Shown here one piece after another: positions 1 through 64,000 of a stretch of DNA of 64,000 bases (position 1 is its first letter; each line of letters starts with the position of its first letter). The stretch is from positions 489,246-553,245 of the forward strand of contig NZ_FRAU01000001.1 of the NCBI RefSeq assembly GCF_900142415.1, written 5' to 3'. The position numbers were made by a program, and so were the translations under genes. This DNA is from Rhodothermus profundi. GTDB lineage: Bacteria; Bacteroidota; Rhodothermia; Rhodothermales; Rhodothermaceae. Under the pieces are notes generated by a model. That model worked only from the letters and a program-made list of their open reading frames with translations. It was not told where the DNA came from and did no database searches.

Positions 1-4
1 ACTA

Positions 5-364
5 ATTTTAATCGCACCTATTTGGTATTGAAATTCAACATGAACCAGGTCGGATGTAACAGCAATGTTGATTTTAATCGCACCTATTTGGTATTGAAAC
101 GAAAGGTGCGCTCGCCGAGCAGGCCCTCGAACGCGCGTTTTAATCGCACCTATTTGGTACGAGACGTCGCCGGAAGAGCAGGAGCGGCTCTATCGGCTCG
201 GGGTTTTAATCGCACCTATTTGGTACGAGACCCTTTCACGTGGAGGACGCTCCTGATGAGTTCGCCGAGGTTTTAATCGCACCTATTTGGTACGAGACCC
301 CTAACCGAAATCCCAAAGACCTTCACGCGATCAAGGTTTTAATCGCACCTATTTGGTACGAGAC
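5..364 (+). CRISPR. CRISPR array end: six 29-bp repeats, five spacers, continues left of the window
   Basis: Six repeats occur at 5-33, 71-99, 137-165, 203-231, 270-298 and 336-364, separated by spacers of 37, 37, 37, 38 and 37 bp. All share a 22-nt core running from TTTTAATCGC to TATTTGGTA. Repeats 1-2 start with A and end TTGAAA, resembling the ATTGAAA-type 3' end common in type I/III arrays. Repeats 3-6 start with G and end CGAGAC. No seventh repeat follows position 364, so this is one physical end. Orientation is uncertain because the repeat ends are partly palindromic. Read on the plus strand, the leader would lie left of the window and this would be the old, leader-distal end. No cas gene is present, so the subtype cannot be named. 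Confidence 0.97.
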
Positions 365-413
365 AAAGTGCATCTTACCTTCTCTCTTCGCCTCGCTATC
401 TCCCCCCTCACGC

Positions 414-443
414 TTGCCTTTCTGCAGAAAGAGGTTGTAGTAT
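414..443 (+). promoter_or_regulatory. candidate sigma-70-like promoter before the ABC1 kinase gene
   Basis: A TTGCCT hexamer at 414-419 is followed after 18 nt by TAGTAT at 438-443. Transcription would begin near 450, giving a short leader before the ATG at 471. It lies between the last CRISPR repeat and the kinase gene. The boxes are approximate matches only. Confidence 0.4.
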
Positions 444-470
444 GCGTGGATTAAGTCCACAGTCCACTAT

Positions 471-2144
471 ATGTCAATGCCACCTGCTATAACACGGACG
501 CGACGGGCCCGCCAGATCGCCGAAGTGCTCCTCCGACACGGCCTGGGATACCTGGTAAGCGTCTCTGGCCTGGACCGGTTCGTTCCCCTGCACCGGGGAC
601 TGCTGGGGCATCCACGCCGCGCTGAACCCTACGCTGCCCCCGAACATCTGCGCATGGCTCTCGATGAACTGGGAGCTGCCTGGATCAAACTCGGCCAGTT
701 TCTGGCCACCCGCGCCGATTTGCTTCCCCCTTCCTATCAACGGGAACTGGCCAAACTGCAGGACGCTGCCGCACCCGTCCCCGGCGAAGTCGCGCAAGCC
801 ATCATCGAAACTGAACTGGGACGCTCCCTCACGGATCTGTTCGCCCACTTCGACCCCCAACCCTTAGCAGCCGCCTCTATCGGTCAAGCTCACGCAGCTA
901 CCCTAACCGACGGCACCGAAGTGGTCGTCAAAGTGCGCCGCCCAGGCGTGGTCGAACAGGTCGAACAGGATCTGGAACTGCTCCTCAACCTGGCCCACAC
1001 AGCCAACCGCCACTGGGAACTGGCCGAAACCTACGACATCGTCGGAATCGTTCAGGAATTCGCGCTAACGCTCCGAGCCGAACTGGATTACCTGCGCGAA
1101 GGCCGCAATGCCGAACGTTTCGCCCAACACTTCGCCCACAACCCGACTGTTCATATCCCCCGCGTGTTCTGGGATTATACCACCTCTCGCGTACTTACTC
1201 TAGAACGCATCCGAGGCATCAAAATCGATCACCTGGAGGCGCTCGACGCCGCTGGCTTCAACCGCACGGAACTGGCGGAACGAGTCGCCCGCATCCTCCT
1301 GCAAATGGTCTTCGAAGACGGATTCTTTCACGCCGATCCCCATCCAGGCAACTTTTTCGTCGAAGCCGACGGTACCATCGGCCTGATCGACTTTGGCATG
1401 GTCGGCACAGTAGATGCTCCCACTCAGGATCGACTGGCGTTGCTGCTGCTGGCCATCGCTCAGCAAGACCCGGACCGCCTGGTCGATGCCTTCCTGGAAC
1501 TGGGCGTCGCCCGAGGCCACGTCGACCGCCTCACCCTCCGCGAAGACCTGCGCCACTTTCTCCTGGCTTACTACGATCGCCCCCTTCGCGAACTACGCCT
1601 TGAACCGCTCCTGAAAGAAGCGCTTACGATCGTTCGACGCCACCACCTGCACCTGCCTACTAACCTCGTACTTTTGCTGAAAACCGTTACGATGGCGGAA
1701 GGACTGGCCGCCCAACTGGCCCCCGATTTTCAGGTGGCCGAACTGCTCCCCGACTACATCCATCGCCTCTTGCTACACCGTTATCGCCCCCGCACATGGC
1801 TTCGGCGGCTGGGCTGGACCAGTCTGGAAGCGGCAGAATTCGGTCTGGAGTTGCCGCGTCAGCTCCGTCGATTGTTGCGCGCCCTGGAACAGGGCACGCT
1901 CCAGCTCGGCATGCGCCCCGAAGGCTTCGAACCGCTCATTGCCCGCCTGGAGCGACTGACCAACCGATTAGTGCTGGGTATCATCACGGCGGCCTTCATT
2001 GTAGGCCTGGCCGTGCTCATGACCACGTTCCGCCTGCCCGGCGTTGAACATCTAATAGGCCCTGCTTTCGGCCTGGGCTTCCTGCTGACTGCCCTGCTAG
2101 CAGCCTATCTCATCTGGGTCATTCTGCGCTCCGGCCGGATTTAA
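471..2144 (+). CDS. ABC1/AarF/UbiB-family atypical kinase
   Basis: 557 aa. The family hallmarks are all visible: a KxGQ motif (IKLGQFLATR, residues 72-81), an alanine-rich nucleotide loop (AAASIGQAH, 133-141), the invariant lysine in VVVKVRRPG (K154), the family ELDY motif near 204, HADPHPGN (287-294) and DFG (307-309). Two hydrophobic helices near 495-557 probably anchor it in the inner membrane, as in UbiB/COQ8. UbiB proteins are ATPases or kinases that support isoprenoid-quinone synthesis. Menaquinone genes lie at the other end of this window, so a role in menaquinone homeostasis is plausible but inferred. Starts at 471 and 477 (second Met) are both possible. It ends one base before the convergent outer-membrane gene. 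Confidence 0.93.
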   Translation: MSMPPAITRTRRARQIAEVLLRHGLGYLVSVSGLDRFVPLHRGLLGHPRRAEPYAAPEHLRMALDELGAAWIKLGQFLATRADLLPPSYQRELAKLQDAAAPVPGEVAQAIIETELGRSLTDLFAHFDPQPLAAASIGQAHAATLTDGTEVVVKVRRPGVVEQVEQDLELLLNLAHTANRHWELAETYDIVGIVQEFALTLRAELDYLREGRNAERFAQHFAHNPTVHIPRVFWDYTTSRVLTLERIRGIKIDHLEALDAAGFNRTELAERVARILLQMVFEDGFFHADPHPGNFFVEADGTIGLIDFGMVGTVDAPTQDRLALLLLAIAQQDPDRLVDAFLELGVARGHVDRLTLREDLRHFLLAYYDRPLRELRLEPLLKEALTIVRRHHLHLPTNLVLLLKTVTMAEGLAAQLAPDFQVAELLPDYIHRLLLHRYRPRTWLRRLGWTSLEAAEFGLELPRQLRRLLRALEQGTLQLGMRPEGFEPLIARLERLTNRLVLGIITAAFIVGLAVLMTTFRLPGVEHLIGPAFGLGFLLTALLAAYLIWVILRSGRI

Positions 2145-2145
2145 C

Positions 2146-5100
2146 CTAAAACACTGCGCTCAGCTCTACGCGAAGCGTATGGCGGAAGGGAGCAGCCGCC
2201 CGCAGCCGCCCGTGATACCCGAACGTTAACTCTAGATTGTCGGAAAGCGTACGCTCCAGTTCAACGCCCCAGGTCACATTCCAACCTGCCGTAAGCCCCT
2301 CTGCAAGGAGATAGCCTGCCAGTCCACCTCCTGTCCCCTGCTGCCAGACATAGGCCGGGTCCAGACGCAACCGTATTCGTCCTATGCCAGGACGTGCCTG
2401 TTCGGCTTCAAGGGGCATGCGGATCGTCCACAGACGCAGCGCCTGGGGCTGGGTCTGTCCGCGCCCTATGACCAGCGCTCCACTCGCCCGACCCCGGAGC
2501 AACCTGCGGGTCAGTGCTACCCGCAGCCGGGACCGGTGCAACCGGTAGGTACGTCCACGCAACCCTTCGCTGAACTGACGATCACGCTGCACCTCGGCTT
2601 CGAGGCCTACCTCCCATTGCCGGGTTACCCGGAAGCGCACCTGCAGGCGCCCCTGCACCATGCGCCGTTCCTCGCGCCCTGTAGCCCGGTGAGCCAACGC
2701 GCGCACAGCCACCATCGATAGCGTGATGCTACGCGCTGAATGCCCTCTCCACAGATAAACGTCCTGTATCAACCGCAACCGACCGTCCAATGTCGCATCG
2801 GGGCGCAGCAAATGCGCCGGATCAAGCAACAGGAGCCGGCGCAGTGCAGGATCCCGGGTACGATCCCGCAACTCGACGGTCGTGCGCAACGTGAGTGGTC
2901 GAAGCACCTCCCAGCGGCGACCGGGCAAAAGCTCCCATTGCATCTGCACCTCAATAGCGGTGGCCGACGTGAGCGAGTCCGAAGGCACCAGAACCCGCTC
3001 GTAAATCCCTTCGTCTGGTAACGTTTCCGGGACAAACTCATCTACCTGGGGCACGCCATCGCCATTGAAATCTTCCCAGACATATTGCCCGAATTCCGGA
3101 CCGGTGCGCACGTACACTTCCTGAAGCACCGGGGCCCGCTCACTCTGCACCCGGTAGCGCCAGTTCAACCGAAGCAACTGCCGACGGCTACGAAAGAATC
3201 CATTCCATTGGACTGCCAGCGTCTGATCCTGCGGAAACTGCTCCGCAAAGCGCGGAGGCGTGCGACGGCGACGATAGCCCAGCGCAGCCGTCGTTCTGAA
3301 GCGTGGGCCCGGAGCGTACTGAAGCCGCCCCTGGAGCGTCCAGATGCGTCCGGAAAGCAAACGTTGTCCCCGCCACACCTCCTCCTCTCGTCGCCATCCT
3401 ATCGACAGGTCAGCATGCCATGATGAATGCTGCCATAAAAGTCCCGGTCGCACCTCCAGGTAAGCCAGCGACCCTGCCCGAAGGCTGTCGGAAGTCAGCG
3501 CACGCTGCCGACGATCTTCATGCCATCCTTCAAGGTACGACGTCAGCCCAGCCCCCAACGGTACCGCTAGCCGTCCCTCCTGACGCAGCCAATGGCCTTG
3601 CTCACGGGCCGCTTCATGGCGGCTCCGAATTTTTTCCAGATGGTAGCGAAAATGGGTCCGGGCCTCACGGCCCAGCATCATCCGAAACGCCTGCCGCACA
3701 CCGCGAAACTGCCCGGGCCGATGCATTTGCCCCAACTCCAGGCTGGCCCAAATAATCTGCCCTGCCTGCCAGTCCAGACGTGCTTCATCGGTGATCTCTG
3801 CTACGGACTGCACAAAGACGCCTTTACTTTCCGCCAGATCGCGCACGCCCAAATTCCAGCGACGTGCAAACTCGACCGGCTGCAGACGACTGAACGCCGC
3901 AAAGTTGGCGCCCAGATGCTGGCGCTGCAGCGTAGCGGCCAACCACCCGACTGGCAGGGCTACCGAGTCAATCTGCAGAAAAAGCCGGTAGGCGCCTGCG
4001 CGATCATCGGATGCATCCAGCGACGAAAGCCGGTTGGCGTCGTAGCGAGAGCGAGCCCATTCGCCTCCCAGTGTCCAGCCCGGACGCGGCTGCAAGCGGG
4101 CTCGAAGCCCCACCAGCTCATGAAGGACAGGAGCTGGTAGCAACCGCACCGGTTCGTAGTCCCCCTGTCCGGGCCCTCGATAGACGTACACAATACCGTT
4201 GACGTTTTGCCCGGCCCGTACGTAGCGCCCCCGCCCGGGCCCTACCCGGCTGAACGTGACGCGGTAGACCGGCGTGCCGGGTGGTGGCGTGCTCGACAGC
4301 GCCACATAAACCGTATCGGTCGAACCATCAGGCAAGGTTCGAACTTCCCGCGTGTAGAGGACATACGGAGCCTCTGGATCAAACGGTACCCTTTCGGCCC
4401 CAGAGCGAACGGCCAGTCCGTCGCCTGCCTGTCGAAGCGCGAGCGAATCAGCACGGGTCAGCCCGAAGATCTCCCCAAAACGCCGCCCGTCGGCCTCGCG
4501 TAAGGCAGCCACCTCCAGGAACGCCACGGTGCGGCGCCGTCCCAGTTCCAGTTGCGCCTGCGAAGCCAGCAGCGAACGAGTACCGGCACCGGTTGTGTAC
4601 TCAAACTCCACACTGATGCGGCGTTCGGCTGTGATCAGATGCCGGGCCGTGAAGGTCAACTCGCCGGTCGCATAGTCCATCACATAGTCGGTACCCCGGT
4701 CCAGTAACCGGCCATCCAGGTAAACCCGTTCACTGCCCGGAAGCACCAGTACGAACGGTTCACCAGCAGCGCCGGTGAGCCGATAAGGCCCCTGCATTCC
4801 TTCAACAGGCACAATGACCTGACGCCGATAAGTGCCCTTCGACACGGCTCCCGAAGCATGGATGCGCAACCGACGAACCAGCCCGGTCCCTGGCCACTGC
4901 ACCGTGAGCAAAGCCCCCTGGAGCTTGCGCTGCACTTCGTACAGCGCGCCTGGCGCCAGCTTCAGGTCGTAGTCCCCCAGTTGAACCTGACCGTTTCGGG
5001 TTTGCAACCGCACAAAGACACGATCAAACTCCCGAAGGCGTTGCGTCGTCCCTTCTGGGCTAAGGGGCACGTTGGCATCGCTCAACAACGCCTCCAGGGT

Positions 5101-5619
5101 GACCCCATCTGCCACTTCCCCGCTGAGTTCGAGTTGCAACGCGGAGGCGACCGAAAGGTCCTGACGGTTACCGGTCACAATACCCCGCGTGATGCGGCCG
5201 CGCGGCCGTAAGCTTGCCACAGAGGGTGTAGCAGGTGCCGGCGGAACCGTCCGGGCAGGCGCGTCGGACCTGTCCGGGGGAGGAGGCAATCGGCGCGCCT
5301 GGTAATGCTGGTAGACAGGAGATACAGCCAGCGGCAGGGTGCGGTAGGCCACGACCAGCCGCTTGCCCTGCACGCTATCAGCCAGCACCAGTACGCCCTG
5401 CACGGCATCCAAGCGGTAAGCAGTTGTGTCCAGCGATCGATTGTCGAGCCAGACCTGAACGGTGCGTCTCAACATGAAAGGCCGCAGCACAAAGACGCGC
5501 GTCGTCCCCACCTGCAGCGTATCCTGCCAGGCAATCGTCCCGGGAAAAGTTTGCCCGTAGGCCGACGCAATCGTTCCCAGCAGCAGCACCCCGCCAACCA
5601 GCCCTGCCTGTAGCCGCAC
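2146..5619 (-). CDS. large outer-membrane or surface protein with SprA-like module
   Basis: 1157 aa with a signal peptide (about 1-22, ending SAYGQ). Near residues 300-350 there is a surface module with the pattern YLDGRLL..GTDYVMDYATGELTF, followed by ISVEFEYT. Similar DYxIDY..G.. segments recur in SprA-type and other Bacteroidota surface proteins. The C-terminal half alternates short polar and hydrophobic stretches rich in Arg, Trp and Tyr and ends in a C-terminal Phe, as expected for an outer-membrane beta barrel. A calcium-loop-like segment FNGDGVPQVDEF lies in the second half. Substrate and partners are unknown. It is not a TonB receptor by any motif I can see: no TonB box or plug was recognised. 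The coding region is intact. Confidence 0.8.
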   Translation of the reverse strand: MRLQAGLVGGVLLLGTIASAYGQTFPGTIAWQDTLQVGTTRVFVLRPFMLRRTVQVWLDNRSLDTTAYRLDAVQGVLVLADSVQGKRLVVAYRTLPLAVSPVYQHYQARRLPPPPDRSDAPARTVPPAPATPSVASLRPRGRITRGIVTGNRQDLSVASALQLELSGEVADGVTLEALLSDANVPLSPEGTTQRLREFDRVFVRLQTRNGQVQLGDYDLKLAPGALYEVQRKLQGALLTVQWPGTGLVRRLRIHASGAVSKGTYRRQVIVPVEGMQGPYRLTGAAGEPFVLVLPGSERVYLDGRLLDRGTDYVMDYATGELTFTARHLITAERRISVEFEYTTGAGTRSLLASQAQLELGRRRTVAFLEVAALREADGRRFGEIFGLTRADSLALRQAGDGLAVRSGAERVPFDPEAPYVLYTREVRTLPDGSTDTVYVALSSTPPPGTPVYRVTFSRVGPGRGRYVRAGQNVNGIVYVYRGPGQGDYEPVRLLPAPVLHELVGLRARLQPRPGWTLGGEWARSRYDANRLSSLDASDDRAGAYRLFLQIDSVALPVGWLAATLQRQHLGANFAAFSRLQPVEFARRWNLGVRDLAESKGVFVQSVAEITDEARLDWQAGQIIWASLELGQMHRPGQFRGVRQAFRMMLGREARTHFRYHLEKIRSRHEAAREQGHWLRQEGRLAVPLGAGLTSYLEGWHEDRRQRALTSDSLRAGSLAYLEVRPGLLWQHSSWHADLSIGWRREEEVWRGQRLLSGRIWTLQGRLQYAPGPRFRTTAALGYRRRRTPPRFAEQFPQDQTLAVQWNGFFRSRRQLLRLNWRYRVQSERAPVLQEVYVRTGPEFGQYVWEDFNGDGVPQVDEFVPETLPDEGIYERVLVPSDSLTSATAIEVQMQWELLPGRRWEVLRPLTLRTTVELRDRTRDPALRRLLLLDPAHLLRPDATLDGRLRLIQDVYLWRGHSARSITLSMVAVRALAHRATGREERRMVQGRLQVRFRVTRQWEVGLEAEVQRDRQFSEGLRGRTYRLHRSRLRVALTRRLLRGRASGALVIGRGQTQPQALRLWTIRMPLEAEQARPGIGRIRLRLDPAYVWQQGTGGGLAGYLLAEGLTAGWNVTWGVELERTLSDNLELTFGYHGRLRAAAPFRHTLRVELSAVF

Positions 5620-5837
5620 GATGCCTCAGCGGTTCGTTTTGGAATACCTCTATCCTTCTCGTAACACAACATTCATGCGCGCGGCGTTTGGCTCAGGATG
5701 GCTCCTTACGCGGAATATCGTAATTTGCGGAAAGTCGCTTCAAGAAGCCTTTCATCTGGCCTGGTCGGCATACATGTTGTCGGCTGGCAGCTCACGGGAC
5801 GTCTACTGGATCAACCCTTAAGCATCACGCGCCAGTG

Positions 5838-6047
5838 ATGAAGATCGATGTGGGAGAACAGGCCCTGAAGGAGGCCGAACAGTACATTCAGGAAAACCTT
5901 CGCTTTCTGCAAGCACACATTCGCAGCTTGAAGGATCGCATGCGGGCGCTGCGCAAGGCTAACATGCTTTCTCCCCGCCGTAAATATAAGATCATAGCCG
6001 AGATCCTGAGCACCACTGCCTACTTGCGTCCGGGCGCCGACAATTGA
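5838..6047 (+). CDS. small hypothetical coiled-coil protein
   Basis: 69 aa from the ATG at 5838; a GTG directly upstream at 5835 is in frame. The composition is strongly helical and charged (KEAEQYIQENLRFLQAHI, then SLKDRMRALRKAN), predicting one amphipathic or coiled-coil helix, then a basic RRKYK segment. No family is recognised. It is short and its last 28 bp overlap the convergent NHL gene's 3' end, so it could be spurious. However, its amino-acid composition is protein-like and it is the only plausible gene in the 5620-6019 gap. The rest of that gap (5620-5837) holds nothing I can name. Confidence 0.5.
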   Translation: MKIDVGEQALKEAEQYIQENLRFLQAHIRSLKDRMRALRKANMLSPRRKYKIIAEILSTTAYLRPGADN

Positions 6048-6892
6048 ATGCGGTAAAGACGCCGCTGCGAGAGCAGCCATCCACGCTGGCCCTGCCATAC
6101 CAGCCCCACCACGTCAAACGGCAGGTGCCCTACAGCTTCCAGGTGTCCACCGGGCAGGTAACGATACAGGCTACGATCGATCACCAGCCAGAGCGTATCG
6201 CCCTGCGCGGCCAGCGCCCGAGGGGCACGGGGCAACACCGGGGTCCATTGTTTTTCAAAGGTGCCCAGCCGATCGTAGGCAAGTACCACGCGTTGCGCCC
6301 TGTCGGCAATCAACAGCCGGTCGCTCGGTCCGCTGGTGAGAGCTACGGGCTGTTGCAACGGATCCCCGGCAGCAGCGCCCCCTGTCACCAGCCAGCGTTT
6401 GTCTGGTCCTCGCCGCCAGAGCTGGCCGCTGGCTGCGTCCAGCACAAAAAGCCAGCGGCCGCGCTGCTGCACGGCGATGGGCCGCATGCGCTCAGGCAGC
6501 GGAATTATTTCCAGCGGCATGCCCTGCCAGGTGAGTCGCTGCAGCCGCCGGCCCCCCTCTTCCGCCACCCAGAGCGATAGCCCGGCCTGCGCATCAATAG
6601 CTACCGGCATATCGAAGCGGCCTGGCTCGCTGCCCGGTCCGCCCAGTTCGTCTTCCACGTGCCCCTCAGGGGTAAGCCGAACCACCACGTGCCGGGCTGC
6701 ATCGGCCACATAAAGTCGCCCGCCAGGATCAACTGCCAGAGCCCGCGCCTCGACAAACACCGCCCGAGGCTCCAGAAAGATTGTATCGGGTGCCTGTGCG
6801 GCGGCAAGCGATGCCCCGAGGAGCCAGCCAATCCACCAGCTATACCTGCCCCGCCGCAGCCAGCCGTGCCAGCCCTTTCTGCCCGATGTCAC
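6020..6892 (-). CDS. secreted NHL-repeat beta-propeller protein
   Basis: About 290 aa from the GTG at 6892; a TTG at 6928 would give 302 aa. Either start overlaps the end of purD (stop at 6840) because no later start precedes the hydrophobic signal segment (WWIGWLLGASLAAAQA). After that the protein consists of repeated blades of the NHL/SMP-30 type, for example ALAVDPGGRLYVADAA, then PVAIDAQAGLSLWVAE, then PVALTSGPSDRLLIAD. Such six-bladed propellers bind ligands or proteins outside the cytoplasm. No catalytic residues can be assigned and its substrate is unknown. Translational coupling to purD looks likely from the overlap, but the functional link is unclear. Confidence 0.75.
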   Translation of the reverse strand: MTSGRKGWHGWLRRGRYSWWIGWLLGASLAAAQAPDTIFLEPRAVFVEARALAVDPGGRLYVADAARHVVVRLTPEGHVEDELGGPGSEPGRFDMPVAIDAQAGLSLWVAEEGGRRLQRLTWQGMPLEIIPLPERMRPIAVQQRGRWLFVLDAASGQLWRRGPDKRWLVTGGAAAGDPLQQPVALTSGPSDRLLIADRAQRVVLAYDRLGTFEKQWTPVLPRAPRALAAQGDTLWLVIDRSLYRYLPGGHLEAVGHLPFDVVGLVWQGQRGWLLSQRRLYRIQLSAPGRK

Positions 6893-8141
6893 GGCGGTAA
6901 TATTTCCCCTCAAAGTGAATGTGCGCAACCGCCTCGTAGGCGCGCCGGATCGCTTCGGTCAGTGTTTCGGCCATAGCCGTCACCCCCAGCACCCGTCCAC
7001 CTGCCGTTACCAGTTGCCCTTCCGCTGTCCGCTGCGTACCTGCGTGGAAGACCACAACGTCCGGCAGCGCTGCAGCCGTCTCCACGCCTTCAATGGGCAG
7101 GCCCTTACGGTAGCGTCCGGGATAGCCCTCCGAAGCCAGCACCACGCAGGCAGCCGCGCGACGCGCAGGCGGCATCCTCAGGTCAGCGACCCGTCCTGAA
7201 GCTACCCCATCAAACACTTCTACCCAGTCCACTTCCGCCACAGGAAGCACCACCTGCGCTTCAGGATCCCCCAGGCGACAGTTAAACTCGACCACTCTGG
7301 GGCCATCCTCCGTGATCATCAGCCCGCAATAGAGCACTCCCTGGTAGGGATGTCCTTCGTCAGCCATTCCAGCCAGCACTGGTTCGACGATTTCACGGGC
7401 TACCCGCTCCAGCACAGCTTCACTCACTACCGGAGCCGGCACGTAGGCCCCCATTCCACCGGTATTCGGGCCGGTATCCCCCTCGCCAATGCGCTTGTGG
7501 TCCTGTGCCGGGGCCAGCAGCACATAGTCGCGGCCGTCGGTCAGGGCAAAGACACTGGCTTCCTCTCCCTCCATAAAGGCTTCAATTACCACTTCATTTC
7601 CGGCTGCGCCCAGTCCGCCTTCTTCCATCATCCAGCGCAGCGCTCGACGGGCCTCTGCTCGCGTCTCACACACGACGGCCCCTTTGCCCGCCGCCAGTCC
7701 ACTGGCCTTCACGACGAGCGGTTCTGGATGCTGATCGATATAAGCCAGCGCTTCGTCGAAGTGCTCCGACGAAAACGTTCGGTGAGGCGCGGTCGGGATG
7801 CCATGTCGTTGCATAAAAGCCTTGGCGAACGCCTTGCTACCTTCCAGCCGGGCGGCTGCCGCCGAGGGCCCTACTACGCGCGCCCCCTCAGCTCGCAGGG
7901 CGTCGGCCACCCCTTCAACAAGCGGCTGTTCTGGTCCTACCACAACCAGCTCGATGCCCTGGTCCCGCACCAGTTTACGCAGGTTGGCCGCATCCGTAGC
8001 GGCAATCGGCACGTTGGTCCCCAGCGCAGCCGTTCCCGGGTTACCTGGCGCAATGAACAGTTCCGGGCGCTGCGGGCTCTGGGCCAGCGCCCAGGTGATC
8101 GCATGCTCTCGTCCACCGCTTCCGAGCACTAAGATCCGCAT
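6840..8141 (-). CDS. purD: phosphoribosylamine--glycine ligase
   Basis: 433 aa from the ATG at 8141, the usual family length. The start is favoured over the upstream in-frame ATG at 8171 because the protein then begins MRILVLGSGGREHAI, the standard PurD N-terminus, and a GGAAGG ribosome-binding site lies just upstream. PurD joins 5-phosphoribosylamine and glycine using ATP in the second step of purine synthesis. ATP-grasp signatures are visible: VVKASGLAAGKG near residue 145, DHKRIGEGDTGPNTGGMGAY near 215 and VLYCGLMI later. It lies downstream of the hexapeptide-repeat gene on the same strand (44-bp gap). No other pur gene is in the window. Confidence 0.96.
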   Translation of the reverse strand: MRILVLGSGGREHAITWALAQSPQRPELFIAPGNPGTAALGTNVPIAATDAANLRKLVRDQGIELVVVGPEQPLVEGVADALRAEGARVVGPSAAAARLEGSKAFAKAFMQRHGIPTAPHRTFSSEHFDEALAYIDQHPEPLVVKASGLAAGKGAVVCETRAEARRALRWMMEEGGLGAAGNEVVIEAFMEGEEASVFALTDGRDYVLLAPAQDHKRIGEGDTGPNTGGMGAYVPAPVVSEAVLERVAREIVEPVLAGMADEGHPYQGVLYCGLMITEDGPRVVEFNCRLGDPEAQVVLPVAEVDWVEVFDGVASGRVADLRMPPARRAAACVVLASEGYPGRYRKGLPIEGVETAAALPDVVVFHAGTQRTAEGQLVTAGGRVLGVTAMAETLTEAIRRAYEAVAHIHFEGKYYRRDIGQKGLARLAAAGQV

Positions 8142-8185
8142 GGTTTCCTTCCGGCTCTGGTTTAGCGACACGACAGGGCTCGGCG

Positions 8186-8755
8186 CTAACCCGGCTGCCC
8201 GTTGGGGGTTTCCGGAGGCTCATAGAACGGGTTGCGCGCAGGCCGCACCTCACCCCGATAGATAGCACTGTATTCCAGATAGTTCTGCGCGTAACGCGCA
8301 ATGTTGGCGACCTCCTCGTCGGTGAGCGTGCGCACGATGCGTCCTGGCACGCCCAGCACCAGCGAGCGCGGCGGCACCTTCATGCCAGGCGGCACCAGGG
8401 CGCGGGCTCCGATCAGACTGTCGCGCCCGATTACGGCACCATCCAGCACCACCGCCCCGATCCCAATCAGCACATTCTCTTCCACCGTGCAACCGTGCAG
8501 CACGGCCCCATGGCCGACGGTTACGCGCGGACCAATCACCGTAGGCGCCGTTCCTCGTGTGACGTGAAGAATCGCGCCATCCTGGATGTTTGAAGCCTCG
8601 CCGATTCGAATCCAGTTCACGTCGGCCCGCACTACCGCTCCGTACCAGATGCTGGCATACGGTTCCAGGGTTACATCGCCGATAACGACGGCGTTTGGCG
8701 CAATGAAGTTGGTCGCATCAAAGCGCGGATAAGCACCCAGAAAATCACGAATCAT
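8186..8755 (-). CDS. gamma-carbonic-anhydrase-like hexapeptide-repeat protein
   Basis: 189 aa from the ATG at 8755, where the protein begins MIRDFLGAYPRF. The body is a left-handed beta helix built of hexapeptide repeats (VVIGDVTLEPYASIWYGAVV onward) with a C-terminal helix. Histidines at the zinc positions of gamma-class carbonic anhydrases are present: H64 (AILHV), H82 (GHGAV) and H87 (VLHGC). Homologues (YrdA/PaaY type) may be carbonic anhydrases or bind metal without known activity. The start overlaps the mutS stop by 11 bp, so it is probably translated by coupling to mutS. Confidence 0.9.
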   Translation of the reverse strand: MIRDFLGAYPRFDATNFIAPNAVVIGDVTLEPYASIWYGAVVRADVNWIRIGEASNIQDGAILHVTRGTAPTVIGPRVTVGHGAVLHGCTVEENVLIGIGAVVLDGAVIGRDSLIGARALVPPGMKVPPRSLVLGVPGRIVRTLTDEEVANIARYAQNYLEYSAIYRGEVRPARNPFYEPPETPNGQPG

Positions 8756-11432
8756 GGCGTTCCACGAGTCGCTTGAGTTCGTCCAGGAGCAGCAGCGCCT
8801 CAATGGGCGTCATGCGGTTGGGATCGATCCGGCGCAGCCGTTCTTTGAGCGTTTCAGCCACCGGATCCGGCTCGGGCTGCGCAAACAGCGAAAGCTGAAA
8901 GGCCGACGGGTCGGCGGGAATGTGTGCGCGCCGGACTGTTCGCACGGCCGGCCCAGGCTCTCCATCGCCGGCCGGAGCATCCACCACCAGGTGTTGGGCT
9001 TCCAGATGACGCAGAATTTCACGCGCGCGGGCAACGACCGGCTCCGGCAATCCGGCCATCCGGGCCACCTCAATGCCATAGGAATGGTCGGCTCCTCCGG
9101 GTACCAGCTTGTGCAGAAAAATGATTTTTCCTTCGTGCTCTTCTACTTGCACGCGGTAGTTCTTCACGCGCGGGAAGCGCTCGGCCAGCTCGTTCAGTTC
9201 GTGGTAATGCGTGGCAAACAACGTGCGCGCCGCGACCGACGGGGTTTCGTGCAGGTATTCCACAAGGGCCCAGGCAATCGACAATCCGTCAAACGTCGAC
9301 GTGCCCCGTCCTACTTCGTCGAGTAAGATCAACGAGCGCGGGGTAGCGTTGTTGAGGATATTGGCCGTTTCGTTCATCTCAACGAGAAACGTACTCTCCC
9401 CGGCTGCCAGATTGTCGGAAGCGCCCACGCGCGTGAAGATGCGGTCCACAATCCCGATACGGGCGCGGCGAGCCGGCACAAACGAACCGATCTGAGCCAG
9501 CAGCACAATCAGCCCGGTCTGGCGCAGCACCACGCTTTTGCCGGCCATGTTCGGTCCCGTAATGATCAGAATCTGCTGCGAGTGCGTGTCGAGATAAATG
9601 TCGTTCGGGATAAAGGGCTCGCCGGGCGGCAGCGTGCGCTCGACCACCGGATGCCGGCCTTCTTCAATGAGCAGTTCGGTGCCTTCGTGCAGCTCCGGGC
9701 GCGTGTAGTCGTAGCGATCGGCCACTTCAGCCAGACTGCAAAATACGTCAAGCATGGCCAGCAACGAGGCGTTGAGCTGCAACTCAGCCGTGGCTTCGGC
9801 CACTTCCAGCCGCAACCGGTTAAAGAGCTCTGCCTCCAGGCTGGTAATTTTCTCTTCAGCCGAGAGAATCTTCTCCTCGTACTCCTTCAGTTCGGGCGTG
9901 ATGTAGCGCTCAGCATTAACCAGCGTTTGCTTGCGAATGTAGTGGGACGGGACTTTATCGCGGTGCGTGTTGGTCACTTCAATGTAGTACCCGAACACTT
10001 TGTTAAAGCCCACCTTGAGCGAAGGAATTCCGGTGCGCTCAATTTCTTTTTGTTGTAGCCGGGCGATAAAGTCCTTGCCCGAACGAGCGATTTCGCGCAG
10101 CTCATCCAGTTCCGGGTTGAAGCCGTCCCGGATTACGCCTCCATCACTCAGCGAAGCCGGCGGATCATCAACAAGCGCCTGCCGAATGCGCTCGACAACC
10201 TGCGTGCAGAGCGTCAGTTGCTCAGCCAGCCGGCGCAGCGTGTGGCAGGAGACCTCACGCAGCGCTTGCTTAATGGGCGGGATCTGTTCGAGCGTTAGCC
10301 GCAGGTGCATCAGGTCGCGTGGCGTGGCGCGTCCCGTGCAGACGCGGGCTGCCAATCGCTCCAGATCGCCCACCTGACGGAGCTCTTCGCGCAACTGCTC
10401 CCGCAGCCGCCGGTCGTGCACCAACGCCTCGACGGCCTCCAGACGCTTTTCGATCTGACGCACGTTTTTGAGCGGGCGCAATAGCCAGCGCCGCAGCAGC
10501 CGCCCCCCCATCGGCGTGAGCGTCTCGTCCAGAATCTGAACGAGCGAGCCCTCCTGCGTGCCGTCCTGCAGCGAGGCGACCAGTTCCAGATTACGCTTCG
10601 TCTGCGGGTCAAGCACCATGTACTCATCGGTTGCGTAGCGCGTTAGCCGACGTACATGGGGCAAGCGCCCTTTCTGCGTTTCTCCCAGATAGTGCAGAGC
10701 CGCACCGGCTGCTCGAAGCCCCAGGCGCAACTCCTCGACCCCGAACCCTTTGAGCGAGTGCGTTTTAAAATGCCGGAGCAGCACTTCATAGGCGTAGTCG
10801 AAGCTAAAGACCCAGTCTTCCTGGGGCGTTACCACGAAAGAAAGACCTCGAATGTCCTGCAGTCGCTCCCGCTGCCGTTTGTCGACCAGCACCTCAGCAG
10901 GTTGAATCGTTTGCAGCAACTCTTCCAGGCGGTGAGCCGGCGCTTCGGTCACCGAAAATTCGCCCGTCGAAGCGTCCAGAAAAGCAAACCCGATGCGATC
11001 TCGTTCGCTGCGCTCCGTTCCCCAGACAACTGCGGCCAGATAATTGGGCCGTTTGGGTTCTAGCAGGTGCTCGTGAAACGAAACGCCCGGCGTAACGACC
11101 TCGACCACATCACGCTTGACTACCTTACGGGCATACTTAGGATCTTCGAGCTGCTCACAGATGGCCACCCGGTAGCCTGCGCGCACCAGCCTGGGCAAGT
11201 AGTTGTCGAGGGCGTGATGCGGGAAGCCGGCCAGCGGCACCTCGGCCGCCTGGCCGTTGGCCCGTTTGGTCAGCATAATGCCCAGCACCCGGCTCACAAT
11301 ATGCGCATCCTCGTCAAACGTCTCGTAGAAGTCCCCCATCCGAAACAACAAAATGGCGTTCGGATAGCGGGCCTTGATCTTATAGTACTGCCGCATCAGC
11401 GGCGTCTGTCCGGTCGGCCTGGTCTCCCCCAT
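8745..11432 (-). CDS. mutS: DNA mismatch repair ATPase MutS
   Basis: 895 aa, full length for MutS1. It recognises mismatches and starts repair with MutL. The mismatch-wedge motif FxE sits in GDFYETF (F35, E37). The connector, lever and clamp regions follow. The ATPase has Walker A GPNMAGKS (626-633), Walker B with signature DEVGRGTS (705-712), and the ABC-type motif around STFLVEM (680-686). The C-terminal end (IDPNRMTPIEALLLLDELKR) is the usual MutS dimer/tetramer tail. It is the first gene of a leftward operon with the hexapeptide protein and purD. Confidence 0.98.
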   Translation of the reverse strand: MGETRPTGQTPLMRQYYKIKARYPNAILLFRMGDFYETFDEDAHIVSRVLGIMLTKRANGQAAEVPLAGFPHHALDNYLPRLVRAGYRVAICEQLEDPKYARKVVKRDVVEVVTPGVSFHEHLLEPKRPNYLAAVVWGTERSERDRIGFAFLDASTGEFSVTEAPAHRLEELLQTIQPAEVLVDKRQRERLQDIRGLSFVVTPQEDWVFSFDYAYEVLLRHFKTHSLKGFGVEELRLGLRAAGAALHYLGETQKGRLPHVRRLTRYATDEYMVLDPQTKRNLELVASLQDGTQEGSLVQILDETLTPMGGRLLRRWLLRPLKNVRQIEKRLEAVEALVHDRRLREQLREELRQVGDLERLAARVCTGRATPRDLMHLRLTLEQIPPIKQALREVSCHTLRRLAEQLTLCTQVVERIRQALVDDPPASLSDGGVIRDGFNPELDELREIARSGKDFIARLQQKEIERTGIPSLKVGFNKVFGYYIEVTNTHRDKVPSHYIRKQTLVNAERYITPELKEYEEKILSAEEKITSLEAELFNRLRLEVAEATAELQLNASLLAMLDVFCSLAEVADRYDYTRPELHEGTELLIEEGRHPVVERTLPPGEPFIPNDIYLDTHSQQILIITGPNMAGKSVVLRQTGLIVLLAQIGSFVPARRARIGIVDRIFTRVGASDNLAAGESTFLVEMNETANILNNATPRSLILLDEVGRGTSTFDGLSIAWALVEYLHETPSVAARTLFATHYHELNELAERFPRVKNYRVQVEEHEGKIIFLHKLVPGGADHSYGIEVARMAGLPEPVVARAREILRHLEAQHLVVDAPAGDGEPGPAVRTVRRAHIPADPSAFQLSLFAQPEPDPVAETLKERLRRIDPNRMTPIEALLLLDELKRLVERHDS

Positions 11433-11667
11433 AGGCGTGACTGCATGCTTTTAGACCGGGAGTAAAGTAGGGCGAGATCGGGACATTACGCAACGCATCA
11501 AACCGAAAGCAGGCAGGGAACCTGCGGTCCACTCACCGGTTTTTGCGCCTAAGAAAAAATCAAATAATCTTCTTATACGTTTTTCATATTTTATTTTTTG
11601 CCTTTACACAGGGCACTTTTCAGGAGCGTGTTACGTAATATTCGGAAGCGGTTCCAATTTGTTCGAA
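11433..11667 (+). other. AT-rich divergent intergenic region between mutS and paaA
   Basis: This non-coding gap separates two divergently read genes. Positions 11551-11600 are far richer in A and T than the surroundings, with runs of A and T, as expected for promoters. I see no clear paired -35/-10 set, operator palindrome or riboswitch. Confidence 0.5.
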
Positions 11668-11685
11668 ATGCAGTCGCAAGGAGCT

Positions 11686-12651
11686 ATGAAACACGAAGAA
11701 GCCCTGCTGCAGGAGTTTCAGGCACGCATTGAGGCCGGGGAAAAAATTGAGCCGCGCGATTGGATGCCTGAGCGGTACCGGCGGCAGCTCATCCGCATGA
11801 TGTCGCAACACGCCCACTCCGAGGTAGTTGGCATGTTGCCTGAAGGCAACTGGATTACCCGGGCCCCCACGCTGCGACGTAAACTGGCCCTGCTGGCCAA
11901 AGTGCAGGATGAGGCAGGACATGGCCTTTATCTCTACAGCGCTACCGAAACGCTGGGCGTCGATCGGTATCAGCTCATCCAAGACCTGCTCGAAGGACGC
12001 GCTAAATACTCCAACATTTTCAATTATCCCACCCTGACCTGGGCCGACGTAGGCGTCATTGGATGGTTCGTGGATGGGGCCGCCATTGTCAACCAGACCA
12101 TGCTGGCCAAAACGTCCTATGGCCCCTACTCTCGGGCAATGATCCGGATCTGCAAAGAGGAAGCGTTCCACAAGCGGCAGGGCTACGAAATCTGCGTCAC
12201 GCTGGCTCGCGGGACGCCTGAGCAGCGTCAGATGTTGCAGGACGCAATCAACCGCTGGTGGTGGCCCACGCTTATGATGTTTGGCCCACCCGACGACCAG
12301 TCGCCCAACAGTGCGGAACTGCTGCGCTGGAAAGTCAAACGCAAAACAAACGACGAGCTGCGCCAGCACTTCGTGAACATCACCGTGCCGCAGGTGCTGG
12401 CTCTGGGCATGACGGTTCCCGATCCAGAACTGCGTTACGACGAGAAAACCGGTAACTGGATCTTTGGACCAATCGACTGGGACGAGTTCTGGCGCGTCAT
12501 TCGTGGACACGGCCCCTGTAACCGAGAGCGCCTGCAGGCGCGCCGAAAAGCCCACGAAGAGGGCGCCTGGGTACGCGAGGCCGTGCAGGCCTACGCGCGC
12601 AAACGCCAACAGCAAGCTTCCCCAACCTCTGCAGAAGTAAGCCATGGCTGA
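11686..12651 (+). CDS. paaA: 1,2-phenylacetyl-CoA epoxidase catalytic subunit PaaA
   Basis: 321 aa from the ATG at 11686; in-frame ATG 11668 and TTG 11659 are alternatives. The AAGGAG just before 11686 is closer than ideal, so the start is uncertain. PaaA is the di-iron subunit of the multicomponent oxygenase that epoxidises phenylacetyl-CoA. The diagnostic blocks are present: [20 protein letters not shown], then [20 protein letters not shown] carrying iron ligands, and [12 protein letters not shown] carrying the second ligand set. It overlaps paaB by 8 bp and heads paaABCD, which implies aerobic phenylacetate degradation. Confidence 0.96.
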
Positions 12652-12937
12652 ACTGGAAAACGGCATGCGGCTGTGGGAAGTGTTTGTGCAGCCGCGCACT
12701 GGCAAACCCCACGAACATGTCGGCAGCGTGCGGGCTCCGCATGCCGAAATGGCCCTGCAACACGCCCGTGACGTCTATGCCCGTCGCGGGCCGGTCGTCA
12801 GCATCTGGGTCGTGCCCACCGAAGCCATCTATGCGACCAAGCCAGGAGACGAGGGGCCCTTTTTTGATCCGGCCGACAACAAGCCTTACCGCCATCCGCT
12901 CTTCTACAAAGTACCGCATGGTGTCAAAAATATTTGA
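12644..12937 (+). CDS. paaB: 1,2-phenylacetyl-CoA epoxidase subunit PaaB
   Basis: 97 aa, usual length. PaaB is a small non-catalytic subunit that bridges or stabilises the PaaAC complexes. Typical features are [19 protein letters not shown] near the N-terminus, the HARDVYARR helix and the closing segment [13 protein letters not shown]. The ATG overlaps the last 8 bp of paaA, indicating coupled translation and fixed stoichiometry. Confidence 0.95.
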
Positions 12938-12951
12938 GCCCTACAGCAAAC

Positions 12952-13734
12952 ATGACCCTCGAAACACTCGACGCCTCCCTCCGCCCGGTGTTGTTTGAGT
13001 ACTTACTGCGCCTGGGCGACGATGCGCTCATTCTAGGCCATCGCCTGTCAGAATGGTGCGGTCACGGGCCGTACCTGGAAGAGGATATTGCGCTGGCCAA
13101 CCTGGCTCTCGACTGCCTGGGCCATGCCGAAGCGCTGCTGACGTTGGCCGCTGACGTTGAAGGCAAAGGCCGCACTGCCGACGACCTGGCGTTTCTGCGA
13201 GATGCCTATGAATTCCGAAATGTGCAGATGGTCGAGCTGCCGCGCGGCGACTTTGCCTTCACCATCGTGCGGCAGTTTCTGTTTGCTACCTACGCCTGTC
13301 TGCTGTACGAAGCCCTGCAACAGAGCAGCTTTGAACCGCTCGCCGGCATTGCGGCCAAAGCCTACAAGGAGATGCGCTATCACCTGCGGCACAGCAGCGA
13401 ATGGGTACGCTGCCTGGGCGACGGCACCGAAGAAAGCCATCGCAGAGCGCAGGCCGCCCTGGATGATCTGTGGATGTACACTGGGGAACTATTTGAAGTA
13501 GACGACACGCACCGGGCCCTGCTAGACGCTCGAATTGCGCCAGACCTGAACGCGCTCTATCCCAAATGGAAAGAGCAGGTCGAGTCCGTCATTCAGGAGG
13601 CTACGCTGACCGTTCCGGAAACGCCCCTGTACATGGCCACAGGCGGCCGGCGCGGTCACCACACGGAGCACCTGGGCCACCTGCTGGCTGAAATGCAATT
13701 TCTGCAACGCGCTTATCCAGGCGCCCAGTGGTAG
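12952..13734 (+). CDS. paaC: 1,2-phenylacetyl-CoA epoxidase structural subunit PaaC
   Basis: 260 aa from the ATG at 12952; a TTG at 12934 overlapping the paaB stop is possible. PaaC resembles PaaA in fold but lacks iron; it forms the scaffold of the epoxidase. Recognisable blocks are GDDALILGHRLSEWCGHGP, EEDIALANLALDCLGHA and GRRGHHTEHLGHLLAEMQF at the C-terminus. It lies 14 bp after paaB and 54 bp before paaD. Confidence 0.95.
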   Translation: MTLETLDASLRPVLFEYLLRLGDDALILGHRLSEWCGHGPYLEEDIALANLALDCLGHAEALLTLAADVEGKGRTADDLAFLRDAYEFRNVQMVELPRGDFAFTIVRQFLFATYACLLYEALQQSSFEPLAGIAAKAYKEMRYHLRHSSEWVRCLGDGTEESHRRAQAALDDLWMYTGELFEVDDTHRALLDARIAPDLNALYPKWKEQVESVIQEATLTVPETPLYMATGGRRGHHTEHLGHLLAEMQFLQRAYPGAQW

Positions 13735-13788
13735 GCAGGCAATCCCTGATAGGCCGGGCTGTTTGACCTTCTGTCCGTAGAGGCCACC

Positions 13789-14292
13789 ATGACTCCCGCA
13801 GAAATTCTCGAGGCGCTGACCGAAGTCCGAGATCCGGAAATTCCGGTTCTGAATATTGTGGAGATGGGCATCGTGCGCGACGTGCGGCTGGAAGACGAGG
13901 CCGTGCATGTTGACATTACGCCTACCTACACCGGCTGTCCCGCTATGCGCACCATCGAAGAGGCAATTGTGCGCACGCTTCAGGCCCGAGGCTTCCAGCA
14001 GGTCGTGGTGCACAAGGTCTTTCGGGAACCCTGGACGACCGACTGGATGACCGAAGAAGCCCGCGAAAAGCTTCGGGCCTACGGCATCGCTCCGCCACCA
14101 CCGCGTGCCGAGGAAGCGCCCGATCTGATTCCTCTGCCGTTTTTTGTCGCGCAGCAGGGCCCCACTGTTCCCTGTCCGTTCTGCGGCTCCGAGCAAACGC
14201 GCCAGACCAGTGCTTTTGGCTCGACCGCCTGCAAGGCCCTCTTTTTCTGCGAGGCCTGCCGCCAGCCTTTTGAATACTTCAAGCCCCTCTGA
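13789..14292 (+). CDS. paaD: phenylacetyl-CoA epoxidase assembly protein PaaD
   Basis: 167 aa. The N-terminal MIP18/DUF59 domain (about 3-80) has the motif EVRDPEIPVLNIVEMGIV and the conserved cysteine in TYTGCPAM (C50). The C-terminal third carries a zinc-ribbon-like set of cysteines (CPFC at 129-132, C148, CEAC at 154-157). PaaD is thought to help mature the metal centres of the epoxidase. The reductase gene paaE would be expected next, but the following gene is convergent and unrelated. Confidence 0.94.
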   Translation: MTPAEILEALTEVRDPEIPVLNIVEMGIVRDVRLEDEAVHVDITPTYTGCPAMRTIEEAIVRTLQARGFQQVVVHKVFREPWTTDWMTEEAREKLRAYGIAPPPPRAEEAPDLIPLPFFVAQQGPTVPCPFCGSEQTRQTSAFGSTACKALFFCEACRQPFEYFKPL

Positions 14293-14420
14293 CGCGGGCG
14301 GCTCCAACGTCCCCTCTTCGCGCTCCCGCACCCGGGCAACGTCGCAGCGCCTGGGAAAAGCACGCCTTTTCGGATGCAGCACCTACCAGGATCCGCATAG
14401 CTGCACGCCAACCCAGCCCC

Positions 14421-16100
14421 CTACTTGATCCGGTACCCTCCTTCTTCGTTAGCAAAAATCCAGGCCACGACCTCCCCGATTTCAATCGTGTCGTGCAGAT
14501 ACGTGGTGCGGGTAATGGAAGCAGACCCCTGCGTATGCAGGAAAGGCCGAGAGGCTAACATGCGTCGGAAGCGTTCCTGCCACCGCTCCATATTGACCGG
14601 CCGCAGGTCCACCCATCCCTTGCGGGCCCACTGGTCAATGGCTTCTGGCGTCACCGCTACTTCTTCGTAAATACTTTCTGGAATGTTGAGAAATGGTCCC
14701 CGGATGAGTTGCTGCCCATCCGGTGCCAGAATAGGCACGCCAATCGAGACGATCTGATTGCGCAGCGCCGCATCCTTTTCCAGATAACGGAACAGGGTCT
14801 CGGCTACCTCAGCGGCCGGCGCGTCACACACGGCCTGCAGCGTGCCATAGTTGAGTTTGAGCAGGTGCGCTTCATACAAAAGCTTTGAAAGCTCAGGCGG
14901 TCCCAGTTGCCCCAGCGCCACGCTATGCCCCTGCGATTCTTTCTCAAGCTGGCGGAGCCGGCGCAGCGCTGTATGACGCAGCACTCCTGCCCGGTAGCTC
15001 GGCGTCATCACGTTACTGTCCAGCCCGGCGATGATGTCGTGCCCGGTATTGCTCCCCTTAATCTCCAGCACTACCTGCTCGGCAATTTCTTCGGGCGTCA
15101 GGAATTCCATCTGGTCGATGTGCGTGATCGTCTCAAACTCCCCGCGGGCAAAAAAGCCATTTTCGCCCGTATCCACGCCGGCCATGACGAGCGTGCCCAG
15201 CCGTCGATAGGCCTGCTCCGACTCGCGCAGGCGCAGCCGATCGGTCAGGGGCGTCGTTCGGCTTTCATAGACAAACTGGGGCTGGCCGCGCCGGCGAACC
15301 GGCTGAAGGGCCACGCGCCGATAGCCGATCATAGCGGCCGGCTTGACCTCCTTGACCAGCGGTCCACCGGGCGTGCGCGCCATCAAAAACAGCAACCCGG
15401 TGTGCGCGAAGGCCATGGCGGTTTTCATCATAAGCGGCACGCTGGGGCGATCTTCGCTGTGCGTGTACGGGATATTGAGCCCCATGCCGCCGGTCCCTGT
15501 AGTGCCGATCTTTACATAAACGCGCGTTCCCACCTCGCACATGGCCCGGTGCAGCAACCGGACGTGGCGAATCAGTTGCAGCGTCGCCTGTGAAATAAGA
15601 AGCGTTTCAATATCTTGCGTCAGCGCTTCCTGCGCCTCTCTGCGATCTGGAGCGGCCCGAAACTGGTGCAGGGCATCGTGGGTCTTCAAACTGAGCGGCT
15701 CTACGTCCTGATAGCTCAGGGCGGTAGCTGTGTTGATACAGTCGACAATAACATCCGGGCGGTGCTCCCGAATCAAGCGCACCAGGACCGAACGTTCATA
15801 GGCAGCTTCAATATCGCCAAAAAGGTCCTCATACAGCGCTTCCCGATAGGCTGGATTGGCCAGTAACTGTTCCCGCGGTAGCTCTCGGAAAGCTTCACGG
15901 ACAAACACATTGCCCCACGTTCCCACAAACGTTACCTCCGGGAATTCTTGCTGCAACTCCTGCAGCAGCGCGTCAACCTCTTCGCGAAGCAGACTGGAAA
16001 CTACAATCTTTCTGGGACGCAACTGCCGGCTCACTTCGCGCACAATCTGAGAGCCGACCAGTCCGGCGCCCCCTAACACCAGAAAGCATTCGTCACGCAT
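14421..16100 (-). CDS. unusual NAD(P)-binding Rossmann-fold protein, SDR-like N-terminus
   Basis: 559 aa. The N-terminus LVLGGAGLVGSQIVREV has the GxxGxxG dinucleotide-binding loop (residues 10-16) typical of extended SDR/epimerase proteins. The protein is much longer than ordinary SDR enzymes (250-350 aa) and I do not see a clear YxxxK catalytic pair. A central block (YVKIGTTGTGGMGLNIPYTH) looks conserved, and the C-terminal half has no fold I can name. It is read 32 bp downstream of the fused E1 dehydrogenase, so it is probably part of the same operon. The reaction is unknown; an oxidoreductase or epimerase role is only inferred from the nucleotide loop. Confidence 0.75.
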   Translation of the reverse strand: MRDECFLVLGGAGLVGSQIVREVSRQLRPRKIVVSSLLREEVDALLQELQQEFPEVTFVGTWGNVFVREAFRELPREQLLANPAYREALYEDLFGDIEAAYERSVLVRLIREHRPDVIVDCINTATALSYQDVEPLSLKTHDALHQFRAAPDRREAQEALTQDIETLLISQATLQLIRHVRLLHRAMCEVGTRVYVKIGTTGTGGMGLNIPYTHSEDRPSVPLMMKTAMAFAHTGLLFLMARTPGGPLVKEVKPAAMIGYRRVALQPVRRRGQPQFVYESRTTPLTDRLRLRESEQAYRRLGTLVMAGVDTGENGFFARGEFETITHIDQMEFLTPEEIAEQVVLEIKGSNTGHDIIAGLDSNVMTPSYRAGVLRHTALRRLRQLEKESQGHSVALGQLGPPELSKLLYEAHLLKLNYGTLQAVCDAPAAEVAETLFRYLEKDAALRNQIVSIGVPILAPDGQQLIRGPFLNIPESIYEEVAVTPEAIDQWARKGWVDLRPVNMERWQERFRRMLASRPFLHTQGSASITRTTYLHDTIEIGEVVAWIFANEEGGYRIK

Positions 16101-16132
16101 GATGTACGCTGGTTGCTTGGCAATTCTGAATT

Positions 16133-18247
16133 TCAGAAAGCGACCAGTTCGCGCATGGTCTCCGCGATCTGATCTACGCGGGGCACGGTTGCATTCAACA
16201 ATTGCAAGTTATATGGAATCGGGATGTCCGGGACGGCCAGCCGCTCGACGGGTGCGTCCAGGAAGATAAATGCATCCCGCGCCAGCACCGCAGCGATTTC
16301 TGCGCCAAACCCAGCCGTCAGGGTATCCTCGTGCACGATCAGGCAACGGTTTGTTTTCTGAACCGAGGCCAGCACGGTCTCCCGATCCCAGGGACGCAGC
16401 GTGCGCAGGTCAATGATTTCCGCATCGACACCGCTCTGCTGACAGGCTTCTTCGCAGCGATGCACCATCGCGCCCCAGGTTACCACGGTCAGCGCTGTGC
16501 CAGACCGCACGATGCGGGCCTTTCCAAATGGCAACACGTACGCATCACCCGGATAGGGACGGCGCGCACTGGGATGGTCCAGCAACAGGCGATGCTCGAA
16601 AAAGATGGTGGGGTTGGGCGAACGCATGGCGGCCCGGAGCAGTCCGACGGCATCCTCCGCATTCGATGGGTAGGCGACCTGCCATCCGATAGCATGCACC
16701 CATCGGACCTCGTCCGACACGCTGTGCCAGGGATCCCCGACCTTAGCAAACCCGCCCGGCATGCGCACCACGATCGGAGCGGCGAAACGATTGGCCGTGC
16801 GCCAGCGGATCGTACCGCAGTTGTTAAGTTGCTCGGTCGCCGGATCCGCGTATTTCCGAAACTGAATCTCGGCCACCGGCATCAGACCAGCCAGTGCCAT
16901 GCCAACCGCCCGCCCGATAATTCCTTCCTCTGAAAGACTGGTATCAAAGACCCGGGCTTCGCCGAACTCTTCCTGAAGGCCCAGCGTCGCGGTATGCACG
17001 CCGCCCTTTTTGCCCACGTCTTCCCCGAAGATGAGCAGACGGGGGTTCACCCGGAGCTCATGGGCCAGCGTGCGCCGGATGGCCTCAATCATGTTAATGC
17101 GGGGCGAGGTAGGCTGGGGCCGGTCTGTGCCCGTCGGAAGCTCCACCCCTTCGGCTGCCAGCCCGCCGGCCTGCTGCACCTCCAGGGACCCGTCCGGACG
17201 GGTCTCGGCAAAGACGTACCGGGTTACCCGTGCAGGATCAGGATCTGGACGCCGGAGCGCTGCCTCCAGCGCCGCCTCCACGTCCTGCTGCACCTGCATT
17301 TCCAGCGCCCTCCATTCGTCCTCGCTCAGATGACGAGGTACCAGCAGGGTCTTCAGGCTGCGGAGTGGATCTCGCGCCCGCTCGGCTTCCAACAGCTCCG
17401 GAGGCTTGTAGGCCTGGTTATCCTGCCCGGAATGTCCCGACAGCCGAGGGACTGTCAGGCGAAGCAGGGCCGGCCCCTGTCCGGAGCGCACATAGGTAAC
17501 CGCTTCCAGAAGCAGACGGGCTGCCTCGTCGACCCGGGAGCCGTCACCATCCCAGATGCGCAGGTGTTTAAAGGAAGCCAGATTTGCGGCAATGTTACCA
17601 CCGGGCGTTTGCAGATGCGCCGGCACCGAAATCCCGAACCCATTGTCCTCAATGTAAAAGAGCAGCGGTAGCCGCAGCGTGGTAGCGATCGTCAGAGCCG
17701 ACCAGAAACCGTTGGTTGCGACCGCTCCTTCGCCGGCGTGCGCCACCGCGATGGCTCCCTCATAAATGGCCTCTCCCAGCACCTGCCGGCGATACTGGAT
17801 AGCCTGGGCCCACCCGGCCGCTGGCGTAAACTGCGAGCCAACATCCCCTGCCATTGGGAGCACGGTCGGTCCCTCTTTGCCGGGTAGATTGCACACGACC
17901 CCAATGTCTCGACCGTCACTGTAGGCCCCTGCTTTGCCCATGGAAGCAGCAAAGGCATCCGCCACCGAAACGCCCAGCGTGAGCATCAGCGGGCGCGAAC
18001 GGTAGTAGGTGCTGATCCCGTCGCGCGGATGGTTCAACAACATGCCCAGCAGCACCTGGGTCACGTCGTGGCCGCGCGCCGAGAACTGGTAAAGCACCTT
18101 GCGTTGCGGTACCAGCCGGGTTTCCTCAATTTCATCGATGAGCCGAGAGGTCAAAACGAGGGCAACGACCCGGCGCCAGTCGAATGCTTCCGGAAGCAGC
18201 GCTTTTGTTTTGGCCTCTGCCGCTTTTCCCGCTCGTTTGCGTGCCAT
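16133..18247 (-). CDS. fused E1 alpha-beta subunit of a branched-chain-type 2-oxoacid dehydrogenase
   Basis: 704 aa in one chain: an alpha domain (about 20-370) and a beta domain (about 385-704). The alpha part has the thiamine-diphosphate site (HAGEGAVATNGFWSAL to EDNGFGISVP) and the substrate region YYRSRPLML. The beta part begins INMIEAIRRTLAHEL and includes FGEDVGKKGGVH and QFRKYADPATEQLNN. Such enzymes decarboxylate branched-chain 2-oxoacids and hand the acyl group to lipoyl-E2. The fused form is common in Bacteroidota relatives. No E2 or E3 gene is in the window, so partners must be encoded elsewhere. Its ATG shares one base with the stop codon of the preceding enoyl-CoA hydratase gene. 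Confidence 0.92.
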   Translation of the reverse strand: MARKRAGKAAEAKTKALLPEAFDWRRVVALVLTSRLIDEIEETRLVPQRKVLYQFSARGHDVTQVLLGMLLNHPRDGISTYYRSRPLMLTLGVSVADAFAASMGKAGAYSDGRDIGVVCNLPGKEGPTVLPMAGDVGSQFTPAAGWAQAIQYRRQVLGEAIYEGAIAVAHAGEGAVATNGFWSALTIATTLRLPLLFYIEDNGFGISVPAHLQTPGGNIAANLASFKHLRIWDGDGSRVDEAARLLLEAVTYVRSGQGPALLRLTVPRLSGHSGQDNQAYKPPELLEAERARDPLRSLKTLLVPRHLSEDEWRALEMQVQQDVEAALEAALRRPDPDPARVTRYVFAETRPDGSLEVQQAGGLAAEGVELPTGTDRPQPTSPRINMIEAIRRTLAHELRVNPRLLIFGEDVGKKGGVHTATLGLQEEFGEARVFDTSLSEEGIIGRAVGMALAGLMPVAEIQFRKYADPATEQLNNCGTIRWRTANRFAAPIVVRMPGGFAKVGDPWHSVSDEVRWVHAIGWQVAYPSNAEDAVGLLRAAMRSPNPTIFFEHRLLLDHPSARRPYPGDAYVLPFGKARIVRSGTALTVVTWGAMVHRCEEACQQSGVDAEIIDLRTLRPWDRETVLASVQKTNRCLIVHEDTLTAGFGAEIAAVLARDAFIFLDAPVERLAVPDIPIPYNLQLLNATVPRVDQIAETMRELVAF

Positions 18248-19035
18248 CAGGCTTTTTGCTTCCGCTGTTTACGTTCTAGAAAGGCCGTCATCCGCCGGTA
18301 CTTCTCCTCATCTTCAAAAAGAATGGCCTGCATCATCGTTTCCAGGGTCAGTCCGACGTCGGTGCTCATCTCAAAGGCGGCGTTCAGGGCCATTTTGGCA
18401 AAACGGACAGCCAGCGGGCTGGCGGCTGCAATTTCTCGGGCCAGCGCCCGGGCTTTTTCCAGCACCTGATCATCCGGCACGACCTCGTTTACCAGCCCGA
18501 TAGCAAGCGCTTCCGAAGCCTCAATGATACGTCCGGTGTAGATCAATTCCCGGGCTTTCCCCAGTCCGACCAGGCGAGGCAACCGATAGGTAGCTCCAGC
18601 ACCTGGAATAATGCCCAGTCGGACCTCAGGCTGACCAAAGCGGGCGCTTTCGCCGGCAATTCGGAGGTCGCAGGCCATGGCCAGCTCGCATCCGCCTCCC
18701 AGCGCCCATCCGCGCACCGCTGCAATGGTCGGAGCGGGAAATTGCTCAATCTCCCGGAACAAACTGTTGTTGATGCGCTGCAGCGCTTCTGCCCGTCCCC
18801 GCTCTCGAAGCTCGGCAATATCGGCACCGCTGACAAATGCCTGCCCCCCGGCTCCGGTAAAAATGAGCACCCGCACCGCGTCGCGCCTGGCCAACTGGTC
18901 GAGTAACTGCCGCACCTCCTGCACCATCTCCAGATTAAGCGCATTGCGCACTTCCGGCCGGTTAAAAGTGCAGCAGACAATGCCCTGTTCGTCTTCCTCG
19001 ACCAGCAGCGTTGCAAACTGAAAGGTTTCGGTCAT
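18247..19035 (-). CDS. enoyl-CoA hydratase/isomerase family protein
   Basis: 262 aa from the ATG at 19035 (MTETFQFATLL); the upstream in-frame extension to 19161 is rich in Trp and Arg and unlike the family. Crotonase-fold marks are clear: FNRPEVRNALN, the oxyanion-hole segment AFVSGADIAEL near 70, AAVRGWALGGGCELAMACDL near 107 and LGIIPGAGAT with the catalytic-type Glu region near 130. It hydrates 2-enoyl-CoA in fatty-acid or branched-chain acyl-CoA breakdown. It is the first gene of an operon with the E1 fusion and the SDR-like protein, which supports branched-chain catabolism. Confidence 0.92.
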   Translation of the reverse strand: MTETFQFATLLVEEDEQGIVCCTFNRPEVRNALNLEMVQEVRQLLDQLARRDAVRVLIFTGAGGQAFVSGADIAELRERGRAEALQRINNSLFREIEQFPAPTIAAVRGWALGGGCELAMACDLRIAGESARFGQPEVRLGIIPGAGATYRLPRLVGLGKARELIYTGRIIEASEALAIGLVNEVVPDDQVLEKARALAREIAAASPLAVRFAKMALNAAFEMSTDVGLTLETMMQAILFEDEEKYRRMTAFLERKQRKQKA

Positions 19036-19127
19036 CACTCTTTTCTGGCTGGAAGCGCTTTTATTATACCAAACCCCTCTTCTCCATTCAAGCAACCCTT
19101 CGTGAAGAGATCTTGGGAATCCTTTCC

Positions 19128-19155
19128 GGATGGGCGCTGGCGGCAACGCCCATCC
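19128..19155 (-). other. perfect stem-loop between the TerB-like gene and the hydratase gene
   Basis: GGATGGGCG at 19128-19136 pairs exactly with CGCCCATCC at 19147-19155 across a 10-nt loop. No T-run follows on either strand, so it is not a typical intrinsic terminator. It could still end terB transcripts, or lie in the 5' leader of the hydratase operon. Confidence 0.45.
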
Positions 19156-19217
19156 TGCCACGTCTCTTGGCTTGTCTGCTCCTCATGTTACCCGCTGCCC
19201 GTGCGCACCGATTCTTC

Positions 19218-20027
19218 TCAGGCGGGAGTTAGCGGAGCAGTATTCACATGCGGTCCTAATTCCCAGAGATCTACCAGCTCGTTGAGCAGATCTTCTTCGG
19301 TGTCCAGAAAGGTTCCGTCGGCATTGGCAATCTGCACCAGATCATGAAAGGCTGTCAGCCGCTGCTCAGGCGTAAGAGCCAGTTTGATCGCCTCGGCAGA
19401 AGCGCGGAGTTCGGTCTCGGTCAGGCCTTCGGCGTAGCGGTCGATCGCTTCCTGCAAGACGGCAGCTACCTGCTGCGCGCTCAGCTCAGGACACCAGGCC
19501 CGAAGCTTCCGCACAATGATCTGCCGCTCCTGGCGCGTCAGCTCATGATCAACGCCATGCGCCAGCACCAGATACAGAATGGCCAGGTGAATGAGCACTT
19601 CGGGAATATCCTCCTGACCGGGATCAAGCATGCGCAGCCGCTCATACGGGGGCTCCAGCCCCCAGCGTCGCGCCACCATCTCCAGAAGCTGGCGCTCGCT
19701 TTCCATAACAATACCATCGGCTTCCACAATGCGCAGCAGATCATGCAACACGGCCTGGCGTTGCGCTTGCGAGAGGTGCGGCTCAACCGCTTCCAGCGCG
19801 GCCTGCAACAACGCATCCTGGTCCTCTGCAGCCAGCAACACGTCAAAGGCCTCCAGCACCAGTGCCCGCAACTGGGCCGGCGGAATGGTCGAACAACGCG
19901 CCTGCAACTGGTCCATCACCGCCTCCAACCGACCATCGCCGACCGGCCATCCTTCTCGCGAAGCCGCAATCAGATACAAGAGGGCCAGTTCCTGCAGCCG
20001 GCCGGCCATGCAGTGCGATTCAGACAT
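19218..20027 (-). CDS. tandem TerB-like domain protein
   Basis: 269 aa, all-helical, with two TerB-type repeats. The marks are LLRIVEADGIVMESERQLL near residue 100 and LVQIANADGTFLDTEEDLL near 245, each an acidic loop (ADG...E) that in TerB binds metal. Similar proteins are annotated as tellurite-resistance TerB-like, but many are general stress or membrane-associated factors. No other ter gene is nearby, so tellurite resistance should not be inferred. It stands between two gaps and is probably a single-gene unit. Confidence 0.75.
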   Translation of the reverse strand: MSESHCMAGRLQELALLYLIAASREGWPVGDGRLEAVMDQLQARCSTIPPAQLRALVLEAFDVLLAAEDQDALLQAALEAVEPHLSQAQRQAVLHDLLRIVEADGIVMESERQLLEMVARRWGLEPPYERLRMLDPGQEDIPEVLIHLAILYLVLAHGVDHELTRQERQIIVRKLRAWCPELSAQQVAAVLQEAIDRYAEGLTETELRASAEAIKLALTPEQRLTAFHDLVQIANADGTFLDTEEDLLNELVDLWELGPHVNTAPLTPA

Positions 20028-20168
20028 GCCAGCTCCCTCCTTGCATTTGTAGATCTTCTATCGTCAGCCCGGGTGGGCAGTATATTCAACCTGGCCTGTA
20101 TCGGCCAGCCGGCTGTGCTTCTTTAACAAATTTCGGAAAGCAAGGTGCTTAGGTGCAAGCCCCGTTTG

Positions 20169-22958
20169 TTACGCTTTTGCAAGGGATTCATGTGCAGCAG
20201 GCACGCGCAGTTGCTTCACGGCCTTAACCATGGGATCGGCCGGATCAGTGCTTCGAATAATCTGAAAACCAAGCTTCCGGCACACATGCTGCATCGCGTG
20301 GTTCTGCACCAGAATATCGGCTACAATGCGCTCCAACCCTTCTGCCTCACCAATCTGAATCAGCCGGCGCAACAACTCGCTGCCCAGTCCTTTCCCCTGC
20401 ACATCATCCCGCACCAGCATGGCAAACTCCCCATCATTTGTGCCATAAATTTTGGTTAGCCGCGCCACAGCCAGAATTTCAGGGCGACCAGTTTCAGGGC
20501 TGCGCCGCTCCGCTACCAGCGCCATTTCACGATCATAGTCAATAAAGCAGAGTCGCGCCAGTCGCTCATGGGCCACGCGCTGGCTGAGCTTCAAAAAGCT
20601 GGCGTAGCGAAGATAAACGCTACGCTCAGAGAGCTTGTGATGAAATTCTACCAGCAATGGTTCGTCCTCAGGACGGATAGGACGAATGAGCACCGGCGAG
20701 CCGTCCTTGAGTCGCCAGGTGCCCATATACTGACGGGGATAAGGCCGAATCGCCGGACGAGGCAGCTCCTCTTCGGCCATGTCCGGCGGATGCAGCACAA
20801 TCCGAGCATCCAGGGCCACAATCTGATCGGGTGCCGCCAGCAGCGGATTTACATCGATTTCCCGAATCCAGGGTTGCTCCACCACGAGCTGGCTGAAACG
20901 CACCAGCAGCTTCTCCAGGCGGTCAAGATCGACGGATGGCCGCCCCCGCACCCCCTGAAGCGCTCGGTATACTCGGGTCTGCTCCATCATACGCCGCGCC
21001 AGCGTCGTGTTGAGCGGTGGCAGCCCGAGCGCTCGATCCCGATACACCTCTACAAGCGTCCCTCCAGCCCCAAAAAGCAATACCGGTCCAAACTGGGGAT
21101 CAATGGTGCTACCTATAATCAGTTCGTAGCCGTCTTGCACGCGCACCATCGGCTGCACCGTAACCCCATCGAACGCATCGGCCTGCCCCCGTTCTACCAG
21201 GCGGTGCTGGATGGTCTCGAACGCCTGGCGCACCCTGTCGGGCGTGTCCAGATTAAGCTGCACTCCCCCTACTTCTGTCTTATGAGTGATGGTGTAGGAA
21301 TGGAGCTTCAGCACGACTGGATAGCCCAGCTCCTCCGCAATGGCTACCGCTTCGTCGGCCGTGCGGGCCAGATGCGTCGGCGTTATGGGCAGGCAGTAGG
21401 CGGCCAGCACCTGCTTCGCCTCGTATTCGGTAAGCAGCGTGCGTCCGGCGCGGCGAACCTGCTCAATAATTTGCCGGGCTTGCTCACGATCCGGTCCCCC
21501 CTCAATCTCATCGTCCGGTAGCGAAGGAGTTTCATAGAGCGCGCGCAAATTGTAGCTGTAGCGCCACATGTAATTGAACACGCGCACCGCCGTGTCAGGG
21601 TACTGAAAGGTAGGGATGCCGACCCGGTTCAGGATCTGCTTGCCAGCGGCCACTTCTACCCCACCCATCCAGCTTGCCAGAATCGGCTTACGGCTCTGCG
21701 CAAAACGCCGCAACTGCTCCGCCGTCTGCGTAGGGTCAGTCATGGCCTGAGGCGTCAGAATAACCAGCAGCCCATCGCTGTTTTCATCGGCCAACGTTAC
21801 TTCCAGCGCCTTCGCATAACGCGTCGGGTCGGCGTCTCCCAGAATGTCCACCGGATTACCGCGGCTCCAGTGGGGCGGTAGGAATGCATCAAGTTGCTGC
21901 AGCGTTTGCTCCGACAGCCTGGCCAACTGTCCCCCACCCTGAACCAGAGCATCCGTAGCCAGCACCCCCGCACCGCCGGCATTGGTCAGAATCGTAAGCC
22001 GCGGTCCTTCGGGACGCGGTTGCTTGGCCAGCACTTCTGCCATGTAAAACAGATCGGCAATGCGGTCCACGCGCAGTACCCCGGTGCGTCGAAAGGCTGC
22101 ATTGAGCACCTCATCGCTACCGGCCAGCGCACCGGTATGCGAAAGCGCTGCCCGGGCTGCTTCTTCGGTGCGGCCTGCCTTGATTACAATGATGGGCTTT
22201 TGAAGCGCTACTTCGCGCGCTGCCGACAAAAAGGACCGCGCATCGCCAATTGATTCCATGTAGAGAATGATGCTCTTCGTATAGGGATCGCTGCCCAGGT
22301 AGTAGATCAGATCGCCCCACCCCACGTCCAGCATCGACCCGATCGAGATGAACGCGCTAAACCCTACGTTCGCCTCCAGACTCCAGTCCAGAATGGAAGT
22401 CAGCAGCGCCCCACTCTGACTGATAAACCCCACGCTACCCGGCCGCGCCATCGCGCTGGCAAACGTGGCGTTCAGCCCGGTAACAGGCCGCATCACCCCC
22501 AGACAGTTCGGACCAATGATGCGCAGCCCTCCCCGGCGCGCAATCGCCAGAATGCGCTCTTCCAGCCGCTTGCCTTCTGCCCCAATCTCTTTGAAACCAG
22601 CTGAAATAATGACCGCTCCTCTAACACCAGCGTCCACGCATTCCTGCACAACCTCCGGCACCGTAGGCGCAGGAGTTGCAATAACCGCTAAATCCACCGG
22701 CTCGGGCACCTCTTTTACCGAAGGATAGGCCCGAATGCCCAGTACGTTGGTACGCTTTGGATTGACGGGGTAGACGGTGCCGCCAAACGGATTACTGATC
22801 AGATTCCAGAGCAGCGTCCGCCCAACGCTCCCCGGACGCTCGCTGGCACCAATAACTGCCACGCTGCGCGGTTTAAAAATGGCATCCAGGTGCAAACGCC
22901 GCGGCTGGAAGAGCTCATGGGACGGGTCAGATTGCGCCGTAACGGGCCGATCCTCCAT
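20169..22958 (-). CDS. ADP-forming acyl-CoA synthetase fused to a GNAT acetyltransferase (Pat/YfiQ-like)
   Basis: 929 aa. Order: CoA-binding domain (about 25-150, [15 protein letters not shown]), succinyl-CoA-ligase-like domains (about 160-480), ATP-grasp domain (about 510-740, [20 protein letters not shown]) and a C-terminal GNAT domain (about 770-929) with the acetyl-CoA loop QGKGLGS at 854-860. This is the architecture of protein lysine acetyltransferases Pat/YfiQ. The histidine of the synthetase phosphotransfer motif is present ([11 protein letters not shown]274). The protein may therefore be an active ADP-forming acyl-CoA synthetase, a protein acetyltransferase that senses acyl-CoA, or both. 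Confidence 0.88.
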
Positions 22959-23054
22959 AACGTTCTAACGCTCTCGTTTAGCAAGTATTTATACCAGCAT
23001 ATGTACCCGTGCTATATCTAAAAGTTGAGCTCCGTTTACAAATTGATCAATTTC

Positions 23055-24428
23055 TTACTGTTCTGTCTGCATTTCCTCCACAAAGCGTTGCACCAGCGCA
23101 GCGGCTTCTTCGGGCGTACGCGCCTCGGCATAGATGCGCAGAATTGGTTCGGTGTTCGACTTTCGGAGGTGCACCCAGCCTTCCTCCAGGTCAATCTTCA
23201 ACCCGTCAAGGGTTGAAATGCGGGCATGCGCATAGCGCCGGGCCAATCGCTGCAATGCCTGCTCAACATCTAAATGGGCAAGCGGAAGCTTGTGCTTGAC
23301 CATTGCATAACGCGGCAACGTAGCCACGAATTCGGCAAGCGATTGCTCCAGATTGGCCAGGTGCTGAAGCACCATCGCTGTTCCCACCAGCGCATCACGC
23401 CCATAATGCACATCAGGCAAAATCACTCCTCCGTTTCCCTCGCCCCCCAGAATAGCCCCCACCTCCTTCATTTTCTGGACCACATTAATCTCCCCGACCG
23501 CGGCCCGGTACACTGGCATCCCATAGCGGGCTGCTACCTCCTCAATCGCCCGCGATGAAGAAAGATTGGTAACAAAAGGACCCTCCCGAAAACGCCACAG
23601 AAAATCGGCTGCAATCACCTGCGTTAACTCTTCGCTAACGTACACGCCCCCGTTGGCAATGAGTGCCAGCCGATCTGCATCAGGATCCACAACCAGTCCT
23701 AAATCGGCTTCAGTGCGGGCCACCGTCTGAATCGTTTCGTGCAAATGCTCAGGCAGCGGTTCCGGAGGATGTGCAAAACGGCCGTTTGGTTCGCCATTAA
23801 GCAATAATACCTCGGCGACCCCCAACCGTCGAAGCAGCAGCGGCAGCGCTATAGCCCCTACGGAGTTGATCCCATCGACCACGACCCGGAAGTGCCGCCG
23901 CCGGATGCGCTCTGGTTCTATAAAATCCAGCGCCAGAATGCGCTGCACATGTTCTTCCAGAAAATCACGTTGCTCGTAACAGCCCAGTTGCTCCCAGCTT
24001 ACCAGGGGCATGGCGCCCGCGTCGGCCAGTGCCAACACCTGCCGGGCTTCGTCCGGCGTCAGAAATTCCCCTCGTCGATTAAGCAACTTCAGCGCGTTCC
24101 ATTCGGCCGGGTTGTGCGATGCCGAAAGCACAACGCCCCCATCGGCCTCTGCAGCCAGCACAGCCACTTCAACAGTAGGCGTTGTTGCCAGATCGGCATC
24201 CACGACATCGCAGCCCACGCTCTGCAACGTAGCCGTCACGAAACGAGCACATACGGAGCCCGTCACCCGCCCATCACGCCCCACGACCACGCGGGGACGC
24301 CGCCCCTCAACCTGCTGCCGAAGCCAGGCGCCAAAAGCCGCCGCGTAGCGAACCAGTTCCGATGGCCCCAGTCCATTTCCAAAAATACCCCGAATTCCTG
24401 AAATCGATGCGATCAGCGTTTTAGCCAT
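23055..24428 (-). CDS. glmM: phosphoglucosamine mutase
   Basis: 457 aa from the ATG at 24428, where the protein starts MAKTLIASISGIRGIFG, the usual N-terminus. The phosphoserine loop is SASHNPAEWN (catalytic Ser104), the metal loop is DPDADRLAL near 245, the sugar-binding loop is EGNGGVI near 320 and the phosphate-binding loop is RKSNTEPILR near 430. GlmM interconverts glucosamine-6-phosphate and glucosamine-1-phosphate on the way to UDP-GlcNAc. glmS, the preceding pathway enzyme, is also in this window but not adjacent. A phosphomannomutase activity cannot be excluded from sequence alone. Confidence 0.9.
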   Translation of the reverse strand: MAKTLIASISGIRGIFGNGLGPSELVRYAAAFGAWLRQQVEGRRPRVVVGRDGRVTGSVCARFVTATLQSVGCDVVDADLATTPTVEVAVLAAEADGGVVLSASHNPAEWNALKLLNRRGEFLTPDEARQVLALADAGAMPLVSWEQLGCYEQRDFLEEHVQRILALDFIEPERIRRRHFRVVVDGINSVGAIALPLLLRRLGVAEVLLLNGEPNGRFAHPPEPLPEHLHETIQTVARTEADLGLVVDPDADRLALIANGGVYVSEELTQVIAADFLWRFREGPFVTNLSSSRAIEEVAARYGMPVYRAAVGEINVVQKMKEVGAILGGEGNGGVILPDVHYGRDALVGTAMVLQHLANLEQSLAEFVATLPRYAMVKHKLPLAHLDVEQALQRLARRYAHARISTLDGLKIDLEEGWVHLRKSNTEPILRIYAEARTPEEAAALVQRFVEEMQTEQ

Positions 24429-24746
24429 CGTCTTTTTCTGGACTTCTTTCAAAGAAACGGTACAGTTTACGATGTCTCTTCCATTTTCAGCCAATGCTTT
24501 TTCTTTTTTTCGTGAACGCGTTCGATCTCTGCAGGATATTCCTCGGCTTCAACCGGTTCCATTGGGCGTCGTCCGCACAGAGCTGCGTTGCCCGGAAAAC
24601 ATCTCGAATAAGGAGCCCAGAGGAGACGCCAGCGCAAACCACGACAAAAAAACACGTTCAACTCTTTTTTAAGAAACAGCATGTCATGGCATCCCGTTGC
24701 CTCCGTAACTTTAGGGTGTTGATGCAGCGGGCTTTTTCCTGGTTCT
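24429..24746 (+). other. 318-bp divergent intergenic region without a recognised gene
   Basis: The region lies between glmM (leftward) and ctaA (rightward) and must hold both promoters. It contains T-rich and A-rich patches around 24495-24520 and 24640-24680. The open frames it contains are poor in protein-like composition and overlap both flanks. I see no riboswitch, RNA gene or repeat. Confidence 0.5.
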
Positions 24747-25748
24747 ATGCCTGACAAATGGACCATTCCTGTTTATTCCTACCGAGAGCGGGCGCGCGGG
24801 CGCTGGTGGTTTGCCGTATTGACCGCCGTTTTCACCCTGGCTCTGATTTCATGGGGCGGCTTCGTTACCACAATCGACGCCGGCATGGCTGTGCCCGACT
24901 GGCCCTCGTCGTTTGGCTCCTACGATCCGTTTAAAACCGGCTTTCATGACCCGACGGACCCTTCAGCGCAGTGGTGGGATCGCACGCCCATCCTTGCCGA
25001 ACATGGCCATCGCCTCTTAGGCGCGCTGGTGGGACTTTTGACGATTGGACTGGCGCTGTGGACCTGGTGGCGTGATCCAAGGCGCTGGGTCCGCACGTTA
25101 GGCTTCGTTGCACTCGGGCTTGTTATCTTTCAGGGCATTCTCGGTGGACTACGGGTTACGGAAAACTCGCTTACGCTGGCGGCAGTGCACGGTGCCACGG
25201 CACAGCTTTTCTTTTCCCTGATTGTGGCGATTGCGCTGTTTACGTCGCCTGCCTGGCTGGAAGCTCGTGCCATTCCGGCAGATAGTCCCCAACTGGCACG
25301 GCTGCGCCGCCTGGCATTGTGGACTATAGGGGCCCTCTACCTGCAGATTATTCTAGGCGTCCTGCTGCGCCACCCGGGCCAGGGCATTGCCCTCAATTTT
25401 GCGGCTGTGCACATTGCAGGCGCTTTTGTGGTAACCGGCCTTGTGCTGGCGGTATTCATCCACGTGCAAAAACACTACGAATCGAATCCGCTACTTAACC
25501 GGGCGGCCTGGGCCATGCTCTGGATCGTTACGCTGCAGTTTGCGTTGGGCCTTTCCGCCTACCTGGTTCTGCTGTATGAGACGCCGGCAGCCCTGCGGAG
25601 CACGCTCCAGGTGGTGCTGCGCACGGCCCATGTCGCCACAGGCGCGCTGCTCATGGGTAGCACCGTCGTGCTTACCCTGCTGGCACTGCGTCGCCGCGCC
25701 AATACACCGGCCTCAGCGGCTCTTCCTGAACTGGCCGCTACCTCGTAA
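24747..25748 (+). CDS. ctaA: heme A synthase (COX15/CtaA)
   Basis: 333 aa, about eight membrane helices. CtaA oxidises heme O to heme A for cytochrome oxidases. The first helix pair contains GGFVTTIDAGMAVPDWPSS, a strong family mark. Conserved histidines that bind heme lie in LAEHGHR, AAVHGATAQ, AAVHIAG and RTAHVATG, arranged in two four-helix halves. It is followed 18 bp later by ctaB, and the two enzymes act in sequence. Confidence 0.95.
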   Translation: MPDKWTIPVYSYRERARGRWWFAVLTAVFTLALISWGGFVTTIDAGMAVPDWPSSFGSYDPFKTGFHDPTDPSAQWWDRTPILAEHGHRLLGALVGLLTIGLALWTWWRDPRRWVRTLGFVALGLVIFQGILGGLRVTENSLTLAAVHGATAQLFFSLIVAIALFTSPAWLEARAIPADSPQLARLRRLALWTIGALYLQIILGVLLRHPGQGIALNFAAVHIAGAFVVTGLVLAVFIHVQKHYESNPLLNRAAWAMLWIVTLQFALGLSAYLVLLYETPAALRSTLQVVLRTAHVATGALLMGSTVVLTLLALRRRANTPASAALPELAATS

Positions 25749-25766
25749 ACCAACCGTTGAGTCATC

Positions 25767-26681
25767 GTGCGTGACCAGACCCGTTCGCTACCGACTGTCC
25801 TGTCCCTTTCGGCCGAACGTCGCGTTCAGCTCCAGGCCTGCTGGGAGCTGACCAAACCGGAAATTACCTTTCAGGTAACGCTTTCGGCACTGGCTGGTTA
25901 TCTGCTTGGCACGCCAGCCGCGCTCAACGGCTGGCACTTACTGGGCACGCTCACAGGCATCGGCCTGACCGCGGCTGGCGTTGGCGCCCTGAATCACTAT
26001 CTGGAGCGGGACTATGACGCGGCCATGCGCCGGACGGCCCGACGGCCGCTTCCCTCGAAACGCATCTCACCGGCCACAGCGCGTTATCTGGGGCTGTTTC
26101 TCGTTTTTGCCGGCATTGGACTGCTCTGCCCGGTGGCTAACGCGCTAACAGCCGCCCTAGCCATCGCTACCGTCTTACTCTATCTGTATGTGTACACGCC
26201 CCTCAAACGGCGCACCAAGTACAATACGCTGATTGGCACCATTCCAGGTGCGCTGCCCGCGCTGGGAGGCTGGACAGCTGCAACAGGAACCCTAGAACCC
26301 GGCGGGTGGACGCTCTTTGCCATCCTGGCCGTCTGGCAAATGCCGCACTTCCTATCGCTGGCCTGGATGTATCGGAAAGATTATGAGCGTGCGCACTACC
26401 AGATGCTGCCTGTCGTAGAGCCCGATGGTCGCTCCACAGCCTGGCAGACGCTAGGCTTTACTGCCTTATTGCTTCCCCTGGGCATCAGTCCCTACCTGGC
26501 CGGCGTAGCCGGTCTGGTCTATCTGGTAGGAGCCGTGCTTCTGGGCCTGTATTTCCTGTGGCCAGCCTGGACCTTTTTCCGGACGCGCCACGTGCAGGAC
26601 GCTCGCCGCGTGTTGATTGCCTCGGTCGTGTATATTCCAGCCCTGACAGGGCTTATCGTGCTGGACTGGCTGTTGCGCTAA
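25767..26681 (+). CDS. ctaB: protoheme IX farnesyltransferase (heme O synthase)
   Basis: 304 aa, GTG start at 25767. CtaB is a UbiA-family prenyltransferase that attaches farnesyl to protoheme. The first Asp-rich motif is NHYLERDYDAAM, followed by RTARRPLPSKRI. The second conserved block is YTPLKRRTKYNTLIGTIPGA. About eight to nine hydrophobic helices follow. It lies between ctaA and an ABC transporter whose ATG is 2 bp after the ctaB stop, so the four genes form one operon. Confidence 0.95.
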   Translation: MRDQTRSLPTVLSLSAERRVQLQACWELTKPEITFQVTLSALAGYLLGTPAALNGWHLLGTLTGIGLTAAGVGALNHYLERDYDAAMRRTARRPLPSKRISPATARYLGLFLVFAGIGLLCPVANALTAALAIATVLLYLYVYTPLKRRTKYNTLIGTIPGALPALGGWTAATGTLEPGGWTLFAILAVWQMPHFLSLAWMYRKDYERAHYQMLPVVEPDGRSTAWQTLGFTALLLPLGISPYLAGVAGLVYLVGAVLLGLYFLWPAWTFFRTRHVQDARRVLIASVVYIPALTGLIVLDWLLR

Positions 26682-26683
26682 AC

Positions 26684-27631
26684 ATGCCGGAAGCTGCTGT
26701 TACCATCGAAGACCTCACGTTCCGCTACGGTTCGCATACCGCACTTCGGTCGATCTCTCTCCATATTCCCGCAGGTTGCTGCTTTGGGCTGCTGGGGCCC
26801 AATGGAAGCGGCAAAACCACCCTCATGCGCCTGCTGGCTACGCTACTCTCTCCTACGTCGGGCCGCCTGCAGGTTTGCGGCTACGATCCTGTCCAGGCCC
26901 CCGATGCCGTTCGCCGCTGCCTGGGCGTCGTCTTTCAGCAGCCGGCACTGGACGGCGACCTGACCGTCGAGGAAAACCTGCGCCTGCACGGTGCTTTCTA
27001 TGGACTGCGCGGCCCTGCCCTGACACGCCGCATCGATGAGCTGCTGGAACGCTTTGGCCTGCAAAAGCGCCGGCGCGAATTGCTCCGACGCCTGTCAGGC
27101 GGCCAACAGCGACGGGTCGATCTGATGCGAGGCCTGCTACATCGTCCCCAACTGCTGCTCCTCGATGAACCCACAACCGGACTGGATCCTCTGGCCCGCC
27201 ATACCTTCTGGCAGACGCTGCGTCAGCTCCGCCAGACCGATCACCTGACGTTGATTGTAGCCACGCACCTGCTTGAAGAAGCCGAACTATGCGACCAGGT
27301 GGCCCTACTCGACGAAGGTCGCCTGGTAGCTACCGGCGCACCCGACCTCCTTGCCCGCGAACTCGGCGAGGAAGTGCTCTGGTTAGAGACTTCTGAACCA
27401 GAAACCATTGCTGCCTTCATCCAGACCCACTTCGGCCTGGAAGCCCGTGTAATCGGCGCATCCGTACGCGTAGCGGCGTCTGATGCGCACGCCCTCCTAC
27501 CGCGTCTCTATGAAGCGCTGGGGAGCCGCCTGCGCAGCGCGACGGTGCGCCGTCCAACCCTTGAAGATGTCTTTCTCATACACACAGGGCACCACTTGCA
27601 CCCTGCCGCTCACGCTACGCTGAGCTCATGA
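26684..27631 (+). CDS. ABC transporter ATP-binding protein (ABC-2 export type)
   Basis: 315 aa. ATPase motifs are complete: Walker A GPNGSGKTT near 36, Q-loop FQQP, signature LSGGQQRRVDLMRG near 138 and Walker B LLLLDEPTTGLDP near 158, then the H-loop ATHLLEE. The C-terminal 80 residues resemble those of drug- or polysaccharide-export ATPases (CcmA/NatA/DrrA style). It overlaps the permease gene by 4 bp (ATGA). The substrate is unknown; its place after ctaA-ctaB suggests a role in oxidase or heme maturation, which is inference. Confidence 0.88.
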   Translation: MPEAAVTIEDLTFRYGSHTALRSISLHIPAGCCFGLLGPNGSGKTTLMRLLATLLSPTSGRLQVCGYDPVQAPDAVRRCLGVVFQQPALDGDLTVEENLRLHGAFYGLRGPALTRRIDELLERFGLQKRRRELLRRLSGGQQRRVDLMRGLLHRPQLLLLDEPTTGLDPLARHTFWQTLRQLRQTDHLTLIVATHLLEEAELCDQVALLDEGRLVATGAPDLLARELGEEVLWLETSEPETIAAFIQTHFGLEARVIGASVRVAASDAHALLPRLYEALGSRLRSATVRRPTLEDVFLIHTGHHLHPAAHATLSS

Positions 27632-28416
27632 ATGCCACGCTGCAAACCATCCGGATGCTCTGGTGGCGCGAACTGGTCAAGTTCGTACGCGACCGTGCGC
27701 GGTTGTTTGGCGCGCTCGCGCAGCCATTGGGCTTCTGGTTGCTCTTAGGACTCGGCTTCCATGGTTCCATTCGATTGGCCGGATCTGCGTCGCCAGCCTC
27801 CTACCTGGCCTATCTCCTGCCGGGTATTGTGGTGCTGACTATTTTATTTACCGCCATCTTCTCCACCATGGCCATTGTCGAAGAACGCCGAAGTGGCCTG
27901 CTGCAGGCTGCCCTGGTAGCACCCGTCCCCCGCACCGCGCTGGTGCTCGGCTATGGGTTAGGCGGCACCACGCTGGCGCTGCTGGAGGCCGTACTGCTTC
28001 TGGGTCTGCTTCCTTTCGTCAACGGCGTCCACCTTACACTCTCCGGACTGGCGCTGACGCTGGGCGTCAGCCTCCTGGCCGGACTGGCCTTCGCCGTGCT
28101 TGGTTTTGTGGTAGCCTGGCACGCCACCTCCACGCGAGGGTACCATGCGGTAATGAATGTGGTACTCCTACCACTCTGGGCCCTTTCCGGCGCCGTCTTT
28201 CCGATTGAGGGAGCTGCCCCTGTCCTTCAGGTAATGATGCGGCTGAATCCGGTTACCTACATGGTCAGCGCCTTTCGGCAGGGTCTGTTTGGGCCAGACG
28301 CTGCCGGTGCGGTGAGCACGCCCGAAGCCTGCCTGTTTATTACCACCCTGTTCACCCTGGCGTTATTGCTGCTGGCGATACGCACCGTGCGCCGATCCTC
28401 CGATCAGGGCTATTGA
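27628..28416 (+). CDS. ABC-2 family transporter permease
   Basis: 262 aa with six predicted membrane helices and the ABC-2 pattern: a short cytoplasmic start with WWRELVKFVRDRAR, then helices. The block LLPGIVVLTILFTAIFSTM is typical of DrrB/NodJ-type permeases, and PIEGAAPVLQVMMRLNPVTY precedes the last helices. It pairs with the upstream ATPase through the ATGA overlap. No terminator is evident directly after it; the gap to the tRNA gene is about 185 bp. Confidence 0.87.
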   Translation: MNATLQTIRMLWWRELVKFVRDRARLFGALAQPLGFWLLLGLGFHGSIRLAGSASPASYLAYLLPGIVVLTILFTAIFSTMAIVEERRSGLLQAALVAPVPRTALVLGYGLGGTTLALLEAVLLLGLLPFVNGVHLTLSGLALTLGVSLLAGLAFAVLGFVVAWHATSTRGYHAVMNVVLLPLWALSGAVFPIEGAAPVLQVMMRLNPVTYMVSAFRQGLFGPDAAGAVSTPEACLFITTLFTLALLLLAIRTVRRSSDQGY

Positions 28417-28557
28417 GGTACTGCCACCAATATCCTGCCTGCTGCCTCTGCCAGACACCTCGAGGGAACAGGACAGGTTTACTACCACCGGCCAGTCAAC
28501 GTGCGTAGGCTTTCTGTGAAAGCAAGACGCACGGGAACTTCCGGCAACGCTTGTGGC

Positions 28558-28587
28558 TTGAAATGCCCGCAGCGCAAGCGGTATATT
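28558..28587 (+). promoter_or_regulatory. promoter of the tRNA-Val gene
   Basis: TTGAAA at 28558-28563 and TATATT at 28582-28587 are separated by 18 nt. Transcription would begin around 28594, eight bases before the mature tRNA 5' end. Both the spacing and the position fit a sigma-70-like promoter. Confidence 0.6.
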
Positions 28588-28601
28588 GTCTGGTGTGCTG
28601 T

Positions 28602-28675
28602 GGGTCCTTAGCTCAGTTGGTTAGAGCGCCACGTTGACATCGTGGAGGTCAGTGGTTCGAATCCACTAGGACCCA
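28602..28675 (+). tRNA. tRNA-Val (anticodon GAC)
   Basis: 74 nt. The acceptor stem GGGTCCT pairs with AGGACCC, the D stem GCTC pairs with GAGC, and the anticodon stem CCACG/CGTGG encloses the loop TTGACAT with anticodon GAC. The T arm AGTGG/CCACT has the loop TTCGAAT. The discriminator base is A. The CCA end is not encoded (the next bases are CCT), so it must be added enzymatically. Confidence 0.96.
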
Positions 28676-28680
28676 CCTCT

Positions 28681-28712
28681 AAAGGCGGGAGGCCCAAAAG
28701 GCTCCCGCCTTT
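28681..28712 (+). terminator. intrinsic terminator after tRNA-Val
   Basis: AAAGGCGGGAG (28681-28691) pairs perfectly with CTCCCGCCTTT (28702-28712), followed by GGCTTTT. It lies between the tRNA and the 3' end of the convergent DUF5916 gene, so it may serve both strands. Confidence 0.8.
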
Positions 28713-28718
28713 GGCTTT

Positions 28719-31205
28719 TCAGAAGCCCCATGTATAGGTCCACTTCACCAGCAGCACACTGGTCGGCGAGCGTCGCAGCGTGCGCCACGCAAAGCGCCAG
28801 GAATCTGCGGTTCCCTGATTGCTCCAGGCCTGCTGACTCCAGGTCCAGACCACGTAGAGGGTGGAGCCTGGCCGGTATTCGTACCGAAGGATCACGTTAA
28901 CGTTCAACGTGCCCTGCTGAAAATCCGGATTGCCGTAGCGATCGCGGTCATACGGTTCCGTCAGAGGAGCCAGGCGTCCGTCCTCCCCCAGCTTCTGAAA
29001 ATCCCGGTAGTGTCCCCGCGCCCAGAACCACTGCAGATAGCCCTGCAATGTCAGATCCCGCGTGAACGTATGCGCGCCCCGCAGCGTCAGGCTGATGCGG
29101 TCTACATCGCGCCGTCCGAATACGCTGGTAACCCTACCGGCCGTTTCCATTCCGTTCACATTTTGCGCCCAGGCTACTTCCCGTCGGCGAGAGCTTATGC
29201 TGAGAGCCAGGCTCAGGTCAGTGCGCTCGCCGAAACGCACCACCGACCCGATGCTTCCTCCCCAGGCGCGTCCTCCATACCGATCGACCTGCCGGTTTAC
29301 CGAGACGGACAGTCCGACCGTCCGACGCTCATCGGTACTCACCGAAGCCCATACGTTCCAGCGCTGCGGTTTGCGAAATAGCCCGGCCCCGCGCGCTTCG
29401 TACAGATCCCACCCTTCGGATTCCAGATTGAGTCCCAGCCGGGTCCACCAGAAGTTCCGCCATTGCAGGTGCAGGTTCGGGCTTATTCCCCGGCTCAGGA
29501 GCAGCCCGGGGGAAAGCCGATGCATCCACCAGTAGTTCTGATTCAGGCGCACCTGCAGCAGCGGTCCCCAGGGACGCAGGTAGCGCCACTGCGTCCAGAT
29601 ATAGGTAACGGCCAGGTTGGTCATCGTGTGAAACCCCACATCATTGGGGTCATAATCTCGGGTGGAAAAGTTGGCCCCTACAATGCCCACCACGTGAGGG
29701 TGCCGGAGCGATCCGATCCGCGCCTGTCCCTGATATCCCACCTGAGGCGGTCCGCCCTGGCGCATGCGACGGCTGAAAGAGAAAAGCCCTTCGGTAACCA
29801 GGCCATAGTCCCAGGGATTCCAGCGCCAGTCAAAGCCGCCCGTGTACGCCTGGCGTACCCTCCCATCCTCCCGCCAGGTAGCCGTCCCGATAAGCCCCAG
29901 ATAGGATCCCGGTGCAGATAGCTCTCGCTGGAGCCGCCCCACCATATAGTTGGTCAGCGGTTCCGTTCGAATGCGTTGCCGCTGGCCATTTACGTGTTCA
30001 AAGGTTGCATAGGTGCGCTGCGTAAGGGCATCCAGCAAACCAAAAGCCCATCCGTTTGCGGTTTTTCCACTCAGTTTGACCGCTCCCAGAATAGGGACGG
30101 CGGCCGGGTTCTCGACCACCCGCCAGTTCCGAATCGCTCCGGTATCTGGCAAGCTGTAATAGCCCTGCGGCTGCCGACCAATCCGGCGTGAGTAGAAGAG
30201 GTACGTCTGGAGCGCACTTTCGCCTTCGGCCCCCACCGTCTGAAAAATTGAAGTCCCTTCCAGAAAGAAAGGGCGTTTTTCGGGGTAGAAGGTCTCAAAG
30301 GCTGTCAGGTTAAGCACGACCTCATCCAGTTCCACCTGGCCAAAATCCGGATTGATGGTCAGGTTCAGGACCGTATTGTGGGTCAGACCGTATTGCACGT
30401 CGCCCCCCATTCGAAGTGTCGGGCTGAGCGCATGCAGGTACTGCGGCGTGCGGTCGGCGCTCCAGTGCGTGCCGGCTGTGACCACGTAGGGCGTTACCTG
30501 CAGGGCACGAGGCGGCCGAATGGACTCAAGCCCTTCCAGCGTGCCAAATCTGGAAACAAAGCCACCGGTAGCGCGGGGCACGTAAGCCCAGAACACCTGT
30601 TCGTTTTTGCGTCCGATAATGCGGCTGAAGTTGATCCCCCAGCGCAGCGTGTCGGCCTGGCTGAAGCGCAACGCGGTAAACGGGATCCGAAACTCCGCGC
30701 TCCAGCCGTCAGGCCGCATGGCCACACGGGCCTCCCAGAGGGCGTCCCAGTTGAAATCTTCTGCGTTGCCATCGTTCAGAATCAGAAAGTCCGCCTGCGT
30801 GCCGGCGGCATTGACCAGAAAAGCAAAGGCAGTTTTGCGATCTCGATAGCTGTCGATCAACACGCCCACCCAGTCAGCCACCACCATTCGGTCGCGCCGG
30901 GCCAGTCGTCGCAAAATCCGGTCGGGTTCGCGGTCGTAGCATACAAACCCGACGTAAAGCGCTGCGTTGTCGTAGAGCACCCGTACCTCCGTGCGTTCGG
31001 TGGCTGGTTGGCCATCGTGGGGTTCGCGCTGCCAGAACGTGGTGGCGGCCGGGGCCTGCTGCCAGGCCGCTTCTTCGATGCGGCCATCCAGCACAAGTCC
31101 CCCTGTAAGCCGCACGGCCCGAAGCGTCGGAGCCTGACGCGGCTGCGCCTGCAACATCCCCGACAGGCACAGCCCCACCATCAACAGACAGCAAGACTTC
31201 ATCAT
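28719..31205 (-). CDS. DUF5916 outer-membrane protein with CBM9-like N-terminal domain
   Basis: About 828 aa from the ATG at 31205 ([17 protein letters not shown], signal peptide). An N-terminal carbohydrate-binding-family-9-like domain follows (about 30-220: [14 protein letters not shown], then LYVGFVCYD). The DUF5916 body has the marks [20 protein letters not shown] and FFPEKRPFF-like [12 protein letters not shown] near 320. The rest looks like an outer-membrane barrel, ending KWTYTWGF with a terminal Phe. The family is widespread in Bacteroidota and its function is not established. Possible roles are glycan binding or transport at the surface. It is a single gene between the tRNA terminator and thrS. 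Confidence 0.85.
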
Positions 31206-31372
31206 ACAGGAAGGCGGACAGCGGCAGGCAAAAAAAGGAAGGCATACCATTCGACGACTGGTCTACGGGCGCCCCGGTCTTCAGGTTACAGGCTGTAAAA
31301 AACCCGTCCTGCCTTTGGGAGCCTCAAGGCCAGCTTGCGGGTAGAAAGGGCCATGCAAACGGGGACAAGACA

Positions 31373-33358
31373 ATGACAGGCAACGGGCAATCCGACGTTA
31401 TTCGCCTCACCTTCCCGGACGGCTCCACGCGTACGTTTCCCCGGGGCATTACGGGCCAGGAGCTGGCCGCACAGATCTCTCCACGCCTGGCCCGTGAGGC
31501 GCTCGCCATTGAGGTTAACGGTGAGGTGCGCGACCTGAGCCGTCCCATTGAAGAGGACGCGCGGATCCGGATCCTGACCTGGAAGGATCCAGAGGGTAAG
31601 GCCGTCTACTGGCACTCCACTGCCCACCTGATGGCCGAAGCCCTGGAGGCGCTCTATCCGGGCGTCAAGTTTGGCATCGGACCGCCTATTGAACAGGGAT
31701 TTTACTACGACGTAGATCTGGGCGGCCGAAAACTCTCGGCCGAAGACCTGGCGCGCATCGAAGAAAAGATGCGGGAACTGGCGCGCCGCGACGTGCCCTA
31801 CGAGCGTATTCCGGTTTCCAAAGAGGAGGCGCTGGCGTACTTCAAGAAAAAAGGCGATCCGTACAAAGTCGAGCTGATCGAAGAGCTGGAAGACGGCACG
31901 ATTACCTTTTACCGGCAGGGCAACTTCACTGACCTGTGCCGGGGGCCGCACGTCCCTTCGACCGGCTACATCAAGCACGTAAAACTGCTCAACATTGCCG
32001 GAGCATACTGGCGAGGCGATGAGCGCCGTCCTCAGCTTACCCGCATCTATGGCATCAGCTTTCCGAAAAAGAAAGAGCTGGACGAATACCTCCATCGGCT
32101 TGAGGAAGCCCGCAAGCGCGACCATCGCAAACTGGGCCGGGAGTTAGAGCTGTTCACCTTCAGCCAGAAGGTAGGGCCGGGCCTGCCGCTCTGGTTGCCG
32201 CGCGGCGCCACGCTACGCGAGACGCTGATCACATTCCTGCGGGACGAGCAGATTCGGCGGGGCTATCAGCCGGTCGTTACGCCGCATATCGGCCGGCTGG
32301 AGCTATACCGGACGAGCGGGCACTATCCATACTACAAGGATAGCCAGTTCCCCCCCATGATTGAAGATCCGGAGACGGGCGAAGGCTACCTGCTCAAGCC
32401 CATGAACTGTCCGCACCACATCATGATTTATGCGGACCGCCCGCGCTCCTACCGCGAGCTGCCGCTCCGGCTGGCCGAATTCGGTCAGGTGTATCGCTAC
32501 GAGCAAACGGGCGAGCTGAGCGGTCTGACCCGCGTACGGGGCTTCACCATTGACGACGCCCACATTTTCTGCCGGCCGGATCAGGTTAAAGAGGAGTTCA
32601 AAAATGTCATTGATCTGACGCTTTACGTTTTTCGGGCCCTGGGCTTTGAAGAATTCGAGGCGCAGATCTCCCTGCGCGACCCGAATAACCGGGAAAAGTA
32701 TGTGGGGGACGATGCGCTCTGGGAACAGGCCGAACAGGCCATTCGCGAAGCGGCCGCCGAAATGGGCCTTCAGGCCACGGAAGAAATCGGGGAAGCCGCT
32801 TTCTACGGCCCCAAGCTGGACTTCATGGTGCGCGACGCGCTGGGCCGCCGCTGGCAGCTCGGCACCGTTCAGCTCGACTATGTACTCCCAGAGCGGTTTG
32901 ATCTGTATTACATCGGGGCCGATAATCAGAAGCACCGGCCCGTGATGATCCATCGCGCGCCGTTTGGCTCTCTGGAACGTTTCATTGGCGTGCTCATTGA
33001 GCACTGCGCCGGCAACTTCCCGCTCTGGCTGGCACCGGTGCAGGTAGCCGTGCTGCCGCTGAGCGACGAATTGAACGACTACGCCGAAGTTATAGGCCAT
33101 CGCCTGCGCGAGGCCGGTTTTCGGGTGGAAGTGGATACCCGCACCGAAACCATCGGCTATAAAATCCGTCAGGCCGAGGTGCAGAAAATCCCCTACATGC
33201 TGATCGTAGGGCGCCGGGAACGCGAAGCTGGCACTGTTGCCGTTCGCAAGCACGGCGCAGGCGACCTGGGTCCCAGCACCTTGGCGGACTTTATAGAACG
33301 ACTCCGAGACGAAATAGAGGCCGCAACCCGGCACACTCCTGTTTCGGAAAACCCATAA
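31373..33358 (+). CDS. thrS: threonyl-tRNA synthetase
   Basis: 661 aa. Domains in order: TGS (about 8-70, [18 protein letters not shown]), the editing/SAD domain (about 75-230, with [11 protein letters not shown] and the CRGPHVP motif), the class II catalytic core (about 245-540) with motif 2 ([17 protein letters not shown]) and the zinc Cys in [10 protein letters not shown], and the anticodon-binding domain (about 550-650, [10 protein letters not shown]). It charges tRNA-Thr and clears mischarged Ser-tRNA. It starts the block thrS-infC-rpmI-rplT-pheST, a classic bacterial order. No T-box or tRNA-like leader was recognised upstream. Confidence 0.98.
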
Positions 33359-33375
33359 ATTTGCATCTTCCTGGT

Positions 33376-33407
33376 CGGAACTCACGGGCGCGCTGCGCGT
33401 GAGTCCG
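33376..33407 (+). promoter_or_regulatory. stem-loop in the infC leader
   Basis: CGG plus ACTCACG (33376-33378 and 33380-33386, one bulged A) pairs with CGTGAGT plus CCG (33398-33407) around an 11-nt loop. The only conventional upstream start codon for infC, GTG at 33399, lies inside the 3' arm. There is no T-run, so it is not a terminator. It lies 13 nt before the AAGGTTGGAG ribosome-binding region. Confidence 0.5.
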
Positions 33408-33434
33408 TCCGCTTTGGTCAAGGTTGGAGTATCC

Positions 33435-33977
33435 ATTAACCAAACCAGGGTACGAGCTATCGCTAAGGCAAACAAATTCCGGGTCAACGAAGAGATTCGC
33501 GCGCCTCGCGTTCGCGTTGTTGACCCCGAAGGACAGCACGGCATCTATGACCTGAAGACGGCGCTGGAAATGGCCCGCCAGCGCGGGCTGGATCTGGTAG
33601 AAATTGCGCCGAATGCAAACCCTCCGGTTTGCAAGATCATTGACTACGGCAAATTCCGCTACGAGCAGCAAAAAAAGGAAAAAGAGGCGCGTCGGAAGCA
33701 ACATGCCCAGCAGATTAAAGAGATTCGCTTTCGCCCTCACACCGACACCCATGACTTTGAGTTTAAAACGCGTCATGCCCGCCATTTTCTGGAAGACGGG
33801 CACAAAGTAAAAGCCTGGGTGCAGTTCCGGGGACGCGACATTCTCTACCAGGATGCCGGCCTGGACCTGTTGCGTCGCTTCATCGAAGCGCTCCAGGATG
33901 TGGCCAAAATCGACCAGCCGCCTAAGATGGAGGGGCGACGCATGACAGTTATTCTTTCGCCTACCCGGAAAAAGTGA
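33435..33977 (+). CDS. infC: translation initiation factor IF-3, probable AUU start
   Basis: About 180 aa. IF-3 prevents 30S-50S joining and checks start-codon pairing. The body is typical: RVNEEIRAPRVRVVD, GLDLVEIAPNANPPVCKIID and FRGRDILYQDAGLDLL. There is no ATG before the conserved region. I chose ATT at 33435 because TTGGAG (33424-33429) precedes it by 5 nt, an ideal site. A GTG at 33399 would add 12 residues but lies in a hairpin stem and has no such site. AUU starts are known for infC in E. coli, where IF-3 represses its own synthesis by rejecting non-standard starts; that regulation is inferred here. The gene precedes rpmI and rplT as usual. Confidence 0.93.
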   Translation: MNQTRVRAIAKANKFRVNEEIRAPRVRVVDPEGQHGIYDLKTALEMARQRGLDLVEIAPNANPPVCKIIDYGKFRYEQQKKEKEARRKQHAQQIKEIRFRPHTDTHDFEFKTRHARHFLEDGHKVKAWVQFRGRDILYQDAGLDLLRRFIEALQDVAKIDQPPKMEGRRMTVILSPTRKK

Positions 33978-34028
33978 GCGTTTCACCAGAAATTCCCGCG
34001 CCTTCCATGTAAGGTTCGGCATATTGGC

Positions 34029-34058
34029 TTGCCGAATAGAAGGACGGGGTCGTATAAT
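34029..34058 (+). promoter_or_regulatory. internal promoter between infC and rpmI
   Basis: TTGCCG at 34029-34034 and a consensus TATAAT at 34053-34058 are separated by 18 nt. Transcription would start near 34065, about 40 nt before rpmI. The preceding 34015-34036 segment (TTCGGC, ten bases, GCCGAA) could form a hairpin in transcripts coming from infC; it overlaps the -35 box. Confidence 0.55.
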
Positions 34059-34106
34059 GGAAGACTCTGTTGATTCTATCGAGCTTGCGTAGCCTGGACG
34101 AAAGCT

Positions 34107-34313
34107 ATGCCAAAAGTCAAAACAAACAGCGGTGCCAAGAAGCGGTTCAAGGTGACCGCCACCGGCAAGATTAAGCGGCGGCGGGCGTTTCACAGCCACC
34201 TGTTAACCAAAAAGTCCAAAAAGCGGAAGCGTCGCCTGCGCCAGGGCGCACTGGTTGACGCCACGGATGTGGGACGTATCCGGCGTCTGCTACACATTGG
34301 AGCTAAAGGATAA
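34107..34313 (+). CDS. rpmI: 50S ribosomal protein L35
   Basis: 68 aa, very basic. It begins [20 protein letters not shown], the standard L35 start, and ends LLHIGAKG. It belongs to the infC-rpmI-rplT set; in other bacteria L20 represses this operon by binding near rpmI. It is 20 bp upstream of rplT. Confidence 0.97.
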
Positions 34314-34333
34314 GCCAAGCAGGGAAAAGCACC

Positions 34334-34681
34334 ATGCCACGGGCTACGAATAAAGTTGCGGCGCGCCGCCGGCGGAAAAAAATTTTGAATATGGCCAAGG
34401 GATACTGGGGCCGGCGGAGTAAAATTTACACCATCGCTAAGCACGCGGTTGAAAAGGCGCTGCAGTATGCGTACCGCGACCGCCGTCAGCGCAAACGCCA
34501 GTTTCGGCGGCTGTGGATCATCCGTATCAATGCAGCCGCACGCCTGAACGGAACCACCTACTCCCGGTTCATGGGAGCGGTGCGCAAAGCCAACATTCAG
34601 CTAAACCGCAAGGTCCTGGCCGACCTGGCGGTCAATGATCCGAACACCTTCAGGCAGATTGTTCGTGCTGTTTCGTCATGA
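34334..34681 (+). CDS. rplT: 50S ribosomal protein L20
   Basis: 115 aa, full length. It begins [20 protein letters not shown] and contains [30 protein letters not shown] and the closing NPNTFR-like segment ([10 protein letters not shown]). L20 is an early 23S rRNA-binding protein and often an autogenous repressor of its own operon. The strong overlapping hairpins 44 bp downstream separate it from pheS. Confidence 0.97.
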
Positions 34682-34724
34682 AACAGGTGGGATCCACCCG
34701 ATTTTTTAGCGTTCGCGCCACTGG

Positions 34725-34795
34725 CCTGTAACCGGGGCGCTGAACGTCATGCAAGTATTCCTGCCCGCCCCTGTTACAGGTCGGCGGGCTTTCTT
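34725..34795 (+). promoter_or_regulatory. overlapping alternative hairpins (terminator/antiterminator pair) upstream of pheS
   Basis: Long stem: CCTGTAAC-C-GGGGCG (34725-34739) pairs with CGCCCC-T-GTTACAGG (34766-34780), 14 of 15 positions paired, around a 26-nt loop. Terminator-like stem: GCCCGCC (34763-34769) pairs with GGCGGGC (34783-34789) and is followed directly by TTTCTT. The two share bases 34766-34769 and cannot form together. This is the layout of an attenuator that could decide whether transcription continues from rplT into pheST. Alternatively the second hairpin alone ends the infC-rpmI-rplT transcript. Confidence 0.65.
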
Positions 34796-34811
34796 ATTCC
34801 GCAGGTACGCC

Positions 34812-35837
34812 ATGGCTACCCACTCCATGCAGGAAGAACTGGAGGCGCTGCGTCACGCTATTGAGAATACGCCCATCGACTCCGAAGAGGAGGCCGAAGC
34901 CTTTCGCATTCGCTTTCTGGGGCAGCGAAGCGGCCAGATCACCCACCTGTTCAAGCGCATCCGGGAAGCTCCCCCGGAAGAACGCCCGCGCATTGGTCAG
35001 CAATTGAACGCGCTGAAGCGGCTGGCCGAACAACGGCTGGAGGCGGCCCGTGCTCGCCTGCAGCAAGCCGCCCGTCCGCGCCTGGAAATACCAGACCTGA
35101 CGCTACCGGGACGCCGCGCGTTCACTGGCTCCCTCCATCCCCTGACGCAGACCCTGGACGCTATCGTGCGGGTCTTTGAACAACTGGGCTTTTCCGTAGC
35201 CGAAGGCCCGGAAATTGAAGACGACTGGCACAACTTTACCGCACTCAACTTCCCGCCCGATCATCCAGCCCGCGACATGCAGGACACGTTCTTCCTGCGT
35301 CAGGGACCCTCCTACCGGGACGCCGTCGTGCTCCGCACGCACACGTCACCGGTGCAGATTCGCGTCATGGAGCAAATGGCGCCTCCCATTCGCATTATTG
35401 CGCCAGGACGGGTCTACCGCAACGAAGCCGTCTCCTACAAGTCGTTCTGTCTGTTTCATCAGGTCGAGGGGCTCTACGTAGACCGCAACGTGTCGATGGG
35501 CGACCTGAAACAAGTGCTCTATCTGTTTGCTCGAGCGCTTTTCGGCGAAGACGTGCGCATGCGCTTCCGCCCCAGCTTCTTCCCATTTACTGAACCCAGC
35601 GCCGAAGTAGACATCTGGTGGCCCCTGCCCGATCATCCAGATGGCGGCCGCTGGATGGAGATTCTAGGCTGCGGCATGGTACACCCCAATGTGTTCCGAG
35701 CCGTAGGCATCGACCCGGAGCAGTACACCGGGTATGCCTTCGGCATGGGCGTTGAACGCATCGCCATGCTGCGCTATGGCATCGACGACATCCGTCTGTT
35801 TTACGAAAACGATCTGCGTTTCCTGGAGCAGTTTTAA
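34812..35837 (+). CDS. pheS: phenylalanyl-tRNA synthetase alpha subunit
   Basis: 341 aa from the ATG at 34812 ([18 protein letters not shown]). An in-frame ATG at 34749 would add 21 residues, but it lies inside the regulatory hairpins and the extension is unlike the family. An N-terminal coiled-coil arm (about 1-95) precedes the class II core. Core marks are [48 protein letters not shown] (motif 2 region) and [18 protein letters not shown] (motif 3). PheS and PheT form the alpha2-beta2 enzyme that charges tRNA-Phe. pheT begins 3 bp after its stop. Confidence 0.97.
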
Positions 35838-35840
35838 ACA

Positions 35841-38318
35841 ATGAAACTCTCCTACCGCTGGCTGCAACAATACATCGCGCTCGAGCTGTCGCCTTCGGAG
35901 CTGGCCGAAGCCCTGATTGGCCTGGGCCTGGAGGTTGAAGCCGTCGAACCTCTGGGGACCGACCTGAATGGTGTGGTAATCGGCCGGGTGCTGGAAGTGC
36001 ATCCCCATCCTAATGCAGACCGGCTGCGCATCTGCCAGGTCGATCTGGGCCACAACCAGTCCGTATCCATCGTATGCGGCGCTCCCAACGTAGCCGCCGG
36101 ACAGAAAGTCGCCGTAGCTACGCCCGGCACAACGCTGTTGCTGAGCGACCGAGAGGGAAACCGCCAGCCCATAACCATCCGCAAAACCAAAATTCGTGGA
36201 GCAGTCTCCGAAGGCATGATCTGTGCAGAGGACGAACTGGGCCTCTCGGACGACCATAGCGGCATCCTGGTGCTGCCAGACGACGCTCCGGTGGGCCACC
36301 CCTTTGTGGAATACCTGCAACAGCAGCGGCTCATCGTACCGGACTATCAGTTGGAAATTAGTCTGACACCCAACCGAGCGGATGCCGCTAGCCATCTGGG
36401 AGTGGCCCGCGACCTTTCGGCCCTACTCGACCGACCGCTCCATCGCCCTGAGGTCGCCCTGCCTGAACCGGGAGGAGAAGCATCCCGTCAGGTACAGGTA
36501 ACCATTGATGCTCCAGAGGCCTGTCCCCGTTACGTAGCCCTGCTGGTACGCAACGTGCGCGTGGGTCCCTCGCCCCTCTGGTTACGCCAGCGCCTGGCAG
36601 CAATTGGCCTGCGCTCAATCAACAACGTGGTCGATGTAACCAACTACGTACTGCACGAATGCGGCCAGCCATTACACGCCTTTGACTTCGATCAATTGCG
36701 AGGAGCACGCATCCATGTGCGACGGGCCCGCGCCGGAGAGACGTTCACCACCCTGGATGGCAAAACGCGCCAGCTTCCTGAAGGCGCCCTGCTGATCTGC
36801 GATGCCGAGCGTCCAGTAGCCCTTGCTGGTATTATGGGGGGCGAAAACTCAGAGGTTACTGACCACACGACAAATGTCCTGATCGAGAGCGCCTACTTCG
36901 ACCCTTCCACCATTCGGCGCACCTCCAAAGCCCTGGGACTTCAAACGGATTCGTCCTATCGATTTGAGCGGGGCGTTGATGCCGGCCTCCAGCGCTGGGC
37001 CGCCGCTCGCGCTGCTCAGCTCATAGTCGAAGTAGCCGGTGGCGAGATCGTGCCCGGCGTTGTGGACGTGCAGATGCAGCGTTTTGAGCCACGTCCAGTG
37101 GTGCTGCGTCTGACGCGTCTGAAACAACTACTGGGCACGGAAATTCCTCCCGATAGAGCCGTTCGCATTCTGGATCGCCTTGGGTTCCAGCCTAAGCGAG
37201 AAGGCACTGCGCTTCGCTGCACTGTTCCACTTTACCGTCCGGACGTAACCGAAGAGATTGACCTGATCGAAGAAGTGGCGCGCGTGCATGGATACGATCG
37301 GCTCCCTTTGCCCGATACGTTCATTGTGCCGGCACGCGTACCCGTCGAGCCCCCAACCCAGACGCTGCGTCGCCGCATGCGCGCGTTGCTGGCCAGTCTT
37401 GGCCTGCGCGAAATCTATACCAACAGCCTTCTTTCCCGGGAGGTAGCGTACCGGTTTACCGCTGCCTCGGAGACCAACGCCCAGGCCCACGCTTCGCATC
37501 TAGTCGAAACGCTGAATCCAATCTCGGCCGAAATGGCGGTACTGCGCCCCTCCTTACTGCCGGGACTGGTGCAGACGGCCGTTCATAATCAGAACAGAGG
37601 GCAAGAAGTGCTGCGTTTCTTTGAGTTTGGCCGCGTCTTTATGCGCACCGACCGCACCGATACGCTTGTGCCCGGATTTGCAGAACACGAAGCCCTTATT
37701 ATCGGACTAAGTGGCCCACATGCGCCGGAAGGCTGGGACGTGCGGCCACGTCTGACCGACTTTTTCGATCTCAAAGGCCTGCTTGAAACGCTACTGGCGA
37801 CGCTGCATCTAAGCGACCGCATTGCCCTGATTCCAGCTGAATCCCCCGCACCCACCGCTGCCTATCAGGTAAATCTGGTGGCCGATGGACAGGTGCTCGG
37901 CACGCTTGCCCGCCTTTCCGACGCGCTGCAGGAAGCCTACGAACTACGCGCGCCGCTCTATTACGCCGAACTGAACTGGGACGCATTTGTCGCGCTTGCC
38001 TATCCTGTCCAGCAGCGCCGCTATCAGTCTTTTAGTCGCTTTCCTGAAGTAGCTCGCGACCTGGCTGTCCTCGTCGACCGGGACCAACCGGTTGGTCCCC
38101 TGCTTGAAACAATTCGCAAGGCCGGCGGCGACTTGCTTCGCTACGTAGGCATTTTTGACGTGTACGAAGGAGAACGCATTCCCAGCGGCAAAAAAAGCGT
38201 GGCTTTTTCCCTCCGTTTTGGAGCGAACCGAACGCTGACCGATGAAGAGGTAGATGCCCGCGTAGCAACCATTCTCCAACAGCTCCAGCAGCAATTTGGC
38301 GCGCAACTGCGGCGTTGA
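35841..38318 (+). CDS. pheT: phenylalanyl-tRNA synthetase beta subunit
   Basis: 825 aa, within the usual 780-830. It has an N-terminal B1 domain and OB-fold tRNA-binding insert (about 40-150, GRVLEVHPHPNADRLRICQV) and the B3/B4 editing domain (about 210-390). A B5 domain follows (about 400-475, PVVLRLTRLKQLLG), then the catalytic-like core and a C-terminal ferredoxin-like anticodon domain (about 730-825, FSRFPEVARDLAVLVD). It contributes tRNA binding and removes mischarged Tyr. It is co-transcribed with pheS. Confidence 0.97.
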   Translation: MKLSYRWLQQYIALELSPSELAEALIGLGLEVEAVEPLGTDLNGVVIGRVLEVHPHPNADRLRICQVDLGHNQSVSIVCGAPNVAAGQKVAVATPGTTLLLSDREGNRQPITIRKTKIRGAVSEGMICAEDELGLSDDHSGILVLPDDAPVGHPFVEYLQQQRLIVPDYQLEISLTPNRADAASHLGVARDLSALLDRPLHRPEVALPEPGGEASRQVQVTIDAPEACPRYVALLVRNVRVGPSPLWLRQRLAAIGLRSINNVVDVTNYVLHECGQPLHAFDFDQLRGARIHVRRARAGETFTTLDGKTRQLPEGALLICDAERPVALAGIMGGENSEVTDHTTNVLIESAYFDPSTIRRTSKALGLQTDSSYRFERGVDAGLQRWAAARAAQLIVEVAGGEIVPGVVDVQMQRFEPRPVVLRLTRLKQLLGTEIPPDRAVRILDRLGFQPKREGTALRCTVPLYRPDVTEEIDLIEEVARVHGYDRLPLPDTFIVPARVPVEPPTQTLRRRMRALLASLGLREIYTNSLLSREVAYRFTAASETNAQAHASHLVETLNPISAEMAVLRPSLLPGLVQTAVHNQNRGQEVLRFFEFGRVFMRTDRTDTLVPGFAEHEALIIGLSGPHAPEGWDVRPRLTDFFDLKGLLETLLATLHLSDRIALIPAESPAPTAAYQVNLVADGQVLGTLARLSDALQEAYELRAPLYYAELNWDAFVALAYPVQQRRYQSFSRFPEVARDLAVLVDRDQPVGPLLETIRKAGGDLLRYVGIFDVYEGERIPSGKKSVAFSLRFGANRTLTDEEVDARVATILQQLQQQFGAQLRR

Positions 38319-38354
38319 GGTTGTATATTGAAAGGGCTGAAGCCAGGTGCAACC

Positions 38355-38699
38355 ATGGGTAATCGGAAACACAAAAAGTCACGGCGGCATCGACGGCCAC
38401 ACCGTAGTGGGCCCATTCATCTACGGAGCCTTGAATCGCTGGAGCAGTTGCGCGACCGCGTTGTCGAAACGGCCCGTGAGCTGGCGCGGTTGCGTGAAGC
38501 GCAACAGATGCTGCGGGAGCAACTTGGCTCGTTAGCCGCCGAAATGCCTGCCCTGCCTCCGGGTGGAAGTGGTGCACGGATCGTTTTTCCAGAAGACCCG
38601 GCCGTGCTACGGCAAAAAGTACAAGCCTTTATCGAAGCGGTCGATTACTACCTGGAACAGGATCTGGGCACGGCAGGCCCCTCATCCGCCGCTTCCTGA
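38355..38699 (+). CDS. small hypothetical protein between pheT and zapA
   Basis: 114 aa from the ATG at 38355; a TTG at 38328 is possible. The first 25 residues are very basic (GNRKHKKSRRHRRPHRSG). A predicted coiled coil follows (SLESLEQLRDRVVETARELA, then LREAQQMLREQLG, about 33-70), and then a short C-terminal helix. No named family is recognised. It lies 8 bp before zapA, so a role linked to cell division or to ZapA is suggested by context only. A TATATT-like -10 box occurs just upstream at 38324-38329. Confidence 0.7.
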   Translation: MGNRKHKKSRRHRRPHRSGPIHLRSLESLEQLRDRVVETARELARLREAQQMLREQLGSLAAEMPALPPGGSGARIVFPEDPAVLRQKVQAFIEAVDYYLEQDLGTAGPSSAAS

Positions 38700-38707
38700 C
38701 CTGACTT

Positions 38708-39037
38708 ATGGCCCCAGAGAAATCCATCCAGGTTACCATTATGGGACGCAGTTACCCGTTACGGGTGCGTCCTGAAGATGAGGCTTTGATGTACCAGTTG
38801 GCGGCCACGGTGGATGAAAAAATGCGGGCCTTTCGGGAGGCCCATCCGGAGCAATCCGAGCTCACGGCTGCCGTAATTGTGGCCCTTTCGCTGGCCGAAG
38901 CGCTATACGAAGCCCGGGAAGCCCTCCGCGAACTGGACGAAACCTTCTGCGAAGCAGTCCAGGAGCTTCTGGCCCTGCTCGAACATCCAGAATCTGTAGT
39001 AGCCTTGCCGGAACAGCCTGCGCGCGATGCAATATAA
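38708..39037 (+). CDS. zapA: cell division protein ZapA
   Basis: 109 aa, usual length. ZapA crosslinks FtsZ protofilaments at the division ring. The N-terminal globular part has the pattern QVTIMGRSYPLRVRPEDE, then QLAATVDEKMRAFRE. A long coiled-coil helix follows (about 55-95). A 6S-like RNA follows downstream; the zapA-6S pairing is also seen in E. coli. Confidence 0.9.
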   Translation: MAPEKSIQVTIMGRSYPLRVRPEDEALMYQLAATVDEKMRAFREAHPEQSELTAAVIVALSLAEALYEAREALRELDETFCEAVQELLALLEHPESVVALPEQPARDAI

Positions 39038-39067
39038 AGGCGCTGCCTGCATCAGGCAGGCCGGCGC

Positions 39068-39263
39068 AAGCCTGCAGTCACGCGTGAAAAAGGGACCTAA
39101 CACCTATACGCGAGGGAGCCTTCCTTCCGGCCCGGACGACAGGCCTCAGTCCCGACAGGGTCGGGATCTCCTTCCAGCGTGGAAGGGGCCGAGGAAGTCG
39201 GAACGGTCGGAGCGGCACCCACTGTGTCGATAAGGGGGTTCCTTGAACCCGGGCTGCAGGTTT
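39068..39263 (+). ncRNA. ssrS: candidate 6S RNA between zapA and rny
   Basis: The 196-nt segment closes on itself. AAGCCTGCAG (39068-39077) pairs with CTGCAGGTTT (39254-39263), 10 bp with one G-U. AAGGGACC (39090-39097) pairs with GGTTCCTT (39237-39244). Beyond these come an unpaired central region and apical hairpins: TCCCGAC/GTCGGGA at 39150-39166 and CCTTCC/GGAAGG at 39170-39186. A long hairpin with a central bubble, a length close to 184 nt, a position after zapA and a strong terminator just after it all fit 6S RNA, which binds sigma-70 RNA polymerase. It has no protein-like open frame. The exact ends are inferred from pairing. RNase P RNA was considered and rejected. Confidence 0.72.
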
Positions 39264-39277
39264 GCTGCCGTTAGGTT

Positions 39278-39320
39278 ACGCCCCGGCAAGGTAATGGAAC
39301 TTGCCGGGGCGTCCTTTTTT
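39278..39320 (+). terminator. strong intrinsic terminator after the 6S-like RNA
   Basis: A perfect 13-bp stem, ACGCCCCGGCAAG (39278-39290) with CTTGCCGGGGCGT (39300-39312), has a 9-nt loop and is followed by CC and six T. It ends the RNA gene before rny. Confidence 0.93.
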
Positions 39321-39386
39321 AATGATGCGTAATCGTTGCTAACGAGGCGTGCTGCCTCCTGTTGTTCATCGCCAACCTGGACGACT

Positions 39387-41063
39387 ATGGAACTGCTACT
39401 CATTGCCGGTCTTGCCCTGCTGGCTGTTGGCGCCGGCATTGCGCTGGATAGATGGCTGCTGACACGTACGTTGAAATCAGCTCGAGAACAGGCCCAGCAA
39501 ATTCTGGCCGAAGCGGAAGCAAAAGCCCAGGCTTATCAGCGCACGCACCTGGCAGAAGCGCAGGCCGCCCTAGAACGTGAGCGGCAGGCGTTTGCGCAAG
39601 AACAGGCCGAAGCGCGCAAGGCCTTGCAACAGGCGCAGGAACGGCTTGTCGAACGCCAGGAAGCTCTGAACCGTCGCACGCTGCGCGTCAACGAACGGGA
39701 AAAAACGCTGGCCAGGGCTGCTGAGGCGATCGAGGCGCTGCGCCGAGAAGCAGATGCCAACTTCCGCCAGGCTGAAGCGCTGCACCAGCAGGCACAGGCC
39801 CTTTTTGAAGCGCTTCGCCGCCAACAAGAAGCGCTGACGCAACGGGAAACCGAGGTCCATCGCCTCCAGGAAGAACTGGCGGCGCGACAGGCAGAGCTGG
39901 ACCGCACGCTTGAAGAACAAGTGCGCCGCCTGGAGCAGATCGCGGGCATGTCGCGCCAGGAAGCCAAGGAAATGCTCATCGCCCAGATGGTTGAAGAAGC
40001 GAAGTTAGAAGCCGCTTCTATGATCAAAGAAATTCGCGACGAAGCCCGCCTGAAAGCCAACCGCGAAGCCCGCAAGATTATTCTGACCGCCATTCAGCGT
40101 ACGGCTGCCAGCCATGCCATTGAGAACACGGTCTCTGTGGTTAACATCCAGTCTGACGAAATGAAAGGCCGTATCATCGGCCGCGAAGGACGCAATATCC
40201 GAGCGTTTGAGGCGGCTACCGGCGTGGAAGTGATTGTAGATGATACCCCCGAGGCTGTAATCCTCTCGGCCTTCAATCCCATTCGTCGTGAAATCGCCCG
40301 ACTGGCCCTGACCAAACTTATCCAGGACGGCCGCATTCATCCCGCACGCATTGAAGAGGTTGTGGAAAAGGCTACCGCCGAAATTGAAGAACAGATTATC
40401 GAAACTGGAGAGCGAACCGTTATCGATCTGAACCTGCATGGCATGCATCCGGAGCTCATCCGGCTTATCGGTCGGATGCGTTACCGGACCAGCTATGGCC
40501 AGAACCTGCTTGCCCATTCCATTGAAACAGCACGCATTGCCTCGCTGATTGCGGCTGAGCTGGGCCTGGATGCCGACAAAGCGCGCCGCGCAGGGCTGCT
40601 GCACGATATTGGCAAGGTGGTCGAAGAAGAGATCGACCGTCCCCATGCCCTGGTCGGCATGGAACTCTGCCGCAAATACCGGGAAGATCCAGAGGTGTGC
40701 AACGCCGTGGGAGCCCACCACGATGAAATCGAAATGACCACCCTTATCGCTCCGATTGTGCAGGCAGCCGACGCCATTTCGGGAGCCCGCCCGGGCGCCC
40801 GCCGCGAAGCCCTGGAAGCCTACATCAAACGACTGGAAAAGCTTGAAGCCTTAGCGGCTTCGTTTCCAGGCGTTGAACGCGTCTACGCCATTCAGGCAGG
40901 ACGCGAGGTGCGTGTGATCGTCAATCATAGCCTGGTGTCAGACGCCCAGGCCGAGCAACTGGCCCTGGACATCTCCAAAAAGATTCAAAACGAAATGCAG
41001 TATCCCGGCCAGATCAAGGTAACGGTCATTCGTGAAGTGCGTTCGGTTGCCTATGCCAAGTGA
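39387..41063 (+). CDS. rny: ribonuclease Y
   Basis: 558 aa from the ATG at 39387 ([17 protein letters not shown]), which gives the expected N-terminal membrane helix; an upstream start at 39336 adds unlikely residues. A long coiled coil follows (about 25-210), then a KH RNA-binding domain (about 245-310, [20 protein letters not shown]) and an HD phosphohydrolase domain (about 365-460) with [17 protein letters not shown] and AHHDEIE. RNase Y starts mRNA decay at the membrane. It follows the 6S terminator and probably has its own promoter in 39321-39386. Confidence 0.97.
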
Positions 41064-41110
41064 TCATTGCCCTCGGACCGTGAGCCAGCCTGATCTGCCT
41101 GCACCAGCAT

Positions 41111-42499
41111 TCAGGAGCGGGCCAGCTCACGGTCCAGGTTATAGCGCTTGCGTTTTTCCCAGAGAGTTTTCTTGGAGATGCCCAGCATCTGAGCCACCTC
41201 CGTAAAGCTGGCTTTGTAATGCTTGAGCGTGTGCAGAATGTACGCCTTTTCTAGCTCTTCCAGCGTACTGCCACTGGGGAAATAGAACACCCCATTGGAA
41301 GGAGGCAACGCGCTGCCGGCAGGCGACGTAGCCGGCAACAGATGCAGATCCTCCGCTTCAATCCATTCCTTTCGGTTAAAAATCATGGCCCGCTCAAGCA
41401 CGTTCCGCAGTTCCCGTACGTTGCCGGGCCAGTGGTAGGCTAACAGCTTTTCTTCGGCTTCCGGAGTCAAACCCTTGACCTGGCGCCCTAGCTCCTTGTT
41501 GAACTGTTCAATAAAATGCCGCGCAATCAGCAGCACATCTCGCCCCATTTCTCGCAGCGCTGGCAGGTAGAGGTTGACCACATTGATCCGGTAAAACAGG
41601 TCCTGCCGGAATTTCTGTTCGGCCACCAGTTGCTCCAGGTTAAGATTGGTGGCACATAGAATACGCACGTTGACCCGAATGTCTTCAATGCCCCCCAGGC
41701 GCCGAAACGTACGGCTTTCCAGGAAAGAAAGCAGCTTGGCCTGCAAGGCAAGGCTCATTGAATCGATTTCATCCAGGAAGACGGTCCCTCCATCTGCCAC
41801 CTCCAGCAAGCCGGGCTTGGACGTGCGGGCATCGGTGAAGGCCCCTTTTTCATACCCGAACAGCTCGGCTTCTAGCAGATTGTCGGGCAATGCTGCACAG
41901 TTAATTTCTACAAAGCGGCCGCTACTGTAGCAGGAATTCGCGTGAATGGTACGGGCCACCAGGTTTTTGCCTGTACCCGTCTCACCACGGATCAACACAA
42001 TGGTGCCGGGCACATCTCGAAGCATTTCGATCGTCTGGCGAACCTTACGGATGGCCTCGCTCTCACCGAGGATGCCTGAGATCGGGTAGTCTGTCGTTTC
42101 TTCCTGAGAGGTAGCAACCGAGGAGCGTTCGTGTCGCTTGAGAGCTTTTTTGAGAAGCATGCGCATTTCTTCCAGATTGATAGGCTTTTGCAGGTAATGA
42201 AAAGCTCCGCGACGCATGGCCTCAACGGCCGTCTGCACCGAAGAATGGGCCGTCATGATAATAACCGGCACGTGCAGCCGACGCTTGCGCAAACGCTCCA
42301 GCAGTTCGATGCCATTAATCTCTGGCATCATCAGATCGGCCAGCACCACATCAGGCTGCTGCCCTTCTTCAATGGCTTTCAGCATCGCCTGCGGATGCAC
42401 GAAAGCCTGCACCTCGTAGCCGTCCCGCCGGAGCACGTTGGCAAATAGCTCGCCCAACTTGGGCTCGTCATCCACCACAAACACACAAGCCTTCGACAT
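41111..42499 (-). CDS. NtrC-family sigma-54-type response regulator with GAFTDA loop
   Basis: 462 aa. Receiver domain (1-118) with phospho-site D55, T83 and K105. AAA+ domain (about 138-375) with Walker A GETGTGKN (172-179) and Walker B GTVFLDEID (238-246). C-terminal Fis-type helix-turn-helix (about 430-455, FTEVAQMLGISKKTLWEKRK). The sigma-54 contact loop reads GAFTDA (219-224) instead of GAFTGA. No histidine kinase is adjacent, so the input is unknown. It is convergent with rny and divergent from the btuF-like gene. Confidence 0.93.
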   Translation of the reverse strand: MSKACVFVVDDEPKLGELFANVLRRDGYEVQAFVHPQAMLKAIEEGQQPDVVLADLMMPEINGIELLERLRKRRLHVPVIIMTAHSSVQTAVEAMRRGAFHYLQKPINLEEMRMLLKKALKRHERSSVATSQEETTDYPISGILGESEAIRKVRQTIEMLRDVPGTIVLIRGETGTGKNLVARTIHANSCYSSGRFVEINCAALPDNLLEAELFGYEKGAFTDARTSKPGLLEVADGGTVFLDEIDSMSLALQAKLLSFLESRTFRRLGGIEDIRVNVRILCATNLNLEQLVAEQKFRQDLFYRINVVNLYLPALREMGRDVLLIARHFIEQFNKELGRQVKGLTPEAEEKLLAYHWPGNVRELRNVLERAMIFNRKEWIEAEDLHLLPATSPAGSALPPSNGVFYFPSGSTLEELEKAYILHTLKHYKASFTEVAQMLGISKKTLWEKRKRYNLDRELARS

Positions 42500-42789
42500 A
42501 GCGGGGGGGCAGATTGGTAAATGATCGCCTCGTATCCATTGGTCTTCTACTTCCTCTATAGTATCGGCTAAGTAATTCTGAACTCAAGTGATTTCATTTC
42601 AGAAAGTGGCAGATCATCCCTCTGGACAGGTACAGCGCGTTTTCTCAGGAAGTGCTTCATTTTGTAACACGTTGCAGCTTCCGGTTGCAAGGCATATAGC
42701 CATCGGTAAAAACGAAACTCTCAGGGAATTCGGGCTGTTTTCACAAGCCGTTTCTATCTTAAGAACCTTCACGTGAACCAGAACGCAAC
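42500..42789 (+). other. 290-bp divergent intergenic region before the BtuF-like gene
   Basis: This lies between the regulator gene and the BtuF-like gene and should contain promoters for both. A cobalamin riboswitch was looked for because of the downstream genes, but the GCCACTG B12-box is absent. Short open frames here are not protein-like. I see no other structure. Confidence 0.5.
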
Positions 42790-43707
42790 ATGTTGTTTTT
42801 GCGGATACGGCTGTTTCTACTGGGGCTGCTGGCTGGACTCGGAGCCTGCCAGCCTGCTTCCGAACCGGCTGTCGGTGCGCTCCAGTTCACCGATGACCTG
42901 GGGCGTACGGTTACGTTGCCTCAGGTACCGCAACGCGTGGTGACTCTGGCCCCCAGCCTGACCGAGGTGGTTTTCGCAGCGGGTGCTGGTCATAAGCTGG
43001 TGGGCGTTACCACCGCCGACGATTATCCTCCGGCAGTTGATACGCTACCCCGCTTCAGCGCGCTGCCCGTTAATTTTGAAGCCATTGTTGCCCTTGAGCC
43101 TGATCTGGTACTGGCTACCGATCAGGTAAATAATCCACGCGACGCTGCTACCTTCGAGGCACTTGGTTTGCCTGTATATTTTTTCTCTTATGCTACGCTC
43201 GACGACGTCCTGGAAGCTATCCTGACCACGGGAAACCTGCTGGGAACTGAGCCGATCGCCCGCCGGACGGTCGATTCACTACACACGCGGCTTGCGAAGC
43301 TGGCCCAAGTCACAGATACCCTGTCCTACCGTCCCACGGTACTGGTGCTCATCAGCGACGAAACGCTCTATGCCTTTGGCCAGGGCAGCTACGTGCATGA
43401 CCTGGTGGCCCGGGCCGGAGGACAGAGCCTGACGGCCTCGCTGTCCAATCCTGCGCCAGTGCTAAGCGACGAACTGGTGCTCCAGCTCAAGCCTGAGGTG
43501 ATCGTTATAACCGCTGGTGTCGACTATAACCCTGCCTCCTTGCTGCGAAAGCATCCGGCCTGGGATCTGTTGCCGGCCGTTCGCAACCGGCGCATCTGTG
43601 GCGTCGAACCTGCTCTCATCCTGCGGCCCGGACCGCGTTTGATAGCCGGCCTGGAGTCGTTGCTTCAATGCCTCCACCCTGACCTGGCTCGCAAGCTGGC
43701 GCCATGA
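42790..43707 (+). CDS. periplasmic substrate-binding lipoprotein, BtuF/FepB-like
   Basis: 305 aa. The signal peptide ends in a lipobox LGAC with Cys20, so it is probably a membrane-anchored lipoprotein. The mature part is a cluster-A helical-hinge binding protein: RVVTLAPSLTEVVFAAGAGHKLVGVT near 47, EAIVALEPDLVLAT near 98 and VLQLKPEVIVITAGVDYNP near 231. Homologues bind cobalamin or iron chelates; this pattern is closest to BtuF-type proteins, but the ligand is not proven. Its stop overlaps the permease ATG by 4 bp (ATGA). Confidence 0.88.
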   Translation: MLFLRIRLFLLGLLAGLGACQPASEPAVGALQFTDDLGRTVTLPQVPQRVVTLAPSLTEVVFAAGAGHKLVGVTTADDYPPAVDTLPRFSALPVNFEAIVALEPDLVLATDQVNNPRDAATFEALGLPVYFFSYATLDDVLEAILTTGNLLGTEPIARRTVDSLHTRLAKLAQVTDTLSYRPTVLVLISDETLYAFGQGSYVHDLVARAGGQSLTASLSNPAPVLSDELVLQLKPEVIVITAGVDYNPASLLRKHPAWDLLPAVRNRRICGVEPALILRPGPRLIAGLESLLQCLHPDLARKLAP

Positions 43708-44726
43708 GACCGCGACCGATCCTGCTGAGCTTCTGGTTGCTCGGTCTGCTGACGGCCTCTATGGTGGCCGGCGTTGCTCTGGGAAGCGTCTCGCTAACAC
43801 CGGACGTCGTGCTCCACGCGTTGCTTGGCCAGTTGACCGGGGAAGTGGTCGATCCAGTGGCCGAGCGCATTGTCTGGTAGCTCCGTTTGCCGCGCGTGCT
43901 CATGGCCCTGTTGACCGGTGGAGGCCTGGCTATTGTGGGCGTCGCGATGCAGGCCCTGGTACGGAATCCGCTGGCAGAACCTTACATCCTGGGGCTTTCA
44001 AGTGGCGCCAGCGCAGGCGCTTCCCTCTTCTACCTGGGCTTTCTACCTCCCCTGCTTTCCCGCACGCTGTCCATGCCGCTGGCGGCTTTTCTGGGCGCAC
44101 TGCTGGCGCTCACGTTGGTTTATCTGATCGCCCGCCAGAACGGCGCCCTGTCGATTACGCGTCTGCTGCTGGGTGGCGTTGCTATTTCAGCGCTGATGGC
44201 ATCTATCACGTCGTTCATCACCTTTGCCTCCCCCAGCCCGGACAAACTTCGGGCTGTGCTCTTCTGGCTACTGGGGTCCTTCAGCGGAGCCCGCTGGTCG
44301 TTGCTGCCACTGCCTGCGCTGGCTGCACTGCTGGGGTTGCTGGGTATGCTGGCACTCACGCGCCCCATGGACCTCCTGCTACTGGGGGAGGAGCCGGCTG
44401 CGCAGCTCGGCATTCCTGTCGAGCAGGCTAAACGCCTGCTGATTCTAATAGCCGCCCTGGTAACAGGAACACTTGTCGCCTTTTCGGGGACCATCGGTTT
44501 TGTCGGGCTGATCATTCCCCATGCCACACGTGCTCTGACCGGCGTTCCGCATCGACGCGTGATTCCGCTGAGCTTTCTGCTGGGTGCTACCTTTCTGATC
44601 TGGGCCGACCTGATTGCCCGCTTACTGCTGCCGGGCGTTGAGCTACCGGTAGGGGTGGTAACGGCGCTCTGTGGCGTCCCCTTCTTTTTGATGCTACTGC
44701 GCCGCAGCCATTACCGTTTTGGCTGA
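43704..44726 (+). pseudogene. BtuC/FecCD-family permease interrupted by an in-frame amber codon
   Basis: The frame from the ATG at 43704 to the stop at 44724-44726 would encode about 340 aa, the normal FecCD length. Codon 59 (43878-43880) is TAG, located in the family segment that reads AERIVW-stop-LRLPRVLMAL. Related permeases usually carry Gln or Glu at that place, so a CAG to TAG change is the simplest explanation. The rest is intact: QALVRNPLAEPYILGLSSGA and GTIGFVGLIIPHATRAL with the helices in place. Restart at TTG 43887 or ATG 43902 would lack the first helix. It may be a pseudogene, a sequencing error or a suppressed stop. No ATPase gene follows. Confidence 0.82.
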
Positions 44727-45889
44727 CGGCTCATCCAGCCCAGTACTAACGCGGCCAATACTTGCAGTCCTACTGCTACGCTCACGAGTACCGAAATCGA
44801 CGTGTCGTAGAGCACGCCCAGCAGCGCGCTTCCTCCAAACCAGCACACGCCAAAGATCGCGTGAAACAGCCCAAAAGCGGTGCCGCGTCGCTCTGCAGGA
44901 ATCATCTGGGCTAGCGCTGCCCGCAGAATGGATTCCTGGGCGCCCATTCCCACCCCCCATATCGCCATACCCACCCAGGCTGCCAGCGCTCCGCCCCAGA
45001 ACACCAGGGGGGCAAACGCAGCGGTCAGCGCCACGGCCAGCGCCAGGATTACCGGCCCCCGGCGGTCAAACAGCCGGCCGAGCAGGAGCGCCGCCACCGC
45101 GTCAACGCCCATAGCCAGCGCATAGCTCAAGGGAATCCAGGCTTCTGGAAGTACACGAGCTTCCCGAAAATGAAAGGCGATCAGCGGAAAGTCGGCATAT
45201 CCTGCCGCCAGTAAACCCGTCCCGAGCAGATAGATCCAGAACGTGCGCGGCAGTGCGCGATGGGTCGGGCGGGCTGCCTCTGTGCGTTCCAGCGTTTGCG
45301 GACGGGGGTAGCGCAACCGGGCCACTCCGAGCAACAGCAATGCCAGCAGGGCAGGCACCAGCAGCAGCGCAAAGGCGGTCTGATAGCTTCTTCCCTGCCA
45401 TAGAACTCCTGCCATCAAAAGCGGTCCGGCTACCGCTCCGATCTGGTCCAGCGCCTCGTGCAGTCCGAACCCACGGCCGTGGCCCACCTGTGCGGTTGCG
45501 TGGGAGAGGAGCACGTCGCGTGCAGGGGCCCGCAGGGCTTTTCCGGCGCGTTCGGCAATGATCAGAGCGGCAGCAATTTCCCAGCGTCCGGCCAGCGCCA
45601 ACGCCGGGACGGCCAGCAGGTTTACGGCATAGCCAAGCAGCGTGAGGGTCCAGTAGCGTCGCGTTCGATCACTCAGGTAGCCACTGATCAGCCGCAGGCC
45701 ATAGCCTACCAGCTCACCGGCGCCCGCGACCACGCCTACCGCCGTGGCCGAAGCTCCCAGCCAGCCCAGATAAGGACCGATCAGGCTGCGCGCACTTTCA
45801 TAGGTGAGATCAGCCAACAGGCTAACCAGCCCGAACAGCACGATAAGCCAAAGGGCCTGTCGCGTCGTCGGTGAAGCAGCGCGTCCCAT
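44711..45889 (-). CDS. major facilitator superfamily transporter
   Basis: 392 aa with about 12 predicted membrane helices. The loop between helices 2 and 3 reads GYGLRLISGYLSDRTRRYW, matching the MFS motif GxLaDrxGrr loosely, and GLHEALDQIGAVAGPLLMAG matches the helix-5 region. The substrate cannot be told; closest in style are drug or sugar-phosphate exporters of Bacteroidota. It lies 14 bp downstream of the DsbD-like gene, so they are likely co-transcribed. Its 3' end overlaps the convergent permease gene by 16 bp. Confidence 0.87.
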   Translation of the reverse strand: MGRAASPTTRQALWLIVLFGLVSLLADLTYESARSLIGPYLGWLGASATAVGVVAGAGELVGYGLRLISGYLSDRTRRYWTLTLLGYAVNLLAVPALALAGRWEIAAALIIAERAGKALRAPARDVLLSHATAQVGHGRGFGLHEALDQIGAVAGPLLMAGVLWQGRSYQTAFALLLVPALLALLLLGVARLRYPRPQTLERTEAARPTHRALPRTFWIYLLGTGLLAAGYADFPLIAFHFREARVLPEAWIPLSYALAMGVDAVAALLLGRLFDRRGPVILALAVALTAAFAPLVFWGGALAAWVGMAIWGVGMGAQESILRAALAQMIPAERRGTAFGLFHAIFGVCWFGGSALLGVLYDTSISVLVSVAVGLQVLAALVLGWMSRQPKR

Positions 45890-45903
45890 GACGGGTTAAT
45901 CGC

Positions 45904-47922
45904 TCAACGCATGGCGGCCGTGGGTTCGGACATGTCTTGCCGCTGCTGTTGCGCCAGCCATTGCTGAAAAGCCCGGCGTCCCTCTTCCAGAAAGGCGATA
46001 AATTCCTCCACCGAAGCCAGTCCAGTATGCCGCGCCAGCAACGGCTGGCCGGCCGGGGCCACAATGGCGTAGGTCGGAAGGGCTACCGTGCCGGTAAGCT
46101 GCAACTGATAGCGCTGCCACTCAGGTCCTACTGAGGCATCGTCGGTATACAGTCGGAGCCGCACAAAGTCGTTTTGTAGCCGACGGGCTACTTCAGGATG
46201 TGGGAAAACAGTGGCTTCCATTTGCCGGCAGTTGGTACAGGTGTAGCCGGTAAAGTCAATAAACACGGGGCGGCCGATCGCCTGCGCTTCGGCAAAAGCG
46301 GTCTCTACCTCCTCATGCCAGCTAAGCTCTGTCCTGTTTTCAGACGCGCTACTTGCCTGCAAGAGGGTTACCAGCCCCACGTCTGTGGCCCGGCGCGGCG
46401 GCAGGTAGGCATCCAGATTACCCAGCGGTGCTCCCAGCAGTCCGGGCAGCATGTAGAGCGACATGCCAAAAAAGAGGACCGCGACCAGGAGTCGTCCGAC
46501 CCCTACCGTCTCTACCAGGGGTTCGTGCGGCAAGCGAAGCTTGCCGATCAGATACAATCCCGTCAGGAAAAAGAGCACCGACACGAGCGCAATGACCAGC
46601 GGACGGGAGAGGACCCCCCAGCCCCAGACGAGATCGGCGTTCGACAAAAACTTCAACGCAGCAGCCAGCTCCACAAACCCCAGCACCACTTTGATCGTGT
46701 GCATCCAGGAGCCTGAGCGAGGCAGCGCTTCCAGCGCCCGCGGAAAAAGCGCAAACAGGACGAAGGGCAACGCAAACGTCAGGCTGAAAGTTACCATCCC
46801 CAGCACGGGATAGCCCCATTCGCCCAGAGCTGTGGCCGCCAGCAATCCTCCGACAAAAGGTGCCGTGCAGGAAAACGACACCAGCGTGAGCGTCAACCCC
46901 ATGAAAAGTGCGCCCAGGTATCCCCCATGGGTCTGGCTCTGACGGTTGAAATAGTTGACCAGTCCCGAGGGTAGGCGGAGCTCGTAGAGTCCGAGCAACG
47001 ACAGAGCAAACAATACGAAGACCAGTCCAATGAACAGATTGATCCATGGATTAGCCGCGATGGTCTGGGCGCCGGAAGCGCCCACCAGCAGGGCTGTCAG
47101 CACGCCCAGTCCAGTGAACGTTACCACGATGGCCATGCCATAAACGAGCGCCAGGCGAACGGCCTGAGCCCGACTTCCCCCCTGCCGCGTAAAGAACGAG
47201 ACAGTCAGAGGGATCATGGGAAAGACGCAGGGCGTGAGCAACGCAGCCAGTCCGGCTCCGACGGCCAGGAGCAGGAAGCCCCAGAGCCCGCCCGATCGGG
47301 CTCGTGCCAGATCCTGCGCAGCGGCATCGGTCAGGAGCGGAGTTTCTGCAAGAGCGGGCGTGGACGGTTCCGGTTCAATGGGGGGCACGACCGGTTCAAA
47401 GCGAGGAGGCGTTGCCACAGTTGCTGCCTGCGGATCAATACGCACTGCTGCCTCGACCGGAACCTTTGTGGGCGGCAGACAAATGCGGTCATTGCAGATG
47501 GTAAACTCCACCTGCACCCTGATCCTGCGCGTGCCCGGGCGGGCGTCCGGTGCAGCCACTAAGGGCAGCGCCAGGGCGGCCTGGTCCATGAAATAACGCA
47601 CTACCTTCTGGAAGAAGGGATCATAGCCTTCCAGAGGAGGCTGCTGGAGCGGATCCCCTGCCTGGCGAATCCCCTCCGGAAGTGCGTCAACAAGCAGGCG
47701 AACGCCTTTGGTGGGCGGGGGCGAGTCGAGCGCATACATCTTCCACCCCGCAGCAATCGTCGCCTCCAGTCGGAGCCAGAGCGAATCTCCTGGTGCTACT
47801 GCTTCGGGCTGAACGCGGGCGCGCCATTGTACCAGCTCAGTAGCTCGTTGCGCCTGCACGGGTTGGACCAGTACCCCGAGCAGTACCAGCCAGATATATT
47901 GTAAGGATTTATTACCGCGCAT
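45904..47922 (-). CDS. DsbD-like thiol:disulfide interchange protein
   Basis: 672 aa. After a signal peptide (ending PVQAQ) comes a DsbD N-terminal alpha domain (about 25-160) with the cysteine pair in FTICNDRICLPP. A membrane core of eight helices (about 215-490) has cysteines in LLTPCVFPMIPLTVS and VSFSCTAPFVGG. The C-terminal thioredoxin domain (about 535-655) has the active site FTGYTCTNCRQ. The three cysteine pairs pass electrons from cytoplasmic thioredoxin to periplasmic partners, for example for cytochrome c maturation. The full three-domain layout is present. Confidence 0.93.
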   Translation of the reverse strand: MRGNKSLQYIWLVLLGVLVQPVQAQRATELVQWRARVQPEAVAPGDSLWLRLEATIAAGWKMYALDSPPPTKGVRLLVDALPEGIRQAGDPLQQPPLEGYDPFFQKVVRYFMDQAALALPLVAAPDARPGTRRIRVQVEFTICNDRICLPPTKVPVEAAVRIDPQAATVATPPRFEPVVPPIEPEPSTPALAETPLLTDAAAQDLARARSGGLWGFLLLAVGAGLAALLTPCVFPMIPLTVSFFTRQGGSRAQAVRLALVYGMAIVVTFTGLGVLTALLVGASGAQTIAANPWINLFIGLVFVLFALSLLGLYELRLPSGLVNYFNRQSQTHGGYLGALFMGLTLTLVSFSCTAPFVGGLLAATALGEWGYPVLGMVTFSLTFALPFVLFALFPRALEALPRSGSWMHTIKVVLGFVELAAALKFLSNADLVWGWGVLSRPLVIALVSVLFFLTGLYLIGKLRLPHEPLVETVGVGRLLVAVLFFGMSLYMLPGLLGAPLGNLDAYLPPRRATDVGLVTLLQASSASENRTELSWHEEVETAFAEAQAIGRPVFIDFTGYTCTNCRQMEATVFPHPEVARRLQNDFVRLRLYTDDASVGPEWQRYQLQLTGTVALPTYAIVAPAGQPLLARHTGLASVEEFIAFLEEGRRAFQQWLAQQQRQDMSEPTAAMR

Positions 47923-47952
47923 AGCCTGTTACCAGGTATGGGCAAACAAAAA

Positions 47953-47979
47953 AGGCGTTCGTCGGGAAAACGAACGCCT
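47953..47979 (-). terminator. intrinsic terminator of the rpsF-rpsR-rplI operon
   Basis: AGGCGTTCGT (47953-47962) pairs with ACGAACGCCT (47970-47979) around a 7-nt loop. Read on the minus strand, seven T follow the stem. It lies 30 bp downstream of the rplI stop and directly before the DsbD-like gene. Confidence 0.9.
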
Positions 47980-48009
47980 GAACCAATTGTTGCCGTTTAA
48001 CCACACGCG

Positions 48010-48465
48010 TTAGCTTTCGGGCGTTTCAGGCTCCACGCGAATTTTGATCTGCGCTACCACTTCGGGATGCAGTTTAATCCGGGCGGTGTAGACGCCCAGC
48101 ATGCGAATGTCCTCCGGCATCTCAATGCGACGCCGATCGATCTGAAAGCCTCGTTGCGCCAGATACTCAGCAATCTGGCTGGAAGTCACGGTACCAAAGA
48201 TGCGGTTCTCTTCCCCTACCTTGGCCTGGATAACCACCTCCGTCTTCGCCAGCTCTTCTGCCATGCGTTCGGCTTCTTCCCGGATTCGGGCGAGCTTACG
48301 CGCCTGCTGCCGGCGTCGCTCCTCCAGGTCTTTGAGCACGCTGGGCGTTGCTTCGATAGCCAGGCCTTTCGGGATCAGGTAGTTTCGACCGTAGCCGTCC
48401 CGCACGGTTACTACCTCTCCTTCCAGGCCCAGCTTTTCTACATCCTGCAGCAGAAGTACTTTCAT
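48010..48465 (-). CDS. rplI: 50S ribosomal protein L9
   Basis: 151 aa. The N-terminal domain has the L9 signature DVEKLGLEGEVVTVRDGYGR, then NYLIPKGLA. A long connecting helix (about 45-75) and a C-terminal RNA-binding domain with GTVTSSQIAEYL follow. L9 binds 23S rRNA domain V near the L1 stalk. It is the last gene of the operon and is followed by a terminator. Confidence 0.97.
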   Translation of the reverse strand: MKVLLLQDVEKLGLEGEVVTVRDGYGRNYLIPKGLAIEATPSVLKDLEERRRQQARKLARIREEAERMAEELAKTEVVIQAKVGEENRIFGTVTSSQIAEYLAQRGFQIDRRRIEMPEDIRMLGVYTARIKLHPEVVAQIKIRVEPETPES

Positions 48466-48516
48466 AGCAACATCACGGTTAGGGATAACGCATCACTTCT
48501 CGGCTGCACCGGCGAC

Positions 48517-48714
48517 TTACTTAACCGCATCTGCCACAAATGGCAGCAGCGCCAGGTGGCGTGCCCGCTTGATGGCCCGCGCTATCTGCCGCTGCGTTTT
48601 CGCCGATACGCCGGTAATTCGCCGCGGCAAAATCTTGCCCTGTTCGTTGATAAACTGCTTCAAAAACTCTACGTCTTTGTAGTCCACGTATTCCAGATCG
48701 CGCTTCCGTGCCAT
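48517..48714 (-). CDS. rpsR: 30S ribosomal protein S18
   Basis: 65 aa. Family blocks are [40 protein letters not shown] and [10 protein letters not shown]18 binds the platform of the 30S subunit together with S6. It lies between rpsF and rplI; no ssb gene intervenes as it does in some bacteria. Confidence 0.96.
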
Positions 48715-48750
48715 GGCTCTGTCTTACTTCCGGTTAATGAAGATCGACGA

Positions 48751-49188
48751 CTACTCTTCAGCTCCCTCTTCTTCCTCTTGCTCTACTTCTACCTCCACCT
48801 CTTCTTCCTCTTCCACTTCTACGGCTGCGGGACGCGCGCTCATCTCTTCAGCGGCTTGCTTTTTGCGGCGCTCGTAGTGGCGCAGCATCTTCGCATCCAT
48901 GCGCAGCGTCAAATAGCGCAGCACTTGTTCGTCGATCTCCAGAAAGCGTTCCAGCGGGGCTATCAGCGAGCCGGGTGCTCGGAAGTACATGTTCACGTAG
49001 TAGCCGTTCCGGCGCTTCTGAATCGGATAAGCCAGGCGTCGCGTGCCCCACTCATCGACTTCAACGATCTCCCCGCCGTGCTCTTCAATGTACTGATTGA
49101 CGCGGCGAACGACTTCTTTGATTTGTTCGTCGCTGAGCGCCGCGTTAATGATGTAGGTCAGCTCGTAGAAGTTCTTTTCCGCCGACAT
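48751..49188 (-). CDS. rpsF: 30S ribosomal protein S6 with a long acidic tail
   Basis: 145 aa. The first about 100 residues are the S6 fold (NFYELTYIINAALSDEQI, WGTRRLAYPIQKRRNGYYV, LRYLTLRMD). The last about 30 residues are almost entirely Glu and Val (EVEEEEEVEVEVEQEEEEGA), an acidic extension. S6 partners with S18. A glutamate-rich S6 tail is also known in E. coli, where RimK adds more Glu. The tail here is encoded, not added. Confidence 0.96.
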   Translation of the reverse strand: MSAEKNFYELTYIINAALSDEQIKEVVRRVNQYIEEHGGEIVEVDEWGTRRLAYPIQKRRNGYYVNMYFRAPGSLIAPLERFLEIDEQVLRYLTLRMDAKMLRHYERRKKQAAEEMSARPAAVEVEEEEEVEVEVEQEEEEGAEE

Positions 49189-49313
49189 GACGCCTTCCCT
49201 GTGGAATGATTACCGGTTTGGTTCATGCCCCCATCCGCAGGTGGGAGCAGGGAGGTTGCAAGGTACGGCGCTTCAACGCTCCATACAAAGGGGTGGTTCT
49301 TCTTCGCCAAAAA

Positions 49314-50396
49314 TTAGGCCTTGAGCTGGGCCAGCCGTTCTGCGTGTTCGGCTGTGCGCAGCGCGTTGATCAGTTCATCCAGTTCGCCTTCAATGATGCG
49401 ATGCAGCGGCCAGTTTTTCAGCTCGCCTTCCAGCCGGTGGTCGGTCACCCGATCCTGCGGAAAGTTGTAGGTGCGAATTTTAGCGGATCGGTCGCCGGTT
49501 TTGATCGAAGCGCGTCGCACAGCATCCCGTTCGGCGCGCTGGCGTTCCTGCTCCAGCTCGTACAGACGCGCGCGCAGGATGCGCAGTGCTTTTTCCTTAT
49601 TCTGGTGCTGGCTTTTCTCGTCCTGGCAGGAGACCACAATACCGGTGGGAATATGCGTGATGCGGACGGCCGATTCGGTGCGGTTGACGTGCTGGCCGCC
49701 TGGGCCACTGGCCCGAAAGACGTCGATGCGGAGATCCTCGGGTCGGATTTCTACATCGACCGCTTCGGCTTCAGGCAACACAACTACGCTGGCGGCCGAC
49801 GTATGAATGCGCCCCTGCGATTCGGTAGCCGGCACGCGCTGCACGCGATGCACCCCGCTTTCATACTTCATGGTGCCGTAGACGTCCGGTCCCTTCAGGC
49901 TGAAGATGACTTCTTTAAAGCCACCGACCGTTCCCGGCGACGCGTCGAGCACTTCTACCTTCCATCCTTTTCGTTCAGCGTAGCGGTTGTACATCCGAAA
50001 CAGATCGCCTGCAAACAGCGCAGCTTCGTCCCCTCCGGTGCCTGCTCGAATCTCCACAATGGCATTGCGCCGGTCCGTTTCATCCTGTGGGATCAGGCGC
50101 AACCGCAGATCTTCCTCAACGGTCGGCAGCCGTTTCTCCAGCTCCTCCAGCTCGTGCCGGGCCATCCGAACCAGCTCCGGATCGGATTCTGTGCGGATCA
50201 GCTCACGCAGGCTTTCTGCTTCGGCCAGCAGCCGCTCATAGGCTTCGATGGCTTCGACAATGGCACGGAGACTGGCGTGCTCACGCCCCAGTTCGGCCAG
50301 GCGTCTGGGATCGGCAGCGACGGCCGGATCCGAAAGCGCCTGCGTAACTTCCTCGTAGCGGCGCTTGATCTCTTCCAGCGGCGTTTTGGGAATCAT
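49314..50396 (-). CDS. prfA: peptide chain release factor 1
   Basis: 360 aa from the ATG at 50396 (MIPKTPLEEIKRRYEEV), the normal RF-1 length; an in-frame start at 50462 would add 22 atypical residues. The codon-recognition tripeptide PAT (RVPATESQGRIH) marks RF-1, which reads UAA and UAG, rather than RF-2. The peptidyl-hydrolysis motif GGQ is in SGPGGQHVNRTESAV. This matters locally because the BtuC gene carries a UAG. It is 58 bp downstream of glmS on the same strand. Confidence 0.96.
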   Translation of the reverse strand: MIPKTPLEEIKRRYEEVTQALSDPAVAADPRRLAELGREHASLRAIVEAIEAYERLLAEAESLRELIRTESDPELVRMARHELEELEKRLPTVEEDLRLRLIPQDETDRRNAIVEIRAGTGGDEAALFAGDLFRMYNRYAERKGWKVEVLDASPGTVGGFKEVIFSLKGPDVYGTMKYESGVHRVQRVPATESQGRIHTSAASVVVLPEAEAVDVEIRPEDLRIDVFRASGPGGQHVNRTESAVRITHIPTGIVVSCQDEKSQHQNKEKALRILRARLYELEQERQRAERDAVRRASIKTGDRSAKIRTYNFPQDRVTDHRLEGELKNWPLHRIIEGELDELINALRTAEHAERLAQLKA

Positions 50397-50454
50397 AAGC
50401 TCTGCCCAGTCGATTTCCGCCGGGCTAACGCCAGCAATCGATGAAAGGTGCCGG

Positions 50455-52290
50455 CTATTCAACCGTCACACTCTTGGCCAGGTTACGCGGCTGATCAACG
50501 TTACAACCGCGCATCACAGCGATGTGATAGGCCAGTAATTGGAGGGGCACCACCGTGAGTAACGGAGTCAGAAAGTCGGGGGCAGGTGGAATGCGAATCA
50601 CGTATTCGCAGAGCGCGTCCAGCTCCCCGTTGCCCTCGTCGGTGATGGCAATGACCGAACCCTGGCGGGCGACCACCTCCTCAATGTTCGAGACCACCTT
50701 ATCGTAGGTCCGGTCTTTCATGGCTATGAACACGACCGGCATGAAGCGGTCAATGAGCGCAATCGGCCCGTGCTTCATCTCGGCCGCCGGATACCCTTCG
50801 GCATGGATATAAGAAATTTCCTTGAGCTTGAGGGCGCCCTCAAGGGCCACGGGGAAGTTGTAGCCCCGTCCGAGATAGAGGAAGTTGGAAGCGTAGCGGT
50901 AGACGTGCGCAATGCGACGGATCTCTTCGTCCAAGGCCAACACCTGGCGTACCTTTTCCGGGATTTCAGCAAGGGCGCGCAGGGCCTGCGCCATTTCCGC
51001 TTCGGAAAGCGTACGCCCTTCGGCCAGCTTGAGAGCCAGCAGAGTTAGAACGGTTACCTGCGCCGTGAACGCCTTGGTCGAAGCCACCCCAATCTCTGGT
51101 CCGACATGCAAATAGACGCCGGCGTCCGTCTCCCGCGCAATGGTTGAGCCCACCACGTTGCAAATGCCCAGCGTCAGCACGCCCTGGCGCTTGGCTTCCC
51201 GCACAGCGGCCAGCGTATCGGCCGTCTCTCCGCTTTGCGAGATCGCAATCACGACATCGTTGGCACGCAGCACGGGATTCCGATAGCGAAATTCGCTGGC
51301 ATACTCTACTTCTACCGGGATGCGGGCAAATTCCTCAATTAAGTACTCACCGACCAAGCCGGCATGCCACGAGGTGCCACAGGCGCAGATAATGATGCGG
51401 TCGGCCGCCTGCACGCGGTCCATGACGTCGATCAGCCCTCCCAGCTTCACCGTGTTGTGGGGCAGGTCGAGCCGTCCTCGCAGACAATTCTCCAGGGCTT
51501 CGGGCTGCTCCATAATTTCTTTGAGCATGAAATGCGGATAGCCCCCCTTTTCGATTTGCTCCAGGTCCCACTCTAGCTCATGGACTTCCTTTTCGAGCAG
51601 CACGTTGTCAATGGTGCGCACCTCATACCCATCGCGACGCACCACAACGACCTCGCCATCGTTCAGATAGACCACCTGGCGTGTGTGCTCTACAATGGGA
51701 GCGGCATCGGAAGCCAGAAAGTACTCCCCCTCGCCGATTCCCAGAATCAGGGGACTGCCTTTCCGAGCAGCAATGAGCAGATCAGGATCAGTGGCCGACA
51801 CGATAGCCAGCCCGTAGGTTCCGACCACCTGCGTCAGGGCTTGACGGACAGCTTCCGGGAGAGGCAGTCCTGTAGCGCGACGCACATCGTCGATCAGGTG
51901 CACCAGGGCTTCCGTGTCGGTTTCGCTACGAAACACGTAGCCTTTTTGCTGGAGCCGTTTGCGCAGCGCAGCATAGTTTTCAATAATTCCGTTGTGCACC
52001 AGGGCAAAATCCCCATTGCTGCTGACGTGTGGGTGGGCGTTGACATCGTTCGGCGCTCCATGGGTTGCCCAGCGGGTGTGTCCGACGCCCAGCGTACCTT
52101 CCGGCAGGCGCTCGCGCAGCGCAGCGGCCAGCTCGTTTACTTTTCCTTTGCGCTTGTATACCTGCAGGCGCCCGTTGCCAACAACGGCAATACCAGCCGA
52201 ATCGTAGCCGCGGTATTCCAGCCGTTTGAGGCCATTGAGTAGCAACTCAGCAGCCGGACGATGCCCGATATATCCAACGATTCCACACAT
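50455..52290 (-). CDS. glmS: glutamine--fructose-6-phosphate aminotransferase
   Basis: 611 aa from the ATG at 52290, so that Cys is residue 2 and becomes the N-terminal nucleophile (MCGIVGYIG). The glutaminase domain (about 1-240) includes LEYRGYDSAGIAV and HTRWATHGAP. Two SIS isomerase domains follow (about 290-600) with ACGTSWHAGLVGEYLIEE and SQSGETADTLAAVREAK. It ends NLAKSVTVE as usual. It makes glucosamine-6-phosphate for cell-wall and LPS precursors. No glmS ribozyme was seen upstream. Confidence 0.97.
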   Translation of the reverse strand: MCGIVGYIGHRPAAELLLNGLKRLEYRGYDSAGIAVVGNGRLQVYKRKGKVNELAAALRERLPEGTLGVGHTRWATHGAPNDVNAHPHVSSNGDFALVHNGIIENYAALRKRLQQKGYVFRSETDTEALVHLIDDVRRATGLPLPEAVRQALTQVVGTYGLAIVSATDPDLLIAARKGSPLILGIGEGEYFLASDAAPIVEHTRQVVYLNDGEVVVVRRDGYEVRTIDNVLLEKEVHELEWDLEQIEKGGYPHFMLKEIMEQPEALENCLRGRLDLPHNTVKLGGLIDVMDRVQAADRIIICACGTSWHAGLVGEYLIEEFARIPVEVEYASEFRYRNPVLRANDVVIAISQSGETADTLAAVREAKRQGVLTLGICNVVGSTIARETDAGVYLHVGPEIGVASTKAFTAQVTVLTLLALKLAEGRTLSEAEMAQALRALAEIPEKVRQVLALDEEIRRIAHVYRYASNFLYLGRGYNFPVALEGALKLKEISYIHAEGYPAAEMKHGPIALIDRFMPVVFIAMKDRTYDKVVSNIEEVVARQGSVIAITDEGNGELDALCEYVIRIPPAPDFLTPLLTVVPLQLLAYHIAVMRGCNVDQPRNLAKSVTVE

Positions 52291-52358
52291 AAGCGACGAA
52301 AGATTTGGCATTCAGCAACCCCTTCTCCTGCCCTGCGCTCCCCCTCCCAGCAAAATAC

Positions 52359-52401
52359 TTGCCGGTCCGGCAGCATGGAAACTTCCCCACCGGACCGGCA
52401 A
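52359..52401 (-). terminator. terminator between the DAHP synthase gene and glmS
   Basis: TTGCCGGTCCGG (52359-52370) pairs perfectly over 12 bp with CCGGACCGGCAA (52390-52401), with a 19-nt loop. On the minus strand GTATTTT follows. It should end the DAHP synthase transcript. Confidence 0.8.
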
Positions 52402-52427
52402 CGCTCTGGAAGGCAACCCCGAAGGCA

Positions 52428-53465
52428 TCAGACGGTTTCCGAGAGGGGCTCCCGGACCGTTCGGCCGATAACCTGAGCAATGAGCCGTATCTGACGCATC
52501 ATTTCCGTAAACTGATCAAAGTAAAGCGACTGGGGCCCATCGCTTTTGGCCGTAGGAGGATCCGGATGCACTTCTACCATGATGCCATCAGCACCCGCAG
52601 CTACGGCCGCCCGAGCCATTGGAATCACTTTGTCACGAAGCCCGGTGCCATGGCTGGGATCGGCCACAATAGGCAAATGGCTCTTCTGCTTGATCACAGG
52701 AATAGCAGACAGATCAAGGGTATTGCGAGTCTGCGTTTCAAAGGTCCGAATGCCACGCTCGCAGAGAATCACCTGCGGATTGCCATGTGCAATGATGTAT
52801 TCCGCACTCATCAACCACTCTTCAATGGTAGCCGCCGGCCCCCGCTTCAAAAAGACGGGCTTATCCACTTTGCCCAGCTCCTTGAGCAACGCAAAATTTT
52901 GCATGTTGCGAGCTCCTACCTGGAAAACGTCCGTGTAGGGATAAATCAGCTCAATCTGGCCGACCTCCATAACCTCGGTGATGACGCGCAACCCATACTG
53001 GTCGGCCGCCTCCCGCAACAGCTTCAGCCCTACTTCTCCCAGTCCCTGAAAAGAATATGGAGAAGTGCGAGGTTTAAAAGCACCGCCTCGCAAAAATGTG
53101 GCGCCCTGTGCGGCTACATGGGCAGCCGTGGCCTGAATCTGCTCTTCACTTTCAACAGAGCATGGTCCGGCCATTACTACCACCTCAGACCCGCCGATAA
53201 CTACCCCTTTTACCTCAATCTGCGTATCCTCTTTCTTCCAGGTGCGGCTGGCGAACTTGTACGGCTCGGTTACCCGATACACGTCCGCCACCCCGTCAAG
53301 CACCTTGATGTGCCGAATGTCAAAGTCTGGCTTGACTCCGATAGCGCCTAGAACCGTCTGATTGACTCCGGTTGAGCGATGCACGTCAAAGCCATATGCG
53401 TTGAGCCGCTCAATAACGGCCTGGATCTGGGCCTCGGTGGCCCCCGGCTGCATAACCACAACCAT
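52428..53465 (-). CDS. aroF: 3-deoxy-7-phosphoheptulonate synthase, type I-beta
   Basis: 345 aa from the ATG at 53465; ATG 53477 and 53501 are alternatives. An N-terminal ferredoxin-like regulatory domain (about 1-75, [20 protein letters not shown]) is followed by the KDOP/DAHP barrel. Marks are [36 protein letters not shown] and [12 protein letters not shown]. This layout is the Thermotoga-type enzyme, in which the N-terminal domain binds Tyr or Phe for feedback inhibition. It catalyses the first step of the shikimate pathway. Symbol use varies (aroF or aroG). Confidence 0.93.
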
Positions 53466-53620
53466 ATCTCCCGACATCCAACCTGTAGTGGAGATGGCCA
53501 CTTAGCGTTTAAAGATACGAAAGTTCAACGCGCAGCGAAAATCTACGCAGGTTTTTTGCTGAACCTGCTGTCGTTTTGCCCATTTACATTAAGCTGCAGA
53601 TAAACCATCCAGAAGGGCCT

Positions 53621-55123
53621 ATGGCCGACCGTAGCTCTACTGCGCACGCTCCGGCGCTTTTGTTTTTGCGTCCTGCTTCGGAACTGACGCTCAAGTCAAG
53701 CCGAACGCGCCGCCGCTTTCAGCAACTGCTGGTGCGCAACCTGAAAGATGCGCTGCGCAGCCAGGAAATTCCGTATCGGTTTCAGGGATCCTGGAGCTGG
53801 TTTCTGATCGAAACCGAAGCGCCGCTGCAGGCCATCGACGTGCTACGCCACGTACCGGGCATTGGTCCGATCATGCCGATCGAGCTGGTTACGGGCACCA
53901 CGCTTGAGGAAATTGTGCGCCGCGGTACTGAAACGTTTGCAGAGCGGGTGCGAGGGCGTCGTTTTGCTGTGCGCGCTCGTCGCCGGGGCGATCATCCTTA
54001 CCGCTCCCGGGATATTGAGGTTGAACTCGGCGCAGCGCTTCGTCCTTTTGCCGAGCGGGTAGACCTGACCAACCCGGAGGTTACAGTCTACGTGGAAGTG
54101 CGCGAAGATCGCGCCTACTTTTATACAACGATTCTTAAGGGAATGGGAGGGTTGCCCATTGGCAGCCAGGGCAAGGCCCTGGTGCTCATTTCCGGTGGGT
54201 TTGATTCGGCTGTTGCTGCCTGGCTTGCGCTGCGGCGCGGCGTAGCCGTCGACTACCTGTTCTGCAACCTGGGCGGCAAAGCCTATGAGCGCGCGGTGCT
54301 GCAGGTGGCCAAAGTGCTGGCCGATGCCTGGAGCTTTGGCACGCGCCCACGCTTTTACTCGCTGGATTTTGGGCCGGTCGTTGACGAAATGCGCCGCCAC
54401 GTGCGTCCCGCTTACTGGCAGGTGGTGCTCAAGCGCTTAATGTACCGGGCTGGCGAGGCCATTGCGCGGGAGTCGGACGCCCTGGCCCTCATTACCGGGG
54501 AGTCGCTGGGCCAGGTCTCTTCCCAGACGCTTAAAAACCTGCACGCTATTGAGGCGGGAACGTCGCTGCCTGTGCTCCGCCCGCTGCTTACCTATGACAA
54601 AGAAGAGATTATTGATCTGGCCCGACAGATCGGCACCGCCACCCTTTCGGAGCGCGTGCGGGAGTACTGCGCGCTAACGCCCGACCGCCCGGTAACCGCT
54701 ACCCGGCCGGAAGCGGTCGACCAGGAAATGGCGAAGCTCCCTCTGTCGGTTCTGGAGCAGGCTATCGCCACAGCAACCGTCTACGACCTGCGCGCGCTAT
54801 CGGCCTCGGAGCTGGTCACGCCCTACCTGTTCATTGAAGAAATTCCAGAAGATGCTGAGGTCATCGACTGTCAGAGCGAAGCGCTTTACGAACACTGGCA
54901 CTATCCAGGAGCCCGCCACATGGACCCCTGGCAATTGCTGCAGCAGTTCCGCCATCTGGATCGCAACCGCGTCTATGTGCTCTACTGTCCACGCGGCCTG
55001 CAATCGGCTTACGTAGCCGAAGTAATGCAGCGGGAAGGATATGAAGCGTACTCCTTCAAAGGAGGCGTGCCCGCGCTGAAAGCGTACGCCCAGGCGCGCG
55101 GAATCGAGGTGCCCGAGTTTTAA
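53621..55123 (+). CDS. thiI: tRNA 4-thiouridine/thiamine synthesis sulfurtransferase ThiI
   Basis: 500 aa from the ATG at 53621, preceded by GAAGGG. Domains: NFLD and THUMP (about 20-170), PP-loop AANH domain with SGGFDS (191-196), and a C-terminal rhodanese domain (about 400-500). The two catalytic-type cysteines are C350 (REYCALTP) and C456 (VLYCPRGL), as in the E. coli-type enzyme that carries a persulfide on Cys456. It makes s4U8 in tRNA and may supply sulfur for thiamine. Its stop overlaps the convergent lptB stop by 4 bp. Confidence 0.95.
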
Positions 55124-55869
55124 CGATAGCGCTCCAGCGTAAACTTTTCACCCAGATAGCGCCGGCGCACTTCAGGATCCGCAGCCAGCTCTTCGGCGGT
55201 GCCATGTTGGAAGATGCGGCCCTCGTACAGCAGATAGGCCCGGTCGGTGATGGCCAGTGTTTCGTGCACGTTGTGATCGGTAATGAGCACGCCGATGCCG
55301 CGCGCTCGCAGATCCGCTACCAGCGCCATGAGCTCTTCGACCGCAATGGGATCAATACCGGCAAAGGGCTCGTCCAGCAGCAAAAAACGCGGCCGGGTAG
55401 CCAGGGCTCGCGCGATTTCCGTGCGGCGCCGCTCTCCTCCTGAGAGCATGTAGCCTTTTGAACGGCGCACGCGCTCCAGCCCAAACTCCTGCAGCAACTG
55501 CTCCACACGCGCCCGACGCTCGGCCCGGCTGAGCGGCTGAAATTCCAGCACGGCTTCCAGATTCTCTTCGACCGTCAGTTGGCGAAAAATCGAGGCTTCC
55601 TGCGCCAGGTATCCCACTCCCAGCCGGGCTCGCTGATACATAGGCAGATGCGTGATCTCCCGGTTCCCCAGAAAAATTTTGCCCGCATTAGGCCGCACCA
55701 TCCCCACAATCATGTAAAAGGTAGTGGTTTTGCCAGCACCGTTGGGCCCCAGCAATCCTACAATCTCCCCCTGACGCACGCGCAAGCTGACGTCTTGCAC
55801 CACAAAACGTTTGCGATAGCGCTTGGAGAGCCCTTCGGCCCGCAGTTCAGTGGCGTTCTGCACGTTCAT
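55120..55869 (-). CDS. lptB: LPS export ABC transporter ATP-binding protein
   Basis: 249 aa from the ATG at 55869 ([18 protein letters not shown]). Motifs: Walker [18 protein letters not shown], LptB-type [19 protein letters not shown], signature [15 protein letters not shown], Walker [16 protein letters not shown] and H-loop [10 protein letters not shown]. LptB powers LPS movement from the inner membrane. Its start overlaps the OstA-like gene by 23 bp. LptF/G are not in the window. Confidence 0.96.
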
Positions 55870-57343
55870 GGGTGGTCGGGTTTGCGGCCGGCGCTGCGGG
55901 TGGCGCAGGTTGCCGCCATTTCGGAAGCATGCGCAATCGCTGGCGGATCCAGGTTTCTTGAAGGAAATGGGCTGGCTCTGGCCGAAGTTCCGGCACCCAT
56001 CGGAAGCCTTCCAGTTGGAAAGGCATCGGGATACGGTCGCGTTCGTACTGCACGCCCTGTACTCCGCCCCACACGCGCACGCGGCGGACCCGGCTTTGCT
56101 CAAACCAGAAGACAATTTCATCGCCTGAAACGCGCACAGCCCCCTGCAGCGAGTCGTTGCGATCCCGCAGATAATAGATTGCCTCCGCGTTCGGTCCCAC
56201 AATCAGCTTCCGCAGCGAGTCCTGCGCAAAATACCCTGTCAGGCGACGCCCCTTGAGCTGTTGCAGCCGGTTAAGCACCGTATCGCGTTGCACCACAAAG
56301 GCGTTCGGAAACACCCAGAGCGTGTCGCGGTCTGCCCCTCCCCGTAACCAGAGCGTATCGCCCGAAACCTGCGTTTCTTCGAGCCACGCGATAGGTTGTC
56401 CAAACAACCGCACTTCCTCCCACAGGATAGTGCCATTTTGAACGACTCGGTCGTACACCAGTGAGTCGGCCCGGGCTGACAACCGCTGCTGCCAGAGCCG
56501 AACCGAATCGACGGCGACCAACCGCCGCAGCGAATCCTGTCGAATAAAGTGCAATTGCCCCGCTCGCACCAACAAGGTGTCAACCCGCCCGGCATCCTCT
56601 GGTCGCAACAGTACCAGCAGGGGACGTCCGGTCAGCCGACTGTAGCCTGTCTGTTCGTTGTTAAAAGCCTCTCGTCCCAAAAGCAACGTTCGCGTCACCG
56701 TACCATCCTCTGTCGTATCCTGTTGTTCAATAAAGACATGTCCTTTTGCCAGCGCCACCTCCGTATCACGGAAGTAGATAACGGTATCTGCCTCCAGGTA
56801 GCGGTTTTTGCCTTCAAGTCGCACGTTTCCGTAGAACGCGGCCCGTTTTTCGTCGGACCAGTACACGCCCCGCTGACTGGTCAAAACCGCCGCACTATCG
56901 GCCAGGCGCACCCCAGCTTCAAAGACCGCCCGCTTTTCTCGGGTATAATACCATCCCATTGGCGCTTCCACCATTACACTGCCATCCCAGAGCCGAACCC
57001 GTCCGACCGCCCGTCCGACCTTCTGACGGCTGTCATAATAGACCGTATCGGCTGCTAGCGAGTCGCCCCGCTCGACAATGCGTACGTTCCCTACAAAACG
57101 GATACGCCGCTCTTCGGGCCACTGCGTGGCACGATCAGCCCAGAGTCGCGTCTCGTCCTGTTGGAGAAAGACATGGCCTATCAGCTCGCGGAAACGCCGA
57201 CCTGCGGCGTCCACCCCCCCTATGAGGGAGTCGGCCTGCAACGCTACCGGCCGGCGACTTGTATCGGCCGACTGTACCTGAAGAAGTGGCACGTCGCCCC
57301 ATCCTCCCCATCCCAACAGCAACCCTAATAGGAGGCTGATCAT
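55847..57343 (-). CDS. OstA/LptA-like LPS transport protein
   Basis: 498 aa with an N-terminal signal-like helix ([14 protein letters not shown]). The body is a run of OstA-type beta segments: [56 protein letters not shown] and [13 protein letters not shown]. It is much longer than E. coli LptA (185 aa) and lacks the LptD barrel, so it is probably a long periplasmic bridge of the Bacteroidota type. It overlaps lptC upstream by 4 bp (ATGA) and lptB downstream by 23 bp, giving lptC-ostA-lptB. Confidence 0.88.
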
Positions 57344-57909
57344 TCGTTTGCTGATGCTTCTTCAATTACGACACGTCCCGTTACGCGACGCAGGCGGTAA
57401 GACGTGAGCTGCTCGTCGGCATCCAGCTCAAATCCTTCCACCTGCTCGTCGGGGCTTAGCAGACGCACAAAGCCCGGTGCTTGAAGCCGCTCTTGATCTT
57501 CCAGCCAGCGCAATCGTTCGGTCAACAACCGCCGCCCTTCCGGAGTTATCACCTCGACAGCGCCTTCTGCTTCAAAACGACGGTCATGTTCGTAGTATAT
57601 GACCCGTCTGGCCTGAAAGGCAGCGCCCGAATCTCCTTCGGGCGTAAAGATCCAGCCGCGCACTGGTTCATCTGCTGAGCCTTCAAGCACTACATACGTG
57701 CTTTCTGGATATTCCTGGCGAATGAGGTGCGCTGCCAGCAGCCGTGCGCGGGGTTTTCCTTCCAGAGAGAGTCGGTAATCGACCTGCCAGCTTTCCTGCC
57801 GGGGTTCTTGCTCGGCCTGAACCGCCGCCTTTAGCTCGGGGGGTGGAGGTTGCCGGCAGGAGGCGACCAGCAGCAAGCTACTCAGCAGAAGAAGCGGCAG
57901 GCAATTCAT
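57340..57909 (-). CDS. lptC: LPS export periplasmic protein LptC
   Basis: 189 aa from the ATG at 57909. A lipobox-like LLVASC (Cys18) suggests a lipoprotein anchor. The rest has LptC/OstA-like strands: ARRVIYYEHDRRFEAEGAV, EVITPEGRRLLTERLRW, then FELDADEQLTSYRLRRVTG. LptC passes LPS from the LptBFG extractor to the periplasmic bridge. The start overlaps the B3/4-domain gene by 4 bp and its stop overlaps the OstA-like gene by 4 bp. Confidence 0.88.
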   Translation of the reverse strand: MNCLPLLLLSSLLLVASCRQPPPPELKAAVQAEQEPRQESWQVDYRLSLEGKPRARLLAAHLIRQEYPESTYVVLEGSADEPVRGWIFTPEGDSGAAFQARRVIYYEHDRRFEAEGAVEVITPEGRRLLTERLRWLEDQERLQAPGFVRLLSPDEQVEGFELDADEQLTSYRLRRVTGRVVIEEASANE

Positions 57910-58604
57910 AGCGTGCTGGTCTGTTCTGGTTGGAGTACGGTCCAGGCTGTTTCCACGTGCATTCCGCATCGAGCCAGCCAGTCGGCGAAGCTCTGGCAGA
58001 TTGCTTCCAACGTCTCCCGGGAAACAGCAGCAGCGGGGGTATAGATGCATGCAACCACGCGGCTGGTTGTGTCATCCGTTTTCGTGGCGAGGCTGTCTTT
58101 GACCGGGTTCACAATCGGGTCATCCGTCCCTGTAGCAGGATCTACGCGACAGCCCACAATCAAATCGGCCAGTTCAATTTGCTGTCCGGCTGTGTTGAAC
58201 ACATACGCCTCCCCGTCGGCGCCAAGTCGGAAGCGGAAATGGGTCGTCCCAGCCCGGTCCAGGTCCCAGAGGGATACGGGTAGCATGTGCAGCAGACTCA
58301 TGTAGTTGGCAACATCTACCACTCCATTGATGCGCGGGAAGCGTCCTGCCTGCGCTTCCCGGAGCAGATACTCGCTGGCCGGCTTGGCACGACCGGTCGG
58401 CTTGTAGCGTCCGTTACGTAGCAGATGCCGCACAGCCTGCCGCCGCGTTTCCAGCTCGGGCGGCAATTGTTTCCGTTCAGACAGAAGTTGTTGCAACGCT
58501 TGTGATAGTCCTTCGGGCTCGAGGGTAACGGCTACTCCTTCTGCCCGCACCAGACCGAGCAGGGCGTCGTTTCGCGGGATCTTATGCTCAATTTGAACGA
58601 TCAT
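57906..58604 (-). CDS. B3/4 domain protein (PheT editing-domain homologue)
   Basis: 232 aa. It matches free-standing B3/B4 domains: RRQAVRHLLRNGRYKPTGRA, KPASEYLLREAQAGRFPRIN, GVVDVANYMSLLHMLPVSLWD and DPIVNPVKDSLAT. These resemble the editing module of PheRS beta and may edit aminoacyl-tRNA in trans or act on free substrates; no specific activity is established. It is the first gene of the operon ahead of lptC, with an ATGA overlap. Confidence 0.85.
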   Translation of the reverse strand: MIVQIEHKIPRNDALLGLVRAEGVAVTLEPEGLSQALQQLLSERKQLPPELETRRQAVRHLLRNGRYKPTGRAKPASEYLLREAQAGRFPRINGVVDVANYMSLLHMLPVSLWDLDRAGTTHFRFRLGADGEAYVFNTAGQQIELADLIVGCRVDPATGTDDPIVNPVKDSLATKTDDTTSRVVACIYTPAAAVSRETLEAICQSFADWLARCGMHVETAWTVLQPEQTSTL

Positions 58605-58783
58605 GTTGGTTCAGACTTTCTTTTTGCGCGAAAAGGTTGTAGTATACAAAAGCTCCGGGTGGTATAGAGTTTGAGCTTCTGTTGGCCAGTTCGGGGAGGT
58701 GCATTTTATCTGCGCCCCAACCGGTCGATATTTTCAACCACCCGGGACCAGCCCCAGAATGTGTGATGCATAACCCGTCAGTC
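58605..58783 (+). other. divergent gap before the partner-switching cassette
   Basis: The gap separates the B3/4 gene (leftward) and the STAS gene (rightward). It contains GGTTGTAGTATAC at 58635-58647 with TAGTAT at 58640-58645 as a possible -10 box, close to the motif near 433-445. No well-spaced -35 box was found. Confidence 0.35.
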
Positions 58784-59128
58784 ATGAGTTTTACGGTTGA
58801 ACCCCTGAGCGCCGAAACAGTCGTTATCCGCGTGGGCAAAGCCCTGGACTTCCGCAATGCCGCGGAGTTCAAAGCCATCTGCCAGGAACAGGTGCAAAGC
58901 GGCGTCCGCAACTTTATCCTGGATTTCTCGGAAACGGGAATCCTGGATTCTACCGGATTAGGTGCCATTTTTTCCCTGTACCGGCAAGTTTCGCCGCGGA
59001 ATGGCCAGGTGGTCTTCGCGTCGGTCTCGCGGCCTGTGCAGGTGGTTGTGCAGTTGACGCGAACGTACAAGGTTTTCCGGCAGTTTCCCTCGGTTGAGGC
59101 GGCACAAGAAGCATTGCAACAAGCCTGA
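58784..59128 (+). CDS. STAS-domain anti-sigma factor antagonist
   Basis: 114 aa from the ATG at 58784 (MSFTVEPLSAETVVIRVG); ATG 58766 is an alternative. It is a single STAS domain like SpoIIAA/RsbV. The phosphorylation motif is TGILDSTGLGAIFSL with Ser56. In such systems the unphosphorylated form binds the kinase protein and releases its target. It lies 55 bp before the HATPase gene and forms one cassette with the next two genes. Confidence 0.92.
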   Translation: MSFTVEPLSAETVVIRVGKALDFRNAAEFKAICQEQVQSGVRNFILDFSETGILDSTGLGAIFSLYRQVSPRNGQVVFASVSRPVQVVVQLTRTYKVFRQFPSVEAAQEALQQA

Positions 59129-59183
59129 CGGGCTCCGGCTGCCGGGTTGATCATGACCCCTCACCTGGACGTGGCCCGAACCT

Positions 59184-59633
59184 ATGATGAGAGAAGTGCG
59201 TTACCGGTTTAACAACTTGGAGGATCTGATCGACCAGGTACACACCCTTTTCTCCCGGCCGGATGCCGATCTTCCGCTGCCTCCGGAAGACGATCTGCGT
59301 TATCGTGTTCAGTTGACCGTCCATGAATGGCTGGCCAACTTGATTCAACATGCGCGCTTTGGCAATCGCGTGCCAACTATTGAATTGACCATTCGCTGCA
59401 ATGGAAAGCTCGTCGAGTGTTTCATTGACGATAACTCGGAAGGATTTGATCTGAACGGTCGCCTGGAATCGAACCCATCGATTCAGGAAGCTTTCCCTGA
59501 ACGAGGCATGGGCCTGCACTTTATTCGCGCCTGTACGCAAAAGCTCAGCTACATCCGACTAAAGGATGGCCGGCATCGTCTGATCTTTACGATAGTCAAA
59601 GACGAAGACCCATGGCTCGATATTCCATTTTAG
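59184..59633 (+). CDS. RsbW/SpoIIAB-type serine kinase (HATPase)
   Basis: 149 aa. GHKL ATPase marks: N-box TVHEWLANLIQHA (E48, N52), G1 region FIDDNSEGFD (80-89) and G2 ERGMGLHFIR (106-115). It probably phosphorylates the upstream STAS protein and holds a target in check. Whether that target is a sigma factor is unknown, since none lies nearby. It overlaps the next gene by 22 bp. Confidence 0.88.
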   Translation: MMREVRYRFNNLEDLIDQVHTLFSRPDADLPLPPEDDLRYRVQLTVHEWLANLIQHARFGNRVPTIELTIRCNGKLVECFIDDNSEGFDLNGRLESNPSIQEAFPERGMGLHFIRACTQKLSYIRLKDGRHRLIFTIVKDEDPWLDIPF

Positions 59634-60727
59634 TTGTTGAGGATGAGCACACGCTGCGCCGTTTGCTCGAATACCGGCTGAGTAAGTACTACCGGGTGCG
59701 CTCGGCCGCCAACGGCGAGGAGGCGCTCCAGTTAGTGCTGGAGGAAATCCCCGACCTGATCATCTCGGACATTATGATGCCGAAGATGGATGGGTTCGCC
59801 CTCCAGCAGGCCCTGCAAACTCGTAAAGAAACCCGTGCTATTCCGTTCATCTTCCTGACCGCTAAAGCCGACGAGCAAAGCCGCATGCGTGGCATGCGCA
59901 TGGGCGTGGACGACTACATCACCAAACCTTTTGATATTGATCAACTGCTCGCTCGCATTGAACGGCTACTGGAACGCACTCGATACTTTCAAACGCAGCT
60001 CGACGCGCGCATTGGACAAGACTTTTCGAAAAAGCTTATGCCCAAACGGCTTCCTTCCGTTCCGGGCTATCGACTCTACTTTCACAACAGCCCCAAAGAA
60101 TATGGCGGCGGGGACTTTTTTGATTGGACGCAACATCCAAGCGGCGCTTTCTTTATTACGATTGGCGACGTGATGGGCAAGGGGCTGCAAGCTAAGTTCT
60201 ATGCGTTTAGCTTTCTCAGCTACATTCGGGGCACGCTCTACGCTATGCTCCAGACCTCTCAGTCGCCCGCCGAACTCCTCCGACGGGTCAACCACGTGCT
60301 GATGCAAGACACCGTCATGGAGGAGACGTTTGCTTCGCTACTTATCCTGCGATGGGATCCCAATGCACACGAGATTACCTATGCCAACGCGGGCCATTGC
60401 CGTCCGATTCTGGTCAAAGATAACCAGGCGGCCGAAGTGGTCGAATACAGTGATCTGATCCTGGGGCTGGATCCCAACGCTACTTTTCAGGACACAACGT
60501 TGACCATTCCGGCCGGCGGCGGACTCCTGCTCTACACCGACGGCCTGATGGAGCAACGCACGACAACAGGCGAAATGATCGGCGAGCAAGGCCTGTTGGA
60601 ACTTGCGCCTCTGATGGTTGGCGCAGAAGATCCGGTTCAGAATCTCTTGCAGGGCGTCCTGAGCCGCTGCAACACCGACACGTTCGACGATGATATCCTT
60701 TTCTTCTGGATGGAACGCCTGAGCTAA
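59612..60727 (+). CDS. response regulator with PP2C (RsbU/SpoIIE-type) phosphatase
   Basis: 371 aa. Receiver domain (1-122) with D53, T83 and K105. A short linker precedes the PPM/SpoIIE phosphatase (about 150-371) with metal motifs GGGDFFDW, TIGDVMGKGL, ITYANAGHCRP, LYTDGLMEQ and FDDDILFFW. A phosphorylated receiver should activate the phosphatase, which would dephosphorylate the STAS protein. It is the third gene of the cassette, overlaps the kinase gene by 22 bp and is followed by a T-tract. No cognate histidine kinase is present. Confidence 0.94.
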   Translation: MARYSILVVEDEHTLRRLLEYRLSKYYRVRSAANGEEALQLVLEEIPDLIISDIMMPKMDGFALQQALQTRKETRAIPFIFLTAKADEQSRMRGMRMGVDDYITKPFDIDQLLARIERLLERTRYFQTQLDARIGQDFSKKLMPKRLPSVPGYRLYFHNSPKEYGGGDFFDWTQHPSGAFFITIGDVMGKGLQAKFYAFSFLSYIRGTLYAMLQTSQSPAELLRRVNHVLMQDTVMEETFASLLILRWDPNAHEITYANAGHCRPILVKDNQAAEVVEYSDLILGLDPNATFQDTTLTIPAGGGLLLYTDGLMEQRTTTGEMIGEQGLLELAPLMVGAEDPVQNLLQGVLSRCNTDTFDDDILFFWMERLS

Positions 60728-60755
60728 CAGGCAGATACGCACAACGCTACGCTAT

Positions 60756-60781
60756 CCCCCCACCCCCCGCTTTTTTTTTTT
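60756..60781 (+). repeat. poly-C and poly-T tract
   Basis: CCCCCCACCCCCCGC is followed by eleven T (60771-60781) between the convergent ends of the response regulator gene and menE. There is no hairpin directly before the T-run, so a terminator role is uncertain. The tract is a likely slippage-prone site. Confidence 0.4.
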
Positions 60782-60787
60782 CGCTCC

Positions 60788-62233
60788 TTATGCCCGATGG
60801 ACTTTTCCCGGTGATTGCCAGCGGCGCCGCGCTTCTTCTTGAAGTCGGCGTCGTGCTACTTTGAGGCCTGCTTCGACCCCTTCGGGCCAGCGCCAGAACG
60901 CAACCGGCACCATGAAGCCCGGCAACTCTCGGCGCAATTGCGCGCGCCAGCGTTCAGGCGTCCATGGTGCCGAGTCGCTCAGCCGGACAAAAGCGGCGGG
61001 TCGCTCTCCAAACTCCGGGTCAGGTACCGGAACCACCATCGCTTCCGCAACGCCCGGCAGACGCTGCAGCGCCCGCTCAATTGCCTCGGGCTGAATGTTT
61101 TCCCCTCCCGAAATGAACCGGTTATCACGGCGTCCCTCTACATGCAACAGCCCTTTTTCATCCACCCAGCCCAGATCACCCGTATCGAACCACCCGCCTT
61201 GCTCAAAAGGCCGGCGTAGTTGTCCATTTTCCAGGTAGCCGGCAAATCGTACAGCCCCCCTCACCTGAATGGATCCATCCGGGCCAATTTTCAGTGCCCG
61301 GTAAGGCAGCACCTGCCCGGAAGTCCGAAGCAATGCCAGAGAAGCGCCCGGAGGTGTAGCGGTCACCGTTGAAGCCATCTCGGTCAGGCCGTAACTGGTG
61401 AGCAGCGGCCATCGGCGGGCTACGCCTTCCTGCAGCACGTCCTCTGGAATAGCACTGCCGCCCAGCAATACCACCCGCAGTGCGCGCGGCGGCGCGTCGC
61501 GGAAATCGCGAAGCAGTCGCCAGAGCTGCGTGTGTACCAGCGAAACATGCGTGGGCTCATAGCGCGTGAGCGCCTGCTCCAGCGGCTCCTGACGCTCTGG
61601 AATCACAACTGCGGCCCCTACCAGCAGACAGCGGATTACCACGCCCATGCCCCCCACATGATAGAGGGGCAACACCAGCAGCCAGCGATCCCCTGCCCGC
61701 AATTGAACATGCTGCGCCACGCCCCGTGCACTGTAGAGGTGATTGCGAAGCGTATGCAGCACACCCTTGGGCGTTCCTGTGCTGCCGGACGTGAAAAAGA
61801 TTGTGGCCTCCTGCTCCAACGCCAACCGGGGAATGTCTGCCCCCACCACGGGAGCACCTGTCTGTAACGTCTCTGGCGACCAGCAGGGCACCGCCGGCTG
61901 CACCGGTCGATCCGTAATCAGCGCCTGAAGCCCAACCTGTTGGATCAATGTTGCCAGCCCTCCGGGTGGCGTGCGCGTGCTCAGCAGACACGCCACGGCC
62001 TGAAGCCGCCAGAGAGCAAGCATGCAGGCTATTGTAGCTACCGGATCATCCAGCCAGATCCCGATCCGATCCCCGCGCCCTACTCCTTCCTGTTGCAGTC
62101 GGGCGAGAATCCTGCGCACCCGGTGTTCCAGAGCCCCGGCCGTAAGGGGCCCCGACGCCAGCCAGATCACCGGTTGGTCCGGCGCCCGGCTGCTCCACTG
62201 AAAAAGAGGACAAATCAGGTTACGCGTGCTCAT
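60788..62233 (-). CDS. menE: 2-succinylbenzoate--CoA ligase
   Basis: 481 aa from the ATG at 62233 (MSTRNLICPLF). Adenylate-forming enzyme: AMP loop FFTSGSTGTPKGVLH near 150, LTSYGLTEMASTV near 280, DTGDLGWVDEKG near 350 and GRRDNRFISGGENIQPEAIE near 370. It activates o-succinylbenzoate with CoA in menaquinone synthesis. Family alone allows other acyl substrates, but overlapping menC (14 bp) and nearby menA fix the role. Confidence 0.92.
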   Translation of the reverse strand: MSTRNLICPLFQWSSRAPDQPVIWLASGPLTAGALEHRVRRILARLQQEGVGRGDRIGIWLDDPVATIACMLALWRLQAVACLLSTRTPPGGLATLIQQVGLQALITDRPVQPAVPCWSPETLQTGAPVVGADIPRLALEQEATIFFTSGSTGTPKGVLHTLRNHLYSARGVAQHVQLRAGDRWLLVLPLYHVGGMGVVIRCLLVGAAVVIPERQEPLEQALTRYEPTHVSLVHTQLWRLLRDFRDAPPRALRVVLLGGSAIPEDVLQEGVARRWPLLTSYGLTEMASTVTATPPGASLALLRTSGQVLPYRALKIGPDGSIQVRGAVRFAGYLENGQLRRPFEQGGWFDTGDLGWVDEKGLLHVEGRRDNRFISGGENIQPEAIERALQRLPGVAEAMVVPVPDPEFGERPAAFVRLSDSAPWTPERWRAQLRRELPGFMVPVAFWRWPEGVEAGLKVARRRLQEEARRRWQSPGKVHRA

Positions 62234-63305
62234 TGACCTCCTCCAGAACGGCTGCATTGAGACGCCAGGGACCCGTTAACGCGTCGGCTACCCGGGTTGC
62301 CGGATGCAGCGCCAGCCGGGGATATACCACATCGTCAGCCAGCCAGTGGTAAGGATCCAGGCCAGCGGCCGCCTTGCTATGCGAGGCGGCGGCCAACGCC
62401 AGCAGTCCACGGGTGCCTACGCCGGTCTCAAAGGCCGCGCTCCAGACCACGGTCATGCCCAGGGCGTTTGCTTCGCGAGCGCGTTGCCAGGCCCGCAGCA
62501 GTCCCCCGATCAGGGCCGGCTTTAGCACCACGGCCGCCACGCCCTCCCAGCAGTGCAGCGGAACGTCTGGCTGCTCTGCCAACGTTTCGTCTAAGGCAAC
62601 CGGTACCGGACTTCGACGCACAAAATCGTGGAGCTCGGCAGGATCACGCAACGGTTCCTCCAGATAAGCCACATTCCTATCGGCTATTGCCTCGGCAAAT
62701 GTCAGCGCCTCGCGCAACGACCAGGCCCGGTTGGCATCCACACGCAACTCAACTTCTGGTCCCAGCAGGTTGCGCAGCAGCCTCACGTCCTGAGCGGCTT
62801 CCTTCGGCGCATGCTGTCCCACTTTGACCTTCACCGCCTGATACCCAGCCGCTCGAATCGCCTGCAGTCGCTCTGGATGTTCTCGCCAGTCGATCGGAAT
62901 CAGCGCATTGATCGAAACCATCGGCAGCGGATCCGGTGCCAACCAGGTATCCAGGCGTTTTCCCCGACGAGCAGCCTGGCACTGCGCAAGGGCCAGCTCG
63001 ACCCCCCACCGCACCGAAGCAGGCACGGATTCCAGGCTCTGCTCGACTGCTTCGGCCCATTCTGCCCAGGTGATCTCTGGCGGGAAAGAAGTCAGGCGAA
63101 ATAGCCGATCCTGCAGGATTCGGCCGGCTTCGTCGAGCGTCTCACGGCTAAAGCCCGGGAGAGGAGCAACTTCACCCCACCCAACAGCCTCCGCTTGCTG
63201 AATTTGTATCAGCCAGCCCTGCCGCACCCTGGCCCCTGACGGAAGGGAGATCCGCAGCGGCAATGCAAAACGAAACAGGCGCCAGGAAGTCTCCGGCATG
63301 GCCAT
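62220..63305 (-). CDS. menC: o-succinylbenzoate synthase
   Basis: 361 aa, enolase superfamily. N-terminal capping domain (GWGEVAPLPGFSRETL) and barrel with catalytic KVKVG (near 165), metal ligands in RVDANRAWS, YLEEPL and ALDETL, and the second catalytic lysine in VVLKPALIGG. It dehydrates SHCHC to o-succinylbenzoate. The start lies 1 bp from the menA stop. ATG 63299 is an alternative. Confidence 0.92.
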   Translation of the reverse strand: MAMPETSWRLFRFALPLRISLPSGARVRQGWLIQIQQAEAVGWGEVAPLPGFSRETLDEAGRILQDRLFRLTSFPPEITWAEWAEAVEQSLESVPASVRWGVELALAQCQAARRGKRLDTWLAPDPLPMVSINALIPIDWREHPERLQAIRAAGYQAVKVKVGQHAPKEAAQDVRLLRNLLGPEVELRVDANRAWSLREALTFAEAIADRNVAYLEEPLRDPAELHDFVRRSPVPVALDETLAEQPDVPLHCWEGVAAVVLKPALIGGLLRAWQRAREANALGMTVVWSAAFETGVGTRGLLALAAASHSKAAAGLDPYHWLADDVVYPRLALHPATRVADALTGPWRLNAAVLEEVNEHA

Positions 63306-63306
63306 T

Positions 63307-64000
63307 TCAGGTCAGCACCCACCCCAGTGAAAACAGTATGCTGTAGCTCAGCAGCAAGCGTCCGGTAGCGGCCAGTAACGCATTCAGCACGGCGCCCTCT
63401 TGCACACGCGCCAGCGTCCATATGGCCCGGACACTGGCCGGCAGTAGCGCGAGCACTGCTATCGCTCCCCCATGCCGATAGGTGACCAGATACCAGAGCA
63501 CTGGCAGCAGCAGCGCACTCAGCAAACAGAAGGCATACAAACCCACGCCGAAAGCTCGTCCAAAGCGCACCACAGGAGTCCGCTTACCGGCCTGCCGGTC
63601 TTCCTCAATGTCCCGTACGTTGTTTACCAGCAGGATCCCGGTCGAAATCAAACCCGGCGCCAATCCCATCAGCAGTACCTCTCCCGTGATGGAGAGTGTC
63701 TGCACATAATAGGTACCCCCTACAGCTACCGGTCCGAAAAAAATGAGCACAAAAAGTTCTCCCAGTCCCAGATAGGCCAGGGCGTACCGTCCACTTGTGT
63801 ACAGCACGCCGAAAAGAATCGAAAGCAAACCGATGGCCAGCACCGGCCAGCCTCCTCGCCAGATCAGGTAAAGGCCAGCCACCACAGCCAGTGCAAACAT
63901 CAATGCGGTTGCGCGCCGCATAGCCTCCGGGGTTACCAGACCGGCTGCCGTTACCCGCAATGGTCCCTTGCGCGTGGTCGTGTCCGCACCTTTCAAGTAA
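63307..64000 (-). CDS. menA: 1,4-dihydroxy-2-naphthoate polyprenyltransferase, 5' end outside the window
   Basis: At least 231 codons are visible, and the frame stays open to the right edge, reading YLKGADT at the edge. In MenA this matches the internal segment after the first Asp-rich motif, so about 60-80 N-terminal residues are missing. The second Asp motif is NNVRDIEEDRQAGKRT. About seven hydrophobic helices are visible. MenA prenylates DHNA in the membrane. An apparent TTG start at 63996 is not the true start. Confidence 0.9.
   Translation of the reverse strand, partial: YLKGADTTTRKGPLRVTAAGLVTPEAMRRATALMFALAVVAGLYLIWRGGWPVLAIGLLSILFGVLYTSGRYALAYLGLGELFVLIFFGPVAVGGTYYVQTLSITGEVLLMGLAPGLISTGILLVNNVRDIEEDRQAGKRTPVVRFGRAFGVGLYAFCLLSALLLPVLWYLVTYRHGGAIAVLALLPASVRAIWTLARVQEGAVLNALLAATGRLLLSYSILFSLGWVLT

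Follow-up and report, generated by a model that had tools for sequence, protein, structure and literature searches.

The closest described system is pheM-pheST of Escherichia coli, where pheM, a short Phe-rich leader, lies between rplT and pheS in the gene order thrS-infC-rpmI-rplT-leader-pheS-pheT and a terminator/antiterminator precedes pheS. Classical leader attenuators, such as trp, his and pheA of Proteobacteria and Actinobacteria, contain three mutually exclusive hairpins, the choice among which depends on a stalled ribosome. In a survey from 2010, the leader peptides known before were all from Proteobacteria and Actinobacteria, to which the survey added Firmicutes (PMC2965389); classical leaders are described with two or more regulatory codons (PMC1183508). 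Here, we analyze a stretch of 64,000 nucleotides from Rhodothermus profundi, referred to as the window, which belongs to none of these groups but to Rhodothermota. Its thrS-infC-rpmI-rplT-pheS-pheT order is that of E. coli, and a leader gene and three competing RNA hairpins are located between rplT and pheS. The element is very probably a ribosome-mediated transcription attenuator of pheST sensing Phe-tRNA charging; we infer ribosome stalling, termination and a response to Phe from its observed anatomy, conservation and covariation.

A leader gene and three hairpins precede pheS

The ATG of the putative leader gene (34678-34680) overlaps the stop codon of rplT as ATGA. No clear Shine-Dalgarno sequence was found upstream of this ATG, and the leader apparently receives its ribosomes from rplT. 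The tandem Phe codons TTT-TTT (34702-34707) are located 1 nt upstream of the P1 hairpin, and the leader stop TAA (34729-34731) is part of segment 2, the 5' arm of the long antiterminator stem. A pattern scan also proposed a terminator at 34686-34704 (GGTGGGATCCACC followed by GATTTTTT; terminator-like pattern to 34707), which was rejected: its T run is formed by the leader Phe codons and its hairpin is absent from other Rhodothermus.

Table 1 Features of the rplT-pheST locus of the window.
Feature	Position	Strand	Details
rplT (ribosomal protein L20)	34334..34681	+	ORF; stop TGA 34679-34681
Putative leader peptide gene, 17 codons	34678..34731	+	Six-frame translation; same ORF in 7/7 Rhodothermus genomes
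Candidate regulatory codons CGA-TTT-TTT (Arg-Phe-Phe)	34699..34707	+	Second Phe codon TTT/TTC within genus
P1 (1:2) hairpin	34709..34747	+	34709-34719 with 34736-34747, one bulge at 34741
Antiterminator (2:3)	34725..34780	+	34725-34739 with 34766-34780; contains leader TAA
Predicted intrinsic terminator (3:4)	34763..34798	+	34763-34769 with 34783-34789, then TTTCTTATT
pheS, putatively regulated gene	34812..35837	+	Start ATG 34812 most likely; alignment of relatives begins there
pheT, putatively regulated gene	35841..38318	+	ORF, 3 nt after pheS

In addition to its outer pairs, P1 has an inner extension (34721-34724 with 34732-34735), and the hairpin folds with -23.1 kcal/mol (34705-34750). The antiterminator arms, CCTGTAACCGGGGCG and CGCCCCTGTTACAGG, form 14 Watson-Crick pairs with a single C.U mismatch (34733:34772). 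When the upstream stretch was shuffled with its dinucleotides preserved, none of 5000 sequences paired equally well with the 5' half of the terminator, and 14/15 matches were reached in 0 of 2000 shuffles. The terminator stem pairs GCCCGCC with GGCGGGC, is continued by inner CCTG/CAGG pairs (34770-34773 with 34777-34780) and is followed by a short T tract (TTTCTTATT). Because positions 34766-34769 are common to both, antiterminator and terminator exclude each other. Further, the P1 3' arm overlaps the antiterminator 5' arm, and the locus therefore has three hairpins arranged 1:2, 2:3 and 3:4 as in classical attenuators. An initial annotation of this DNA had already described the long stem and the terminator stem as overlapping, and their pairing proved exact; the leader ORF and P1 were both absent from it.

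Proposed attenuation mechanism

We hypothesize that a ribosome finishing rplT, or one initiating at the overlapping ATG, would translate the 17-codon leader. When Phe-tRNA is scarce, this ribosome would stall at TTT-TTT and cover the 5' arm of P1, leaving segment 34725-34739 free to pair with 34766-34780. Once this antiterminator has formed, the terminator would be impossible and pheST would be transcribed. When Phe-tRNA is plentiful, the ribosome would proceed to the leader stop codon and mask 34725-34739, so that the terminator hairpin (34763-34789) would form and the transcript would end near 34790-34798. If the leader were left untranslated, P1 would form and the terminator would likewise be kept.

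Predicted folds of the window follow this scheme. With nothing blocked, P1 and the terminator form (-41.5), blocking the 13 nt after the Phe codons yields the antiterminator with no terminator pair remaining (-32.0) and a ribosome at the leader stop leaves the terminator (-18.4). Equilibrium folds in relatives are mixed: the antiterminator is preferred even unblocked in G001, G002 and G006, and blocking P1 leaves the terminator in place in the minimum-energy folds of over half of the remaining relatives, many of them having it in all states. A clean minimum-energy switch, as obtained for the window, is thus not shared by all relatives, and kinetics must matter. As attenuation is a race during transcription, equilibrium folding is taken as compatible with the mechanism and not as proof of it.

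Conservation and covariation

The leader occupies the same position in all seven Rhodothermus genomes (MKRSASIRFFRVRAAGL, MKPLRAIRFFRVRAAGL, MKLLPTIRFFRVRAAGL and MKPQTSIRFFTACAASL). Its RFF is invariant, residues N-terminal of RFF vary freely and the change between TTT and TTC at the second Phe codon is synonymous. In the most distant genus member, G001, the outer P1 stem changes from CGTTC/GAACG to CCGC/GCGG. One Rhodothermus genome (G005, locus L009) carries an insertion of about 410 nt between terminator and pheS, with leader and stems intact.

In the order Rhodothermales, rplT and pheS are located together in 94 loci, and about half of these gaps contain Phe leaders (approximately 47 by our own count, which includes L027 judged by eye). 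RFF leaders occur in families f1, f5, f6, f8 and f11 and in genus g17 of f4, FFF and similar leaders in f15, NDFF leaders in f2, FRFAFAF leaders in genus g13 of f13 and leaders with a single RF in genera g23, g44, g47 and g49 of f4. The leader start overlaps the rplT stop in g1, g8, g11, g16, g21 and g28. In genus g13 (L029, L030, L031, L040), the Phe codons are spaced (MLSIRPSFRFAFAFLIPSSPQGR and similar) and located about 80-105 nt after rplT. Across elements, the terminator begins 51-74 nt after the Phe codons, and a hairpin resembling CCCGCC..GGCGGG-T precedes pheS in most genera of the order.

Among relatives, the outer P1 stem shows two-sided changes (CGTTC/GAACG, CGATC/GATCG, CCGTT/AACGG, CCGGC/GCCGG), in a register that was chosen by hand, which favours pairing. 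A fairer test re-matched 5' arms with 3' arms from other genera, using 12 genera of the CGA-UUU type. For P1, own arms averaged -16.0 kcal/mol compared with -12.3 kcal/mol for swapped arms, and 0 of 50,000 re-matchings were as good; for the antiterminator, the values were -23.3 and -19.2 kcal/mol, with 1 in 50,000 as good. Restricting the set to one genome per family still gave less than 1% (140-372/50,000), and the values obtained with a wider, mixed set were 0.002 and 0.0001. Per-element shuffle tests were often weak for P1 alone. Folding and covariation agree on three mutually exclusive helices: 1:2, antiterminator 2:3 and intrinsic terminator 3:4. Covariation in rplT-pheS gaps had been named as a check in the initial annotation and is seen in the arms of both P1 and the antiterminator; its proposal that a terminator/antiterminator pair may control pheST is strongly supported by this comparison with relatives.

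These results bear on another explanation, namely that the infC-rpmI-rplT transcript simply ends at a plain intrinsic terminator, with an incidental long stem and with pheST expressed by leak-through or from its own promoter. In favour of it, many genomes of order and class carry nothing but a terminator 20-60 nt downstream of rplT. Within the order, a short gap or a plain terminator is all that is seen in about half of the genomes. In class families outside the order (L112-L130), a plain terminator follows rplT and no Phe leader was found. In family f14 (L075, L082, L083), rplT adjoins pheS with almost no gap, and terminator and leader are absent. Leader-containing elements, however, have a longer gap with Phe codons at a fixed site before P1, ending 1-3 nt upstream of the outer stem in 10/10 registered elements. 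Together with the covarying arms and the failure of shuffled sequences to match the antiterminator, this makes a plain terminator improbable. In other Bacteroidota, rplT is found near pheS in 4 of 80 surveyed loci, two of these four being from Rhodothermales, and no convincing Phe leader was seen outside Rhodothermales.

The amino acid specificity of the leaders was assessed in 24 genera, represented by one genome each, using ORFs of 8-40 codons that begin with ATG and are located between rplT and the terminator. Tandem Phe is present in 13/24 genera, with 0.15 expected from dinucleotide shuffles (at most 2 in 300 sets). Other amino acids are far below Phe, including Arg (3 compared with 1.2 expected) and Asn (2 compared with 0.04). 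Upstream of the stems there is a short, presumably translated ORF whose codons include those for the amino acid that the regulated synthetase handles. It could be argued that the choice between the stems is made in trans, by a tRNA, a metabolite or a protein such as L20, and that the presence of Phe codons is incidental. In E. coli, L20 controls the operon that encodes it, and a protein could use such stems too. Yet the codon excess is specific for Phe, the cognate amino acid of the regulated synthetase, and the window gave no Rfam match to the T-box covariance model or to a riboswitch, which renders a trans-acting switch more improbable still.

Least credible is the version of the initial annotation, in which ribosomes starting at ATG 34749 and reading in frame into pheS would link folding to the synthesis of PheS: the frame is indeed open into pheS and contains three Phe codons, but its start lies in the antiterminator loop, downstream of the competing arm and thus at a poor site for a sensor, and it is not conserved in the genus, an in-frame start being absent in G002 and G005 and found as other codons or at other positions in other Rhodothermus. 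Gap length also varies by 1-4 nt, which breaks the frame. The actual candidate for a translation link is the separate, pheM-like leader starting on the rplT stop, whose Phe codons precede all three stems. The contrast with the separate pheM leader drawn in the initial annotation therefore does not apply.

Relationship to known attenuators

The ribosome-mediated attenuator proposed here would work like pheM-pheST and appears to fit the same functional class. It falls outside RF01859 (Phe_leader), however, as judged by the covariance model, which gave no match in the window at the gathering cut-off or at E<=5 and matched the E. coli element at 75 bits as a positive control. The Rfam search of the window returned sub-threshold miRNA and sRNA matches only. 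A genome search showed the element to be single-copy and gave no sign of a dispersed repeat. The E. coli leader contains RFFF and the window leader RFF, with five and two Phe codons, respectively. Further, pheM is located 122 nt after rplT, in contrast to the overlapping start in the window, and its Arg codon is CGC instead of CGA. In one clade of family f4 (L038, L048, L049, L054, L056, L064, L065, L066, L073), the leader and three stems are kept with one Phe codon, as in MYRERVHKRFIGRLTH, whereas classical leaders are described with at least two regulatory codons. A literature search that left out most subscription papers found no publication on such an attenuator in Rhodothermota, and an earlier mention is possible. 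What is new here, on the sequence evidence, is the conserved rare CGA before Phe and the clade with a single Phe codon.

In a count that required no particular codon and is inflated by shared descent, in-frame Arg-Phe of leaders is encoded by CGA-TTT in 30/34 cases and 13/15 genera. Among Arg codons, CGA accounts for 3.9% in the adjacent genes rplT and pheS of the same genomes and for 24/293 in window genes. It directly precedes the first Phe codon (TTT) in the window (34699-34704) and in L017, L019, L021, L022, L028, L037, L038, L048, L065, L066 and L089. Leaders with three or four Phe codons are mostly without CGA. The Arg tRNA genes of the genome have anticodons ACG, CCG, CCT and TCT, and its one Phe tRNA gene has GAA. 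As no Arg tRNA with anticodon TCG was found among the genome's tRNA genes, CGA should be decoded by inosine wobble through Arg-tRNA ACG. In the Salmonella his leader, CGA is slowly read and de-attenuates (PMC4046918). We tentatively suggest that the rare codon pair CGA-UUU may itself be part of the sensor, as a codon-context sensitiser under selection across several families. With CGA being slow, the ribosome would be held at the adjoining Phe codon, and one or two Phe codons would therefore be enough. Alternatively to such a role in codon speed, CGAUUU could be a sequence motif recognised by something else.

The attenuator proposed here would extend to Rhodothermota a textbook mode of regulation for which most known cases are from Proteobacteria. 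It would act on the same gene as in E. coli with no detectable sequence kinship, which poses the question of ancestry versus convergence. The conserved rare CGA before Phe offers a way to test codon context in attenuation with synonymous mutants, and a leader fed from a ribosomal-protein gene would tie synthetase supply to ribosome synthesis.
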